From NCBI GenBank assembly GCA_902706235.1, contig CACSJR010000011.1, positions 124,001 through 188,000 on the forward strand: a stretch of DNA of 64,000 nt, written 5' to 3'. The position numbers and the translations under genes were made by a program. Below, piece by piece: positions 1 through 64,000 of the stretch. Below the pieces are notes generated by a model, which was given only the letters and a program-made list of their open reading frames with translations, did not search any database and had not been told where the DNA came from. This DNA comes from Citrobacter sp. 18056 (GTDB taxonomy: Bacteria; Pseudomonadota; Gammaproteobacteria; Enterobacterales; Enterobacteriaceae). Every line of letters begins with the position of its first letter. Position 1 is the first letter of the stretch.

Positions 1-494
1 ATCAGGGTCAGGGCTTCGATCCAGCCTGGGATCACGCCGTTAACCGGGAATTCCGCAGGTTCGCCGCGTGCGACGGAACTGTCAAACACGGAGCCGTCAA
101 TCAGTTTGCCGGTGTAGTGAACGCGTACGCGGTCGGTACGTGCAGGGATTGCGCCTTCGCCCTGATTGAGAACGCGGAACTGCAGGCCGGATTCGGTGCT
201 GCTCACGCCGTCTTTCTCACGGTTTTCTTCCAGGTATTTCACGCCTTCTTCAGCCATGGCTTCGAATTGTTCGCGACGCACTGCATCAGCACGTTCGTGA
301 ATTTCACGCAGCGCACGGTGAACCACATCCACTGGAACCTGCGGCTGTTTGCCTTCCAGCGCATCAGCAATACCAGCAACGAGTGCTTCTGGCAGCAGGC
401 CCTGCAGCCCGGATTCGCTAAGCTGTTGTCCTACCTGGAGGCCGATTCCGTAACTAGCCTGGGCTTCAATGGTGTCAAAAGTCGGGGTTGCCAT
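1..494 (-). CDS. fklB: FKBP-type peptidyl-prolyl isomerase FklB (FKBP22), 3' end outside window
   Basis: About 164 N-terminal residues are present; the C-terminal 40 or so lie beyond base 1. The protein starts [18 protein letters not shown], closely matching E. coli FklB, which catalyses cis-trans isomerisation of prolyl bonds. The N-terminal 90 or so residues form the helical dimerisation domain. The FKBP fold follows, with the visible motifs [12 protein letters not shown] and [10 protein letters not shown]. The ATG at 494 is preceded by a purine-rich stretch (GAAAGGA). The gene diverges from ytfB across 132 bp. Identification is by family resemblance and gene order. Confidence 0.95.
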
Positions 495-626
495 GGTCTT
501 TCCTTTCATCGGATGAAAATCAGCGGGCAGCATAACAGCCAGGCCGCATCGGGTAAAACTTTGTCTCGGCAGAATTATGTATATACTGAGGGACAAAACA
601 GGGAAACGCGGAGCAGGAGGTGACCC

Positions 627-1322
627 ATGCCCGGGCGATTCGCACTACAACCTACGTTGTTAAAAATCTGGCATGCACCGGATAATTTCACACTGATGGA
701 CCCGCTGCCACCGCTGCACCGTCGCGGTATTATTGCGGGTTTTCTGCTGGTCATCATCGGCTTTCTGCTTCCCTCTGATGATAATGCGCCTGTCCAACAG
801 CCGGTGAGCCGGAATGCGCAGCTCGACATCCAGTCGCAGTCTCAGCCGCAACAGGGGAATCTACAGCAGCCGCTGCCACCGCTGGTTTCCGCGCCACCGG
901 TAAACGATCCAGGCCAGGCTGCGCCTGCTGCGCCGGAAGTGGTTCAGGAAGAACAGCCTGACGAGCAGCCGCAGACGGTGCAATCACAGCCACAATCTGA
1001 GCCTCAGGCGCAAACCGCACCTGTGCAGACGCAATCGCAGTCCGCTCCAGGCATCGAGCAGCAATGGCGCAGCTATCGCGTAGAGTCAGGCAAAACCCTG
1101 GCACAGCTGTTCCGCGACCATAATCTGCCGCCGACTGATGTCTATGCGATGTCAAAAGTGGAAGGTGCCGGAAAGCCGTTGAGTTCGCTGCAGGCCGGGC
1201 AAATGGTTCAGGTTCGCCAGAATGCTAACGGCGTGGTGACAGGGCTCGCCATCGATAGCGGCGGCGGACAGCAGGTGCTGTTTACCCGTCAATCTGACGG
1301 CAGCTATATCCGCGTTCGCTAA
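627..1322 (+). CDS. ytfB: OapA-domain cell-envelope protein YtfB
   Basis: 231 residues, slightly longer than the E. coli protein (about 212). Residues 1-30 are cytoplasmic. One membrane helix follows at about 33-48 ([16 protein letters not shown]). Then comes a long Gln/Pro-rich low-complexity periplasmic linker (about 55-145), and a C-terminal OapA/LysM-like domain beginning near [19 protein letters not shown]. coli YtfB binds glycans and has been linked to cell division; that role is inferred here from homology. A strong Shine-Dalgarno (aggaggt) precedes the ATG. The extra length is all in the repetitive linker. Confidence 0.9.
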
Positions 1323-1329
1323 CGCTTTT

Positions 1330-1355
1330 GCCCGGTAACGCAGCGCTTACCGGGC
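1330..1355. terminator. Hairpin between convergent ytfB and EamA gene
   Basis: A 9-bp perfect stem (gcccggtaa / ttaccgggc) with an 8-base loop lies between the two convergent stop codons. There is no long T-run on either side, so it is a weak or Rho-assisted terminator, or a REP-like palindrome. Confidence 0.5.
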
Positions 1356-1360
1356 CAGTT

Positions 1361-2290
1361 TCACCCTTTCTGCTTGTTCACCCACCGGATCCCCGTACAC
1401 ACCAACACCAGCGCCAGCGCGTATTTCCATTCCATAATGTTCTCGCCGAGGAAAATGCCTGACAGCACCGTGCCCGCCACCGGAATAACGAAATTGAACG
1501 GCGCAATCATGCTGACACGGTTGTACTTCAGCAGCGTGCTCCACAGCGCAAACGCCACCGATGAGAGCAAGGTCAGATAGCCCAGCACCGCCACGGACTC
1601 TCCACCGTGGAATGTCAGCGTGCCACCGGACAGATATCCGCCCACCACCAGCGCCAGCCCACCGATCGCCAACTGCCAGCCGGTCATCACCGTCGGGTCG
1701 ACAGTCTGCGAAATGCGCTTCCCGTACAGCGTTGCCGCGGAAAGAATGAATGCTGCCAGAACCACAAAACCGTCACCGCGCCAGACGAAGCTGAAATCGG
1801 TCAGTGAATGGCTGAAGTTCACCAACATCACTCCGGCAAACCCGAGGATACAGCCCAGGGTTTTGTTATAGCTCAGTTTGTCGTTCTGATAGATAAAGTG
1901 CGCCAATAGTACGCTAAAGAACGTGCCCGTGGCGTTCATGATTGAGCCTTTCACCCCCGTGGTGAACGACAGGCCGATATAGAAAATGGCGTACTGAATC
2001 GAGGTTTGGGTCAGACCCAGGATCGTAAGCTGGCCGAACTGCCGGGCGTTAAGTCGGGCAATGGGTTTACGCTGCGCCAGCGCGAACAGCAGCAGTAGCA
2101 AACCTGCAAAGAGGAAACGGTAGCCTGCAAAGATGATTTTTGAAGGGATGTCGTCGGTGGCTATCTGAAAGATTTCATAGCCATTTTTGATAGCGGGGTA
2201 AGAGCTCCCCCACAACAAACAGCATAGCGTTGCCCCGGCGTAGACCACGTTTTTACGGGTAAAGAGCGGAGCGGGTGTAACTATTTCCAT
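1361..2290 (-). CDS. EamA/DMT-family transporter
   Basis: 309 residues, about ten hydrophobic segments arranged as two EamA repeats, typical of drug/metabolite transporters of the inner membrane. An early WGSSYPAIKNG motif is characteristic of the family. The substrate cannot be read from sequence. A GTG nine bases upstream (2299) is possible. The ATG at 2290 is preferred because AGGTG lies at the right distance before it. In E. coli K-12, ytfB and rplI are not separated by such a gene, so this is an accessory gene for the locus. Its base composition looks like that of its neighbours. Confidence 0.85.
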   Translation of the reverse strand: MEIVTPAPLFTRKNVVYAGATLCCLLWGSSYPAIKNGYEIFQIATDDIPSKIIFAGYRFLFAGLLLLLFALAQRKPIARLNARQFGQLTILGLTQTSIQYAIFYIGLSFTTGVKGSIMNATGTFFSVLLAHFIYQNDKLSYNKTLGCILGFAGVMLVNFSHSLTDFSFVWRGDGFVVLAAFILSAATLYGKRISQTVDPTVMTGWQLAIGGLALVVGGYLSGGTLTFHGGESVAVLGYLTLLSSVAFALWSTLLKYNRVSMIAPFNFVIPVAGTVLSGIFLGENIMEWKYALALVLVCTGIRWVNKQKG

Positions 2291-2386
2291 TACCGACACC
2301 TGAATTAAAATAGCGTTTTAATTCATTATCCGGAAATGTGTAGGGAATATCTACAGTGGCGAGAATTGAGCAAATGCAGAAAAGCA

Positions 2387-2411
2387 AAACGCCGGCACAA
2401 GGCCGGCGTTT
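2387..2411 (-). terminator. Terminator of the rpsF-priB-rpsR-rplI operon
   Basis: GC-rich stem (aaacgccggc / gccggcgttt) with a 5-base loop, followed on the minus strand by the T-rich run ttgcttttc. It lies 25 bp beyond the rplI stop. Confidence 0.85.
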
Positions 2412-2435
2412 CATCGTTGTTACAGAGTAATCAAA

Positions 2436-2897
<462 letters not shown>

Positions 2898-2926
2898 TCA
2901 AAGTCGTGTTAATGGACTGTGGCCGA

Positions 2927-3473
<547 letters not shown>

Positions 3474-3479
3474 CAGCGA

Positions 3480-3940
<461 letters not shown>

Positions 3941-4214
3941 ACGTGGTTAAAGGGCGGCTGAAAAATTGACGCGTAATCATACTTGCAGGCCCTGAATAAC
4001 TCAAGGTGATTGCGCAAATAATTCGCACGAAGCGCAAAGAGGAAGAAAGTCAGTGGCTTAAAATCAACCAACACCGAATGCGCCATTTTTTTGAACAACT
4101 GCATCAGAAATGGTCACTATTTAATCAACCCGGAGGGATTACACTTAAATCATACCAGGACCGAAGCCACGAGGAGACTTCACCGTAACGCGCAGGCTGT
4201 ATGGAGTCACTATC
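3941..4214. promoter_or_regulatory. Intergenic region with divergent rpsF and yjfY promoters
   Basis: About 270 bp of AT-richer DNA between the divergent rpsF and yjfY. It should hold both promoters. I do not see an unambiguous sigma-70 pair for either gene, nor any further gene. Confidence 0.4.
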
Positions 4215-4490
4215 ATGAAAAACATCGCAATCGCCGTAATGGCTGCAGTTTTGCTCAGTGCAAACGCGATGGCAGCCATCAAGATAGACGGCCGACAGGC
4301 CAGAAATATGGACGATGTGCAGAGCTTAGGCGTCATTTATATTAATCATAACATCGCCACCGAAAGTGAAGCAGATCAAGCCTTGAGTGAAGAGAGTGAC
4401 GCCCGTGGCGCCAAATACTATCACCCAATCCTTATCCATGAACCCGGCAGCAATGGCCTTATTCACGCCAGTGCTGACGTTTACCGCTAG
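4215..4490 (+). CDS. yjfY: YjfY, DUF1471 (BhsA/McbA-family) periplasmic protein
   Basis: 91 residues. A typical Sec signal peptide (MKNIAIAVMAAVLLSANAMA, cleavage after AMA) is followed by a DUF1471 domain: RNMDDVQSLGVIYINHN, then DARGAKYYHPI and SADVYR at the end. These small periplasmic proteins are tied to stress and biofilm responses; the specific role of YjfY is unknown. A GGAG lies 8 bases before the ATG. A strong terminator follows. Two further DUF1471 genes (bsmA, yjfN) lie 8 kb away. Confidence 0.93.
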   Translation: MKNIAIAVMAAVLLSANAMAAIKIDGRQARNMDDVQSLGVIYINHNIATESEADQALSEESDARGAKYYHPILIHEPGSNGLIHASADVYR

Positions 4491-4532
4491 CACCAGGAAA
4501 ACCACAGAGCGTATTTGCCCTGACTCAACGCT

Positions 4533-4558
4533 GCCCCCGTTTTTCGGGGGCTTTTTTT
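4533..4558 (+). terminator. Rho-independent terminator of yjfY
   Basis: Stem gcccccg / cgggggc with a TTTTT-type loop, followed by seven T residues on the plus strand. It separates yjfY from the convergent ulaF. Confidence 0.92.
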
Positions 4559-4578
4559 GTACGGCAGGTACTGAAAAC

Positions 4579-5280
4579 TTACTTCTGGCCAGTCTCTTTT
4601 TGCCCATAGTAGGCGTTCGGCCCATGCTTGCGATTGAAATGTTTCTCCATCAACCAGCCATCGATAGGCTTGAGCTGTGGATTAATCCCCTGCGCCAGCC
4701 ACGCCATTTTCGCGACTTCTTCCATGACTACCGCATTATGGACCGCTTCTTCTGCATCTTTGCCCCACGCAAAAGGGCCATGCTGCCAGACGACTACGCC
4801 AGGCGTATGCAAAGGTGGGGCTTCACCGAGTGTTTCGATAATCACCTTGCCGGTGTTGAGCTCGTAATCCCCCTGCACTTCCGGCTCACTTAACGGGCGA
4901 GTGCAGGGAATATCGCCAAAGAAGTAATCCGCATGCGTTGTGCCCAATGCCGGGATAGAAAAGCCTGCCTGCGCCCACGCAGTAGCATGCGTTGAGTGTG
5001 TATGCACCACGCCGCCGATGTCGGGATACTGACGGTACAGCGCCAGATGTGTGGCAGTATCAGAGGAGGGACGATAGCGGCCTGCCAGTACATTGCCCTG
5101 GAAGTCGACAACGACGATGTCATCGGCAGTCATGGCTTCATATGCCACGCCGCTCGGCTTAATGGCTACCCATCCGTGTTTGCGATCAATAGCGCTGACG
5201 TTTCCCCAGGTAAATGTCACCAGACCAAACTGCGGTAAAGCCATGTTAGCGGCGAAAACCTGCTGCTTAAGCTGTTCCAT
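4579..5280 (-). CDS. ulaF: L-ribulose-5-phosphate 4-epimerase UlaF
   Basis: 233 residues, class II aldolase/AraD family. It converts L-ribulose 5-phosphate to D-xylulose 5-phosphate, the last step of anaerobic ascorbate breakdown. Visible motifs are the phosphate-binding [11 protein letters not shown], the zinc-binding [13 protein letters not shown], and [14 protein letters not shown]. The start ATG at 5280 overlaps the ulaE stop (TGATG), so the two are translationally coupled. It is the last gene of ulaABCDEF. Confidence 0.96.
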
Positions 5281-6134
5281 CACGCGACCTCCACCAATCC
5301 AGCATTTGCCATGCGCGTGAGCACCCAGTCGCGGGCTTTAATCACTTCAGCCAGAGGGTCCTCCGCCGTTTCGCTCCACATTTCAATCAGATATGGCCCG
5401 TGATAGCCGCTCTGTTTTAAGGTACTGAAGCATTGTTCAAATTCCACGACACCCGCGCCAAACGGCACATTTTTGAAGACGCCCGGTTGTGTATCTTTGA
5501 CGTGAACCGCCACGATATGCCCTATGCCCGCCTGTAGCTCCATTTGCACATCGTTTTCCCATGCCGACAAGTTGCCAATATCTGGGTAAATCTGGAACCA
5601 CGGGTTATTGAGATAATGGGCGTACCCCAATGCTTTGCTGATGGAGTTCATCAGCGGGTAATCCATGATTTCCATTGCCAGCGTCACCTGCGCCCGACTC
5701 GCCATTTCAACGCATTCTTTCAGCCCTTCGCGAAAGCGGCGACGCGTTTCATTATTCGCCTGCTGGTAATAGACGTCATAACCTGCCAGTTGAATCACCC
5801 GAATACCGACATCCTGCGCGAACTGAATCGCCTGGCGCATGATCGTCAGGCCCTGCTGGCGCACCGCATCGTCCTCACTGCCGAGCGGAAAACGACGATG
5901 AGCGCTCAGGCACATCGACGGCACCCGCACGCCGGTTTCGGCGACGGCGTTAATTAACGCGAGCTTTTGCTCACGGCTCCAGTCAAGTCGCGAAAGGCGC
6001 GCATCGGTCTCATCAATCGACATTTCGACGAAATCAAAACCCAGCGTTTTGGCGAGGCCCAGACGCTCCAGCCAGCACTCCCCGGCGGGGAGCGCTTTCT
6101 CATAGATACCGAGTGGAACCTGTTTCGACAACAT
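5280..6134 (-). CDS. ulaE: L-xylulose-5-phosphate 3-epimerase UlaE
   Basis: 284 residues, TIM-barrel sugar-phosphate epimerase (AP endonuclease-2 superfamily). It converts L-xylulose 5-phosphate to L-ribulose 5-phosphate. The regions [35 protein letters not shown] and [10 protein letters not shown] carry the expected active-site and metal residues. It lies 9 bp after ulaD and overlaps ulaF. Confidence 0.96.
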
Positions 6135-6143
6135 AGCCGCTCC

Positions 6144-6800
6144 TTAGCCCCACAGCTGGGCGATAGACCGCTTAAACTGACGCGCGGCCTCGACAGGATC
6201 TTTTGCATCACGGATGCTACGCCCGGCGATAAATACATGGATGGGAATACCTTTAAACAGCGGTAAATCGTCCAGGGCCAGACCACCGGTCACAGTAACC
6301 TTAAAACCCATATCTGCAAGGCGTTTGATGGCGGTAATATCCGCGTCACTCCACGCCACTCCCGCCGCCTGTGCATCACGGCTACGGTGATAAACCACCT
6401 GCTGAATACCCGCCTGATGCCACTCCTGTGCCTGTTCCCATGTCCAGAATCCCGTCAGTTCTATCTGTACGTCGCCGTTAAATTCTTTTGCTACGTCCAG
6501 CGCACCTTTGGTGGTGTTGATATCCGCGCAGCAAATCACCGTTATCCAGTCGGCATTGGCTTCAAAACACATCCGCGAGAGGATTTTTCCGGCGTCGGCA
6601 ATCTTGGCATCCGCGAGCACAATCTTGTGCGGATACAGCGCTTTCAAATCACGCACAGCACGAACGCCTTCGGCCACGCAAAGGATGGTGCCGACCTCAA
6701 TGATATCGACTTCTCCGGCGATCAATCGCGTAGTGGCATACGCATCGGCCATGCTCTGGTTATCCAGCGCAACCTGCAACATCGGTAATGAAGAGCTCAT
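6144..6800 (-). CDS. ulaD: 3-keto-L-gulonate-6-phosphate decarboxylase UlaD
   Basis: 218 residues, orotidine-phosphate-decarboxylase suprafamily. It decarboxylates 3-keto-L-gulonate 6-phosphate to L-xylulose 5-phosphate with Mg2+. Family motifs are [11 protein letters not shown] near the N terminus, [12 protein letters not shown] (metal/substrate Asp and Lys), QIELTG and the phosphate-binding [10 protein letters not shown]. It lies in the ula operon 12 bp after ulaC. Confidence 0.96.
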
Positions 6801-6812
6801 AGTATTTCCTTG

Positions 6813-7280
6813 TTAAGCACACGCCGCAGTGGCGCTATCAATGAGGTCCAGCACGTCCTGCTCGGTACGGCAGGCGCGTAAACGGTCGAAGTTGGCTTCG
6901 TCTTCAAACAGATTAACGATTTGCATGATGCCCACTTCCTGATGGGTGTTGGCATCCACCGCCGCCATGGTGATGAGGATATCCACCGGGTCGTTATCTT
7001 CATGGTTAAACACCAGCGGCTCCCGCAGCGTGACCAGGGCAAAACCCGTTTTCTTCACGCCCTCTTCCGGACGACCATGCGGCATGGCGAGGCCTGGTGC
7101 GATGACAAAATACGGGCCGTGCTGCGCCACGCCATCCAAAATGGCCTGGTAATATCGCGGCTCGACAACGTCGGCCTTGACCAGTAAATCGACGCCCAGC
7201 TTTACCGCCTCCTGCCAGGTGTTAGCCTGAGCCTGAAGCAGAATCGAGCGGTTATCGGCCAGCGAATCACGTAGTTTCAT
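6813..7280 (-). CDS. ulaC: Ascorbate-specific PTS enzyme IIA, UlaC
   Basis: 155 residues, EIIA of the mannitol/fructose-like fold. It takes phosphate from HPr and passes it to UlaB. The phospho-acceptor is expected to be His68 in [12 protein letters not shown]. Spacing to ulaB is 9 bp, consistent with one mRNA. Confidence 0.96.
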
Positions 7281-7289
7281 ACCGCGTCC

Positions 7290-7595
7290 TTATTTCAGAT
7301 CCTGAGGAAAATGCGCGGTAATCACTTCCATCAGCTTTGGTCCAAAATCCGCCGCTGACAGCATGTTGCGCACGCCGACCACATGTTTGTTGCCCGTTAC
7401 CGTGATTTCACCGGCGATGTGCGTTGAAGCAATAATGACGTCAGCCCCGCTCAGCTCACTTTTGTATTCGCCCACCGCACAGCTGTTCACTGAGTGATCG
7501 ACCCCCTGCTGCGTCAGGAACTGATCCACTTTCATCTTCATAATCATGGAACTGCCCTGCCCGTTACCGCATACCGCCAGAATTCGTACCGTCAT
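7290..7595 (-). CDS. ulaB: Ascorbate-specific PTS enzyme IIB, UlaB
   Basis: 101 residues, identical in length to E. coli UlaB. The start at 7595 gives [17 protein letters not shown]; Cys9 in the CGNGQGSS loop is the phosphorylation site. It receives phosphate from UlaC and phosphorylates ascorbate at UlaA. The frame stays open 63 bases further upstream, but that would run into the ulaA coding region and lacks homology. Confidence 0.96.
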
Positions 7596-7608
7596 AATCC
7601 AGATCCTT

Positions 7609-9373
<1,765 letters not shown>

Positions 9374-10438
9374 ATGAGCAAAGTGAAGAGCATTACCCGC
9401 GAATCCTGGATCCTGAATACTTTTCCGGAGTGGGGAAGCTGGCTGAATGAGGAAATTGAGCAAGAGCAGGTGGCCTCGGGAACCTTCGCCATGTGGTGGC
9501 TGGGCTGCACCGGCATCTGGTTGAAATCTCAGGGTGGCACCAACCTTTGCATCGACTTCTGGTGCGGTACCGGCAAGCAAAGTCACGGCAACCCGCTGAT
9601 GAAACAGGGCCACCAGATGCAGCGAATGGCGGGTGTGAAGAAGCTCCAGCCTAACCTGCGTACCACGCCGTTTGTGTTGGATCCTTTTGCGATCAGAGAA
9701 ATTGACGCAGTGCTTTCGACGCATGATCACAACGATCATATCGACGTGAACGTCGCTGCCGCCGTGATGCAAAACTGCCCCGACGATATCCCGTTCATCG
9801 GGCCGCAAACCTGTGTCGATCTGTGGATTGGCTGGGGCGTGCCGCGTGAACGCTGCATCGTGGTAAAACCGGGCGACGTGGTAAAAGTGAAAGACATTGA
9901 AATCCACGCCCTCGATGCTTTTGACCGCACAGCGTTGATAACCTTACCTGCTGAACAAAAAGCGGCAGGCATTCTGCCGGATGGCATGGACGAACGCGCA
10001 GTCAACTACCTGTTCAAAACACCGGGCGGTAATCTCTATCACAGCGGCGACTCTCACTATTCCAACTACTACGCCAAACACGGCAATGAGCACCAGATCG
10101 ACGTTGCGCTCGGGTCGTACGGTGAAAACCCACGTGGCATAACCGACAAAATGACCAGCGCCGATATGCTGCGCATGGCGGAAGCGCTGAACACCAAAGT
10201 GGTCATCCCGTTCCATCACGACATCTGGTCCAATTTCCAGGCCGACCCGCAGGAAATCCGCGTGCTGTGGGAAATGAAGAAAGACCGCCTGAAATATGGC
10301 TTCAAACCGTTTATCTGGCAGGTTGGCGGCAAATTCACCTGGCCGCAGGATAAAGACAATCTGGAATACCACTACCCGCGTGGCTTCGATGATTGCTTCA
10401 CCACGGAACCGGATCTGCCGTTTAAATCCTTCCTGTAA
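9374..10438 (+). CDS. ulaG: L-ascorbate-6-phosphate lactonase UlaG
   Basis: 354 residues, same length as E. coli UlaG. Metallo-beta-lactamase-fold, Mn-dependent lactonase opening L-ascorbate 6-phosphate to 3-keto-L-gulonate 6-phosphate. The metal-binding signature [10 protein letters not shown] (HxHxDH) and later [11 protein letters not shown] and PFHHD are intact. Divergent from ulaABCDEF and 127 bp upstream of ulaR, as in E. coli. Confidence 0.97.
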
Positions 10439-10565
10439 GACCGCGCTGGCGCGGCACCGATCCGGGGGATGACCGCTGCGCTGGCCTTTTAATCCGACGT
10501 TTACTTAGTAATTTCAGGCTATTTCAAATATCATCATTAAAAATCAAGGATCTGCGGAATAGCTC

Positions 10566-11321
10566 ATGACCGAAGCACAACGGCACCAAATCTTACTCGA
10601 ACTGCTGGCGCAGACGGGTTTTGTCACTGTCGAACAGGTGATTGAAAAACTGGGGATTTCCCCTGCCACCGCTCGTCGGGACATCAATAAACTGGATGAA
10701 AGCGGCAGGCTGAAAAAAGTACGGAACGGCGCCGAAGCCATCAGCCAACATCGCCCACGCTGGACGCCGATGAACATCCACGAAGCGCTGAATCATGATG
10801 AAAAGGTGCGTATCGCCCGCGCCGCGTCGCAGCTGGTGAATCCAGGGGAAAGCGTGGTGATCAATTGTGGTTCAACCGCATTTCTACTTGGCCGGGAAAT
10901 GTGCGGCAAGCCAGTACAAATCATCACCAACTATCTGCCGCTGGCGAATTTCCTGATCGACCAGGAGCACGACAGTGTGATCATCATGGGTGGCCAGTAC
11001 GATAAGAGTCAGTCCATCACGCTGAGCCCGCAGGGAAGTGAAAACTCGCTTTATGCCGGGCACTGGATGTTCACCAGCGGCAAGGGCCTCACCGCCGACG
11101 GGTTATATAAAACCGATATGCTGACTGCGATGGCAGAACAAAAAATGCTGAACGGCGTCGGGAAACTGGTAGTGCTGGTCGACAGCACCAAAGTCGGTGA
11201 GCGCGCGGGCATGCTGTTCAGCCGTGCGGAAGATATCGATATTTTAATCACCGGCAAAGACGCTAACCCTGAAATCCTCAAACAGCTTGAAGCTCAGGGC
11301 GTCCAGGTTCTGCGCGTTTAG
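10566..11321 (+). CDS. ulaR: DeoR-family repressor of ascorbate utilisation UlaR
   Basis: 251 residues, same length as E. coli UlaR. The N-terminal winged HTH ([20 protein letters not shown], about residues 19-38) is followed by the DeoR sugar-phosphate sensor fold ([33 protein letters not shown]). It represses ulaG and ulaA-F, with L-ascorbate 6-phosphate as inducer in E. coli. Its stop overlaps the convergent yjfP stop by 4 nt. Confidence 0.97.
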
Positions 11322-12031
11322 AGGAACTGCTTAAAGAACGCCACCGTCACGTCCAGCGCTTCCGGCGTGATGCGGTGACGAACGCCTGCTTGCCAGTGGC
11401 AGGTGAGCTTGTGGTCCAGTCCCTGCCGTTGCATCGCCTGCTGTAGACGGAACGTCTCAGCGGCAGGGACGACGTCATCATCTTCGCCGTGCCACAGCAG
11501 CAGAGGCCTGGCAGCGAGTTTTTCCAGCTGATGCCCAACGTCCCATTCGGTCAATTCCGCTGGCATTTCCAGTGAAGGGAACAGCGAGCGAGAAAGTGAT
11601 GTAAGGTAGCCTGACCCCATCAGACTGGCGACGCATTTTACTTCCGGATGATGCGTCATTATCCCCAGCGCCGTCATGCCGCCCATAGATGCGCCCGCCA
11701 CCGCCAGTCGGTCTTCTTCCAGCCATCCTTTTTCCACGATAGCCTCTTTCAGCACGGCAAATTCGTGACAGCTGTTGAGCAGAATGGGCCAGAAGCGCTG
11801 CATTCGCCTCGCGCCATCACCGCTAAAACGCGAGCCATGATCGAGCGCATCGGGCATGATCACCCGAAAGCCGGCCAGTGCCAGCGTTACGGCAAAATAG
11901 CTGTAGACCTGTTTTGACGAGGTAAACCCATGATAAAAAACGATACACGGCAATGCCGAATCTGCTTTGCCGTGCGGAAAAGCGTGTAAAACTTCGCTGC
12001 CCGCCAGCTTACGCATTTCAAGTTCAATCAT
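11318..12031 (-). CDS. yjfP: Alpha/beta-hydrolase esterase YjfP
   Basis: 237 residues; E. coli YjfP is about 249. The missing residues fall in the loop after SLFPSLEMP, before the Asp strand. Catalytic triad candidates are Ser in GASMGGM, Asp in HGEDDDVVP and His in GVRHRITPE. The FYHGFTSSK oxyanion region is present. The E. coli protein is an esterase with carboxyl-ester activity; the physiological substrate is unknown. Tail-to-tail with ulaR. Confidence 0.92.
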
Positions 12032-12237
12032 TTATCTTCCTCTTCTTTTATGCTGGTATGACACGCTGAGATTTCCCGCGCAAGTTTATCCTTTCCTCAC
12101 GGCTGCTAATGTTGAGAGGTGGATTACGGTTTTACGATTATTTCATTCGAAAATCGCGCCAGAGATAACAGTTCGGGAACATTCCCCCTAAACGCAATTT
12201 ATTAATCACTACACTAATGATTATCAGGAAACGGGAT

Positions 12238-12549
12238 ATGGCTATGCGACGTTTTGCGCCAATGCTGCTGGTGCTTTTGCTGTGTGGATGTAGCGTACTT
12301 CAGGGAACCCCTGAAGCCCCGCCGCCACTCACCAGTCACCCGCAGGAAATCCAACGGAATCAGACGGAAGGTCTGCAAAAGATGGGTACGGTCAGTGCCA
12401 TGGTATACGGTTCACCGATGGATGTGGAATCAGCCATCAAGGCGAAAGTGACCGCTGCCAAAGCAGATTACTACGTGATCATCATGATTGATGACACTAT
12501 GGTTCCAGGACAATGGTATTCACAGGCCATATTATATCGCAAACCATAA
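12238..12549 (+). CDS. bsmA: BsmA (YjfO), DUF1471 lipoprotein of biofilm and peroxide stress
   Basis: 103 residues from the ATG at 12238, chosen for AGGA 8 bases upstream and a standard lipoprotein signal (MAMRRFAPMLLVLLLCGCS, lipobox LCGC). An upstream ATG at 12217 gives 110 residues, near the annotated E. coli length, but has a poor ribosome site. The mature part is a DUF1471 domain ending QWYSQAILYRKP. In E. coli, BsmA affects biofilm dispersal and peroxide resistance. It is followed by yjfN. Confidence 0.9.
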   Translation: MAMRRFAPMLLVLLLCGCSVLQGTPEAPPPLTSHPQEIQRNQTEGLQKMGTVSAMVYGSPMDVESAIKAKVTAAKADYYVIIMIDDTMVPGQWYSQAILYRKP

Positions 12550-12696
12550 GCGGGCATAATTTAGCCAGCTTTACATTGCTTTTCAGCCGTTCACGTTTCC
12601 CGATGCACAATGACGTCATGCCATCCCCTAAGGATGTATGTCTGCGATGGATTGCCCAAGGCTAACCTCGGGTTACGTGAAATGGAGCTGACGACG

Positions 12697-12957
12697 ATGA
12701 AACACGCCTTTGCCTACACATTAGGATTTTCGAACACCACGGCGCAATCTGCAGAGTTTGCCAGCGCCGATTGTGTGACTGGACTGAATGAAATCGGTCA
12801 AATTTCCGTCAATAATATTTCTGGCAGCCTTCAGGACGTCGAACGCGTGATCGCCCTCAAAGCCGATGAGCAAGGGGCGTCGTGGTACCGTATTATCCAG
12901 ATGTATGAAGAACAGAATCCAGACAACTGGCGCGTACAGGCCATTCTGTACGCCTGA
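12697..12957 (+). CDS. yjfN: YjfN, DUF1471 protein
   Basis: 86 residues. From TAQSAEFASADCVTGLNEIG onward it is nearly identical to E. coli YjfN, which is reported to activate the periplasmic protease DegP. The N-terminus is unusual: MKHAFAYTLGFSNTTAQS has little hydrophobic core for a Sec signal. The ATG at 12697 follows GGAG by 9 bases; ATG 12682 and more distal starts are open but lack homology. It lies 147 bp after bsmA, convergent with aidB. Confidence 0.85.
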   Translation: MKHAFAYTLGFSNTTAQSAEFASADCVTGLNEIGQISVNNISGSLQDVERVIALKADEQGASWYRIIQMYEEQNPDNWRVQAILYA

Positions 12958-12963
12958 GATGAT

Positions 12964-12986
12964 GGGCAGACGCTGAGCGCCTGCCC
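12964..12986 (+). terminator. Hairpin between yjfN and aidB
   Basis: Stem gggcag / ctgccc around an 11-base loop, just after the yjfN stop. The following ctgctttac is only modestly T-rich, so termination strength is uncertain. Confidence 0.4.
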
Positions 12987-12991
12987 CTGCT

Positions 12992-14614
12992 TTACCCCAT
13001 CCCGCCTGTCGCCCGCAGCAGTAAATCACTCTGTAAACGCTCATCCAGCAGCATTCCGCCGCGCGGATCCAGCATCATCCGACACCACGCCTGCGCCATC
13101 GGTGGTGACGCCGTTTGCAGCATTTGTGCCCCGCAACCCAGCAGATAGAGCTGCTGCGTGATTTCACGCCCCTGCGCTTCCAGCGGTTTACGCAGCCGCT
13201 GCTGAAGCTGACGCCAGGCGCGGTCGAAATGCCGGTCCTGCCCTTTGACTTCATTGCATTCGGCGCTGAGCAGTTCCAGTACGCCCGGCTGTTTCGCCAG
13301 CACCCGCAGCACATCGAGGCACATGATATTCCCCGAGCCTTCCCAGATGCTGTTCACCGGCATTTCACGGTACAGACGAGGCAGCTCGCTGTCTTCGCAG
13401 TAGCCGACCCCGCCGAGCACCTCCATCGCCTCAGCGACAAACGGAATGCCCGCCTTGCAGATGGCGAATTTCGCCGTCGGCGTAAAGAGTCTGGCCCATA
13501 GCGCGCTCTCGGTGGAAGTCCGGTTATCCCACGCCCGTGCCAGACGAAACAGAAAGGCGGTTTGCCCTTCCAGTTGCAACGTCATCCGGCTCAATACCTG
13601 GCGCATTAACGGCTGCTCGACAAGCGTTTTGCCAAACGCCTGGCGTTGATGCGCGTGATACAGCGCCACTGACAGCGCCCGGCGCATCAGGCCGTGGCTG
13701 CCCAGCGCGCAATCGAAGCGGGTCAGGCCGCCCATTTTGAGGATCAGGCGGATCCCTTCGCCTTCTTCGCCCAGCAGCCAGCCGGTTGCATCGGTAAACT
13801 CTACTTCGCTGCTGGCGTTGGAGCGGTTGCCGAGCTTATCTTTCAGGCGCTCGAGCCGCACCGCATTACGTTGTCCATCAGGCAAGAAGCGCGGGACGAA
13901 AAAGCACGACAATCCGCCGCTGGCTTGCGCCAGAATCAGATGCGCATCGCTTTGCGGCACGGAGAAGAACCATTTATGCCCCACCAGTCGGTACATTACA
14001 CCGTCGATTTTCTCGGCCCGGGTGGAATTACTCAGCACATCAGAACCACCCTGCTTTTCGGTCATCCCCATGCCAATCAGCAGCCCGCGCTTTTGGCCGC
14101 CGGGCAGCAAATGGGAATCGTAGCGATCGCTCAGTAAGGGTGTGGCCCAGTCGGCAAAGGGCTTAGGCAGGAATTGCTGTAACAACGACGTGGCGGCAAA
14201 GGTCATTGTCACCGGGCAAAGCGTGCCGGCCTCGACCTGCGCATGCAGCAAAAAACGCGCTGCGCGGGCAACAAACGAGCCAGACCTCGCGTCCTCTTCC
14301 CAGGCCAGATTATGCACCCGGTTGGCACACAGGCCCTGCATCAGCAGGTGCCAGGCCGGATGAAAGCGCACATCATCCAGCCGTTCACCCGTGGCGTCGT
14401 ATCGCAGCAGTTCCGGCGAATTCACGTTGGCGAGTCGCCCGAGTTCCAGCGATTCTGCGGCCCCTAACTGTTGCCCGATGCTGGCCAGCAAATCGAGATC
14501 CCAGCCTGCGCCTTCTCGCATCACCGCCTCGTGCAGCGCGGTGTCGGAAAGGAACAAGTTGCTGTTATTGAGCGGCATTGGCTGGTTGAACACGGTATGC
14601 GTTTGCCAGGACAT
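12992..14614 (-). CDS. aidB: AidB, acyl-CoA-dehydrogenase-like protein of the adaptive response
   Basis: 540 residues. FAD-binding acyl-CoA dehydrogenase fold with motifs GLLIGMGMTEKQGGSDV, GHKWFFSVPQSDAHL, KDKLGNRSNAS and EAMEVLGGVGYCE. The C-terminal DNA-binding helices follow. E. coli AidB is induced by Ada during alkylation stress and in stationary phase, and binds DNA upstream of its own gene. The ATG at 14614 has GGAGG at ideal spacing and matches MHWQTHTVFNQ of E. coli; the in-frame start at 14638 is not favoured. Divergent from the MHS transporter. Confidence 0.95.
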   Translation of the reverse strand: MSWQTHTVFNQPMPLNNSNLFLSDTALHEAVMREGAGWDLDLLASIGQQLGAAESLELGRLANVNSPELLRYDATGERLDDVRFHPAWHLLMQGLCANRVHNLAWEEDARSGSFVARAARFLLHAQVEAGTLCPVTMTFAATSLLQQFLPKPFADWATPLLSDRYDSHLLPGGQKRGLLIGMGMTEKQGGSDVLSNSTRAEKIDGVMYRLVGHKWFFSVPQSDAHLILAQASGGLSCFFVPRFLPDGQRNAVRLERLKDKLGNRSNASSEVEFTDATGWLLGEEGEGIRLILKMGGLTRFDCALGSHGLMRRALSVALYHAHQRQAFGKTLVEQPLMRQVLSRMTLQLEGQTAFLFRLARAWDNRTSTESALWARLFTPTAKFAICKAGIPFVAEAMEVLGGVGYCEDSELPRLYREMPVNSIWEGSGNIMCLDVLRVLAKQPGVLELLSAECNEVKGQDRHFDRAWRQLQQRLRKPLEAQGREITQQLYLLGCGAQMLQTASPPMAQAWCRMMLDPRGGMLLDERLQSDLLLRATGGMG

Positions 14615-14813
14615 AGCGCCTCCTTCCTTCATGAGCATCAGCCGTAAGTATGGTCAGCACTCTGAGGGTCTGCCCATAAAAAGGGTGACAAAAAAGAATC
14701 ATGCCCGGCTTCGTGAGGCTCATCACAGCCACAAGAATTTTAAATTTTCTTATCTGTTTTGTATGGAATAATTTATTCAATGGTTAATACGATGTGCAAC
14801 CTCAGGACAGGCT

Positions 14814-16106
14814 ATGCAAACAGGATCAGTGGCAGCAGGGGCGCACAAACGTGCGTTGATCGCCGGTTCAATTGGCAATTTCATCGAATGGTATGAGTTT
14901 GCCGTTTACGGCTTTCTGGCGACGGTAATTGCCAAAAACTTCTTTCAGCTCGAAGGAGAGGCGCCGATTACCGGGCTTATCCTCACCTATGCGGCATTCG
15001 CCGTAGCCTTTTTCTTCCGCCCGCTGGGCGCCGTCGTTTTCGGCCGTCTGGGCGACCGCATCGGGCGTAAACCGACGTTGATTCTGGTACTGGTAATGAT
15101 GACGCTGGCAACCACCGCGATTGGCCTCGTGCCGGTGTACGCCACAATCGGCGTCACCGCGCCGTTACTCTTAACCGTGCTGCGCATTTTGCAGGGCCTT
15201 TTCGCAGGCGGAGAATACGGTGGGGCCGTGTCGTTGATGACCGAGTTTGCGCCAAAAGGTAAACGCGGGTTGTACGGCGCGTGGCAATCCTTCACCGTTG
15301 CGCTGGGTTTGCTAGCGGGCGCGGGTATCGTGGCACTGATGTCTGCCATCCTCAGCCCTGAAGCAATGCTCGACTGGGGCTGGCGCGTGCCGTTCTTTTT
15401 AGCGCTGCCGATGGGCGGTGTGGCGCTTTGGCTGCGGATGAATATGGAAGAAACGCCAAGTTTCGTCCGTCAGCAGAAAACGGATGCGGTTCCAGTCAAA
15501 GCCAGCACCTCTGGTACCTTTAAAGCGATTGTTATCGGCATTGGCCGTCTGATGGTGTGGTCTGCTGCGGGTTACACCTATCTGGTAATCATGCCGTCCT
15601 ACCTACAATCTGCGCTGCATACCGGGTTTAACCAGGCGCTGCTGATTGCGGTGATTTCTAATATTGGTTTTGCGGTGACCATTCTTCCGTCGGGCATGCT
15701 GAGCGATAAAATTGGGCGCCGCACGCTGATGGTGCTCGCCGCGGTATTACTGCTGGTTCTCGCCCTGCCGTTGCTGAAAATTTTGCAGGCGGAATCCAGC
15801 ACGCTATTGGTCAAAGGACTGGTCGTGTTTATTGCGGGTGGTCTGGTAGGGATGTTGGCCGGGCCTGGGCCTGCCATGCTGTCGGAGATGTTCCCAACCA
15901 AAGTGCGTTATACCGGACTTGGGCTGGCGTATTCACTTTCCAATGCCATTTTCTCTGGCTGCGCTGGGCTGATTATTACCGGGCTGATTAAGCAGACGGG
16001 TAATCTCGATATTCCGGCGTATTACGTGATGGCTACGGCAGTGGTGAGTATTGTGGCATTGATGACGCTGAGAAAGGATGACCATCTGCGGTCACTGGAT
16101 GAGTAA
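14814..16106 (+). CDS. MFS transporter, metabolite:H+ symporter (MHS) family
   Basis: 430 residues, twelve predicted helices. MHS-family signatures are NFIEWYEFAVYGF in TM1, RPLGAVVFGRLGDRIGRKPTL (the loop 2-3 signature) and GGEYGGAVSLMTE in TM4-5. The family includes ProP, KgtP and ShiA; the substrate here (perhaps an osmolyte, organic acid or aromatic) cannot be read. E. coli K-12 has yjfI-yjfC at this place instead. The 199-bp divergent gap to aidB holds its promoter; tatggaataat before the gene is -10-like. Confidence 0.88.
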   Translation: MQTGSVAAGAHKRALIAGSIGNFIEWYEFAVYGFLATVIAKNFFQLEGEAPITGLILTYAAFAVAFFFRPLGAVVFGRLGDRIGRKPTLILVLVMMTLATTAIGLVPVYATIGVTAPLLLTVLRILQGLFAGGEYGGAVSLMTEFAPKGKRGLYGAWQSFTVALGLLAGAGIVALMSAILSPEAMLDWGWRVPFFLALPMGGVALWLRMNMEETPSFVRQQKTDAVPVKASTSGTFKAIVIGIGRLMVWSAAGYTYLVIMPSYLQSALHTGFNQALLIAVISNIGFAVTILPSGMLSDKIGRRTLMVLAAVLLLVLALPLLKILQAESSTLLVKGLVVFIAGGLVGMLAGPGPAMLSEMFPTKVRYTGLGLAYSLSNAIFSGCAGLIITGLIKQTGNLDIPAYYVMATAVVSIVALMTLRKDDHLRSLDE

Positions 16107-16112
16107 ACAAAC

Positions 16113-16179
16113 TGCCCGGCGGAACTACGCTTGCCAGGCCTACGGATTGTAGGCCGGGTAAACGTAGTGCCGCCAGGCA
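16113..16179. repeat. REP/BIME-like palindromic repeat
   Basis: Nested inverted repeats between convergent genes. The outer arms are tgcccggcgg..actacg and cgtagt..gccgccaggca. The inner arms are ggcctac and gtaggcc around a 5-base loop. This is the usual look and position of enterobacterial REP elements. It may protect 3' ends or act as a terminator. Confidence 0.75.
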
Positions 16180-16186
16180 TTCAATA

Positions 16187-16918
16187 TCAACTTCTCTGGC
16201 GCACGGCTTCAAACAGGCAAATACCGGTGGCGACAGACACATTCAGTGAAGACACACTGCCCGCCATCGGAATGCTGATCAGCTCATCGCAGTGCTCACG
16301 AGTCAGGCGACGCATGCCTTCACCTTCCGCACCCATCACCAGCGCCATACGGCCAGCCAGCTTGCTCTGATACAGCGTGTGGTCGGCTTCACCAGCGGTA
16401 CCCACAATCCAGATGTTCTCTTCTTGCAACAGACGCATGGTACGTGCCAGGTTGGTCACCCGGATCAACGGCACATTTTCTGCAGCACCACAGGCCACTT
16501 TCTTCGCCGTCGCATTGAGCTGTGCAGAACGATCGCGCGGAACAATCACCGCGTGCACACCCGCAGCGTCTGCGCTACGCAGACAAGCACCGAGGTTGTG
16601 CGGATCGGTCACGCCATCGAGGATCAGCAGGAATGGGTTCTCGAACTGGCTCAGCAGATCCGGCAGATCGTTTTCCTGATACTGTCGACCCTCTTTTACG
16701 CGCGCGATGATCCCCTGATGCACAGCACCTTCGCTCTTCTCGTCAAGATACTGGCGGTTCGCGACCTGAATCACCACACCCTGGGCTTCCAGCGCATGGA
16801 TAAGCGGCAGAAGGCGTTTATCTTCGCGGCCTTTCAGGATAAAGACTTCCTGAAAACGCTCGGGTGCACGCTCGAGAAGGGCCTGCACCGCGTGGATGCC
16901 GTAAATCATTTCACTCAT
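16187..16918 (-). CDS. rlmB: 23S rRNA (guanosine(2251)-2'-O)-methyltransferase RlmB
   Basis: 243 residues, same length as E. coli RlmB. An N-terminal substrate-binding domain (about 1-75) precedes a SpoU/TrmH knotted SAM-binding domain with [32 protein letters not shown] and [15 protein letters not shown]. It methylates G2251 in the 23S P-loop. The ATG at 16918 matches [12 protein letters not shown]; a more upstream in-frame start (16957) adds a tail without homology. Last gene of nsrR-rnr-rlmB. Confidence 0.96.
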
Positions 16919-16948
16919 GAATGGTACTCGTAAATGGTTAATCGTTGA

Positions 16949-17047
16949 TCCCCTCACCCCGGCCCGCTCCCCAAAGTGGCAAGAGAGAAAACCCAGATTG
17001 CTCCGGGCATTCTCCTCGCCCTTTTAAGGAGAAGGACAGCGTGAGGG
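16949..17047. repeat. Imperfect palindromic repeat between rnr and rlmB
   Basis: The 135-bp interval has inverted ends (ccctcac at 16951-16957, gtgaggg at 17041-17047). Inside are internal inverted pieces (ctcctcgccctttt / aaggagaagg). It resembles the dispersed palindromes beginning CCCTCACCC common in Klebsiella/Enterobacter intergenic DNA, here degraded. It would be transcribed in the nsrR-rnr-rlmB mRNA. Confidence 0.5.
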
Positions 17048-17053
17048 TAAAAA

Positions 17054-19507
17054 TTACTCGGCGACTTTCTTTTTCGACGCGCGTTTAGCTTTGGTCGCGG
17101 TGGCGATTTTAAGCGTTTTTTCAGACGGTTTTTTGGCTTTCTTACCCGCCGCGTCTTTCTTCGCTTTTGGCTTCGGTTTCGCCTGGCCTTTATCGCCGCG
17201 GAATGCGCTATCCGGCTCGAAGTTCACCTTTTTACCCGCCTGGCGGCGACGGTTTCCAGGCTTCGCGCCGCCCGGTTTCTTCGCTTTTTCACGCTCGGTT
17301 TTACCGACGTTACGCGGACCACGTTCGCTGGAGATCAGCGAGAAGTCAATTTTGCGCTCGTCCATGTTGACCGCTTCCACGCGAACTTCCACGCGGTCGC
17401 CCAGACGGTAAGTCTGGCCGCCGGATTCGCCAATCAGACGCTGGCCAACCTGGTCGAAACGGTAGTAATCGTTGTCGAGGGAAGACACGTGCACCAGGCC
17501 GTCGATGAACAAGTCGCTTAGACGTACGAAGAAGCCGAAGCCTGTCACGCTGGCGATAACGCCAGGGAACACGTTGCCGACCTGATCCTGCATGAAGTCA
17601 CACTTCAGCCAGTCGGAGACTTCACGGGTCGCTTCATCGGCACGGCGTTCAGTCATCGAACAGTGCTGGCCCAGTTGCAGCATCTCTTCCATGCTGTAGT
17701 GCCAGCCGCCGGTGTCGGTAGAATTGCCTTGATGCCCCTCATCTTTCGCCAGCAGATATTTAATGGCACGGTGCAGCGAAAGATCAGGATAACGACGAAT
17801 CGGCGAGGTGAAGTGCGCGTAAGATTGCAGCGCCAGACCGAAGTGACCGCGGTTTTCCGGGTCATATACCGCCTGTTTCATCGAGCGCAGCAGCATCGTT
17901 TGCAGCATCTCGTGATCCGGGCGATCTGCGATGGAAGTCAGCAGCTCGGCATAATCGCGCGGCTCAGGCTTATTGCCACCCGGCAGCTCCAGGCCCAGCT
18001 CTGCCAGAACGGTGCGGAAAGAGGTGATCGCCTCTTCGGTTGGCTTATCGTGAATACGGAACAGCGCAGGCTCTGATTCTTTCTCGACGAAACGCGCCGC
18101 CGAAATATTCGCGAGGATCATGCACTCTTCGATCAGTTTATGGGCATCGTTACGCTGAGTTTGTTCAATGCGCTCAATGCGGCGCTCGGCGTTGAAGATA
18201 AACTTCGCTTCTTCGCTTTCAAACGAGATCCCGCCACGTTCAGCACGGGAGACATCCAGCACTTTGTAGAGGTTGTGCAGTTCTTCGATATGCTTCACCA
18301 GCGGGGAGTACTGCTCACGTAGCTCCTGATCGCCCTGCAAAATGTGCCAGACCTTGTTATAGGTCAGGCGCGCATGGGAGCTCATTACCGCTTCGTAGAA
18401 TGTATAACTCGTCAGGCGCCCTTTTGCTGAAATGGTCATTTCACAGACCATGCACAGTCGGTCAACCTGCGGGTTCAGGGAGCACAGACCGTTGGACAGT
18501 ACTTCCGGCAGCATAGGGACAACCTGCGACGGGAAGTACACCGAGGTGCCGCGGTTGCGGGCTTCGGTGTCCAGCGCAGTTGGCGGACGCACGTAATAGC
18601 TTACGTCAGCAATCGCCACCCACAGGCGCCAGCCGCCACCGCGTTTCTTCTCACAGAACACGGCGTCATCGAAGTCACGGGCATCTTCACCATCAATGGT
18701 CATCAGCGGCAGATCACGCAAATCTACACGGCCTATTTTCGCTTCTTCCGGTACCTGTTCTTTCTGGTTCGCAATCTGTTTTTCAACTTCTGGCGGCCAG
18801 ACGTACGGAATTTCATGGGTACGCAGCGCCATGTCCACGGCCATGCTGGTGCCCATGTTATCGCCCAGCACTTCGACAATTTTACCGATGGCTTTCGTGC
18901 GGCGGGTCGGGCGCTGAGTCAGCTCAACCACCACCACAAAGCCCATCCGCGCGCCCATCAGTTCTTCAGGCGGGATGAGGATATCAAAGCTCAGACGGCT
19001 GTCGTCCGGCACCACAAAGCCGATGCCTGCATCGGTAAAGTAGCGACCAACGATTTGCCCGGTTCTTGGCTCAAGCACGCGAACGATGCGCGCTTCACGA
19101 CGGCCTTTACGATCGGCCCCCAGCGGCTGCGCCAGGACCTGATCGCCGTGCATACACATTTTCATCTGTTCAGATGAAAGATAGAGATCGTCTTTACGCC
19201 CTTCGACGCGCAGGAAGCCAAAACCATCACGGTGACCGATGACTTTACCTTTCAGCAGATCAAGGCGTTCCGGCAGCGCGTAGCACTGACGGCGAGTGAA
19301 AACGAGTTGCCCGTCGCGCTCCATGGCGCGCAGGCGTCGACGCAGGGCTTCCTGCTGTTCTTCACCTTCGATTTTCAGCTCTGTTGCCAGTTCGTCTCGG
19401 CTGACCGGTTTTTCGCGTTTAGTAATGAAATCGAGGATGAATTCCCGGCTAGGGATAGGGTTCGCGTATTTTTCAGCTTCGCGTTCCTGGAAAGGATCGT
19501 GTGACAT
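17054..19507 (-). CDS. rnr: Exoribonuclease R
   Basis: 817 residues, near the E. coli 813. Order: N-terminal HTH-like and cold-shock domains (about 20-220), RNB catalytic domain with [13 protein letters not shown] (metal Asp cluster) and [17 protein letters not shown]1 domain (about 640-725), then a Lys/Ala/Gly-rich basic tail. RNase R degrades structured RNA 3' to 5', with roles in rRNA quality control and tmRNA-linked decay. The E. coli enzyme is cold- and stationary-phase-stabilised. The tail differs most from E. coli. An ERIC repeat separates it from nsrR. Confidence 0.97.
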
Positions 19508-19541
19508 AGCGGTTCCTCCGTTGTCAGCTCCGGTGAAGTAA

Positions 19542-19669
19542 TATACCCGTCATACTTCGCGTTGCATGTGCGTTGGCTACGTCCGCTCACCCCAGTCACT
19601 TACCTGAGTGAGCTCCTGAGGGATTCCCGGACTTGCCGCCTTCCTGCGACGCGAATTATTTAGGGTATA
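19542..19669 (+). repeat. ERIC element between nsrR and rnr
   Basis: 128 bp with inverted ends tataccc / gggtata. The core is of ERIC type: gcgttggct, gctcaccccagtcactta, gagctcctg, cttgccgcc. It lies 2 bp after the nsrR stop, inside the nsrR-rnr-rlmB operon, so its hairpin would be in the mRNA. Confidence 0.93.
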
Positions 19670-19671
19670 GA

Positions 19672-20097
19672 TCACTCCACCAGCAATAATTTATAAAGCG
19701 GTTGATTCTCTTCAACCAAATCGGCCAGGGTGTAGTTATCCAGTTCCTTGAGAAAACTGTTTACGGCCTCAGACAGTGCCTGTTTCAAACGACAGGCGGG
19801 CGTAATGTGGCAAAAGTCGCTGCTGCAGTTCACCAGCGACAAGGGTTCGAGTTCGCGAACCACGTCACCAATAATAATCGTGCGTGCCGGTTTCCCCAGA
19901 CGAATGCCACCGTTTTTTCCGCGTACGGCGTCGACGAAGCCTGCACGGCTTAGCTGGTTGATAATTTTAACCATATGATTACGGGACACACCATAGACCT
20001 CTGTTACCTCAGAGATATTGGTCATTCGACCGTCCGGCAGCGATGCCATATAGATTAGCGCACGCAATCCGTAATCGGTGAAACTCGTTAACTGCAC
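19672..20097 (-). CDS. nsrR: Nitric-oxide-sensing Rrf2 repressor NsrR
   Basis: 141 residues, same length as E. coli NsrR. The N-terminal winged helix ([36 protein letters not shown]) precedes the Fe-S ligands Cys91, Cys96 and Cys102 ([12 protein letters not shown]). It represses nitrosative-stress genes until NO damages its cluster. First gene of nsrR-rnr-rlmB. Flanked on both sides by ERIC copies in opposite orientation. Confidence 0.97.
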
Positions 20098-20128
20098 ATC
20101 AACCTCAACGCAGGGAATAAAGACAGAA

Positions 20129-20252
20129 ATACGCTAAATCATTCAGGTTGCATCGCGGCGGCAACTGAGTGAGCCCAGGGAGCTTACACAAGTAAGTGAC
20201 CGGGGTGAACGAAGGCAGCCAACAAAGAGGCAGCTTGAATGATGACGCGTAT
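20129..20252 (-). repeat. ERIC element upstream of nsrR
   Basis: About 124 bp in the reverse orientation relative to the nsrR-rnr copy. Ends are atacgc / gcgtat. Core: aactgagtgagcc, gagcttacacaagtaagtgacc, ggtgaacgaaggcagcc. It sits 31 bp before the nsrR start, so it lies in or just upstream of the nsrR promoter/leader. Confidence 0.9.
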
Positions 20253-20326
20253 TTACATTGATGATAAACCAGCCAGCCATGCAGCGGTTAATTTATTTAA
20301 GCGGGAGAAGGTGGAAAGCAAGAACA

Positions 20327-20349
20327 AGGGGCGCCTTGAAAGCGCCCCT
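20327..20349 (-). terminator. Rho-independent terminator of purA
   Basis: Stem aggggcgc / gcgcccct, followed on the minus strand by the T-rich ttgttcttgctttc. It is 8 bp past the purA stop. Confidence 0.85.
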
Positions 20350-20356
20350 GACATGA

Positions 20357-21658
<1,302 letters not shown>

Positions 21659-21757
21659 TCAAAATCACCGTTTGCTTAAAAAAGGATTCTACCATCGCTT
21701 TTTCAGAGATACAGCACTTTTTCCAGGCAAAATCTGACAAGAGCGACTAAGACCCTG

Positions 21758-21955
21758 TCAGGCCATCGCTTTCGTCAACATGTAGTAGATGACGACGCCT
21801 GCAACCACAAGACCCCCACCAAAACGACGTAAAATATGATCCGGAAGTTGCGATAACGCCGCGACCATTTTCCGCCAGGCCTGTGGATAGAGCATCGGGC
21901 CGAGGCCTTCAAGGACTAACACCAGCGCAAGCGCCAGCCAAATCGTTGAGTTCAT
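21758..21955 (-). CDS. yjeT: YjeT, small inner-membrane protein (DUF2065)
   Basis: 65 residues with two hydrophobic segments (STIWLALALVLVLEGLGPML and GGGLVVAGVVIYYML) joined by a short basic/polar loop. This matches E. coli YjeT in length and in position between hflC and purA. Function unknown. Possibly co-transcribed with the downstream purA, 102 bp away. Confidence 0.9.
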   Translation of the reverse strand: MNSTIWLALALVLVLEGLGPMLYPQAWRKMVAALSQLPDHILRRFGGGLVVAGVVIYYMLTKAMA

Positions 21956-21973
21956 GATTCATCCTGATAAAAG

Positions 21974-21999
21974 AAAACCACCGTCAATGCGGTGGTTTT
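21974..21999. terminator. Bidirectional hairpin terminator after hflC
   Basis: 10-bp stem aaaaccaccg / cggtggtttt with a 6-base loop and T-rich tails in both directions. It separates hflC from yjeT. Confidence 0.85.
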
Positions 22000-22024
22000 T
22001 TTACTAAATCGACTGCCCGAGAGT

Positions 22025-23029
22025 TTAACGCGTTGCGCTGCTCGGCGTCTTCATGTAACGGAAGAAATCGCTTTCCGGACTGAGCACCATCACGTCTTGT
22101 CCAGAATTGAAGCTCGCCTCATACGCACGCAGGCTACGGATAAAGGCGTAGAAATCCGGATCCTGACTGAAGGCATCAGCAAAGAGTTTCGCTGCTTCTG
22201 CATCGCCTTCACCGCGGGTGATGCGCCCCTGACGCTCAGATTCTGCCAGCGTTTTCGTCACTTCATAATCGGCTGCTGCACGCAGTTTTTCTGCTTCTTC
22301 CTGACCTTGTGAACGGTGGCGACGGGCAACCGCTTCACGCTCAGCGCGCATACGGTTGTAAATCGCTTCCGACACTTCCGCCGGCAGGTTGATTTGCTTG
22401 ATGCGAACATCAACCACTTCAATCCCTAATGCCGCCATGCTGTTCGGGTTGATCACCGGCACTTTGCCGTTGGTTTCCGCAACTACACGTTCTGCTGCTT
22501 CAGCGATAGCGCTGTCTGCTGCAGGCGTGGCCACTTCGTCATCACCGCCGGAAGAACCGGAGTTCAGCGCGTCACGCACTTCGATGGTCAGACGACCACG
22601 GGAATCGGTCACGATGTCTTTCACATCCAGACGACCAATTTCAGAACGTAGACGGTCAGAGAACTTACGTTTCAGCAGCACCTCTGCCTGGGAGACGTCA
22701 CCGCCGCCAGTCGCCAGATAGTAACGGCTGAAATCGCTGATACGCCATTTGATGTAGGAATCAACGATCAGGTCTTTCTTCTCTTTGGTGACGAAGCGAT
22801 CGGCCTGGTTGTCCATGGTCTGAATGCGCGCATCCAACGTTTTAACGGATTCAATAAACGGCACTTTAAAGTGCAGACCTGGCGCGTACACCAGCGGTTT
22901 ATTTTCATCGTCACGAACGACTTTACCAAATCGCAGCGTGATACCGCGCTCACCCTCTTTCACCACAAATACTGACGTGTAGAGGCCTACCAGCACGATG
23001 ATAATTAACGCAATTACTGATTTACGCAT
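22025..23029 (-). CDS. hflC: FtsH modulator HflC (SPFH/band 7)
   Basis: 334 residues, as in E. coli. An N-terminal anchor helix (SVIALIIIVLVGLYTSVFVV, about 4-23) is followed by a periplasmic SPFH domain and a long Ala/Glu-rich coiled-coil region (about 220-290). HflC and HflK form the cage around FtsH that controls its access to membrane substrates. 2 bp after hflK. Last gene of the amiB-mutL-miaA-hfq-hflX-hflK-hflC run. Confidence 0.97.
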   Translation of the reverse strand: MRKSVIALIIIVLVGLYTSVFVVKEGERGITLRFGKVVRDDENKPLVYAPGLHFKVPFIESVKTLDARIQTMDNQADRFVTKEKKDLIVDSYIKWRISDFSRYYLATGGGDVSQAEVLLKRKFSDRLRSEIGRLDVKDIVTDSRGRLTIEVRDALNSGSSGGDDEVATPAADSAIAEAAERVVAETNGKVPVINPNSMAALGIEVVDVRIKQINLPAEVSEAIYNRMRAEREAVARRHRSQGQEEAEKLRAAADYEVTKTLAESERQGRITRGEGDAEAAKLFADAFSQDPDFYAFIRSLRAYEASFNSGQDVMVLSPESDFFRYMKTPSSATR

Positions 23030-23031
23030 CG

Positions 23032-24309
23032 TTATTCCCCCTGACGCTGGTAGTCGTTACGCTGCGCATTCGCACGGCGTTGGTCCATGATATTGTCATC
23101 GCTTGATGCCGGTGCATTGCTATTGCTGCTGGCGCTGCTGCTCGAACTGGAGGCAGGTGGCAGGCGCAACAGGCTGTTGGCGCCACTGCTGTCATTCTTT
23201 TTTGCAGGTGCGGCACTGCCACCTTTCAGCATCTGGTCAAGCGGCAGAACCATCAGGTTGCCCCCTTTATCATTGACCAGCACTTTACGGGTATGGCTCA
23301 GCACTTTTTCCATGGTTTCGATATACAGACGTTCACGGGTAATTTCCGGTGCAGCTTTATACTCAGGGAGCAGTTTTGAGAAGCGAGCCACTTCACCCTG
23401 TGCTTCCAGGACAGTCTGCGTTTTATACGCACGCGCTTCTTCGAGAATACGCTGCGCCTGACCGTTCGCACGTGGCTGAACTTCGTTGGTGTACGCTTCG
23501 GCTTCACGGATGTACTGCTGCTCGTTCTCACGGGCAGAAATCGCATCATCAAATGCGGCTTTCACTTCTTCCGGCGGACGTGCGGCCTGGAAGTTGACGT
23601 CCAGAAGGGTGATACCCATGTTGTACGGCTTGATGGTCTCTTCCAGCTCACGCTGGGTATCGCTACGAATAACGGTACGACCTTCCGTCAGAATACGGTC
23701 CATGGTGTATTTACCGATAACCCCACGCAGGGCGCTGTCGGTTGCCTGACGCAGGCTGTCATCCGGGCTGGTGACGCTGTACAGATATTTCTGTGGATCG
23801 GTGATGCGGTACTGCACGTTCATTTCAACGCGCACCACGTTTTCATCCGAGGTCAGCATCACACCGGAAGCCGCGAGTTCACGAACGGCTTCCACGTTGA
23901 CCGGAGTGACTTCATCGACAAATGTCGGCTTCCAGTTCAGACCTGGCTCAACCAGATGACTGAACTTACCGAAGCGCGTCACAACGCCGCGTTCTGCTTC
24001 TTTAATGGTGTAGAAACCGCTCGCCGCCCAGATGATGACCACAGCCGCGGCAGCGATGCCCACGATGCGTCCACCCATTGGCGCGCGCGGCCCTTGAGAA
24101 GAATTATTACTGCCGCCGCCTGAACCACCTTTACCGCCGCCTAAACCACCGAGCTTTTTACTCAGCTTGCGGAAGATATCATCCAGATCAGGGGGCCCCT
24201 GATCGCGACCACCTTTGTTTCCATTTCCCCCAGAGTTGCCGCCTTGATTATTGCTGCTTCCCCACGGGTCGCGGTCTTGTCCGTTATTACCGGGCTGATT
24301 CCACGCCAT
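23032..24309 (-). CDS. hflK: FtsH modulator HflK (SPFH/band 7)
   Basis: 425 residues. The cytoplasmic N-terminus is Gly/Asn-rich (about 1-75). One membrane helix follows (GIAAAAVVIIWAASGFY, near 84-101), then a periplasmic SPFH domain, coiled coil, and a Ser-rich C-terminal tail. Partner of HflC in the FtsH complex. The Gly-rich and Ser-rich tracts account for the few residues beyond the E. coli length. An ERIC element lies between it and hflX. Confidence 0.97.
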   Translation of the reverse strand: MAWNQPGNNGQDRDPWGSSNNQGGNSGGNGNKGGRDQGPPDLDDIFRKLSKKLGGLGGGKGGSGGGSNNSSQGPRAPMGGRIVGIAAAAVVIIWAASGFYTIKEAERGVVTRFGKFSHLVEPGLNWKPTFVDEVTPVNVEAVRELAASGVMLTSDENVVRVEMNVQYRITDPQKYLYSVTSPDDSLRQATDSALRGVIGKYTMDRILTEGRTVIRSDTQRELEETIKPYNMGITLLDVNFQAARPPEEVKAAFDDAISARENEQQYIREAEAYTNEVQPRANGQAQRILEEARAYKTQTVLEAQGEVARFSKLLPEYKAAPEITRERLYIETMEKVLSHTRKVLVNDKGGNLMVLPLDQMLKGGSAAPAKKNDSSGANSLLRLPPASSSSSSASSNSNAPASSDDNIMDQRRANAQRNDYQRQGE

Positions 24310-24337
24310 GTATATGCTCCATATTTGTTATGCGGTG

Positions 24338-24463
24338 ATACCCGTCATACTTCGAGCCGCATCTTTGTTGGCTGTGTTCACTCACCCGAATCGCTTAGTT
24401 GACTAAGCTCATCGGGATTCATTCACTTGCCGCCTCAATACAACTCGAATTATTTTGTGTATA
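24338..24463 (+). repeat. ERIC element between hflX and hflK
   Basis: About 126 bp: atacccgtcatacttcgag at the left end, ttggctgtgttcactcaccc, ttgactaagctcatcgggattc, cttgccgcc, and cgaattattttgtgtat at the right end. It lies inside the hfq-hflX-hflK-hflC operon, in a stretch that must be transcribed for HflKC expression from the upstream promoters. Confidence 0.9.
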
Positions 24464-24513
24464 TACCCATATTGCCGGGTATAAAGGCGAATAATCTTCA
24501 GGCTAGCTGGCTG

Positions 24514-25794
24514 TCAGACTACGTAGTCCACCAGCGCAGGTTCTTGCTTACAGAGGCGACGCCAGTCCACGATCGGCAGTCGAACTTCCAGACCGACGCT
24601 ACCGTCCTCCTCCATCCACTCTTTTTCTATCGCCTGAAGCTGATAAAAACGGCTTCGTAAACGCCCTTCCTGTGGAGGTAAACGCAGCGTGTGCTGTGCC
24701 ACTTCACCGGAAAGTCGTTCAGTTAAAGCCTGGAAAAGCAGTGGTACACCCACCCCGGTCTGCGCTGAGAGCCAGACCCGAATCGGTTTATTTTCTTCAT
24801 CCCGGTCGATACGCGGCTCAAAATCTTCCAGCATATCTATCTTGTTCATCACCAGCAGCATTGGGATCTCGTCGGCCTCGATTTCCTCGAGTACAACATT
24901 CACTGCATCAATGTTTTCCTGCACACGCACATCCGCGGCGTCGATCACATGCAGTAACAGCGTCGCCTGACGCGTCTCCTGCAATGTTGCTTTAAACGCG
25001 GCCACTAAATCGTGTGGCAAATGGCGAATAAACCCAACGGTGTCCGCCAGTACGGTTTCACCGACATCAGCGACGTTAATCCGGCGCAGAGTGGGGTCGA
25101 GCGTCGCGAACAGCTGGTCCGCGGCATATACCTGCGCTTGAGTTATCTGATTAAATAACGTCGATTTTCCGGCGTTGGTGTAGCCCACCAGCGACACGGT
25201 TGGAACATCGGCTTTGGTACGCGAACGGCGTCCTTGTTCACGCTGCTTTTCTACTCTCTCCAGACGGGAGAGGATTTGCATAATACGATTACGCAGCAAA
25301 CGACGGTCAGTTTCGAGCTGGGTTTCACCCGGGCCGCGCAAACCAATCCCGCCTTTCTGTCTTTCAAGGTGGGTCCAGCCACGCACCAGACGCGTCGCCA
25401 GATGGCGCAGCTGCGCCAGCTCAACCTGCAGTTTCCCTTCATGGGTACGTGCACGCTGAGCAAAAATATCGAGAATAAGACCGGTACGATCGATAACCCT
25501 GCACTCGCACAAACGCTCCAGGTTTCGCTCCTGGGCCGGACTTAATGCATGGTCGAATAAGACAACGGATGCCCCCGTTGCTTTCACGGCTTCCGCAATT
25601 TCGACAGCTTTACCTTCACCAACATAATACTTTGGGTGCGGCGCTTTACGGCTACCGGTAATCACCTGCATTGCTTCGACACCGGCGGAAGAGACCAGGG
25701 CTTCGAACTCCTGAAGGTCTTCCATATCTTTGTCTTGCGAAAAATAGATGTGTACCAGCACCGCCTGCTCACCGGCGTCATAACGGTCAAACAA
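24514..25794 (-). CDS. hflX: Ribosome-associated GTPase HflX
   Basis: 426 residues, same as E. coli. The N-terminal HflX domain (about 20-190, with [18 protein letters not shown]) precedes the G domain: G1 [13 protein letters not shown]3 DTVGF, G4 NKID. HflX splits stalled 70S ribosomes, notably after heat stress. Follows hfq by 74 bp with a hairpin between them. Confidence 0.97.
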
Positions 25795-25818
25795 GCGTAA
25801 TATCTCCTAAAAGACCAG

Positions 25819-25845
25819 CGGGGAACCGAACAAGCTGGCTCCCCG
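25819..25845 (-). terminator. Hairpin (partial terminator) between hfq and hflX
   Basis: 9-bp stem cggggagcc / ggttccccg with one G-U pair on the minus strand, followed by ctggtctttta. Position and tail suggest a leaky terminator setting the Hfq:HflX ratio. hflX starts 25 bp later. Confidence 0.65.
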
Positions 25846-25868
25846 ACATGGAAAAACAGCCACCAACC

Positions 25869-26216
<348 letters not shown>

Positions 26217-26302
26217 TCAGGGAGTTACCCACAAACTTCGGGCTTGTACTTAGAACCTTGCGATCCTGAAAATTGCGCACGATACGTCTTAATTTTACAC
26301 GT

Positions 26303-27253
26303 TCAGCCAAGACCCGCACCAACAACCTTTAACACATCGTTGAACGCCTGTTCAGGTTGTTCACTGTCTAACCAATGAACGCCCTCCCAACCGCGCAACC
26401 AGGTTACCTGGCGCTTAGCCAACTGTCTCGTGGCGCAAATACCTCTATAAACCATTTCATCATATGAAATTTCGCCTTCAAGATATGACCACATCTGGCG
26501 GTATCCCACACAACGAACGGAAGGCATGTCCGTATGCAAATCTCCACGGGCAAAAAGCGCCCGAACTTCTGCTTCAAAACCTGAAGCCAACATCTGATGA
26601 AAACGCTGCTCGATGCGTTGATGGAGCAGTTCACGGCTCGCCGGGGCGATGGCGAACTGATGCACCGTGTACGGCAGAGCTTCTCCTGACGTTTGCGTCA
26701 GTTCCGTTAAAGTTTTACCCGAAATGAAAAAAACTTCCAGTGCCCGGGAAAGTCTTTGCGGATCATTTGGATGAATACGCGCGCCAGCAACCGGATCAAT
26801 CTCCTGAAGTTGCTGATGCAGCGCATTCCATCCCTGCTCTGCTGCCTGCTGCTCAATTCTGGCTCTGACGTCCGGATCTGCCGACGGTAACGGCGACAAT
26901 CCTTCCAACAACGCCTTGAAATACAACATCGTACCGCCCACTAACAGCGGGATTTTTCCTGCTGCGGTGATCTCCGCCATCTCGGCCAGCGCATCGCGGC
27001 GAAAATCCGCGGCAGAATACGCCTGGGCCGGGTCGAGAATATCCAGCAACCGGTGCGGTGCAGCGGCAAGCTCCGTCGCATCCGGTTTCGCGGTTCCGAT
27101 ATCCATCTCTCGATAGATGAGGGCGGAATCCACGCTAATCAACTCTACGGGTAAAACTTTACGCAGCTCAATGGCTAACGCGGTTTTACCGGAGGCCGTT
27201 GGCCCCATCAAAAATATGGCCTTTGGCAGGCTTGCCTCGGTTACATCACTCAT
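26303..27253 (-). CDS. miaA: tRNA dimethylallyltransferase MiaA
   Basis: 316 residues, as in E. coli. Transfers the dimethylallyl group to N6 of A37 in tRNAs reading UNN codons, the first step to ms2i6A. P-loop [11 protein letters not shown] at residues 17-27, then SVDSALIY, and the RxxR-type ATP/tRNA segment near residue 217. The ATG at 27253 overlaps the mutL stop by 8 nt, so it is coupled to mutL. The next in-frame start upstream adds four residues without homology. Confidence 0.97.
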
Positions 27254-29105
27254 TTTTAAGGGCATTCATCGCCGTAATCAGATCAACGGGTTGTAACAGG
27301 CCACCCGGCGGAGCTTTTACCAGCTGCGGACAGAGACGTTCGACATCTGTCAGCACGGCAATTGCCTGCGCCATATTCCATTGCGCATGTTCGCTTGCGA
27401 GGTTACGCGCCAGCCACTGTGCCAGCGTTCCCGCATCGAAGATTGATTGCTGCGCGAGGTAGCCTATCAGTTCAGGAATCAAGATTTGTAAATTTTGTTG
27501 TCTTAAGGGTAAAGGCACCGCACGCACGGTCACATGCTGGCTTTCTGATTGAATATCAATGCCTAATTGCCCTAGTACCGTCAGGGACTTTTTCAGCGCC
27601 GCCTGTTCGTCTGCGGAAATTTTTAACCGCAGAGGAATAAGCAGCGGCTGTGCGCAAACTGCGGTACTGTCCGGCGAAAGCTGCGCCTGACGTAACCAGC
27701 GCTCGGCCACCGGCAATGCCAGTAAGCTCACTTTTCCATCACGTTCCAGCAGCGCCCGGTCACCCGCCACGATAGTCAGCACCCGGCCAAAGCTGCTGCT
27801 ATGGCCCGCCAGGCTTTCAGTCATGGGCGCGGAAACGGGTTTGCGTTCAGCAACAGGCGTATCCAGCAGCTGCTTATACAGCGCGCCCTGCTGTTTCTGA
27901 TAGCCCGGCTGCGCATTTGGCCATGTTGCACCGCCTTCTGCCCGCGCATTACCGCCAGAAGAAGAGGCGCTGTAGCGTGGAGCCGCAGGTTCCCGGGCGG
28001 CTACCGGTTCCGCGAAGTGATTGCGCCCCGCTGCGACACGGTTTTCCGGCAGTGCACGCGGCGCGGGTTGTTCATCTTCGTCTGCCAGCGGCAGCGGCGC
28101 GTCCATCTGCTGTTGCAGCACGCTCACCACGCCCTGATAGATAAAATCATGCACCAGCCGCGACTGATGGAAACGCACTTCATGTTTGGCCGGATGCACG
28201 TTCACATCTACCTGATGCGGATCGATAGTCAGATAAAGCACGAACGCTGGCTGCTCGCCCGCGCCCAGCTTGTCTTCACAGGCCTGACGGATGGCGTGGT
28301 TGATCAAGCGGTCGCGCATCATGCGGCCGTTAACGTAGCAATACTGGATTTCCGCGAGCTGGGCGTTGGTGTGCTGTGGGTCTGCCACCCAGCCGCGCAG
28401 CGCTAAATCGCCATGCTGCCACTCGATAGCCAGTGCCTGCTCCACAAACGGCGTGCCGCAGATAGCGGCCAGACGGCGTTCTTTCTGCCCGTCCTGGGCT
28501 ACAGCGCGATACTGACGCACCATTTTGCCGTTGTGGTTGAGATTGATAGTGACGTCAAAACGGGCCAGCGCGATTCGACGAATCACTTCGTCGATATGGC
28601 TAAACTCCGTTTTTTCTGTGCGCATGAATTTGCGGCGCGCCGGGGTATTATAGAACAGGTCCAGCACTTCAAGCGTGGTGCCCACAGGATGCGCGGCCGG
28701 TTTCACCGTCACGTCCATGTCGCGCCCTTCAGCGTAGGCCTGCCAGGCTTCCGGCTGCTCGGCAATGCGAGAGGTCAGCGTCAGACGCGAAACTGAGCTG
28801 ATACTCGCCAGCGCTTCGCCACGGAAACCGAGACTGATAATGGCTTCCAGATCATCGAGCGAGGCAATCTTGCTGGTCGCGTGACGCGCTAACGCCAGCG
28901 CCAGTTCATCTTTTTTAATGCCACAGCCGTTATCACGAATGCGGATGAGCTTCGCCCCGCCGCGTTCGATGTCGATATCGATACGGGTCGCGCCCGCATC
29001 CAGACTGTTTTCTACCAGCTCTTTCACCACCGACGCAGGTCGTTCCACCACTTCGCCAGCGGCAATCTGGTTCGCAAGCTGCGGTGGCAGAACCTGAATC
29101 GGCAT
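27246..29105 (-). CDS. mutL: DNA mismatch repair protein MutL
   Basis: 619 residues (E. coli 615). N-terminal GHKL ATPase with [22 protein letters not shown] and [14 protein letters not shown], the transducer domain to about 330, a Pro/Ala-rich linker (about 340-430) and the C-terminal dimerisation domain. It links MutS to MutH and UvrD. No DQHAxxER endonuclease motif is visible, as expected for an organism with MutH. Overlaps miaA; 10 bp after amiB. Confidence 0.97.
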
Positions 29106-29115
29106 GAAGCGCTCC

Positions 29116-30456
29116 TTAATTAATTAACGTCCCGCCAGGCCCAGACGCGCTGGCCGTTTGCGAGGCTTCGCCGCGCGGCCCACTCTGCAGCGGATGCGCG
29201 TTAAAATAGTTGCGCAGCCCGTTATAAATCGCCTCGGCGATCTGCTGCTGATAATCGTTGCTACCCAGCAAACGCTCCTCGCCACCGTTACTGATAAAAC
29301 CGGTTTCGACGAGGATAGACGGGATGTCCGGCGAGCGTAAAACGCCAAGGCTGGCGTGCTCAGGACGGCGCTTATGAATGTTTCCGACGCGCTGGAGCTG
29401 CCCCAGGACATCAACCGCCACATCATACCCGACGCGCTGGGAATGGCCGAATTGTAAATCCAGCACCGCCTGGCTCAGATACGGGTCAGACTGGCTGTTA
29501 GCCAGCACATCCCCAGCCCCACCGAGCAGTTCAGACTGTTTCTCATGCTGCTCAAGCCAGCCCGCCATTTCGCTGTTCGCACGACGGTTGGACAGCACCC
29601 ACACCGACGCACCCGTGGCGTCGCGGTTTGGCGCGGCGTCCGCATGAATAGAGACAAGGAAGTTGGCATTCTGCTTACGCGCCACATCCGAACGGCCCAT
29701 TACCGAAATGAAGTAATCACCATCGCGGGTCAACACGCCTTTAAACATCGGGTCGTCGTTCAGCAAGGTACGTAGTTTACGGGCAATCGAAATGGTGACG
29801 TTTTTCTCTTTGGTTCCGCCCGGCCCGATGGCACCAGGATCCTGACCACCATGACCGGCGTCGATGGCGATGATCACTTTATCACCGCTGACACTGGTTG
29901 TGCGGGACCGTGCGGGACGCGTTGCCGTGTTGCTGCTGGTCACGCTGGTCATTCTGTCGTTTTGCGGTTTAAACGGGTTTCGTGCCGGCTCGATCTGACG
30001 TGGAGCGGCTGTAACGACTGGCGCTTCCACACGTTTCACGACGACCGGAGGCGGCGGCGGAGGTGGCGGTGCATCTGCGTTAATGGTGAAGACGACGGTG
30101 TAATTTCCGCCGCTTTGTTGTTTCACCGCGCGTGTCTTGCCATCGCCGGTTAAATCAACCACCAGGCGTAGGGACTGTGCGTCCTTCGGCGTGCCGGAAC
30201 GAATGCTTTTGACCAGATTGTTACCGCTGAAATTGAGCGGTAAACCCTGGATAACACCGGTTTGTTTGATATCGAGCGCGACACTGCGTTTTCCTTCCTG
30301 CGAGAAGGAGTAATCAGGATCGCCCATAAAACTGAACGTAATACGGGCTTGTTTATCGCCATTGGATACCTGAATATCGGATAAACTTGCCGCCATTGCC
30401 TGCAAACTAAACAGCATCATGCCAACAACCCACCAATTTTTAACGCGATGCATCAT
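29116..30456 (-). CDS. amiB: N-acetylmuramoyl-L-alanine amidase AmiB
   Basis: 446 residues. Signal peptide ([22 protein letters not shown]), AMIN domain (about 25-125) that targets the septum, a polyproline linker ([12 protein letters not shown]), then the zinc Amidase_3 domain: [25 protein letters not shown] and a catalytic Glu in [10 protein letters not shown]. It cleaves septal peptidoglycan when activated by EnvC. The start at 30456 gives MMHR, matching E. coli MMYR; a longer frame to 30504 would put residues before the signal peptide. Confidence 0.96.
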
Positions 30457-30472
30457 CCCGTCATCCCTCAGG

Positions 30473-30934
30473 TTAACTGGCCAATTGTGCCAGTAAAGAC
30501 TCACCCAGTGAGGAGACTGCCGTCACGCGCGCCTCTCGCCCTTGTGCCTGGTACTCCAGGTGAATTTCGACATCCGGTTCAGGCAACACACCCGCGCCCT
30601 GTTGCGGCCATTCCACCAGGCAAATGGCATTGTCAGCGAAGTAATCGCGGATCCCCATGAATTCAAGCTCCTCAGGATCCGCAAGGCGATATAAATCAAA
30701 GTGATACACCATCAAATTTTCGAGGGTATACGGCTCAACCAGCGTGTAAGTCGGGCTTTTGACGTTGCCTTTGTGGCCCAGCGCCTGCAAAAATCCACGG
30801 CTGAAAGTGGTTTTCCCGGCGCCCAAATCGCCGTAGAGATAAATGACGGTTGCGCCTGTGCAGGCCCCGGCAATGCGGTTGCCGAGATCTAATGTTGCCT
30901 GCTCATTGGGTAAGGGAATCACTCGATTTATCAT
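30473..30934 (-). CDS. tsaE: tRNA threonylcarbamoyladenosine ATPase TsaE
   Basis: 153 residues. Walker [15 protein letters not shown] at about 36-49 and the downstream [11 protein letters not shown] strand are typical of TsaE. With TsaB, TsaC and TsaD it makes t6A37 in ANN-decoding tRNAs. Its start lies inside the end of nnr (32-nt overlap), as in E. coli yjeF-yjeE. Confidence 0.97.
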
Positions 30935-32453
30935 GGTTTACGTCAATCACATCCGGGTTAACAACACGCCTGAGCGTGGAAAAAAGATCGGTGGCAAGCA
31001 TGCCGCGGGTTCCAGACTGCGCGGCCAGTACGTCAGCCGCTGCGCCATGCGCGACACAGCCTGCGCAGGCAGCATCATACGGTGAGAGATGCTGGCCTAG
31101 CAACGCGCCGATAATACCCGATAGCACATCACCCATCCCACCGCTGGCCATGCCTGCATTTCCGGCATCGACAATCGCAATACCGTGTTCATTATCAGCA
31201 ACGATCGTGCCTGCGCCTTTCAGCACGGCGACCCCGCCGTACCTTTTTACCAGACGTTGTGCAGAAAGTAAGCGATCGCTTTCAATTTCTGCCACGCTGC
31301 AATTCAGCAATCGGGCGGCCTCGCCGGGGTGCGGCGTCAGTACGCGATTGTGACGTTTATCGGGGTTGATTGCCAGAAGGTTCAGCGCATCGGCGTCCCA
31401 GAGCATTGGCTTGCGAACGTTCTCCACTTTGCGTAACGCTTGTTTGCCCCACGACTGTTGCCCAAGGCCGGGGCCAATCACCACCACGTCAGCCCATTCC
31501 AGGCCATCATCCAGACTTTGAGCAGTGAGTTCATGCACCATCAATTCCGGGCGCGCAGTCACAATCGGCGCGATATTTTCGACGCGAGTCAGCACCCGCA
31601 CCAGCCCGGCCCCGGTACGCAGCGCCGCCTCGCCAGCCATGCGAATGGCACCCGCCGTGCCATGATCGCCGCCAATAATCACCAGCTTGCCATGAGAGCC
31701 TTTGTGCGACGTCGGACGGCGCGGCAGTAACCACTGCGCCAGCTGGCTGGCATCCACGCGTTGAAACTGAGTGGTTTGCGCATTCAGCCATACTTCAAGA
31801 CCCAGCGCATGATGATGCAACGCCCCCGTCACATCCCGGGCTTTGCCGGTTAACAATCCCGGTTTCAGGGCGATAAACGTGACGGTGCGGGCGGCGCGGA
31901 TAACCTCTCCCGGCGTCGTCCCCGTTTGGGCAAGCAGGCCAGAAGGGATATCGAGCGAAATAACAGGTGCAGGATGGGCGTTGGCGTGCACTATCAGCGC
32001 GGCAATGGGCGCACGCGGGGCGCTGGTTAACCCGGTCCCCAACAGGGCATCAACAATTAAATCGACGCCGTCAGGCCAGGCGATATCGTGGGCGTGAATC
32101 ACGCCACCGGCGTTGAGCCACGCGGTCCGGGCTTCAGTGGCTTCTTCAGGAAGCGGTTTATCACTCTCTTGCGCCAACAACGTCACCTGAATGCCCGCCG
32201 CCTGTGCCAGTCGCGCCACGACGTAGCCATCGCCGCCGTTATTACCGTGACCGCAGAGGATAAGCCAATGTGTTGTCGCAGAATGATAGCGGCGCGCAAC
32301 GTTGAAAGCGGCCTCGCCTGCGCGTTGCATCAATTCGTAGAGCGTCAGACCGAGCGCATCGGCGGCCTCTTTTTCAGCGCGACGCAGGTCATCCGCAGAC
32401 CAGATGGTGTGTGGTATACTTTCGGGGTTACTCGTCATTGTATGGTCCGTCAT
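30903..32453 (-). CDS. nnr: Bifunctional NAD(P)H-hydrate epimerase / ADP-dependent dehydratase Nnr
   Basis: 516 residues. The N-terminal YjeF_N epimerase domain ([15 protein letters not shown], about 66-80) is fused to the C-terminal ribokinase-like dehydratase ([33 protein letters not shown]). It repairs hydrated NAD(P)H. The ATG at 32453 matches MTDHTM in E. coli. It overlaps the queG start codon on the opposite strand in a shared CATG. The 3' end overlaps tsaE. Confidence 0.96.
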
Positions 32454-33591
32454 GTCACAGCCCCTCGATCTCAACCAATTAGCGCAAGATATTAAACAGT
32501 GGGGCACCGAGCTGGGCTTTCAGCACGTCGGTATTACCGATACCGATCTCAGCGCCAGTGAACCCAAACTGCAGGCATGGCTGGACAAACAATACCATGG
32601 CGAAATGGAGTGGATGGCACGCCACGGCATGATGCGTGCCCGCCCTCATGAACTTCTGCCCGGTACGCTGCGCGTGATAAGCGTGCGGATGAACTATCTG
32701 CCCGCCAACGCGGCGTTTGCCAGCACCCTGAAAAACCCGTCACTTGGCTACGTCAGCCGTTATGCCCTTGGGCGTGATTATCATAAGCTGTTACGTAACC
32801 GCCTTAAAAAGCTCGGCGAAAAAATTCAGGAACAGTGTGCCTCGCTGAATTTTAGACCTTTTGTTGATTCCGCGCCTATTCTGGAGCGTCCAATCGCTGA
32901 AAAAGCCGGGCTCGGCTGGACAGGTAAGCACTCACTTATTCTCAGCCGCGATGCGGGTTCGTTCTTTTTCCTCGGCGAGCTGCTTATCGATCTGGCCTTA
33001 CCCATTGATAAACCAGTGGAAGAAAATTGTGGCCGCTGCGTAGCCTGCATGACCATCTGCCCTACTGGCGCCATCGTTGAGCCTTACACCGTCGACGCCC
33101 GCCGCTGCATTTCCTATCTGACTATCGAACTGGAAGGCGCCATCCCGGTAGAGTTTCGCCCACTGATGGGCAATCGCATCTACGGTTGCGATGACTGCCA
33201 GCTAATTTGTCCGTGGAATCGTTACTCGCAACTCACCGACGAAGAGGATTTCAGCCCGCGTAAAGCGCTGCATGCGCCAGAGCTTATTACGCTGTTTAGC
33301 TGGAGCGAAGCCCATTTCCTGAAGGTCACCGAAGGGTCGCCTATTCGGCGAATCGGTCATTTGCGTTGGCTGCGTAATATTGCTGTCGCCCTGGGAAATG
33401 CTCCGTGGGATGAACACAATATTGAAGCTCTGGAGAGTCGCAGAGGTGAGCACCCACTTCTCGATGAACACATACAGTGGGCGGTTACGCAGCAAATAGA
33501 CAAGCGAAATGCCTGCGTGGTTGAAGTTCAGTTACCGCAAAAACAACGTCTGGTGAGAGTGATTGAAAAGGGTCTGCCGAGGGATGCCTGA
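32452..33591 (+). CDS. queG: Epoxyqueuosine reductase QueG
   Basis: 379 residues, as in E. coli. Cobalamin-dependent reduction of epoxyqueuosine to queuosine at the tRNA wobble base. Two [4Fe-4S] motifs are visible: CGRCVACMTICPTGA (about 193-207) and CDDCQLICPWNR (about 243-254). The N-terminal DUF1730 part precedes them. The ATG at 32452 matches MSEPLDLNQLAQ; upstream in-frame codons overlap nnr more deeply and lack homology. Head-to-head with nnr. Confidence 0.97.
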   Translation: MSQPLDLNQLAQDIKQWGTELGFQHVGITDTDLSASEPKLQAWLDKQYHGEMEWMARHGMMRARPHELLPGTLRVISVRMNYLPANAAFASTLKNPSLGYVSRYALGRDYHKLLRNRLKKLGEKIQEQCASLNFRPFVDSAPILERPIAEKAGLGWTGKHSLILSRDAGSFFFLGELLIDLALPIDKPVEENCGRCVACMTICPTGAIVEPYTVDARRCISYLTIELEGAIPVEFRPLMGNRIYGCDDCQLICPWNRYSQLTDEEDFSPRKALHAPELITLFSWSEAHFLKVTEGSPIRRIGHLRWLRNIAVALGNAPWDEHNIEALESRRGEHPLLDEHIQWAVTQQIDKRNACVVEVQLPQKQRLVRVIEKGLPRDA

Positions 33592-33863
33592 TTCATTCAC
33601 AGGGTGTGAATAAAAATAAAAACACATTGAAATTCAAGGGTGCAAAATTCGTCAAGTGATCGTGATAACAATTTGAAATCTATTTTTATTGTTATATATC
33701 AACAAATTGAAAGTTTACTATTCACACTTCGAAGCATTTTGAATTTCCAGACAAAATCGCATGGCTGTGGATAAGTCTGTTTACAAGAATATTTCAGAGA
33801 AAATAAAAATCGTCCCCAACGTCATTAAACGCTGTGGATAAGAGGGTTTGATTGAAGAAAATT
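33592..33863. other. datA: datA-like DnaA-titration/hydrolysis locus
   Basis: 272 bp of AT-rich noncoding DNA between queG and the tRNA-Gly genes, the position of datA in E. coli. Perfect DnaA boxes (TTATNCACA, all read on the minus strand) lie at 33605-33613, 33766-33774 and 33833-33841. One-mismatch boxes lie at 33593-33601 and 33718-33726. A perfect IHF site (tatcaacaaattg) lies at 33697-33709. In E. coli, datA with IHF promotes DnaA-ATP hydrolysis and limits re-initiation. Confidence 0.82.
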
Positions 33864-33939
<76 letters not shown>

Positions 33940-34097
33940 TTAATCTTTGTCTTTCACGCTGCTACTGCGTTGGCTGCTTTCACTCACCTTAATCACTTAC
34001 TTGAGTAAGCTCATAAGGATTCGTTCACTTGCCGCCTTGTCGCAACCTGAAATCCTGCGATTGGGTGGTGCGTATATCTTGCGATACTTTCAAATTT
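33940..34097. repeat. Spacer with degenerate ERIC copy (glyX-glyY)
   Basis: Contains an ERIC-derived core: gcgttggctgctttcactca, cacttacttgagtaagctca, cttgccgcc. The canonical inverted ends are missing. It is nearly identical to the next spacer. With one tRNA it makes a 234-bp tandem unit. Confidence 0.8.
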
Positions 34098-34173
<76 letters not shown>

Positions 34174-34332
34174 TTAATCTTTGTCTTTCACGCTGCTACT
34201 GCGTTGGCTGCTTTCACTCACCTTAATCACTTACTTGAGTAAGCTCATAAGGATTCGTTCACTTGCCGCCTTGTCGCAACCTGAAATCCTGCGATTGGGT
34301 GGTGCGTATATCTTGCGATACTTTTCAAATTT
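34174..34332. repeat. Spacer with degenerate ERIC copy (glyV-glyX)
   Basis: Second copy of the tRNA spacer, one base longer than the first (an extra T near its right end), otherwise apparently identical. It holds the same ERIC-like core. Confidence 0.8.
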
Positions 34333-34408
<76 letters not shown>

Positions 34409-34457
34409 AAATTTGGTGCTGCCGTAACACGGAAATTCCTGTCGTTACGGGAGGCGC

Positions 34458-34485
34458 ATTATACGAGAAATCGAATGAGCTGCAA
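34458..34485 (-). promoter_or_regulatory. Promoter of the tRNA-Gly array
   Basis: Minus-strand -35 TTGCAG (34485-34480), 16-bp spacer and perfect -10 TATAAT (34463-34458). A GC-rich discriminator (gcgcctccc) follows, the mark of a stringently controlled stable-RNA promoter. Confidence 0.9.
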
Positions 34486-34608
34486 CCCCCCTGTAAGCGA
34501 TTTTTTTGAAATTCAGTTCAAGTGATGGAATATTCGTCACATCGACTGTTTTTACACCAAATCACCCAGAAATCAGGCCCGGCGAGCCTTCAGCGCCGGG
34601 CAAAACGT

Positions 34609-35154
34609 TTACAGCTTAATGAAATTCTCGCGGTAATACGCCAGTTCAGCGACCGACTCGCGGATGTCATCCATCGCCTGATGCGTACCCTGCTTTTTGA
34701 AGCCATCGAGTATTTCTGGCTTCCAGCGACGCGCCAGCTCCTTCAGCGTACTGACGTCCAGAGCGCGGTAATGGAAATACGCTTCCAGTTCCGGCATATA
34801 CTTAACCAGGAAACGGCGATCCTGGCCGATGCTGTTGCCGCAGATAGGTGATTTTCCTTCTGGCACCCACTGTTTGAGGAATTCAATCGTCGCCAGTTCT
34901 GCCGCGCGATCGTCTTCGGAGCTTGCTTTCACACGCTCAACCAGACCGCTGCCGGTGTGCGTGCGAACGTTCCAGTCGTCCATTAACGCCAGCTGTTCAT
35001 CGGACTGATGCACCGCAATGGTCGGCCCTTCTGCCAAAATATTCAGATTTGCATCGGTCACCAGGGTTGCGATTTCAATAATGCGATCGCGCTCGGGATC
35101 CAGACCCGTCATCTCAAGATCGATCCAAATGAGGTTGTTTTCATTTGCACTCAT
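34609..35154 (-). CDS. orn: Oligoribonuclease
   Basis: 181 residues, as in E. coli. DEDDh exonuclease that degrades 2-5-mers and pGp[15 protein letters not shown] holds the first Asp/Glu pair; [10 protein letters not shown] and [11 protein letters not shown] hold the others. The ATG at 35154 matches [17 protein letters not shown]. The frame is open upstream to 35283 but that extension overlaps rsgA and lacks homology. Divergent from rsgA. Confidence 0.97.
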
Positions 35155-35260
35155 GCTATTTTCCACCCTTCTCGCGTCACAACGACAGTGACTATATTCA
35201 TCTAAAATAGCGTGTATCATAGAGGTTTTGCCCCTCAGGGGCGACCAGGAGTCAGCACGA

Positions 35261-36313
35261 TTGAGTAAAAATAAACTCTCCAAAGGTCAGCAGCGCCGGG
35301 TTAAAGCCAACCACGAGCGCCGTCTTAAAACGACTTCGGAGAAGCCCGATCTCGATGACAACCTGTTTGGCGAAAAAGCTGAAGGCATCGTTATCAGCCG
35401 CTTCGGCATGCATGCCGATGTGGAATCCACCGAAGGCACGACCCACCGTTGTAACATTCGCCGCACCATTCGTTCGCTGGTCACGGGTGACCGCGTCGTC
35501 TGGCGCCCAGGAAAATCTGCCGCAGAAGGCGTTAACGTCAAAGGCATCGTGGAAGCCGTTCACGAGCGCACATCGGTTCTGACGCGTCCGGACTTTTACG
35601 ACGGCGTAAAACCGATTGCCGCGAATATCGATCAGATAGTTATCGTGTCAGCCATTCTGCCTGAACTCTCACTGAACATTATCGACCGTTATCTTGTTGC
35701 CTGCGAAACGCTCGACGTTGAGCCGCTTCTCGTTCTGAACAAAATCGATCTTCTTGATAACGAAGGCCTGGCGTTTGTTAATGCGCAGATGGATATCTAT
35801 CGCAAAATTGGCTACACCGTACTGATGGTTTCCAGTCATAAGAAAGATGGCCTGAAGCCGCTAGAAGAGGCGTTGACCGGGCGTATCAGCATCTTTGCGG
35901 GTCAGTCTGGCGTGGGTAAATCCAGCCTGCTGAACAACCTGCTTGGCCTGCAAACAGAGATCCTCACCAATGATGTCTCTGACAACTCAGGCCTCGGCCA
36001 GCACACCACCACCGCCTCGCGTTTGTATCATTTCCCTCACGGTGGAGATGTGATTGACTCGCCAGGCGTGCGTGAGTTTGGCCTTTGGCATCTGGAAGCA
36101 GAACAAATCTTCAACGGCTTTGTCGAATTCCACGAGTATTTAGGCGCCTGTAAATACCGCGACTGCAAGCACGACAACGATCCGGGCTGCGCAATTCGTG
36201 AAGCTGTTGAAAAAGGTGACATCGCCGAAACGCGCTTTGAAAATTATCATCGCATCCTCGAAAGTATGTCAGAGGTAAAATCGCGTAAAACCTTTTCTGA
36301 AAGTGGCAACTGA
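35261..36313 (+). CDS. rsgA: Ribosome small-subunit GTPase RsgA
   Basis: 350 residues from a TTG at 35261, preceded by AGGAG with 9-base spacing; this reproduces the E. coli N-terminus ([12 protein letters not shown]). An ATG at 35228 is in frame but badly placed. Basic N-tail, OB domain (about 40-115), circularly permuted G domain (G4 NKID before G1 [12 protein letters not shown], then DSPG), and a zinc-binding C-terminal region ([14 protein letters not shown]). It checks late 30S maturation. Confidence 0.96.
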
Positions 36314-36405
36314 CATTTAAGCTGAACGCCGATAGAATCAGCCCCTTTTTTTAACAGGCTCGCAATTGAGCCTGAAATGGCATAACCATTGGCCTGGAGG
36401 CTACC

Positions 36406-37374
36406 TTGCTAAACTCATTTAAACTTTCGCTTCAATACATTCTGCCTAAACTGTGGCTCACCCGCCTCGCAGGCTGGGGCGCAAGCAAACGAGCAGGCTG
36501 GCTGACGAAGCTGGTCATTGACCTGTTCGTGAAATGCTACAAAGTCGACATGAAAGAGGCGCAAAAGCCGGATACCGCCAGCTATCGCACCTTCAACGAC
36601 TTCTTCGTTCGCCCGCTGCGTGACGAAGTGCGTCCAATTGACACCGATCCAAGCGTGCTGGTCATGCCAGCCGATGGCGTGATTAGCCAGCTTGGCAAAA
36701 TCGAAGACGACAAAATCCTACAGGCGAAAGGCCATAACTACAGCCTTGAAGCACTACTGGCAGGCAACTACCAGATGGCGGACCTGTTCCGTAACGGTTC
36801 TTTTGCCACTACCTATCTTTCGCCGCGCGACTATCACCGCGTGCACATGCCGTGCAACGGTATCCTGCGCGAAATGATTTACGTGCCGGGCGATCTGTTC
36901 TCCGTTAACCATTTGACCGCGCAGAATGTGCCAAACCTGTTCGCACGTAACGAACGCGTCATCTGCCTGTTTGATACCGAATTTGGCCCGATGGCACAGA
37001 TTCTGGTCGGTGCGACTATCGTCGGTAGCATTGAAACCGTTTGGGCTGGCACCATTACCCCGCCGCGCGAAGGCGTCATCAAGCGCTGGACCTGGCCTGC
37101 CGGTGAAAGCGAAGGTTCTGTTGCTCTGCTGAAAGGCCAGGAAATGGGTCGCTTCAAGCTGGGTTCAACGGTTATCAACCTGTTTGCGCCGGGTAAAGTT
37201 CAGCTGGCAGAACAACTCGCCAGCCTCTCTGCAACCAGGATTGGTCTGCCGCTGGCGGTGTCCACTGAAATCTTTGCCGCCCAGGAAACAGACGTTGTCA
37301 CTCCTGTAGCAGAAGACGTTGTGACCGCGGATGAAATCATTCCGCCGGTTGATGATAAAAACGACCAGGGCTAA
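36406..37374 (+). CDS. psd: Phosphatidylserine decarboxylase proenzyme
   Basis: 322 residues from a TTG start with GGAGG 5 bases upstream. Makes phosphatidylethanolamine at the inner membrane. The self-cleavage motif LGST is intact; cleavage between Gly253 and Ser254 gives the pyruvoyl alpha chain. DYHRVHMP and the Asp in MPADG are the other expected active-site elements. The C-terminal 40 or so residues are acidic and differ from E. coli. 17 bp upstream of mscM. Confidence 0.97.
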
Positions 37375-37391
37375 CCACAAGGATCGCTGAC

Positions 37392-40300
37392 GTGCGCCTG
37401 ATTATCACTTTTCTGATGGCCTGGTGCCTCAGCATGGGGGCGTACGCAGCAAGCGCCCCCGACGCCAAACAAATCACTCAGGAACTGGAACAGGCGAAAG
37501 CGGCAAAGCCCGCTCAGCCTGAAGCCGTCGAGGCGCTCCAGTCCGCGCTGAACGCGCTCGAAGAGCGTAAAGGTTCGCTCGAGCGCGTTCAGCAATATCA
37601 ACAAGTTATTGATAACTTCCCCAAACTTTCCCAATCGCTACGCACTCAGCTCACTAACCTGCGCGACGAGCCTCGTCCAGCCCCTGAAAACCTCACTACC
37701 GATGCGTTGAATCAGGAAATCCTGCAGGTCAGTAGCCAGCTGCTGGAAAAAAGCCGTCAGGCCCAGCAGGAGCAGGAACGCGCCCGGGAAATCGCCGATT
37801 CACTCAGCCAGCTGCCGCAACAGCAAACCGACGCGCGCCGCCAGCTGAATGACGTCGAACGCCGGGTCGGCACCGCCACGGGTAAAACCGCGCTGGCACA
37901 AAACCTCAGCTTGCAGGCGGAATCCGCCAAGCTAAAAGCCCTGGTTGATGAACTGGAGCTGGCACAGCTTTCGGCAAACAACCGCCAGGAACTGGCGCGG
38001 ATGCGCTCGGAGCTGGCGCAGAAACAGAGCGAGCAACTGGATGCCTATCTCCAGGCCCTGCGTAACCAGCTCAATAGCCAACGTCAGCGGGAAGCTGAAA
38101 AAGCGCTGGAAAGCACCGAATTATTAGCCGAGAACAGCGCTAACCTGCCGCCGAGTATCGTCCAGCAGTTCGCCATTAACCGCGAACTGTCGCAGGCGCT
38201 CAACCAACAAGCGCAGCGTATGGATTTGGTCGCTTCTCAACAGCGTCAGGCAACCAATCAGACGCTGCAGGTCCGTCAGGCCCTGAACACCCTGCGCGAA
38301 CAGTCTCAGTGGCTAGGCTCATCCAACCTGTTAGGCGAAGCCCTGCGCGCCCAGGTTGCCCGTCTGCCGGAGATGCCTAAGCCGCAGCAGCTCGATACCG
38401 AAATGGCGCAGCTGCGCGTCCATCGCCTGCGCTACGAAGACTTGCTCAGCAAGCAAACGCAGCTGCGGGAAAGCCGCCAGACCGACGGCGAACCGCTGGC
38501 CAACAATGAATCACGGATTCTGGAAGCCCAGCTGCGCACCCAGCGCGAGTTGCTCAATTCGCTGCTGCAGGGCGGTGATACGCTGATCCTCGAACTCACC
38601 AAGCTGAAAGTCGCCAACGGACAGCTGGAAGATGCACTGAAGGAGATCAACGAAGCCACCCACCGCTACCTGTTCTGGACCTCCGACGTCAGCCCGATAA
38701 CCTTCGCCTGGCCGCTGGAAATCGTGCAGGATCTGCGCCGTCTGATTTCGCTCGATACCTTCAGCCAGCTCGGTAAAGCCTCGATCATGATGCTGACCAG
38801 CAAAGAGACGCTGATCCCGCTGTTTGCCGCGCTGATTCTGGTTGGGTTCAGCATCAGCTCGCGTAAGCACTTCACGCGCTTCCTGGAGCGTTCCAGCAAC
38901 CGCGTCGGCAAAGTGACGCAGGACCACTTCTGGCTCACGCTGCGCACGGTGTTCTGGTCGATTCTGGTGGCCTCACCGCTGCCGGTATTGTGGATGACGC
39001 TCGGCTTCGGATTGCAGGAAGCGTGGCCATACCCACTGGCCGTGGCGATTGGCAACGGCGTCACTGCTACCGTGCCGCTGCTATGGGTGGTGATGATTTG
39101 CGCCGCTTTTGCCCGCCCGAATGGCCTGTTCGTGGCGCACTTTGGCTGGCCGCATAACCGTGTCGCACGTGCGATGCGTTACTACCTGATGAGCATCGGG
39201 CTTATCGTGCCGCTGATCATGGCGCTGTTCATGTTCGATAACCTGCACGACCGCGAATTCTCCTCTTCCCTCGGCAGACTGTGCTTCGTCCTAATCTGCG
39301 GGGCGCTGGGGATTGTGACGCTTAGCCTCAAGCGGGCAGGCATTCCGCTGTTCCTCGACAAAGAGGGCAGCGGTGAGAACATGGTTAACCGCATGCTGTG
39401 GAGCCTGCTGATAGGCGCGCCGCTGATTGCGATTTTTGCGGCGTTAGTGGGTTACCTGGCGACGGCCGAAGCCCTGCTGGCACGCCTTGAAACCTCGGTG
39501 GCCATCTGGTTCTTGCTGCTGGTGATTTATCACGTGATCCGCCGCTGGATGCTGATTCAGCGTCGTCGTATCGCCTTCGACCGCGCGAAGCATCGCCGGG
39601 CAGAAATGCTGGCGCAGCGCGCCCGTGGCGAAGACGAGGCCCATAACAACACCAGCCTGGAAGGCTCGCCGGAAGTGGATATCAGCGAAGTGGATCTCGA
39701 CACCCTCAGCGCTCAGTCGCTGCGACTGGTGCGCTCCATCCTGATGCTTATCGCGCTGGTGTCGGTGATTGTGCTGTGGTCCGAAATTCATTCGGCGTTT
39801 GGCTTCCTCGAGAACATCTCGCTGTGGGATGTGACGTCTACGGCGCAGGGCGTGGAAAGCCTGGAGCCGATTACCCTTGGCGCAGTGCTGATTGCGATTC
39901 TGGTGTTTATCATCACCACTCAGCTGGTGCGCAATCTCCCTGCCCTGCTCGAACTGGCGGTGCTCCAGCACCTCAGCCTGACGCCGGGCACCGGTTATGC
40001 CATCACCACTATCACTAAATATTTGCTGATGCTGATTGGCGGGCTGGTCGGCTTCTCAATGATCGGTATCGAGTGGGCGAAACTACAATGGCTGGTTGCT
40101 GCCCTGGGTGTCGGGCTCGGCTTTGGTTTGCAGGAGATATTCGCCAACTTTATTTCTGGCCTGATTATCCTGTTCGAAAAACCGATTCGAATCGGCGATA
40201 CCGTCACGATCCGCGATTTAACCGGCAGCGTAACGAAGATCAACACCCGTGCGACCACCATAAGTGACTGGGACCGCAAAGAGATTATCGTGCCGAATAA

Positions 40301-40709
40301 GGCGTTTATTACCGAGCAGTTCATCAACTGGTCGCTGTCGGACTCCGTCACCCGCGTGGTGCTGACCGTGCCGGCGCCGTCGGATGCTAACAGCGAAGAA
40401 GTGACGCAAATCCTGATGACCGCCGCAGAGCGCTGCTCGCTGGTGATTGATACCCCGGCTCCTGAAGTGTTCCTGGTTGATTTGCAGCAGGGTATTCAGA
40501 TTTTCGAGCTGCGTATCTACGCCGCTGAAATGGGTCACCGTATGCCGCTGCGCCATGAAATCCACCAGCTGATCCTGGCCGGATTCCGCGAACACGGAAT
40601 CGATATGCCATTCCCACCGTTCCAGATGCGTCTGGAAACGCTGGACGGGCGGAAAACCGGCAGAACGTTGACGTCAACAGGGCGTAATCGCCCGGCGGGA
40701 AGTTTGTAA
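37392..40709 (+). CDS. mscM: Miniconductance mechanosensitive channel MscM (YjeP)
   Basis: 1105 residues from a GTG start. A signal peptide (MRLIITFLMAWCLSMGAYAA) leads into a large Gln/Glu-rich periplasmic coiled-coil region (about 25-460). Then come some ten membrane helices and the MscS pore/beta domain (GLGFGLQEIFANFISGLIIL; FEKPIRIGDTV, about 900-950). It opens under membrane tension with small conductance. Follows psd closely, as in E. coli. Confidence 0.96.
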   Translation: MRLIITFLMAWCLSMGAYAASAPDAKQITQELEQAKAAKPAQPEAVEALQSALNALEERKGSLERVQQYQQVIDNFPKLSQSLRTQLTNLRDEPRPAPENLTTDALNQEILQVSSQLLEKSRQAQQEQERAREIADSLSQLPQQQTDARRQLNDVERRVGTATGKTALAQNLSLQAESAKLKALVDELELAQLSANNRQELARMRSELAQKQSEQLDAYLQALRNQLNSQRQREAEKALESTELLAENSANLPPSIVQQFAINRELSQALNQQAQRMDLVASQQRQATNQTLQVRQALNTLREQSQWLGSSNLLGEALRAQVARLPEMPKPQQLDTEMAQLRVHRLRYEDLLSKQTQLRESRQTDGEPLANNESRILEAQLRTQRELLNSLLQGGDTLILELTKLKVANGQLEDALKEINEATHRYLFWTSDVSPITFAWPLEIVQDLRRLISLDTFSQLGKASIMMLTSKETLIPLFAALILVGFSISSRKHFTRFLERSSNRVGKVTQDHFWLTLRTVFWSILVASPLPVLWMTLGFGLQEAWPYPLAVAIGNGVTATVPLLWVVMICAAFARPNGLFVAHFGWPHNRVARAMRYYLMSIGLIVPLIMALFMFDNLHDREFSSSLGRLCFVLICGALGIVTLSLKRAGIPLFLDKEGSGENMVNRMLWSLLIGAPLIAIFAALVGYLATAEALLARLETSVAIWFLLLVIYHVIRRWMLIQRRRIAFDRAKHRRAEMLAQRARGEDEAHNNTSLEGSPEVDISEVDLDTLSAQSLRLVRSILMLIALVSVIVLWSEIHSAFGFLENISLWDVTSTAQGVESLEPITLGAVLIAILVFIITTQLVRNLPALLELAVLQHLSLTPGTGYAITTITKYLLMLIGGLVGFSMIGIEWAKLQWLVAALGVGLGFGLQEIFANFISGLIILFEKPIRIGDTVTIRDLTGSVTKINTRATTISDWDRKEIIVPNKAFITEQFINWSLSDSVTRVVLTVPAPSDANSEEVTQILMTAAERCSLVIDTPAPEVFLVDLQQGIQIFELRIYAAEMGHRMPLRHEIHQLILAGFREHGIDMPFPPFQMRLETLDGRKTGRTLTSTGRNRPAGSL

Positions 40710-40719
40710 TCTGAAGATA

Positions 40720-40749
40720 AGCCCGGCAGCGCAGGTTGGCTGCCGGGCT
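40720..40749. terminator. Bidirectional terminator between mscM and yjeM
   Basis: 10-bp stem agcccggcag / ctgccgggct around a 10-base loop, between convergent stops. T-runs are short on both strands. Confidence 0.7.
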
Positions 40750-40754
40750 TGCCG

Positions 40755-42254
40755 TTATGCCGGCTCTACGACAAGCGTCGTCATGCGACGGCGGTAGTTC
40801 TCATAAATGGCGGACGCCAGCAGTGAGAAGAATATCGGCCCACCAATCATCCACAGCGCACTGCTGTAATCCCCTGCTTCAATCACCGGCTGAATCACCG
40901 TAAAGATATTGGCGAAGGCCACAATCAGCACAACGACGGTGGTAGCCAGCAGAGTCGACAGGCGCGATTTAAAGATAACGAACGGGCGATCCAGACCGGC
41001 TTTCGCTTTGAAGAACGGGAAAGCGATGGACAAGAACAGGTACGGCAGCGTCATCGAGACGTTCGCCATCAGCGTCAGTTTGTTATAAAACGCCGACGCG
41101 GTATCCCCGCCGAACGACACCAGCAGAATGAACAAGCATACCAGCAGACACTGCATCCACATGGCATTCCCGGGCATACCGACTGCATTCAGGCGAGTCA
41201 TTTTGGCTGGCCACAGCGCCTTCGGCGTCCCCTGGATAATCGCCTTCAGCGGAGAGTAAATCAGCGTGAAAAAGGCGCCGGTGTAGGCCAGGAACATCGA
41301 CAAGCCGGTGATGCGGGCAAACCATACGCCCATCGTGATAGCCCCTTCCTGCGACAAATTCAGCGCATGGCCAAAGTTTGCCCCGAGACTGGTCATCAAC
41401 ACATAGGTAATGTTACCGAGGTTGGTAGAACTGTTACTCAGCACCGCCTGCCAGTTAGTGCTTACGCCCCACAGGAAGATTGCCAGCGAATAGCCGATGG
41501 AAATCACGATAGCCGCGATGATGATGCCTTTGGCGAAGTTCTTCTCCGGGTTCTCGGTTTTATCGACCAGGCCGCCGACGGCTTCAATCCCGCCGTAGGC
41601 AAAAATGGCAAATACCACAAACGAGAGCATCGACAAACCGGTCTGATAACCTGGGTTAGGCGAGGCGGTAAACGCAACCGGCTCAGCAAAATGCCCGCCG
41701 TTCAGCGCGAAGATGGCAATACTCACTGCCAGCAAAACCAGGTTCAGGCACATCACCGCAATCCCACCCACGGCGGTGATTTTGGCAATTTTATTGATAC
41801 CTTTTGCGGCCACGAACGTCACCGCCACCATCCACAGAACGGCCAGGATCCCGACCATCTGAGTTGAACTCAGGCCGATGAATGACCAGGTCTGGGTTTT
41901 ATCGGCTCCGAACAGAAAAGTCGACAGCGGTACCCAAATCTTCGCCGCCGTGCTGACCATCCACACCACGTAGGAAGAAAACCACATGAAAGTGCCGATA
42001 AACGCATAGCGTGGTCCGACGCTATTGTTCATCCAGGAGTAAATCCCGCCCTCTTCTTTACGAAATGCGGATCCCATTTCCGCCATCATTAGCGCGAAAG
42101 GGATGAAGAAGAACAGCGCTGAAAGCAGGTAAAACGGCGTGGCGCTGTAGCCCATCAAATAAAACGCCGACGGACTGTTAGCGAAGCCAAACACCGACGT
42201 GAAAATCATGAGAATGAGACCTGTCAGACTCATCCTTTTTATATTTTGGGTCAT
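40755..42254 (-). CDS. yjeM: APC-family amino-acid transporter YjeM
   Basis: 499 residues, twelve or so helices, APC superfamily. N-terminal MSLTGLILMIFTSVFGFANSP is the usual TM1 consensus; EEGGIYSWM and YGGIEAVGGLVD match the family loops. Substrate not established. A single gene; its upstream gap (42255-42520) shows no further gene. Confidence 0.92.
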   Translation of the reverse strand: MTQNIKRMSLTGLILMIFTSVFGFANSPSAFYLMGYSATPFYLLSALFFFIPFALMMAEMGSAFRKEEGGIYSWMNNSVGPRYAFIGTFMWFSSYVVWMVSTAAKIWVPLSTFLFGADKTQTWSFIGLSSTQMVGILAVLWMVAVTFVAAKGINKIAKITAVGGIAVMCLNLVLLAVSIAIFALNGGHFAEPVAFTASPNPGYQTGLSMLSFVVFAIFAYGGIEAVGGLVDKTENPEKNFAKGIIIAAIVISIGYSLAIFLWGVSTNWQAVLSNSSTNLGNITYVLMTSLGANFGHALNLSQEGAITMGVWFARITGLSMFLAYTGAFFTLIYSPLKAIIQGTPKALWPAKMTRLNAVGMPGNAMWMQCLLVCLFILLVSFGGDTASAFYNKLTLMANVSMTLPYLFLSIAFPFFKAKAGLDRPFVIFKSRLSTLLATTVVVLIVAFANIFTVIQPVIEAGDYSSALWMIGGPIFFSLLASAIYENYRRRMTTLVVEPA

Positions 42255-42520
42255 TAACCCTCCTGAATCCTGGCGAAAACGAGAATACTTTCAAAGTGAT
42301 GCCCGTCGAGCCGAACAGAAATGGCGGCGCGGTAAGGTGAGATAAACGGACATGATGTCAGGATAATAAGGCAAAACCAGAGAAAAAATGTGACTTTTAG
42401 AGCGAAAGTGAAATTATCATCTAAGTAACAAGGATGTTACAGATGTAAACTCGAAAAGAGAGTGAGGGGAGATTTCAGGCTTTCGCCGCCGGAGAAACCC
42501 GACGGCGAGTATCAGTCACA

Positions 42521-43498
42521 TCAGGCGCGATCTACCGTAAAAGCGATCACGTCGCCAATGTTTTGGGCACCCAGGGCCAGCATCACCAGGCGATCGACAC
42601 CCAGTGCGACACCGGAGCTGTCCGGCAGTCCTGCATTGAGCGCGTCCAGCAGATTAACGTCAATCGGCTGCTGCGGCAGGCCGCGGGCAGCACGTTTACG
42701 GTTGTCCTGTTCAAAACGTTGCTGCTGTTCACGCGCGTCGGTCAGTTCGTGGAAACCATTCGCCAGCTCAATACCTTTGTAATACACCTCGAAACGTTCC
42801 GCCACGCGGTGATCTTCGGTGCTGATCTGCGCCAGTGACGCCTGGCTTGCCGGGAAATGATAGACGAAAGTTGGACGGTCTTTTCCAATATGCGGCTCAA
42901 CGCCCATGGCGAACAGCAGCTGTAACAGCGTATCGCGGTCTTCTTCCGTGTCGGCAATATTGCTGAGATCGAGTTTCGCCGCCACTTCACGCAGTTGCGC
43001 CTTATCCGCCGACAGCGGGTCAATTTCCAGATGACGCTGAAACGCCTGCTGATAGGAGAGGCTCTCAGCCGGCTGGCATTCCAGTACCTGCTGCAATAAA
43101 TCGTCCACTTCGTTGATCAGGCGGTACATGTCGTAATGCGGACGATACCACTCGAGCATGGTGAACTCTGGGTTGTGATGACGCCCCATCTCTTCATTAC
43201 GAAAGCTTCGGCACAGCTGGAACACCGGGCCACATCCCGCCGCCAGCAGGCGCTTCATGTGATATTCCGGGCTGGTCATCATGTAAAGATTGATACCCTG
43301 AGAATGGCCAGGGCCGACGAAACGCGTCTCAAACGGGACCAGATGAATATCCGTCACCGTCGCCTGACTCATGCACGGCGTTTCCACCTCCAGCACACCG
43401 CGGTCGGTAAAGAAGCGGCGGATTTCCGCCATAATGGCCGCGCGTTTCAACAGATTGGGGATGGAGGCGCTCGGCTGCCAGGTGGCCGTTTCGCTCAT
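42521..43498 (-). CDS. epmA: EF-P--(R)-beta-lysine ligase EpmA (PoxA/GenX)
   Basis: 325 residues, as in E. coli. A class II lysyl-tRNA-synthetase-like catalytic domain without the anticodon-binding domain. Motif 2 [19 protein letters not shown] and motif 3 [12 protein letters not shown] are clear. It ligates (R)-beta-lysine to EF-P Lys34. The ATG at 43498 matches MSETASWQPSAS; 43519 adds seven residues without homology. Its target efp and partner epmB lie about 6 kb away in this window. Confidence 0.97.
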
Positions 43499-43656
43499 GG
43501 TAAAACTCTCCGAAGACAAACAAAGGCCCGAAGTCTACTCGCAAGCGCTGCACGAGACAAATTTTGCCCGGCGAAAACGTCCGTTTACGGCGTAAATACG
43601 TTTCCGTGAGGTAATTCATCAATTTCGATGATAAATGGCTGAACAGAACAACAAAA

Positions 43657-43700
43657 AAATCGAACGCGTCAAATTTCCCTCGCAACCATATGGATATACT
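43657..43700 (+). promoter_or_regulatory. frdABCD promoter with FNR site
   Basis: An FNR-like inverted repeat (aaatcgaacgcgtcaaattt, 43657-43676) matches the frd site of E. coli. It lies about 41 bp before the expected start, with a -10 TATACT at 43695-43700. This predicts anaerobic activation by FNR. The 312-bp epmA-frdA gap otherwise holds the frd leader and the epmA promoter. Confidence 0.75.
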
Positions 43701-43810
43701 GAGCTACCCATAAAGGAGCAGTGGAATCACGTTCGCAATTGCCGTGCCGACGGAGTGAACTACCTTTGGTTAGGTGTGTTGCGAAATAACAACAATTCTG
43801 GAGGAATGTC

Positions 43811-45601
43811 GTGCAAACCTTTCATGCCGATCTGGCCGTTATAGGCGCTGGCGGGGCGGGATTACGGGCTGCAATTGCCGCAGCACAAGCCAATCCCAAC
43901 GCAAAAATCGCACTGATTTCAAAAGTCTATCCTATGCGTAGCCATACCGTTGCCGCTGAAGGCGGTTCTGCGGCGGTCGCTCAGGATCATGACAGCTTTG
44001 AGTACCATTTCAACGATACCGTTTCCGGTGGCGATTGGCTCTGTGAGCAGGATGTCGTGGACTACTTTGTTCACCATTGCCCGACCGAGATGACCCAGCT
44101 TGAGCAATGGGGATGTCCGTGGAGCCGCCGTGAAGATGGTTCCGTTAACGTGCGTCGCTTCGGCGGAATGAAAATTGAGCGTACCTGGTTTGCCGCAGAT
44201 AAAACCGGCTTCCATATGCTGCACACCCTCTTCCAGACTTCCCTGCAATTCCCTCAAATTCAACGTTTTGACGAACACTTCGTACTGGATATTCTGGTCG
44301 ATGACGGTCAGGCGCGTGGCCTCGTGGCAATGAACATGATGGAAGGCGAACTGATCCAGATTCGCGCCAACGCGGTTGTCATGGCGACGGGTGGTGCGGG
44401 TCGCGTTTATCGCTACAACACCAACGGCGGTATTGTCACCGGTGACGGTATGGGCATGGCGCTGACCCACGGCGTGCCGCTGCGTGATATGGAGTTCGTC
44501 CAGTATCACCCAACCGGCCTGCCAGGGTCCGGCATTCTGATGACGGAAGGCTGTCGCGGCGAAGGCGGTATTCTGGTCAACAAAGACGGCTACCGTTACC
44601 TGCAGGATTACGGCATGGGACCAGAAACGCCGCTCGGCGAGCCGAAAAATAAATACATGGAACTGGGCCCACGCGACAAAGTGTCACAGGCTTTCTGGCA
44701 CGAATGGCGCAAAGGCAACACCATCTCCACGCCACGTGGGGACGTGGTTTACCTCGACCTGCGCCATCTCGGCGAGAAAAAACTGCTGGAACGCCTGCCG
44801 TTTATCTGCGAACTGGCCAAAGCCTATGTCGGCGTCGACCCGGTGAAAGAACCAATTCCGGTGCGTCCAACCGCGCATTACACCATGGGCGGAATTGAAA
44901 CCGATCAGCAGTGCGAAAGCCGCATCAAGGGCCTTTTTGCCGTGGGTGAATGTTCTTCCGTCGGCCTGCACGGTGCAAACCGTCTGGGTTCTAACTCATT
45001 AGCAGAACTGGTTGTCTTTGGCCGTATGGCCGGTGAACGCGCGATGGAACGTGCTTCGACGGCAGGTGAAGCCAACAGCGCGGCGCTGGATGCACAGGTG
45101 GTAGATGTCGAAAAACGCCTGAAAGCGCTGGTTAATCAGGAAGGTAATGAGAACTGGTCGAAGATCCGCGACGAAATGGGCCTGTCGATGGAAGAAGGTT
45201 GCGGTATCTACCGTACGCCAGAGCTGATGCAGAAAACCATCGATAAGCTGGCTGAGCTGCAGGAACGCTTCAAACGCGTGCGTATCACCGACACCTCGAG
45301 CGTGTTCAACACCGATTTGCTGTACACCATCGAGTTGAGCCACGGCCTGAACGTTGCCGAATGTATGGCGCACTCCGCCCTAGCGCGTAAAGAGTCCCGT
45401 GGGGCGCATCAGCGTCTGGACGAAGGCTGCACCGAGCGTGATGACGTTAACTTCCTCAAGCATACCCTTGCTTTCCGCGATGCCGATGGCACTACGCGCC
45501 TCGAGTACAGCGACGTGAAGATTACCACGCTGCCGCCTGCGAAACGCGTTTACGGCGGAGAAGCGGAAGCTGCCGATAAGAAGGAGACGGCAAATGGCTG
45601 A
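43811..45601 (+). CDS. frdA: Fumarate reductase flavoprotein subunit FrdA
   Basis: 596 residues from GTG with GGAGGA upstream. FAD-binding [10 protein letters not shown] at residues 12-21. The covalent flavin His45 sits in [11 protein letters not shown]. Substrate/active-site segments [20 protein letters not shown] and [10 protein letters not shown] are intact. It reduces fumarate to succinate at the inner face of the membrane in anaerobic respiration. A few residues shorter than E. coli at the C-terminus. Overlaps frdB by 8 nt. Confidence 0.98.
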
Positions 45602-46328
45602 GATGAAGAATTTGAAAATCGAGATCGTGCGCTACAACCCGGAATCAGACACGGCCCCGCACAGTGCGTTCTATGAAGTGCCTTACGACGAGCAAACGTC
45701 GTTGCTGGACGCGCTGGGCTATATCAAAGATAACCTTGCGCCAGACCTCAGCTATCGCTGGTCCTGCCGTATGGCTATCTGCGGTTCCTGCGGCATGATG
45801 GTTAACAAGGTGCCGAAACTCGCCTGTAAGACTTTCCTGCGCGAATACGAAAAGGGCCTGAAAGTCGAAGCGCTGGCCAACTTCCCGATTGAACGCGACT
45901 TGGTGGTCGATATGACCCACTTTATCGAAAGTCTGGAAGCCATTAAGCCGTACATCATCGGCAACCCGCGTACGCCGGATCAGGGGCCAAACACCCAAAC
46001 CCCGGCGCAAATGGCGAAATACCATCAGTTCTCCGGCTGCATCAACTGCGGTCTGTGCTACGCCGCCTGCCCGCAGTTTGGTCTCAACAAAGAGTTTATT
46101 GGTCCGGCGGCCATTACGCTGGCGCATCGTTATAACGAAGACAGCCGCGACCACGGGAAAAAGGAGCGCATGGCGCAACTGAACGGCAAAAATGGCGTCT
46201 GGAGCTGCACCTTTGTCGGCTACTGCTCGGAAGTGTGTCCGAAGCACGTCGACCCGGCCGCCGCCATTCAGCAGGGCAAAGTGGAAAGCTCGAAAGACTT
46301 TCTTATCGCCACCCTGAAACCACGCTAA
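45594..46328 (+). CDS. frdB: Fumarate reductase iron-sulfur subunit FrdB
   Basis: 244 residues. [2Fe-2S] ligands in [13 protein letters not shown], then [13 protein letters not shown] and [15 protein letters not shown] for the [4Fe-4S] and [3Fe-4S] clusters. It passes electrons from menaquinol to FrdA. Translationally coupled to frdA by an 8-nt overlap and followed by frdC after 10 bp. Confidence 0.98.
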
Positions 46329-46338
46329 GGAGTGCATC

Positions 46339-46734
46339 ATGACGACAAAACGCAAACCCTACGTGCAGCCGATGACCTCCACGTGGTGGAAGAAACTGCC
46401 TTTTTATCGCTTTTATATGATTCGCGAAGGAACCGCGATTCCAACAGTATGGTTCAGCATCGTGTTGATTTACGGACTGTTCGCACTGAAGCACGGCGCT
46501 GAATCCTGGGCCGGATACGTGGACTTTTTGCAAAACCCGATTGTGGTTATCCTCAATCTCATTACGCTGGCAGCCGCGTTACTGCATACCAAAACCTGGT
46601 TCGAATTAGCGCCAAAAGCCGCCAATGTGATTATCAAAGGCGAAAAGCTAGGGCCAGAGCCGGTCATTAAAGCGTTGTGGGGGGTGACGATTGTGGCCAC
46701 CGTGGTGATCCTGTTTGTCGCACTGTTCTGGTAA
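46339..46734 (+). CDS. frdC: Fumarate reductase membrane anchor FrdC
   Basis: 131 residues, three membrane helices. It begins [31 protein letters not shown]; the Glu in this MIREGT segment corresponds to the menaquinol-site Glu29 of E. coli. Anchors FrdAB with FrdD. Confidence 0.97.
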
Positions 46735-46744
46735 GGAGACCAAG

Positions 46745-47104
46745 ATGATTAATCCAAATCCAAAACGTTCAGACGAGCCCGTTTTCTGGGGCCTGTTTGG
46801 CGCAGGCGGAATGTGGGGGGCGATCATTGCGCCAGTGATGGTGCTGTTGGTCGGTGTTCTGCTGCCGCTCGGCCTGGCACCACATGACGCCTTCAGCTAT
46901 GAACGCGTGCTGTCCTTTGCTCAAAGTTTTATTGGTCGCGCGTTCCTGTTCCTGATGATTGTTCTGCCACTGTGGTGTGGTTTGCACCGCATTCATCACG
47001 CAATGCATGATCTGAAAATTCATGTGCCGAATGGCAAATGGGTGTTCTACGGACTGGCGGCTATTTTGACCGTCATTACCCTCGTCGGTGTGATTTTCAT
47101 TTAA
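46745..47104 (+). CDS. frdD: Fumarate reductase membrane anchor FrdD
   Basis: 119 residues, as in E. coli, three membrane helices, starting [24 protein letters not shown]. The ATG at 46745 follows AAGGAGA. Last gene of frdABCD. In E. coli the end of frdD carries the ampC promoter; here no ampC follows and blc starts 101 bp later. Confidence 0.97.
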
Positions 47105-47111
47105 AGCTGAG

Positions 47112-47141
47112 ATGCCCGGCACATGCCGGGCATATTTCTTG
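47112..47141 (+). terminator. frd operon terminator
   Basis: 9-bp stem atgcccggc / gccgggcat with a 4-base loop and an atttctt tail, 7 bp after frdD. In E. coli the equivalent hairpin doubles as the ampC attenuator. Confidence 0.85.
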
Positions 47142-47171
47142 TCCTGTCTCGTACTTTTCCCCCGCCCGGTT

Positions 47172-47180
47172 CTACACTTA
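47172..47180 (+). promoter_or_regulatory. Candidate sigma-S -10 element of blc
   Basis: CTACACTTA lies 25 bp before the blc ATG, matching the extended -10 preferred by RpoS. E. coli blc is RpoS-dependent. The 12-mer ctacacttacaa recurs upstream of cbpA. Confidence 0.6.
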
Positions 47181-47205
47181 CAAGAAAACATGCAAGGACA
47201 TTACC

Positions 47206-47736
47206 ATGCGTCTGCTGTCCATCATTGCGACTGTTGCTGCTGCATTTTTGGTTGTTGCCTGTAGTAATCCTGTTCCCCCTCCCGGCGTGACCGTCGTCGC
47301 CCCTTTTGATGCCAATCGCTACCTTGGCACCTGGTATGAAATCGCCCGTCTGGACCACAATTTTGAAAAAGGACTGCAGAGGGTCACCGCCACTTATAGC
47401 TTGCGCAGTGATAACGGTATTAACGTGCTGAACAAAGGCTACAACCCGGATCGCGGGATGTGGCAAAAAGTCGACGGCGTGGCGTATTTTACTGGCTCAT
47501 CAGAACGGGCCGCACTGAAGGTGTCCTTCATCGGCCCGTTCTATGGCAGTTATAACGTTATCGCGGTGGATAAAGAGTATCAGCACGCGCTGGTCTGTGG
47601 ACCGGATCGGAATTATTTATGGATCCTCGCCCGCACGCCAACCATTTCCAATGAAATGAAGCAGCAGATGCTGGATATCGCGACCCGACAGGGTTTCCCC
47701 GTTCAGAAATTGATTTGGGTGAATCAGACCTATTAA
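47206..47736 (+). CDS. blc: Outer-membrane lipocalin Blc
   Basis: 176 residues. Lipoprotein signal ending LVVACS (Cys19 lipidated). Lipocalin signature [13 protein letters not shown] and the later [14 protein letters not shown]. It binds lysophospholipids at the outer membrane; in E. coli it is made in stationary phase and under osmotic stress. ATG at 47206; the frame is open into frdD upstream but only the inner start gives a signal peptide. Tail-to-tail with gdx (4-nt overlap). Confidence 0.96.
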
Positions 47737-48050
47737 TGCGCGCTGAGTTTCAGGCCAATGATGCCACAGACGATCAGCCCCAGGCTGAATATACGGGCGG
47801 CACTGGCGGATTCACCGAGCAGAAGGATACCGGTTATCGCCGCACCCACTGCACCGATACCGGTCCAGATAGCATAAGCCGTGCCGACTGGCAGGGTTTT
47901 CATTGCCCATGACAGCAAGGCGATGCTGGCGATCATCGCCGTTGCCGTAATGACGCTCGGCACAAGGCGCGTAAAACCGTGGGTATATTTCAGACCGACA
48001 GCCCAAACAACTTCCAGCAGACCTGCAACAACAAGAATTAACCAGGACAT
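47733..48050 (-). CDS. gdx: Guanidinium exporter Gdx (SugE), SMR family
   Basis: 105 residues, four membrane helices. Essential Glu13 in [14 protein letters not shown] and the [18 protein letters not shown] signature place it in the Gdx branch of small multidrug resistance proteins, exporting guanidinium in exchange for protons. A guanidine-II riboswitch sits directly upstream, which supports the function independently. Confidence 0.96.
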
Positions 48051-48061
48051 TTTTGACTCCA

Positions 48062-48112
48062 GATTGGGGCCGTCCCCGGTATTGTAGATACGCTTACAGG
48101 TCGTCCTGTAAG
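48062..48112 (-). promoter_or_regulatory. Guanidine-II (mini-ykkC) riboswitch of gdx
   Basis: On the minus strand two hairpins with ACGR loops lie in tandem. P1 is ttacagg-ACGA-cctgtaa (48111-48094). P2 is gggg-ACGG-cccc (48077-48066). They end about 11 bp before the gdx start, next to the GGAG ribosome site, the classic layout. Guanidine binding to both loops should free translation. Confidence 0.93.
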
Positions 48113-48307
48113 GTCTTTGAGAGTGCTTATTTTAACCCCTGTTTTCGGGGATGCAAGTAATTTGGCTTAAGGTAGTTTTCTGCGATGATTAAGTGAATTA
48201 GGCGCATTTCAATGCGGAGATCGCCTTTTTATGTTACCGATACTTTCATTATGATGGCCTTCTGTTCCCCTTGCATTCGCAAACTATGAAGCGCTTACCT
48301 GGCCTGT

Positions 48308-48889
48308 ATGTATAAAATCCTGATTATTGATCGCTGTTGTTTCAGTCGTCTCGGACTGGAAACGTGGCTGCAAGCGGTCAATGGCGGTAAATCGCCGTTT
48401 CTGATTACCCATCTGAACAGTTTATTGTTGGCAAAAGCGCATGTAGAAAGCTGGCAACCGCATCTGGTTATCGCTGATTTCACCTGCTTTCAGCACGATC
48501 TTCAGCAGTCACATTTTCTGCCCGCCCTTCTGGCCGTTTGTGAACAACGCACGCGCCTGATTCGGCTGCAAAACGAGCCCTTTGTCTTTAAAAACGTGGG
48601 AGAAACGCTCGCTAAAAAAGCACCGCTGGAAACGCTCGGCCAGCGTATTTTGACAGTGCTGCGCAACGGTCCCGCAATTAATCCAGTGCGCATAGTCACG
48701 CCGCTCTTAACGCGTCAGGAAGAGAAAGTATTGTCGTTATGGATGGACGGTGCCAGCAATCAGACAATTGCCAAGGAAATGCAGATTACCGGCAAAACGG
48801 TTTACACCTACAAGCGCAACATTCGCATGAAACTGAAAGTCGAAAATCGATTTTCGCCGTTCATTCCCTCAACCGAATGTGCGGAATAA
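48308..48889 (+). CDS. ecnR: EcnR-type LuxR/FixJ-family regulator
   Basis: 193 residues. The N-terminal half looks like a worn receiver domain (ILIIDRCCFSRLGLETWL; VIADF). It has no second acidic residue next to the first Asp and no obvious conserved Lys, so phosphorylation is doubtful. The C-terminal half is a LuxR HTH (TPLLTRQEEKVLSLWMDGAS, then AKEMQITGKTVYTYKRNI). Its location beside ecnB/ecnA matches EcnR of Citrobacter, Enterobacter and Salmonella. Absent from E. coli K-12. Confidence 0.85.
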   Translation: MYKILIIDRCCFSRLGLETWLQAVNGGKSPFLITHLNSLLLAKAHVESWQPHLVIADFTCFQHDLQQSHFLPALLAVCEQRTRLIRLQNEPFVFKNVGETLAKKAPLETLGQRILTVLRNGPAINPVRIVTPLLTRQEEKVLSLWMDGASNQTIAKEMQITGKTVYTYKRNIRMKLKVENRFSPFIPSTECAE

Positions 48890-48920
48890 CGGTACGGCAT
48901 GAAAGCCGTACCGAACATCA

Positions 48921-49067
48921 TTAGTTCTGGGCTTTGGTTGCTGCACCTGAAATAGCGTTACCGCCATCAGAAATATCCTCCCCCATCCCTTTCGTCGTAT
49001 TACAGCCCGAAAGCACAGAAGAGAGCACCAGGAGAGTAAAAAACGCAGCAATGGTTTTCTTAAGCAT
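48921..49067 (-). CDS. ecnB: Entericidin B
   Basis: 48 residues. Lipoprotein signal [22 protein letters not shown] with lipobox LSGC, mature peptide [21 protein letters not shown] and a short tail. The bacteriolytic toxin lipoprotein of the ecnAB pair, RpoS-controlled in E. coli. A possible sigma-S -10 (ctatgct, minus strand 49121-49115) lies upstream. Confidence 0.93.
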
Positions 49068-49176
49068 AATGTCATCCTTTAATTGCCAGTTAATATTCAT
49101 TATGTAGCAACATAAGCATAGACAAGATCGCCCATCATGGACGAAAACAGCGCAATTTTAAGACGATGTGAAGTGA

Positions 49177-49311
49177 TTAGCTGGCAGCGTGCGAAATGGA
49201 GTTGCCCAGATGCTGGACGTCCTGGCCGAAGCCGCGGAAGGTGTTGCAGCCCGATAGCAGCGTACCGGTGAACAGAAGTATAAAGAAGAGTTTGAGTAAA
49301 CGGTTCATCAT
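49177..49311 (-). CDS. ecnA: Entericidin A (antidote lipoprotein)
   Basis: 44 residues (E. coli 41). It starts MMNRLLKLFFILLFTGTLLSGC, lipobox LSGC, then NTFRGFGQDVQHLGNSISHAAS. The mature part matches EcnA. Upstream of ecnB on the same strand by 109 bp, and just downstream of efp. Confidence 0.92.
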   Translation of the reverse strand: MMNRLLKLFFILLFTGTLLSGCNTFRGFGQDVQHLGNSISHAAS

Positions 49312-49325
49312 CCCTGCGCTCTAAG

Positions 49326-49362
49326 AAAAAGTCGGCACGACGAAAGCGGTGCCGACTTTTTT
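49326..49362 (-). terminator. Rho-independent terminator of efp
   Basis: 12-bp stem aaaagtcggcac / gtgccgactttt around a 10-base loop, flanked by A-run and T-run, 10 bp after the efp stop. Confidence 0.9.
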
Positions 49363-49372
49363 ATAGCATGAA

Positions 49373-49939
49373 TTACTTCACGCGAGAAACGTATTCGCCA
49401 GAGCGGGTGTCAATTTTGATGACTTCACCAATCTGCACGAACAGAGGAACTTTAACCACAGCGCCAGTCGTCAGCGTTGCTGGCTTGCCGCCGGTACCTG
49501 CGGTATCCCCTTTCAGGCCTGGATCGGTATCAACAATTTCCAGTTCAACGAAGTTCGGTGGAGTCACAGAGATTGGACGACCGTTCCACAGAGTCACGAT
49601 GCACTCAGCCTGGTCCAGCAGCCATTTAGCGTTTTCGCCAACCGCTTTCTCGTCGGCAGCCAGCTGCTCGAAGGTTTCGTTGTTCATGAAGTGGTAGAAC
49701 TCACCGTCGTTGTACAGGTAAGTCAGGTTCATATCGATAACGTCTGCGCCTTCTGCAGAGTCGGTCGATTTGAAGGTTTTCTCTACGCGAGTACCGGTCA
49801 GCAGGCGACGCAGCTTAACGCGTGCGAACGCCTGGCCTTTGCCTGGTTTTACGAATTCGCTGGATTCAACCGAATACGGTTCTCCATCCATCATGATTTT
49901 AAGACCGGCACGGAAATCGTTGCTAGAATAAGTCGCCAT
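49373..49939 (-). CDS. efp: Translation elongation factor EF-P
   Basis: 188 residues, as in E. coli. Three beta domains. Lys34 in the VKPGKGQAF loop is the site beta-lysylated by EpmA/EpmB. It relieves ribosome stalling at polyproline. The ATG at 49939 gives [14 protein letters not shown]; longer in-frame starts run into epmB. Divergent from epmB by 40 bp. Confidence 0.98.
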
Positions 49940-49979
49940 AAGGCCCTCTAAATTTGTTAACTGGTAGCTAAGCCACAAA

Positions 49980-51008
49980 ATGGCGCATATTGTAACCCTA
50001 AACACCCCGTCCAGAGAAGATTGGTTATCGCAACTTGCCGATGTAATCACCGATCCTGACGAACTGTTACGTCTCTTAAATGTAGACGCTGATGAAAATT
50101 TGCTCGCTGGCCGTGAGGCAAAACGTCTATTCCCGCTGAGAGTCCCGCGGGCGTTTGTCGCACGCATGGAAAAAGGTAACCCCAACGACCCTTTGCTGCT
50201 TCAGGTTCTGACCTCACAGCAAGAGTTCGCCACGGCCCCCGGTTTCAGTACCGACCCGCTGGAAGAACAGCACAGCGTTGTACCGGGGCTGCTGCATAAG
50301 TACCGCAACCGCGCGCTGCTGCTGGTGAAAGGTGGCTGCGCCGTGAACTGTCGCTACTGCTTCCGTCGTCATTTCCCGTATGCCGACAACCAGGGAAACA
50401 AGCGGAACTGGCAGGTGGCGCTGGATTACATTGCCGCCCATCCTGAGCTCGACGAAATCATCTTTTCCGGCGGCGACCCGCTAATGGCGAAAGATCACGA
50501 GCTCACCCGGCTGCTGGATGCGCTCGAAGCCATTCCTCACCTCAAACGCCTGCGCATTCACAGCCGTTTGCCGATAGTCATTCCGGCACGCATCACCGAG
50601 GGTCTGGCGGAACGCTTCGCCCGTTCATCGCTGCAAATTCTGCTGGTGAATCACATCAACCACGCTCAGGAAATTGATGATGAATTCCGTCAGGCGATGC
50701 GAAAACTGAAATTAGCCGGGGTGACGCTACTCAACCAGAGCGTGTTGCTCCGTGACGTGAACAATAACGCACGAACGCTGGCGGACCTCAGCAATGCCCT
50801 GTTTGACGCAGGCATCATGCCCTATTACCTGCACGTGCTGGATAAAGTACAGGGCGCCGCGCATTTCCTGGTAAGCGATGACGAAGCCCGCGCCATCATG
50901 CGTGAACTGCTGACGCTGGTGTCAGGCTACATGGTGCCCAAACTGGCCCGTGAAATTGGCGGTGAGCCAAGTAAAACGCCGCTCGACTTACAGCTACGCC
51001 AAAGCTAA
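49980..51008 (+). CDS. epmB: EF-P lysine 2,3-aminomutase EpmB (YjeK)
   Basis: 342 residues, as in E. coli. Radical SAM enzyme with Cys120, Cys124 and Cys127 in [26 protein letters not shown] and the later [17 protein letters not shown] fit lysine aminomutases. Converts (S)-alpha-lysine to (R)-beta-lysine for EpmA. Divergent from efp. A hairpin (gcctgcgc/gcgcaggc, 51029-51054) follows. Confidence 0.97.
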
Positions 51009-51129
51009 TCCAATTTTAGATCATACTTGCCTGCGCGGAGCCCTTCGCGCAGGCTGCAAGTCCGGAAACCGACTCTTCCCAACTCCCGACGAGTGCTATT
51101 TTAGCCCCCGAAAAAACAGGGAGAATAAG

Positions 51130-51978
51130 ATGAGCTCAATCCTCACCGGCATTAATACCGGCGTCATTCGCCACGGCGAACAGTTTACGGCGCTGGCACT
51201 GAAAATTAATCAACAACACGAACAGCACCTGCTGCTCATCCCGGCGTTACCACTGCGCGATCTTTTTATCTGTTTCGAATATCGGCTGCACCTGCAAAGC
51301 CTGCGCAATGTGAAAGAAAAAGCGGCATTCAAAAAACGGCAGGAAATCGCTACGGCGGCGATGCACAAAAATATTCCTTCTCTAACCCAAAGTGAATTAC
51401 TGGAAGCGGGGCTCTATCAGCGCATCACTCAAATTGAGCCGAACAACAAACGCAAAAATGAACTGCAGCTCACGATTACGCTTCAGGGCGGAAACACGTT
51501 ATCGCTGTTGATTGATGACGCACAAATCGCGTTGTTCGTCAGCGCTATATCCCACGCCATCAATAACGCGGGTATGCATACGCTGTCGTTGCGCCTGTCA
51601 TCGCTGTTGGACTTTTTACCGCTGTACGATGCCACGATAAAAAATAACGGCGAGCTGGAATATGATTCTTATTCGCATCCGGCCTGGAAACTCGCGCTCT
51701 TTAGCGAAACGCTGGCGCTGGTGTACCACTCCACCGATGAACACGGAGAACAGCAGGCATACGGCACGGTGATTAAAACCCGGCTTCGCAGTGAGATGAA
51801 AGAAACGCAGGCCCTTGCACAGCGGCTTTTGGCGTTTAGCCCACGGCTGAAAAAGTGCGAAGGGAAAAAGGGTCAGATTTCGGTCTTTACTTTGGCGTCA
51901 GGCACGGAACATGTTCCCCGCGAGCGCTGTTTACGCGCGTTGCATGCGTTATGGCAGAAATCAGGGAAATCCACATAA
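51130..51978 (+). CDS. yjeJ: YjeJ family protein of unknown function
   Basis: 282 residues, E. coli YjeJ-like (about 289). Starts MSSILTGINTGVIRHGEQ after a GGGAG. No signal peptide or membrane helix. Basic in the N-terminal third (KEKAAFKKRQE). No recognisable catalytic motif. Convergent with yjeI. Function not known. Confidence 0.85.
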   Translation: MSSILTGINTGVIRHGEQFTALALKINQQHEQHLLLIPALPLRDLFICFEYRLHLQSLRNVKEKAAFKKRQEIATAAMHKNIPSLTQSELLEAGLYQRITQIEPNNKRKNELQLTITLQGGNTLSLLIDDAQIALFVSAISHAINNAGMHTLSLRLSSLLDFLPLYDATIKNNGELEYDSYSHPAWKLALFSETLALVYHSTDEHGEQQAYGTVIKTRLRSEMKETQALAQRLLAFSPRLKKCEGKKGQISVFTLASGTEHVPRERCLRALHALWQKSGKST

Positions 51979-51982
51979 GAAA

Positions 51983-52003
51983 ACGCCCTCGAAGAGAGGG
52001 CGT
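51983..52003. terminator. Bidirectional terminator between yjeJ and yjeI
   Basis: 8-bp stem acgccctc / gagggcgt with a 5-base loop. The plus-strand tail is ctttac, the minus-strand tail tttctta. Confidence 0.75.
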
Positions 52004-52021
52004 CTTTACGGCGGGAAACAA

Positions 52022-52375
52022 TCAGTTAGGGCACTTATAAACCTGGCCGATCATTTCGCTGTCCGTCGGAACAAAGCTGGAAAGCATGCCCTGGGTTGGA
52101 CTGCTCACGCCATAAATAACGTTGCCGCCCAAGTCTGCCGCTTGATTACGCAGCGCATTCGCCGCGCCACGCATTGAACCACCCTCTTCACCATGCTGGC
52201 CAGAGAGCCAGTTGCTCTGCTTGCCTGTTGCGGTGCCGACCAGGTGGCATTCAGCGCCCGGCTTATCTTCAACAAAGCGAACATTTTGCCCGCCTGCGGT
52301 CAGTTCATTGCTGGAACTGCAGCCTGCCAATAATAAAGCGGCACCGACGATCCCTGCACAGACGTTTACGCGCAT
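52022..52375 (-). CDS. yjeI: YjeI, DUF4156 lipoprotein
   Basis: 117 residues, matching E. coli. Lipoprotein signal MRVNVCAGIVGAALLLAGCS with lipobox LAGC. The mature part holds CHLVGTATGKQSNWLSGQ and GNVIYGVSSPTQGML, typical of DUF4156. Function unknown. ATG 52375 follows AGGA; an upstream in-frame ATG at 52405 would spoil the signal. Confidence 0.92.
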   Translation of the reverse strand: MRVNVCAGIVGAALLLAGCSSSNELTAGGQNVRFVEDKPGAECHLVGTATGKQSNWLSGQHGEEGGSMRGAANALRNQAADLGGNVIYGVSSPTQGMLSSFVPTDSEMIGQVYKCPN

Positions 52376-52449
52376 CTTATTCCTCGTTATAAATGGGCTG
52401 GACACAACTTGTCCGTGTGAACGTTATACTAAAAAGATGACCAAAAGAA

Positions 52450-52482
52450 AAACCCCTGCGACATTATCTGCCACAGGGGTTT
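52450..52482. terminator. Terminator downstream of groL
   Basis: 9-bp stem aaacccctg / caggggttt, T-rich on both sides (minus strand tttttctttt). The first clear terminator after groL, reached only after an ERIC element. Confidence 0.8.
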
Positions 52483-52487
52483 ATTTT

Positions 52488-52612
52488 TACACGTCATAAT
52501 TCAATCCGCAGGTGCGTTGTCTGCACTCGCTCACCCCAGTCACTTACTTAATGTAAGCTCCTGGGGATCCTCGAGCTGGCCGCCTTCCTGCGACTCAAAT
52601 TATTTAGTGTAA
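52488..52612 (+). repeat. ERIC element downstream of groL
   Basis: About 125 bp: acgtcataattca, gcgttgtctgcactcgctca, ccccagtcacttacttaatg, gtaagctcctgggga, ccgccttcctgcgac, caaattatttagtgta. It lies between the groL stop and the groL terminator and is next to a seven-G run (52618-52624). Confidence 0.9.
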
Positions 52613-52629
52613 GATTTGGGGGGGACGAA

Positions 52630-54294
<1,665 letters not shown>

Positions 54295-54311
54295 TCAGGT
54301 TCGCGAGTGGA

Positions 54312-54665
<354 letters not shown>

Positions 54666-54687
54666 TTACCGGCTAGTGACCTGAGAG

Positions 54688-54717
54688 ATGGGGATGGCTT
54701 GCTACCCCTTCAAGGGG
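54688..54717 (-). promoter_or_regulatory. Sigma-32 heat-shock promoter of groSL
   Basis: Minus strand: CCCCTTGAA (54717-54709) and CCCCAT (54693-54688), 15 bp apart, nearly the same as the E. coli groE promoter. About 80 bp before groS. Confidence 0.93.
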
Positions 54718-54813
54718 AAAATCAAAAAAAAATTTTGAAATGGGCATTCGTCACAAAACGATTTAACGCGCTTCAGTGCTACGATGCGGGCTTTCCCGTA
54801 ACAGGTTGAAGTG

Positions 54814-56061
54814 ATGAGTGGTTTAAAACAAGAGCTCGGTCTGGCGCAAGGCGTGGGATTACTGTCCACTTCGCTGCTCGGCACTGGCGTTTTTGCCGTT
54901 CCGGCGCTGGGTGCGCTGGTTGCCGGTGACACCAGCCTTTGGGCGTGGCCTGCGCTCATCCTGTTAGTCTTCCCGATTGCGATTGTCTTTGCCGTACTGG
55001 GCCGCCATTTCCCAAGCGCAGGCGGCGTGGCACACTTTGTCGGCATGGCGTTTGGCCCGCGACTGGAGCGCGTCACCGGTTGGCTGTTTTTGTCAGTGAT
55101 TCCGGTTGGTTTACCGGCAGCGTTACATATTGCCACCGGTTTTAGCCAGGCGTTGTTTGGCTGGCATGATGAACAGCTGCTGCTGGCCGAACTCGGCACG
55201 CTGGGCATCATCTGGTGGGTCGGCTCGCGCGGCGCCAGTACCAGCGCCAATCTGCAAACGCTGGTCGCGGCCCTGATTGTCGCGCTCATCGCGGTGCTGT
55301 GGTGGGCAGGCAACATCACCTTTTCCGCCATCCCTTTCCCGCCGATAACCCGCGTCGACCACTCGCAGCTTTTCGCCGCGCTGTCGGTGATGTTCTGGTG
55401 CTTTGTCGGTCTCGAAGCCTTTGCGCATATGGCATCCGAATTCAAACAACCGGAACGCGATTTCCCGCGCGCGCTGATGATTGGCCTGCTGTTGGCGGGT
55501 GCCGTCTATTGGGCCTGCACGGTGCTGGTACTGCATTTCCACACGTTCGGCGCCGATAAAGCCGCAGCGGCCTCGTTGCCGAGTATTGTGGTCACGCTGT
55601 TTGGCGTTAAAGCCCTGTGGGTGGCGAGCGTGATCGGCTTTCTGGCATGCTTCGCCAGCCTGAATATTTACATCCAGAGCTTCGCCCGGCTGGTGTGGTC
55701 CCAGGCGCAATACCGGCCAAATAGCCGGCTGGCACAGCTTTCCCCGCGACGTATTCCGCTGAATGCCCTGAACATGGTCCTCGGCTGCTGCGTGTTGAGC
55801 ACGCTGTGCATCTATGCGCTGAATATCAATCTGGAGGCGTTAATCATTTATGCCAACGGCATTTTCATCATGATTTATCTGCTGTGCATGCTGGCAGGGT
55901 GTCGTTTGCTGAAAGGGCGATTCAAAGTGCTGGCGGTGATTGGCGGGGTTCTGTGTTTGCTGCTGCTGGCGATGGTCGGCCTGAAAAGCCTGTATGCCAT
56001 TATCATGCTGGCGGCGCTGTGGCTGTTTTTGCCCAAGCGCGGGGCGGTGGTTACACCCTAA
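54814..56061 (+). CDS. yjeH: APC-family amino-acid exporter YjeH
   Basis: 415 residues, about twelve helices. N-terminal SGLKQELGLAQGVGLLSTSLLGTG matches E. coli YjeH, reported to export L-methionine and branched-chain amino acids. ATG 54814 agrees with the E. coli N-terminus; a GTG sits directly before it at 54811. Divergent from groSL and convergent with fxsA. Confidence 0.93.
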   Translation: MSGLKQELGLAQGVGLLSTSLLGTGVFAVPALGALVAGDTSLWAWPALILLVFPIAIVFAVLGRHFPSAGGVAHFVGMAFGPRLERVTGWLFLSVIPVGLPAALHIATGFSQALFGWHDEQLLLAELGTLGIIWWVGSRGASTSANLQTLVAALIVALIAVLWWAGNITFSAIPFPPITRVDHSQLFAALSVMFWCFVGLEAFAHMASEFKQPERDFPRALMIGLLLAGAVYWACTVLVLHFHTFGADKAAAASLPSIVVTLFGVKALWVASVIGFLACFASLNIYIQSFARLVWSQAQYRPNSRLAQLSPRRIPLNALNMVLGCCVLSTLCIYALNINLEALIIYANGIFIMIYLLCMLAGCRLLKGRFKVLAVIGGVLCLLLLAMVGLKSLYAIIMLAALWLFLPKRGAVVTP

Positions 56062-56064
56062 AAA

Positions 56065-56090
56065 AGCCCGGGGCGTTGTGCTTCCGGGCT
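56065..56090 (-). terminator. Terminator of fxsA
   Basis: 7-bp stem agcccgg / ccgggct with a 12-base loop, followed on the minus strand by six T residues. Confidence 0.75.
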
Positions 56091-56097
56091 CATCTCA

Positions 56098-56568
56098 TTA
56101 GCGGTCGTCTTTGTTTTCCAGTCGGTCGCGTTCGTCATCCTTACGCTGATATTCCCCGTCAAAGGTCTCTCCGCCGCCACTGCCTGCGTTAAAGCCACCG
56201 CCCGGCGTGCGGGCAAAGCGCAGATGCGGCATCAGCTTGAGCGTCAGGTGTTTTTGCACCGGCGGTAACAGCAGCAGCATACCGAGGAAATCGGTAAAGA
56301 AGCCCGGCAGCACCAGCAGCAGGCCCGCGATGATCAGCGATACGCTTTTGATCATTTCCGCCGCAGGGCTTTCACCCGCCTGCATCTTCTGCTGCATCAG
56401 CATAAAGTTTTTAAAGCCCTGGTTACGCACCAAAGACATCCCGATGACCGAAGTGAAAATCACCAGAATCAGGGTCATCAATACACCGAACACATGCGCG
56501 ACCTGAATGAATATCGAGATCTCGATGTAGACATATAAAAAAACGGCAATTAAAGGTATCCAGCGCAC
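56098..56568 (-). CDS. fxsA: FxsA, inner-membrane protein
   Basis: 156 residues. Hydrophobic N-terminal half with three or four helices (RWIPLIAVFLYVYIEISIFIQVA; VLMTLILVIFTSVIGMSLV) and a Gly-rich, charged C-terminal tail. E. coli FxsA, when overproduced, relieves F-plasmid exclusion of phage T7. The normal role is unknown. Divergent from aspA. Confidence 0.93.
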   Translation of the reverse strand: MRWIPLIAVFLYVYIEISIFIQVAHVFGVLMTLILVIFTSVIGMSLVRNQGFKNFMLMQQKMQAGESPAAEMIKSVSLIIAGLLLVLPGFFTDFLGMLLLLPPVQKHLTLKLMPHLRFARTPGGGFNAGSGGGETFDGEYQRKDDERDRLENKDDR

Positions 56569-56904
56569 TGGTTTCTCCTGTTGAGCAACAGCCGCTTCCG
56601 GCGGCTGTTTGAATGAGTTTGCGATTCGCGTGTTCAGGAGATGGAGGCAAAAACCGCATTTTCAATCGGCGGTGGCACTCTTTTTCACCCTGACGTTATT
56701 GCGGTGATTCATTTCACAGATTAATAAATCTGATATGGATCGGCGCATAATAAGTGATCCAGATTACGGCAATTCGCTATCATCAGCATATGATCATGGG
56801 TACCGGGCCGATTAAGGAAATAATCGTCGGCTAAAAAACACACATGACCCCACTCATCCTGTGTGTAGGGTGAAATCATTAGCAGCTTAATCAAGAAGGT
56901 TCAC
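56569..56904. promoter_or_regulatory. fxsA-aspA divergent region with CRP-like sites
   Basis: 336 bp without a gene. Two CRP-like sites: GGTGA-ttcatt-TCACA at 56703-56718, near fxsA, and aagtgatccagattacgg at 56752-56769, about 140 bp before aspA. E. coli aspA is CRP-activated. No clear FNR box was found by eye. Confidence 0.6.
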
Positions 56905-58341
56905 ATGTTAAACAACATTCGTATCGAAGAAGACTTGTTGGGCACCAGGGAAGTTCCAGCGGACGCTTATTACGGTGTCCACACTCTGAGAGCGATTGAA
57001 AATTTCTACATCAGCAACAACAAAATCAGCGACATCCCGGAGTTTGTTCGCGGGATGGTGATGGTGAAGAAAGCCGCCGCGCTGGCGAACAAAGAGCTAC
57101 ACACCATTCCTAAAGGTGTTGCCGACGCCATTGTTGCCGCCTGTGATGAAGTGCTGAACAACGGCAAATGCATGGATCAATTCCCGGTTGACGTCTATCA
57201 GGGCGGCGCGGGCACCTCCGTGAACATGAATACCAACGAAGTGCTGGCCAACATCGGCCTTGAGCTGATGGGACATCAGAAAGGGGAATATCAGTTCCTG
57301 AACCCTAACGATCACGTCAACAAGTGCCAGTCCACGAACGACGCCTATCCGACCGGTTTCCGCATCGCTGTGTATGCCTCCATCGTCAAACTGATGGACG
57401 CCATTAACCAACTGGGTGATGGCTTCCAGCGTAAATCCGTTGAATTCCAGGATATTCTGAAGATGGGTCGCACCCAGCTGCAGGATGCGGTTCCGATGAC
57501 GCTCGGCCAGGAATTCCACGCATTTAACGTGCTGCTGAACGAAGAAACGAAAAACCTGCTGCGCACGGCTGAACTGCTGCTGGAAGTGAACCTCGGCGCA
57601 ACCGCCATCGGTACGCGCCTGAATACGCCAGATGGCTATCAGCAGCTGGCGGTACAGAAGCTGGCCGAAGTTGCCAACATGCCGGTAGTGCCTGCAGAAG
57701 ACCTGATTGAAGCCACCTCCGACTGCGGCGCATACGTGATGGTGCACAGTGCCCTGAAACGTCTGGCGGTGAAAATGTCTAAAATCTGTAATGACCTGCG
57801 CCTGCTGTCCTCTGGCCCGCGCGCTGGCCTGAACGAAATCAATCTGCCAGAACTGCAGGCGGGCTCGTCCATCATGCCAGCAAAAGTGAACCCGGTGGTG
57901 CCAGAAGTCGTGAACCAGGTGTGCTTCAAAGTCATTGGCAACGACACCACTGTTACCATGGCGTCTGAAGCGGGCCAGCTGCAGCTGAACGTGATGGAAC
58001 CTGTGATTGGCCAGGCAATGTTTGAGTCCATCCACATTCTGACCAACGCCTGCTACAACCTGCTGGAAAAATGCATCAACGGCATTACCGCCAACAAAGC
58101 CGTGTGCGAGAGCTACGTCTACAACTCCATCGGGATTGTTACCTATCTCAACCCGTTCATCGGCCACCACAACGGCGATATCGTCGGTAAAATCTGTGCT
58201 GAAACCGGGAAGAGCGTACGCGAAGTGGTACTGGAGCGCGGCCTGCTTACCGAAGCGGAGCTGGACGATATCTTCTCGCCACAGAACCTGATGCACCCGG
58301 CCTACAAAGCCAGGCGCTTTACAGATGAAAGCGAACAGTAA
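56905..58341 (+). CDS. aspA: Aspartate ammonia-lyase
   Basis: 478 residues. Aspartase/fumarase superfamily: [31 protein letters not shown] and the SS loop [15 protein letters not shown]. It deaminates L-aspartate to fumarate. Together with dcuA directly downstream and the frd operon, it feeds anaerobic fumarate respiration. Confidence 0.98.
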
Positions 58342-58362
58342 TAATTCTGGTTAAAATCATAC

Positions 58363-58392
58363 AAGGCACGTCAGGGGTGACGTGCCTTTTTT
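58363..58392 (+). terminator. Terminator between aspA and dcuA
   Basis: 11-bp stem aaggcacgtca / tgacgtgcctt with GGGG loop and TTTTTT tail. dcuA starts 65 bp later and likely depends on read-through plus its own promoter. Confidence 0.9.
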
Positions 58393-58456
58393 CATTTCTG
58401 GAACATCAAAAAAATAACATTTACGTATCCAACATCTAACAATCAAGGAAGCGGCC

Positions 58457-59758
58457 ATGATAGTCATCGAACTTATCATTGTATTAGCGGCGATATTTAT
58501 CGGCGCCAGACTAGGGGGAATTGGCATCGGTTATGCGGGTGGCCTGGGCGTTCTCGTTCTCGCGGCGATCGGCGTGAAGCCGGGACACATCCCGTTTGAC
58601 GTTATCTCCATCATCATGGCGGTGATTGCTGCTATCTCAGCGATGCAGATTGCCGGTGGTCTGGACTATCTCGTGAATCAAACCGAGAAACTGCTGCGCA
58701 GAAATCCAAAATACATCACCATTCTCGCGCCGATCGTCACCTACTTCCTGACCATTTTTGCCGGTACCGGCAACATCTCGCTGGCCACGCTGCCGGTTAT
58801 CGCCGAAGTGGCGAAAGAACAAGGTGTTAAACCTTGCCGCCCGCTGTCCACAGCCGTTGTTGCCGCGCAGATTGCGATTACCGCCTCACCCATTTCCGCA
58901 GCCGTGGTGTACATGTCGTCGGTGCTGGAAGGCCACGGTATCAGCTACATTCACCTGCTTTCCGTGGTTATCCCTTCCACGTTGATGGCGGTACTACTGA
59001 TGTCTTTCCTCGTCACCATGCTGTTTAACTCTAAACTGTCCGACGACCCGGTATACCTCAAGCGCCTGGAAGAGGGCCTGGTGGAACTGCGCGGCGAACG
59101 TCAGATGGAGATCAAACCCCGGGCGAAACTGTCGGTACTGATGTTCCTGCTCGGCGTGGTTTGCGTGGTGGTTTATGCCATCGTCAACAGCCCAAGCCTT
59201 GGCCTGGTAGCCGCCCCGTTGATGAACACCACCAACGCCATCCTGATTATCATGCTGAGCGTCGCGACGCTGACCACCATTCTGTGCCGCGTTGAAACCG
59301 ACAGCATTCTCAGTTCCAGCACCTTTAAAGCCGGGATGAGCGCCTGTATCTGTATTTTGGGCGTAGCGTGGCTCGGCGACACCTTCGTGTCCGCCAATAT
59401 TGACTGGATCAAAGAGACGGCGGGCAGCGTGATTCAGGGCCATCCGTGGCTGCTGGCGGTGATTTTCTTCTTCGCATCGGCGCTGCTTTATTCTCAGGCT
59501 GCGACCGCCAAAGCACTGATGCCAATGGCGCTGGCGTTGAATGTCTCTCCGCTGACCGCCGTCGCCTCGTTTGCCGCCGTGTCGGGCCTGTTTATCCTGC
59601 CGACCTACCCGACGCTGGTTGCCGCCGTGCAGATGGATGACACCGGCACCACGCGCATTGGCCGCTTCGTGTTTAACCATCCGTTCTTTATCCCTGGCAC
59701 CATGGGCGTGATTTTCTCCGTATGCTTCGGTTTCCTGCTCGGCAGTTTCATTCTCTGA
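58457..59758 (+). CDS. dcuA: C4-dicarboxylate transporter DcuA
   Basis: 433 residues, ten or so helices, Dcu family. VIELIIVLAAIFIGARLGGIGIGY at the N-terminus and the GTGNISLATLPVIAEVA signature. Exchanges aspartate/fumarate for succinate. Downstream of aspA as in E. coli. Confidence 0.97.
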   Translation: MIVIELIIVLAAIFIGARLGGIGIGYAGGLGVLVLAAIGVKPGHIPFDVISIIMAVIAAISAMQIAGGLDYLVNQTEKLLRRNPKYITILAPIVTYFLTIFAGTGNISLATLPVIAEVAKEQGVKPCRPLSTAVVAAQIAITASPISAAVVYMSSVLEGHGISYIHLLSVVIPSTLMAVLLMSFLVTMLFNSKLSDDPVYLKRLEEGLVELRGERQMEIKPRAKLSVLMFLLGVVCVVVYAIVNSPSLGLVAAPLMNTTNAILIIMLSVATLTTILCRVETDSILSSSTFKAGMSACICILGVAWLGDTFVSANIDWIKETAGSVIQGHPWLLAVIFFFASALLYSQAATAKALMPMALALNVSPLTAVASFAAVSGLFILPTYPTLVAAVQMDDTGTTRIGRFVFNHPFFIPGTMGVIFSVCFGFLLGSFIL

Positions 59759-59784
59759 CCCTCACCAGGTGTAAAAATGCTTAA

Positions 59785-59808
59785 AGTCAGGCCGCTCGCG
59801 GCCTGACT
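59785..59808 (+). terminator. Terminator of dcuA
   Basis: 10-bp stem agtcaggccg / cggcctgact with CTCG loop. The tail ccttcatcc is only slightly T-rich. Confidence 0.7.
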
Positions 59809-59869
59809 CCTTCATCCCCCCGCCCCGCATCGTGCTATAGTGCCTTTTTTCGCCGATACGAGGTTGACG

Positions 59870-60193
59870 ATGACCCTGCCCACCGCAGTTGTTGTGCTCT
59901 GTACCGCCCCGGATGAAGCTACGGCCCAGGACCTGGCCGCCAAAGTGCTGGCTGAAAAGCTCGCAGCATGTGTCACGCTCATGCCCAATGCCACGTCGCT
60001 CTACTACTGGGAAGGCAAGCTCGAACAGGAGTACGAGGTGCAGATGCTGCTGAAATCAGACACGGCGCATCAGCAGGAACTCCTGGACTGCCTGAAGTCA
60101 CATCACCCGTATCAAACGCCAGAATTGCTGGTTTTACCCGTGTCCCACGGAGACAATGCTTACCTCTCATGGCTCAACGATTCATTACGCTGA
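59870..60193 (+). CDS. cutA: CutA1 divalent-cation tolerance protein
   Basis: 107 residues. Small ferredoxin-like trimer family: [49 protein letters not shown]. Linked to copper tolerance in E. coli, mechanism unclear. ATG 59870 follows GAGG. Overlaps the dsbD start by 25 nt. Confidence 0.95.
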
Positions 60194-61884
60194 TCCTGCT
60201 GCTGTGCAGCACATCGGTCTTTGCCGGGTTATTTGACGCTCCCGGCCGCTCCAATTTCATTCCTGCTGATCAGGCATTTGCGTTTGATTTCCAGCAGAAC
60301 GCCCACGACCTAAATCTGAGCTGGCAGATAAAAGACGGCTATTACCTGTACCGAAAACAGGTGAGCATCACGCCCGCGCAGGCCTCCGTCGATCCACTAC
60401 AGCTGCCCAAGGGCGAATGGCATGAAGATGAGTTCTTTGGCAAAAGTGAAATCTACCGCCATCAGCTCACGCTTCCGGTCACTATCAACCAGGCCAGTAA
60501 AGGCGCGACGTTAACGGTCACCTATCAGGGCTGCGCCGAAGCTGGATTCTGTTATCCACCTGAAACTAAAGTGTTGCCTCTGAGTGAGGTTATCGCCCCG
60601 GCCAAGACTACGTCTGAATCAGTGACCCCGCCTGCAGCGCAGGTGAATCCCCCCGCCAGCGAGCCGCCCTCTACATTGCCGTTCTCGGCACTGTGGGCGC
60701 TGTTGATTGGCATTGGTATCGCCTTTACGCCCTGCGTGTTGCCGATGTATCCGCTGATTTCCGGTATCGTGCTTGGCGGACAACAGCGTCTGTCCACGGG
60801 CCGCGCGTTGTTGCTGGCGTTTATCTATGTACAGGGCATGGCGCTGACCTATACCGCACTGGGCCTGGTAGTTGCGGCTGCCGGGCTGAAGTTTCAGGCT
60901 GCGCTCCAGCATCCTTACGTGCTGATTGGCCTGTCAGCGGTGTTTATTCTGCTGGCGTTGTCGATGTTCGGCCTGTTCAGTCTGCAGCTCCCCTCTTCGC
61001 TGCAAACGCGCCTGACGCTGATGAGTAATCGCCAACAGGGCGGCTCTGCGGGCGGCGTATTTGCGATGGGTGCCATCGCCGGGCTGATTTGTTCCCCCTG
61101 CACTACTGCGCCACTGAGCGCCATTCTGCTGTACATCGCCCAAAGCGGAAATCTGTGGTTGGGCGGCGGCACGCTGTACCTGTACGCATTGGGAATGGGA
61201 TTACCGCTGATTCTGGTCACCGTCTTTGGCAACCGGCTGCTACCGAAAAGTGGGCCGTGGATGGCGCAGGTTAAAATCGCCTTTGGCTTCGTGATCCTCG
61301 CACTGCCCGTGTTCCTGCTCGAACGTATTATTGGCGATACATGGGGACTTCGACTGTGGTCGATACTTGGTGTTGCCTTCTTCAGCTGGGCGTTTATCGC
61401 CAGCCTGACGACGAGCAAACCGTGGATGCGAGTGATACAAATCATACTGCTGGCCGCGGCGCTGGTCAGTGCGCGCCCGCTCCAGGATTGGGCATTTGGC
61501 GCAGTGCCAACGCAACAGCAGGCGCATTTAAACTTCACGCGTATCGCTAACGTGGATGAACTGAATCAGGCGCTGGCGCAGGCTAACGGCAAACCGGTTA
61601 TGCTAGACCTGTACGCCGACTGGTGCGTTGCCTGCAAAGAGTTCGAGAAATACACCTTTAGCGATCCGCAGGTTCAGCAGGCGCTGAAAAACAGCGTTTT
61701 ACTGCAGGCCGACGTGACGCGCAACACAGCGCAAGATGCGGAGCTGCTGAAACAGTTGCAAGTTCCGGGTCTGCCGACCATTCTGTTTTTTGATTCCGCA
61801 GGTAAAGAGATCCCAGCCATGCGGGTTGCCGGATTTATGGATGCCGCCGCGTTTCAGGCGCATTTGCAGAATCTGGTCCGGTAA
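60169..61884 (+). CDS. dsbD: Thiol:disulfide interchange protein DsbD
   Basis: 571 residues (E. coli 565). Signal peptide to about residue 19. N-terminal alpha domain with Cys122 and Cys128 ([10 protein letters not shown]), eight-helix beta domain with redox Cys in [11 protein letters not shown] (Cys189) and ICSPCTTAP, and a C-terminal thioredoxin domain with WCVAC (Cys486, Cys489). It moves electrons from cytoplasmic thioredoxin to periplasmic DsbC, DsbG and CcmG. ATG 60169 matches [14 protein letters not shown]. Confidence 0.97.
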
Positions 61885-61920
61885 ACGACACTTTTAAAGG
61901 GATAAACGGAGGATAAAGCC

Positions 61921-62496
61921 GTGCAACGCGAAGACGTATTGGGGAAAGCCCTGCAATTGCTTGAGATTAAAGGGATTGCCGACACAACGCTGGAAATGGT
62001 GGCCAAAGAGGTGAACCTCCCGCTTGATGATCTGCAACGTTTCTGGCCCGACAAAGAAGCGCTGTTGTATGACGTGCTGCGCTATCTCAGCCAGCAGGTG
62101 GATATCTGGCGCCGACAGTTAATGCTCAATGAGGAGCTCAGCAGCGAGCAAAAGCTGCTGGCCCGCTACAGCGCATTGACGGAGTGTGTCAGCAATAACC
62201 GCTATCCCGGCTGCCTGTTCATCGCGGCGTGTACATTTTATCCGGATCCCGAGCACCCCATTCATCAGCTTGCGGATCTGCAAAAACGTGCTGCCTACGA
62301 ATTCAGCCATGAGCTACTGACGAAGCTGGAAGTCGATGATCCTGCAATGGTGGCGCAGCAAATGGAACTGGTGCTTGAAGGGTGCCTGAGCCGTTTACTG
62401 GTAAAACGCAGCCAACAGGATGTCGATACCGCGCAGCGACTGGCCGAAGATATTTTACGCTTTGCCCAGTGCCGTTCGGGTGGCGCACTGACCTGA
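61921..62496 (+). CDS. yjdC: TetR-family regulator YjdC
   Basis: 191 residues from GTG, same length as E. coli YjdC. N-terminal HTH of TetR type ([25 protein letters not shown]) and an all-helical C-terminal ligand domain. Target and ligand unknown. It follows dsbD by 36 bp and is probably in the cutA-dsbD-yjdC unit. Confidence 0.94.
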
Positions 62497-62579
62497 TGCG
62501 TGTCGTTCACGTCAATCGTAGATAATTTGCGCAAGCTGCCGCAATGTTAAGCAAACGCACCAGATTTCCGTGATTTGGG

Positions 62580-62608
62580 TTGACGGACAACGCTGATTAA
62601 GGTTTAAT
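62580..62608 (+). promoter_or_regulatory. Promoter of tRNA-Phe
   Basis: TTGACG (62580-62585), 17-bp spacer, TTTAAT (62603-62608), then the GC-rich discriminator gcgcccc. It is a stable-RNA-type promoter 10 bp before the mature tRNA end. Confidence 0.88.
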
Positions 62609-62618
62609 GCGCCCCGTT

Positions 62619-62694
62619 GCCCGGATAGCTCAGTCGGTAGAGCAGGGGATTGAAAATCCCCGTGTCCTTGGTTCGATTCCGAGTCCGGGCACCA
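62619..62694 (+). tRNA. pheU: tRNA-Phe(GAA)
   Basis: 76 nt with encoded CCA, anticodon GAA in attGAAaat, arms GCCCGGA/TCCGGGC. Same place as E. coli pheU, next to yjdC. tRNA-Phe genes are common integration sites, but no integrase or repeated 3' end is seen downstream in the window. Confidence 0.97.
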
Positions 62695-62705
62695 CTATTC
62701 TAAAG

Positions 62706-62731
62706 AACCCGCCTATGGCGGGTTTTTGCTT
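62706..62731 (+). terminator. Terminator of tRNA-Phe
   Basis: 8-bp stem aacccgcc / ggcgggtt with a 3-base loop and TTTTTGCTTTT tail. Confidence 0.9.
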
Positions 62732-62969
62732 TTCTGCGTATCAATATTTCGTGACATCCCTCTCTAAACAATAAAATGCACTCCCTCGACACCATTCAAT
62801 CATGAACAGAAACCGTCCTGATTAAGGGGGTTGCAGGCTTTTCCATGAACATTTCATCCAAATTGAGCCCATTCAGGTAGCAATTGCACAAACAATAATT
62901 GTCTAAACAGTGTACTATTGACGCTGTACGCGTCGATAAATTAACCACCGGATACCGGAAGGCTGCACT
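62732..62969 (+). promoter_or_regulatory. Upstream region of the Hha/Cnu-like gene
   Basis: About 240 bp, AT-rich, without a gene. Candidate promoter pieces (ttgtctaaac, tactat, ttgacg) lie at 62897-62925, but I cannot settle on one -35/-10 pair. GGAAGG lies 8 bases before the next ATG. Confidence 0.4.
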
Positions 62970-63179
62970 ATGACCGTTGAGAACTACCTGAAACGACTTC
63001 GAAATGTGAACGAAGAGCAGATGCTCGAAAAAATTGTTGCCCGCATTGAAAACAGTATTGAACCGGAATATATGGCTGCATTCCAGAAAGCCGCCGATAA
63101 GCGCCGGGCAGAACTGTGTGATTATCAGTTCAGCCTGAACGACGACTTTGGTGAATTGAAAGCCCCTCGCAAGTATTAA
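62970..63179 (+). CDS. Hha/Cnu (YdgT)-like small nucleoid-associated modulator
   Basis: 69 residues. The first 49 align with Cnu and Hha: MTVENYLKRLR against Cnu MTVQDYLLKFR; MLEK against Hha TLER; AADKRRAEL against AADHRRAEL. The acidic Glu20 and Asp43 correspond to Hha Glu25 and Asp48, which contact H-NS. The last 20 residues (ending GELKAPRKY) replace the family's VW end. The role is inferred: a partner of H-NS. Not the standard hha or ydgT locus. No homologue at this site in E. coli K-12. Confidence 0.7.
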   Translation: MTVENYLKRLRNVNEEQMLEKIVARIENSIEPEYMAAFQKAADKRRAELCDYQFSLNDDFGELKAPRKY

Positions 63180-63233
63180 GTCCTGCGTTCTTTATTCCGC
63201 TGCATTTTCTCCGGGCGAATCACCGGGGTTACC

Positions 63234-63242
63234 CTACACTTA
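63234..63242 (+). promoter_or_regulatory. Candidate sigma-S -10 element of cbpA
   Basis: CTACACTTA, 58 bp before cbpA, fits the extended RpoS -10. E. coli cbpA is RpoS-dependent. The same 12-mer (ctacacttacaa) lies before blc. Confidence 0.55.
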
Positions 63243-63300
63243 CAAAGGTGAGTTATTAGGGAAACCCGTTCTGTTCGTGTGATTCACAAGAGATAATGCT

Positions 63301-64000
63301 ATGGAATTAAAGGATTATTACGCCATTATGGGCGTGAAGCCGACGGACGATCTCAAGACCATTAAGACCGCATATCGTCGTCTTGCCCGCAAGTACCATC
63401 CTGATGTCAGTAAAGAACCCGATGCCGAAGCCCGCTTTAAAGACATTGCGCAGGCCTGGGAAGTGCTGAGCGACGAACAGCGTCGCACTGAATATGACAC
63501 CCTCTGGCAACACCGCAACGACCCGCCGTTCCGTCAGCAGGCACAGTCTGATTCGCAACAACAAACCTACAGCCAGGAAGAGTTCGACGATATCTTTTCC
63601 TCCATTTTTGGCCAGCACGCGCAGCAATCGCGTCAGCAACATTCTGCCCGTGGCCATGACGTCGAAATTGAAGTCGCCGTTTTCCTCGAAGAAACGCTCG
63701 AAGCCCACACCCGCCCTATCAACTACACGCTGCCGCTTTACAACGTTTTCGGGATGGTTGAGAAAGAAATCCCCAAATCACTCAACGTTAAAATCCCGGC
63801 CGGCGTTGGTGACGGGCAGCGCATTCGTCTGAAAGGCCAGGGCACGCCGGGCGAGAACGGTGGGCCTGCGGGAGATCTGTGGCTCATCATCCGCATCGCG
63901 CCACATCCGCTGTTTGATATCGTCGGACATCATCTGGAAATTGTGCTGCCGCTCGCCCCATGGGAAGCCGCGCTGGGGGCAAAAGTGAAGGTCCCGACGC
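63301..64000 (+). CDS. cbpA: Curved-DNA-binding protein CbpA (DnaJ-like), 3' end outside window
   Basis: 233 residues visible of about 306. N-terminal J domain (about 1-70) with the HPD motif in [11 protein letters not shown], then a linker and the DnaJ-type C-terminal substrate domains ([42 protein letters not shown]). Very close to E. coli CbpA, a DnaK co-chaperone and nucleoid protein of stationary phase. In E. coli it lies at 23 min with cbpM; here it is beside tRNA-Phe. Confidence 0.96.

Follow-up and report, generated by a model that had tools for sequence, protein, structure and literature searches.

A distant Hha/Cnu-related gene beside tRNA-Phe in Citrobacter with conserved H-NS-contact positions and an altered C-terminal tail

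What might a relative of Hha and Cnu do at H-NS when its C-terminus no longer resembles theirs? The question is raised by a 69-residue open reading frame on the plus strand (62970..63179, ATG to TAA) near the end of the window, the 64,000-nucleotide stretch of a Citrobacter sp. 18056 contig that we analysed. The frame lies, as had been described from the letters alone, between tRNA-Phe and cbpA. The tRNA-Phe (gaa) gene (62619..62694, plus strand; ARAGORN, Rfam), which tRNA 3'-end repeats mark as an island integration site in relatives, ends 275 bases before the start of the frame, and cbpA (63301..64000, plus strand, cut by the window end; an open reading frame with 77% DNA identity to E. coli cbpA) begins 121 bases downstream of it. 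A GGAAGG on the same strand (62957..62962), read from the sequence as a likely ribosome-binding site, ends seven bases before the ATG. Since an intrinsic-terminator-like hairpin (62703..62727, plus strand; fold z -4.45) follows the tRNA gene, the Hha/Cnu-related gene likely needs a promoter of its own.

Some other features of these surroundings are worth recording. Upstream of the gene, an inverted repeat, TATTGACGC-TGTAC-GCGTCGATA (window 62916-62938), is present in all three carrier genomes and appears as a hairpin in the leader fold (z -1.93); it may be an operator or a leader hairpin. The hairpin after tRNA-Phe varies in sequence between carriers (window 62700-62735 compared with L064), with two in tandem in G001, and this variation suggests past insertion and loss at the site. 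Co-regulation with cbpA was considered and rejected, as the cbpA leader is also conserved in genomes without the gene, and no functional tie between the two was seen. Far upstream, three tRNA-Gly (gcc) genes stand in tandem on the minus strand (33864-34408).

The open reading frame is a real gene under purifying selection. Six database clusters of equal length share 86-99% identity with the window protein, and a profile search added a further full-length relative, P0007, at 61% identity; the window protein and P0001-P0007 are the "eight sequences" referred to below. By their record names, P0003 and P0004 belong to Scandinavium metagenome genomes and P0002 to Serratia marcescens. The DNA comparison covered three genomes of the genus (G000, G001 and G005), whose pairs differ by 16, 10 and 18 synonymous codons and by 1, 1 and 2 non-synonymous ones (dN 0.006-0.012, dS 0.29-0.63). 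Within the tail, G000 and G001 have five synonymous codon differences and zero non-synonymous, and G000 and G005 differ solely by one non-synonymous codon, K64Q. A chance reading frame is thus ruled out by the full-length relatives, at 61-99% identity, together with the almost wholly synonymous changes. For cbpA the same pairs give dN of 0.018-0.026 and dS of 0.16-0.34; these dS values are lower than those of the gene and rank the pairs in the same order, a pattern consistent with descent of the gene together with the chromosome in the three genomes.

Is this gene homologous to Hha and Cnu? The earlier note had proposed a Pfam search, and by itself that search did not pass: the HHA profile (PF05321) matches with 18 bits (E 0.0036), below its gathering score of 25, so that homology rests on NCBIfam and on profile-profile E-values, which do establish it. 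The NCBIfam YdgT model matches at E 7.8e-7 (29 bits against a cut-off of 101) and the Hha model at E 1.1e-5 (25.6 bits against a cut-off of 90), both matches ending at residue 50, and a profile of the eight sequences aligns with one of 26 YdgT over columns 1-51 (hhalign 96.6%, E 5e-10). In a PDB sequence search, the product could be aligned to residues 1-52 of Cnu (2jqt) with one gap (E 0.0045) and to residues 7-55 of Hha (1jw2) without a gap (E 0.0099), which bears out the match over the first 49 or so residues, with at most one gap, that the note had drawn. Codons 1-50 (62970..63119) are accordingly homologous to helices 1-3 of Hha/Cnu. The eight sequences form one clade (99/99) in a 68-row, 51-column tree, and the stem of this clade measures 2.71 changes per column. 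YdgT and Hha form groups of their own (94/81 and 63/82), and the next set around the eight takes in Hha together with six rows of plasmid or accessory origin (97/84), although with so few columns and such long branches the order of the groups is tentative. The separate clade and the long stem rule out a frameshifted recent copy of the genome's own ydgT.

The acidic positions by which Hha contacts H-NS are both present, as had been noted from the sequence. In the available portion of PMC4519777, H-NS binding by Hha is described as strictly dependent on D48, with E25 important too, and an Asp to Asn change is reported to abolish it; we found no report on Asp to Glu at this key Asp. By gapless alignment to Hha, the E25 position is Glu in 8/8 sequences (E20 of the window protein, 63027..63029), and the D48 position is Asp in six of the eight and Glu in the other two, P0005 and P0006 (D43 of the window protein; 63096..63101 with the following K44, which stands where Hha and Cnu have His). 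The stretch that surrounds D43 is one of the best conserved that the eight have in common with Hha/Cnu, and 28 of the 50 core positions are invariant.

The positions associated with sensing, on the other hand, are replaced. As described in a portion of PMC6491433, Cnu H45 is the pH sensor, helix 4, which holds W67, is the thermosensor and part of both the osmosensing response and the H-NS interface, and Cnu-H-NS binding weakens with rising temperature. A portion of PMC11825884 likewise has helix 4 of YmoA responding to temperature and salt and touching H-NS, and one of PMC11796372 reports weaker H-NS binding by Hha with a C-terminal fusion. The helix-4 Trp, already noted as missing from the window copy, is found in 0/8 sequences versus 60/60 other family rows. 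A pattern selected 55 distinct family open reading frames from 97 loci (at least six family-match loci, L011, L025, L076, L083, L088 and L090, gave none by this pattern and were left out); a Trp lies among the last 12 residues of 52 of them, and the remaining three are the copies of the gene itself. A mixed-query search yielded 1339 homologues, and among the 120 matches listed 115, mostly YdgT, were read: in 108 the final 12 residues include a Trp, and the seven that remain carry a C-terminal extension or an altered end beyond a visible VW. His follows the key Asp (AADHR) in all 115 of these listed homologues versus none of the eight, which have Lys (seven) or Arg (one); in three accessory rows the pattern missed the His, and their sequences show DHR.

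The gene scores below two sets of curated cut-offs and has neither the Trp helix nor the His, and we therefore do not file it as a standard Hha/YmoA/Cnu member. It belongs to a homologous sister clade that likely works in the manner of such a member.

The tail itself (codons 51-69, 63120..63176) had been noted as a different 20-residue sequence. It does differ from the Hha and Cnu tails, but is probably a changed YdgT-type helix-4 segment and not a foreign one, the link being visible mainly in the more divergent relatives. Eight of its 19 residues (Y52, Q53, F54, D58, D59, G61, R67 and Y69) are invariant in 8/8 sequences, a conservation that hints at a positive role more than at simple loss. 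Position 67 is Trp in 65/65 distinct YdgT and Arg in all of the eight, which end at Tyr69; by equal numbering, R67 (63168..63170) thus stands at the position of Cnu W67, a register for which the test is weak in the window copy.

That register, chosen after viewing the alignment, was used to compare the last eight residues with those of YdgT, with shuffling and 856 C-termini, taken from window reading frames at least 40 residues long, as controls. For P0007 (VAKSARRY, against YdgT VPKSVWRY and kin) the mean score is 18 (p 0.0002) and none of the 856 C-termini reaches it. The values are p 0.0036 for P0004 and p 0.0048 for P0002 (3/856 each), p 0.014 for P0003 (7/856), p 0.048 for P0006 and p 0.053 for P0005 (13/856 each), and weak for the window copy (p 0.08, 26/856) and P0001 (p 0.15, 53/856). 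The chosen offset is the best among 15 for seven of the eight, by a margin of only 0.1 for P0005 and P0006, and P0001 prefers another; shuffling of the whole tail supports the YdgT link for P0007 only. The tail carries a charge of -1 or -2 in seven sequences and +1 in P0007, compared with +3 in 11 Hha, 0 to +3 in 40 YdgT and, for the nine plasmid or accessory copies, +2 to +5.

The predicted fold is consistent with Hha but does not establish its four-helix fold. From the seven-sequence alignment of its own family, AlphaFold places helices at residues 3-11, 15-29 and 32-60 (pLDDT 69, pTM 0.31), with residues 63-69 below pLDDT 50 and no Foldseek match. With P0007 and 26 YdgT added, the helices fall at 3-11, 16-29 and 32-55 (pLDDT 71, pTM 0.48), residues 54-66 are under 50, and Foldseek returns Hha 1jw2 first (E 0.77) and Cnu 2jqt twelfth (E 1.6), neither of them significant and from a model that is not independent of the family assumption. 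Both models have three helices and no confident fourth, and the tail lies in their low-confidence part.

The gene is an additional paralogue, as had been proposed. Four places in the source genome match PF05321, three above the cut-off (L001, L002 and L003) and the fourth, below it, being this gene. L001 is hha, beside tomB-like and ylaC-like open reading frames, and L003 is ydgT, beside an rsxA-like one. L002 is a third Hha-type gene, near toxin-antitoxin-like open reading frames; it encodes 67 residues (L002:1477-1680 and L041), keeps the Trp, occurs in G000 and G005, and groups on the tree as a pair with a copy from a Pantoea plasmid. Both hns and stpA are encoded in the same genome, hns between galU-like and tdk-like open reading frames.

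Among known systems, Cnu/YdgT gives the best NCBIfam match, and the gene product shares with it the start MTV.xYL, 29-35% identity to 26 YdgT with a one-residue gap, E20 and D43 and, in the same numbering, K64, R/K68 and Y69 of the tail. It differs from Cnu/YdgT in lacking W67 (Arg by equal numbering) and the last two residues, in having Lys or Arg for His45 and in a rewritten linker (51-61). With Hha/YmoA it aligns gaplessly over 49 residues and keeps the equivalents of E25 and D48, but its tail charge is reversed, it has no Trp and no His49, and no tomB-like neighbour lies beside the gene. Plasmid Hha proteins (IncX, IncI2 and others) include the highest identity to the window protein outside its own family among the matches listed (the IncX NC_011148 copy, 48.9% over 45 residues), yet the nine plasmid or accessory copies read keep the tail Trp and His and do not group with the eight. 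One of the IncI2 proteins, Hha of plasmid pPC11 (L103:395-619), has a C-terminus that departs from other Hha tails, as though a frameshift had occurred close to the end. The hha2 and hha3 genes of E. coli 042 are, like this gene, extra chromosomal paralogues beside hha and ydgT; the gene is set apart from them by their description in a portion of PMC4864382, where they are highly similar to hha, whereas it belongs to a distant clade with an altered C-terminus.

The gene occurs in three of the seven genomes of the genus (G000, G001 and G005; PF05321, protein and DNA searches). No such gene was found in the short stretch from the tRNA end to the conserved cbpA leader of G003 and G004, nor in the 700 bases before cbpA of G002, which has an insert of about 2.9 kb, or of G006, where the tRNA lies on a different contig. 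A whole-genome protein search matched ydgT alone in both G002 and G004 and had no match in either G003 or G006. In G003, a genome listed as 100% complete, the PF05321 search found hha only and not ydgT. Among the 392 family genomes, matches at E 0.001 occur in 143, and only the three carriers match better than 1e-6, the next best having 31 bits and a match ending at residue 50; across 394 genomes of the order two match at 1e-8, both in the genus, with G005 absent among the matches listed. The GTDB 220 species collection, from which records close to the window's genome may be missing, yielded one confirmed locus, that of G005, when scanned with a peptide pattern, and a scan of viral contigs confirmed no relative.

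Two mobile origins were considered and set aside: a viral or plasmid gene (none confirmed in viral contigs, one weak phage match, best listed plasmid match 48.9% identity) and a mobile-element gene between two att repeats (no second 18-base tRNA end, allowing up to 3 mismatches, in the window). The tRNA-Phe site is an integration hot spot, and tRNA 3'-end repeats recur near cbpA in other genomes. In G005 the tRNA copy and the tRNA-end repeat beside the gene are about 73 kb apart (L065, G005:C7:223600-227000); hot-spot loci also include L070, L068 and L069, with about 2.9 kb between tRNA and cbpA in G002 and several tRNA-end repeats in C37 of G006. A carrier record titled Chryseobacterium sp. 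18061 (CACSKA010000007.1, L062) corresponds to the enterobacterial contig C7 of G005 and so is mislabelled or from a mixed assembly.

How, then, might the protein act? Our tentative reading, to which we give a little less than an even chance, is a distant Cnu/Hha paralogue that would likely partner the N-terminal domain of H-NS or StpA and be insensitive to temperature, salt and pH. Helices 1-3 would fold and dock as in Hha, Arg67 would occupy the Trp position and, with the Trp anchor gone, helix 4 would remain undocked; affinity for H-NS would then be lower yet nearly constant across conditions, and the net effect would be a steady background of H-NS/StpA co-silencing beside the condition-responsive Hha and Cnu. 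Because the positions needed for docking on H-NS or StpA are kept and selected while the sensing parts are replaced, a constitutive, probably weaker partner is the simplest reading, and the altered tuning of H-NS silencing suggested in the earlier note is plausible. Against this count the Glu for the key Asp in P0005 and P0006, the pTM of 0.31 and lack of a Foldseek match for the own-family model, the missed cut-offs, and the conservation of the tail itself.

Helix 4, moreover, itself touches H-NS, and its loss could abolish binding and not only regulation. Such a loss is part of an account that we consider unlikely, in which the fold is re-used and a different partner is bound through the conserved tail motif (YQF, DDxG, RxY): a changed helix 4, which a portion of PMC6491433 makes part of the Cnu/H-NS interface, would agree with it, as would the 8/19 invariant tail residues, the stem of 2.71 changes per column and the Glu at the key Asp in 2/8, but against it stand the retention of E20 and D/E43 in 8/8 and the conservation around D43, one of the strongest shared with Hha/Cnu. 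Somewhat unlikely in our view is a competitor or anti-silencer that fills the Hha site on H-NS or StpA and, with no helix 4 and a slightly acidic tail, fails to support bridged filaments, relieving silencing like truncated H-NST. The kept contact positions beside a different C-terminal part agree with this, as does the tail charge, which is -1 or -2 in 7/8 whereas 60 other family rows range from 0 to +5, and H-NST offers a precedent of a shortened family member antagonising H-NS (in a portion of PMC3897749); however, H-NST works differently, oligomerising with H-NS, and there is no evidence of derepression from occupancy of the Hha site without helix 4. A decaying remnant of an Hha gene delivered by an island at tRNA-Phe would account for the integration site, the absence from 4/7 genomes of the genus and the tail without Trp. 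It is nonetheless very improbable, as the substitution pattern speaks strongly against it (dN 0.006-0.012 versus dS 0.29-0.63, with dN below the 0.018-0.026 of neighbouring cbpA), and 8/19 tail positions are invariant down to 61% overall identity.

A wider reading, which we regard as possible though doubtful, would be a deep Hha branch with its sensors natively off and its H-NS dock under strong selection, that is, a natural constitutive H-NS modulator with a new conserved tail motif through which some additional partner may be recruited. Proteins of the Hha family are considered to relay temperature, salt and pH to H-NS by way of helix 4 and also, in Cnu, of a buried histidine. The gene is a natural candidate for a conserved relative with neither sensor; such a relative would separate docking from sensing and make it directly testable whether sensing resides in the Hha-type partners or in H-NS itself.
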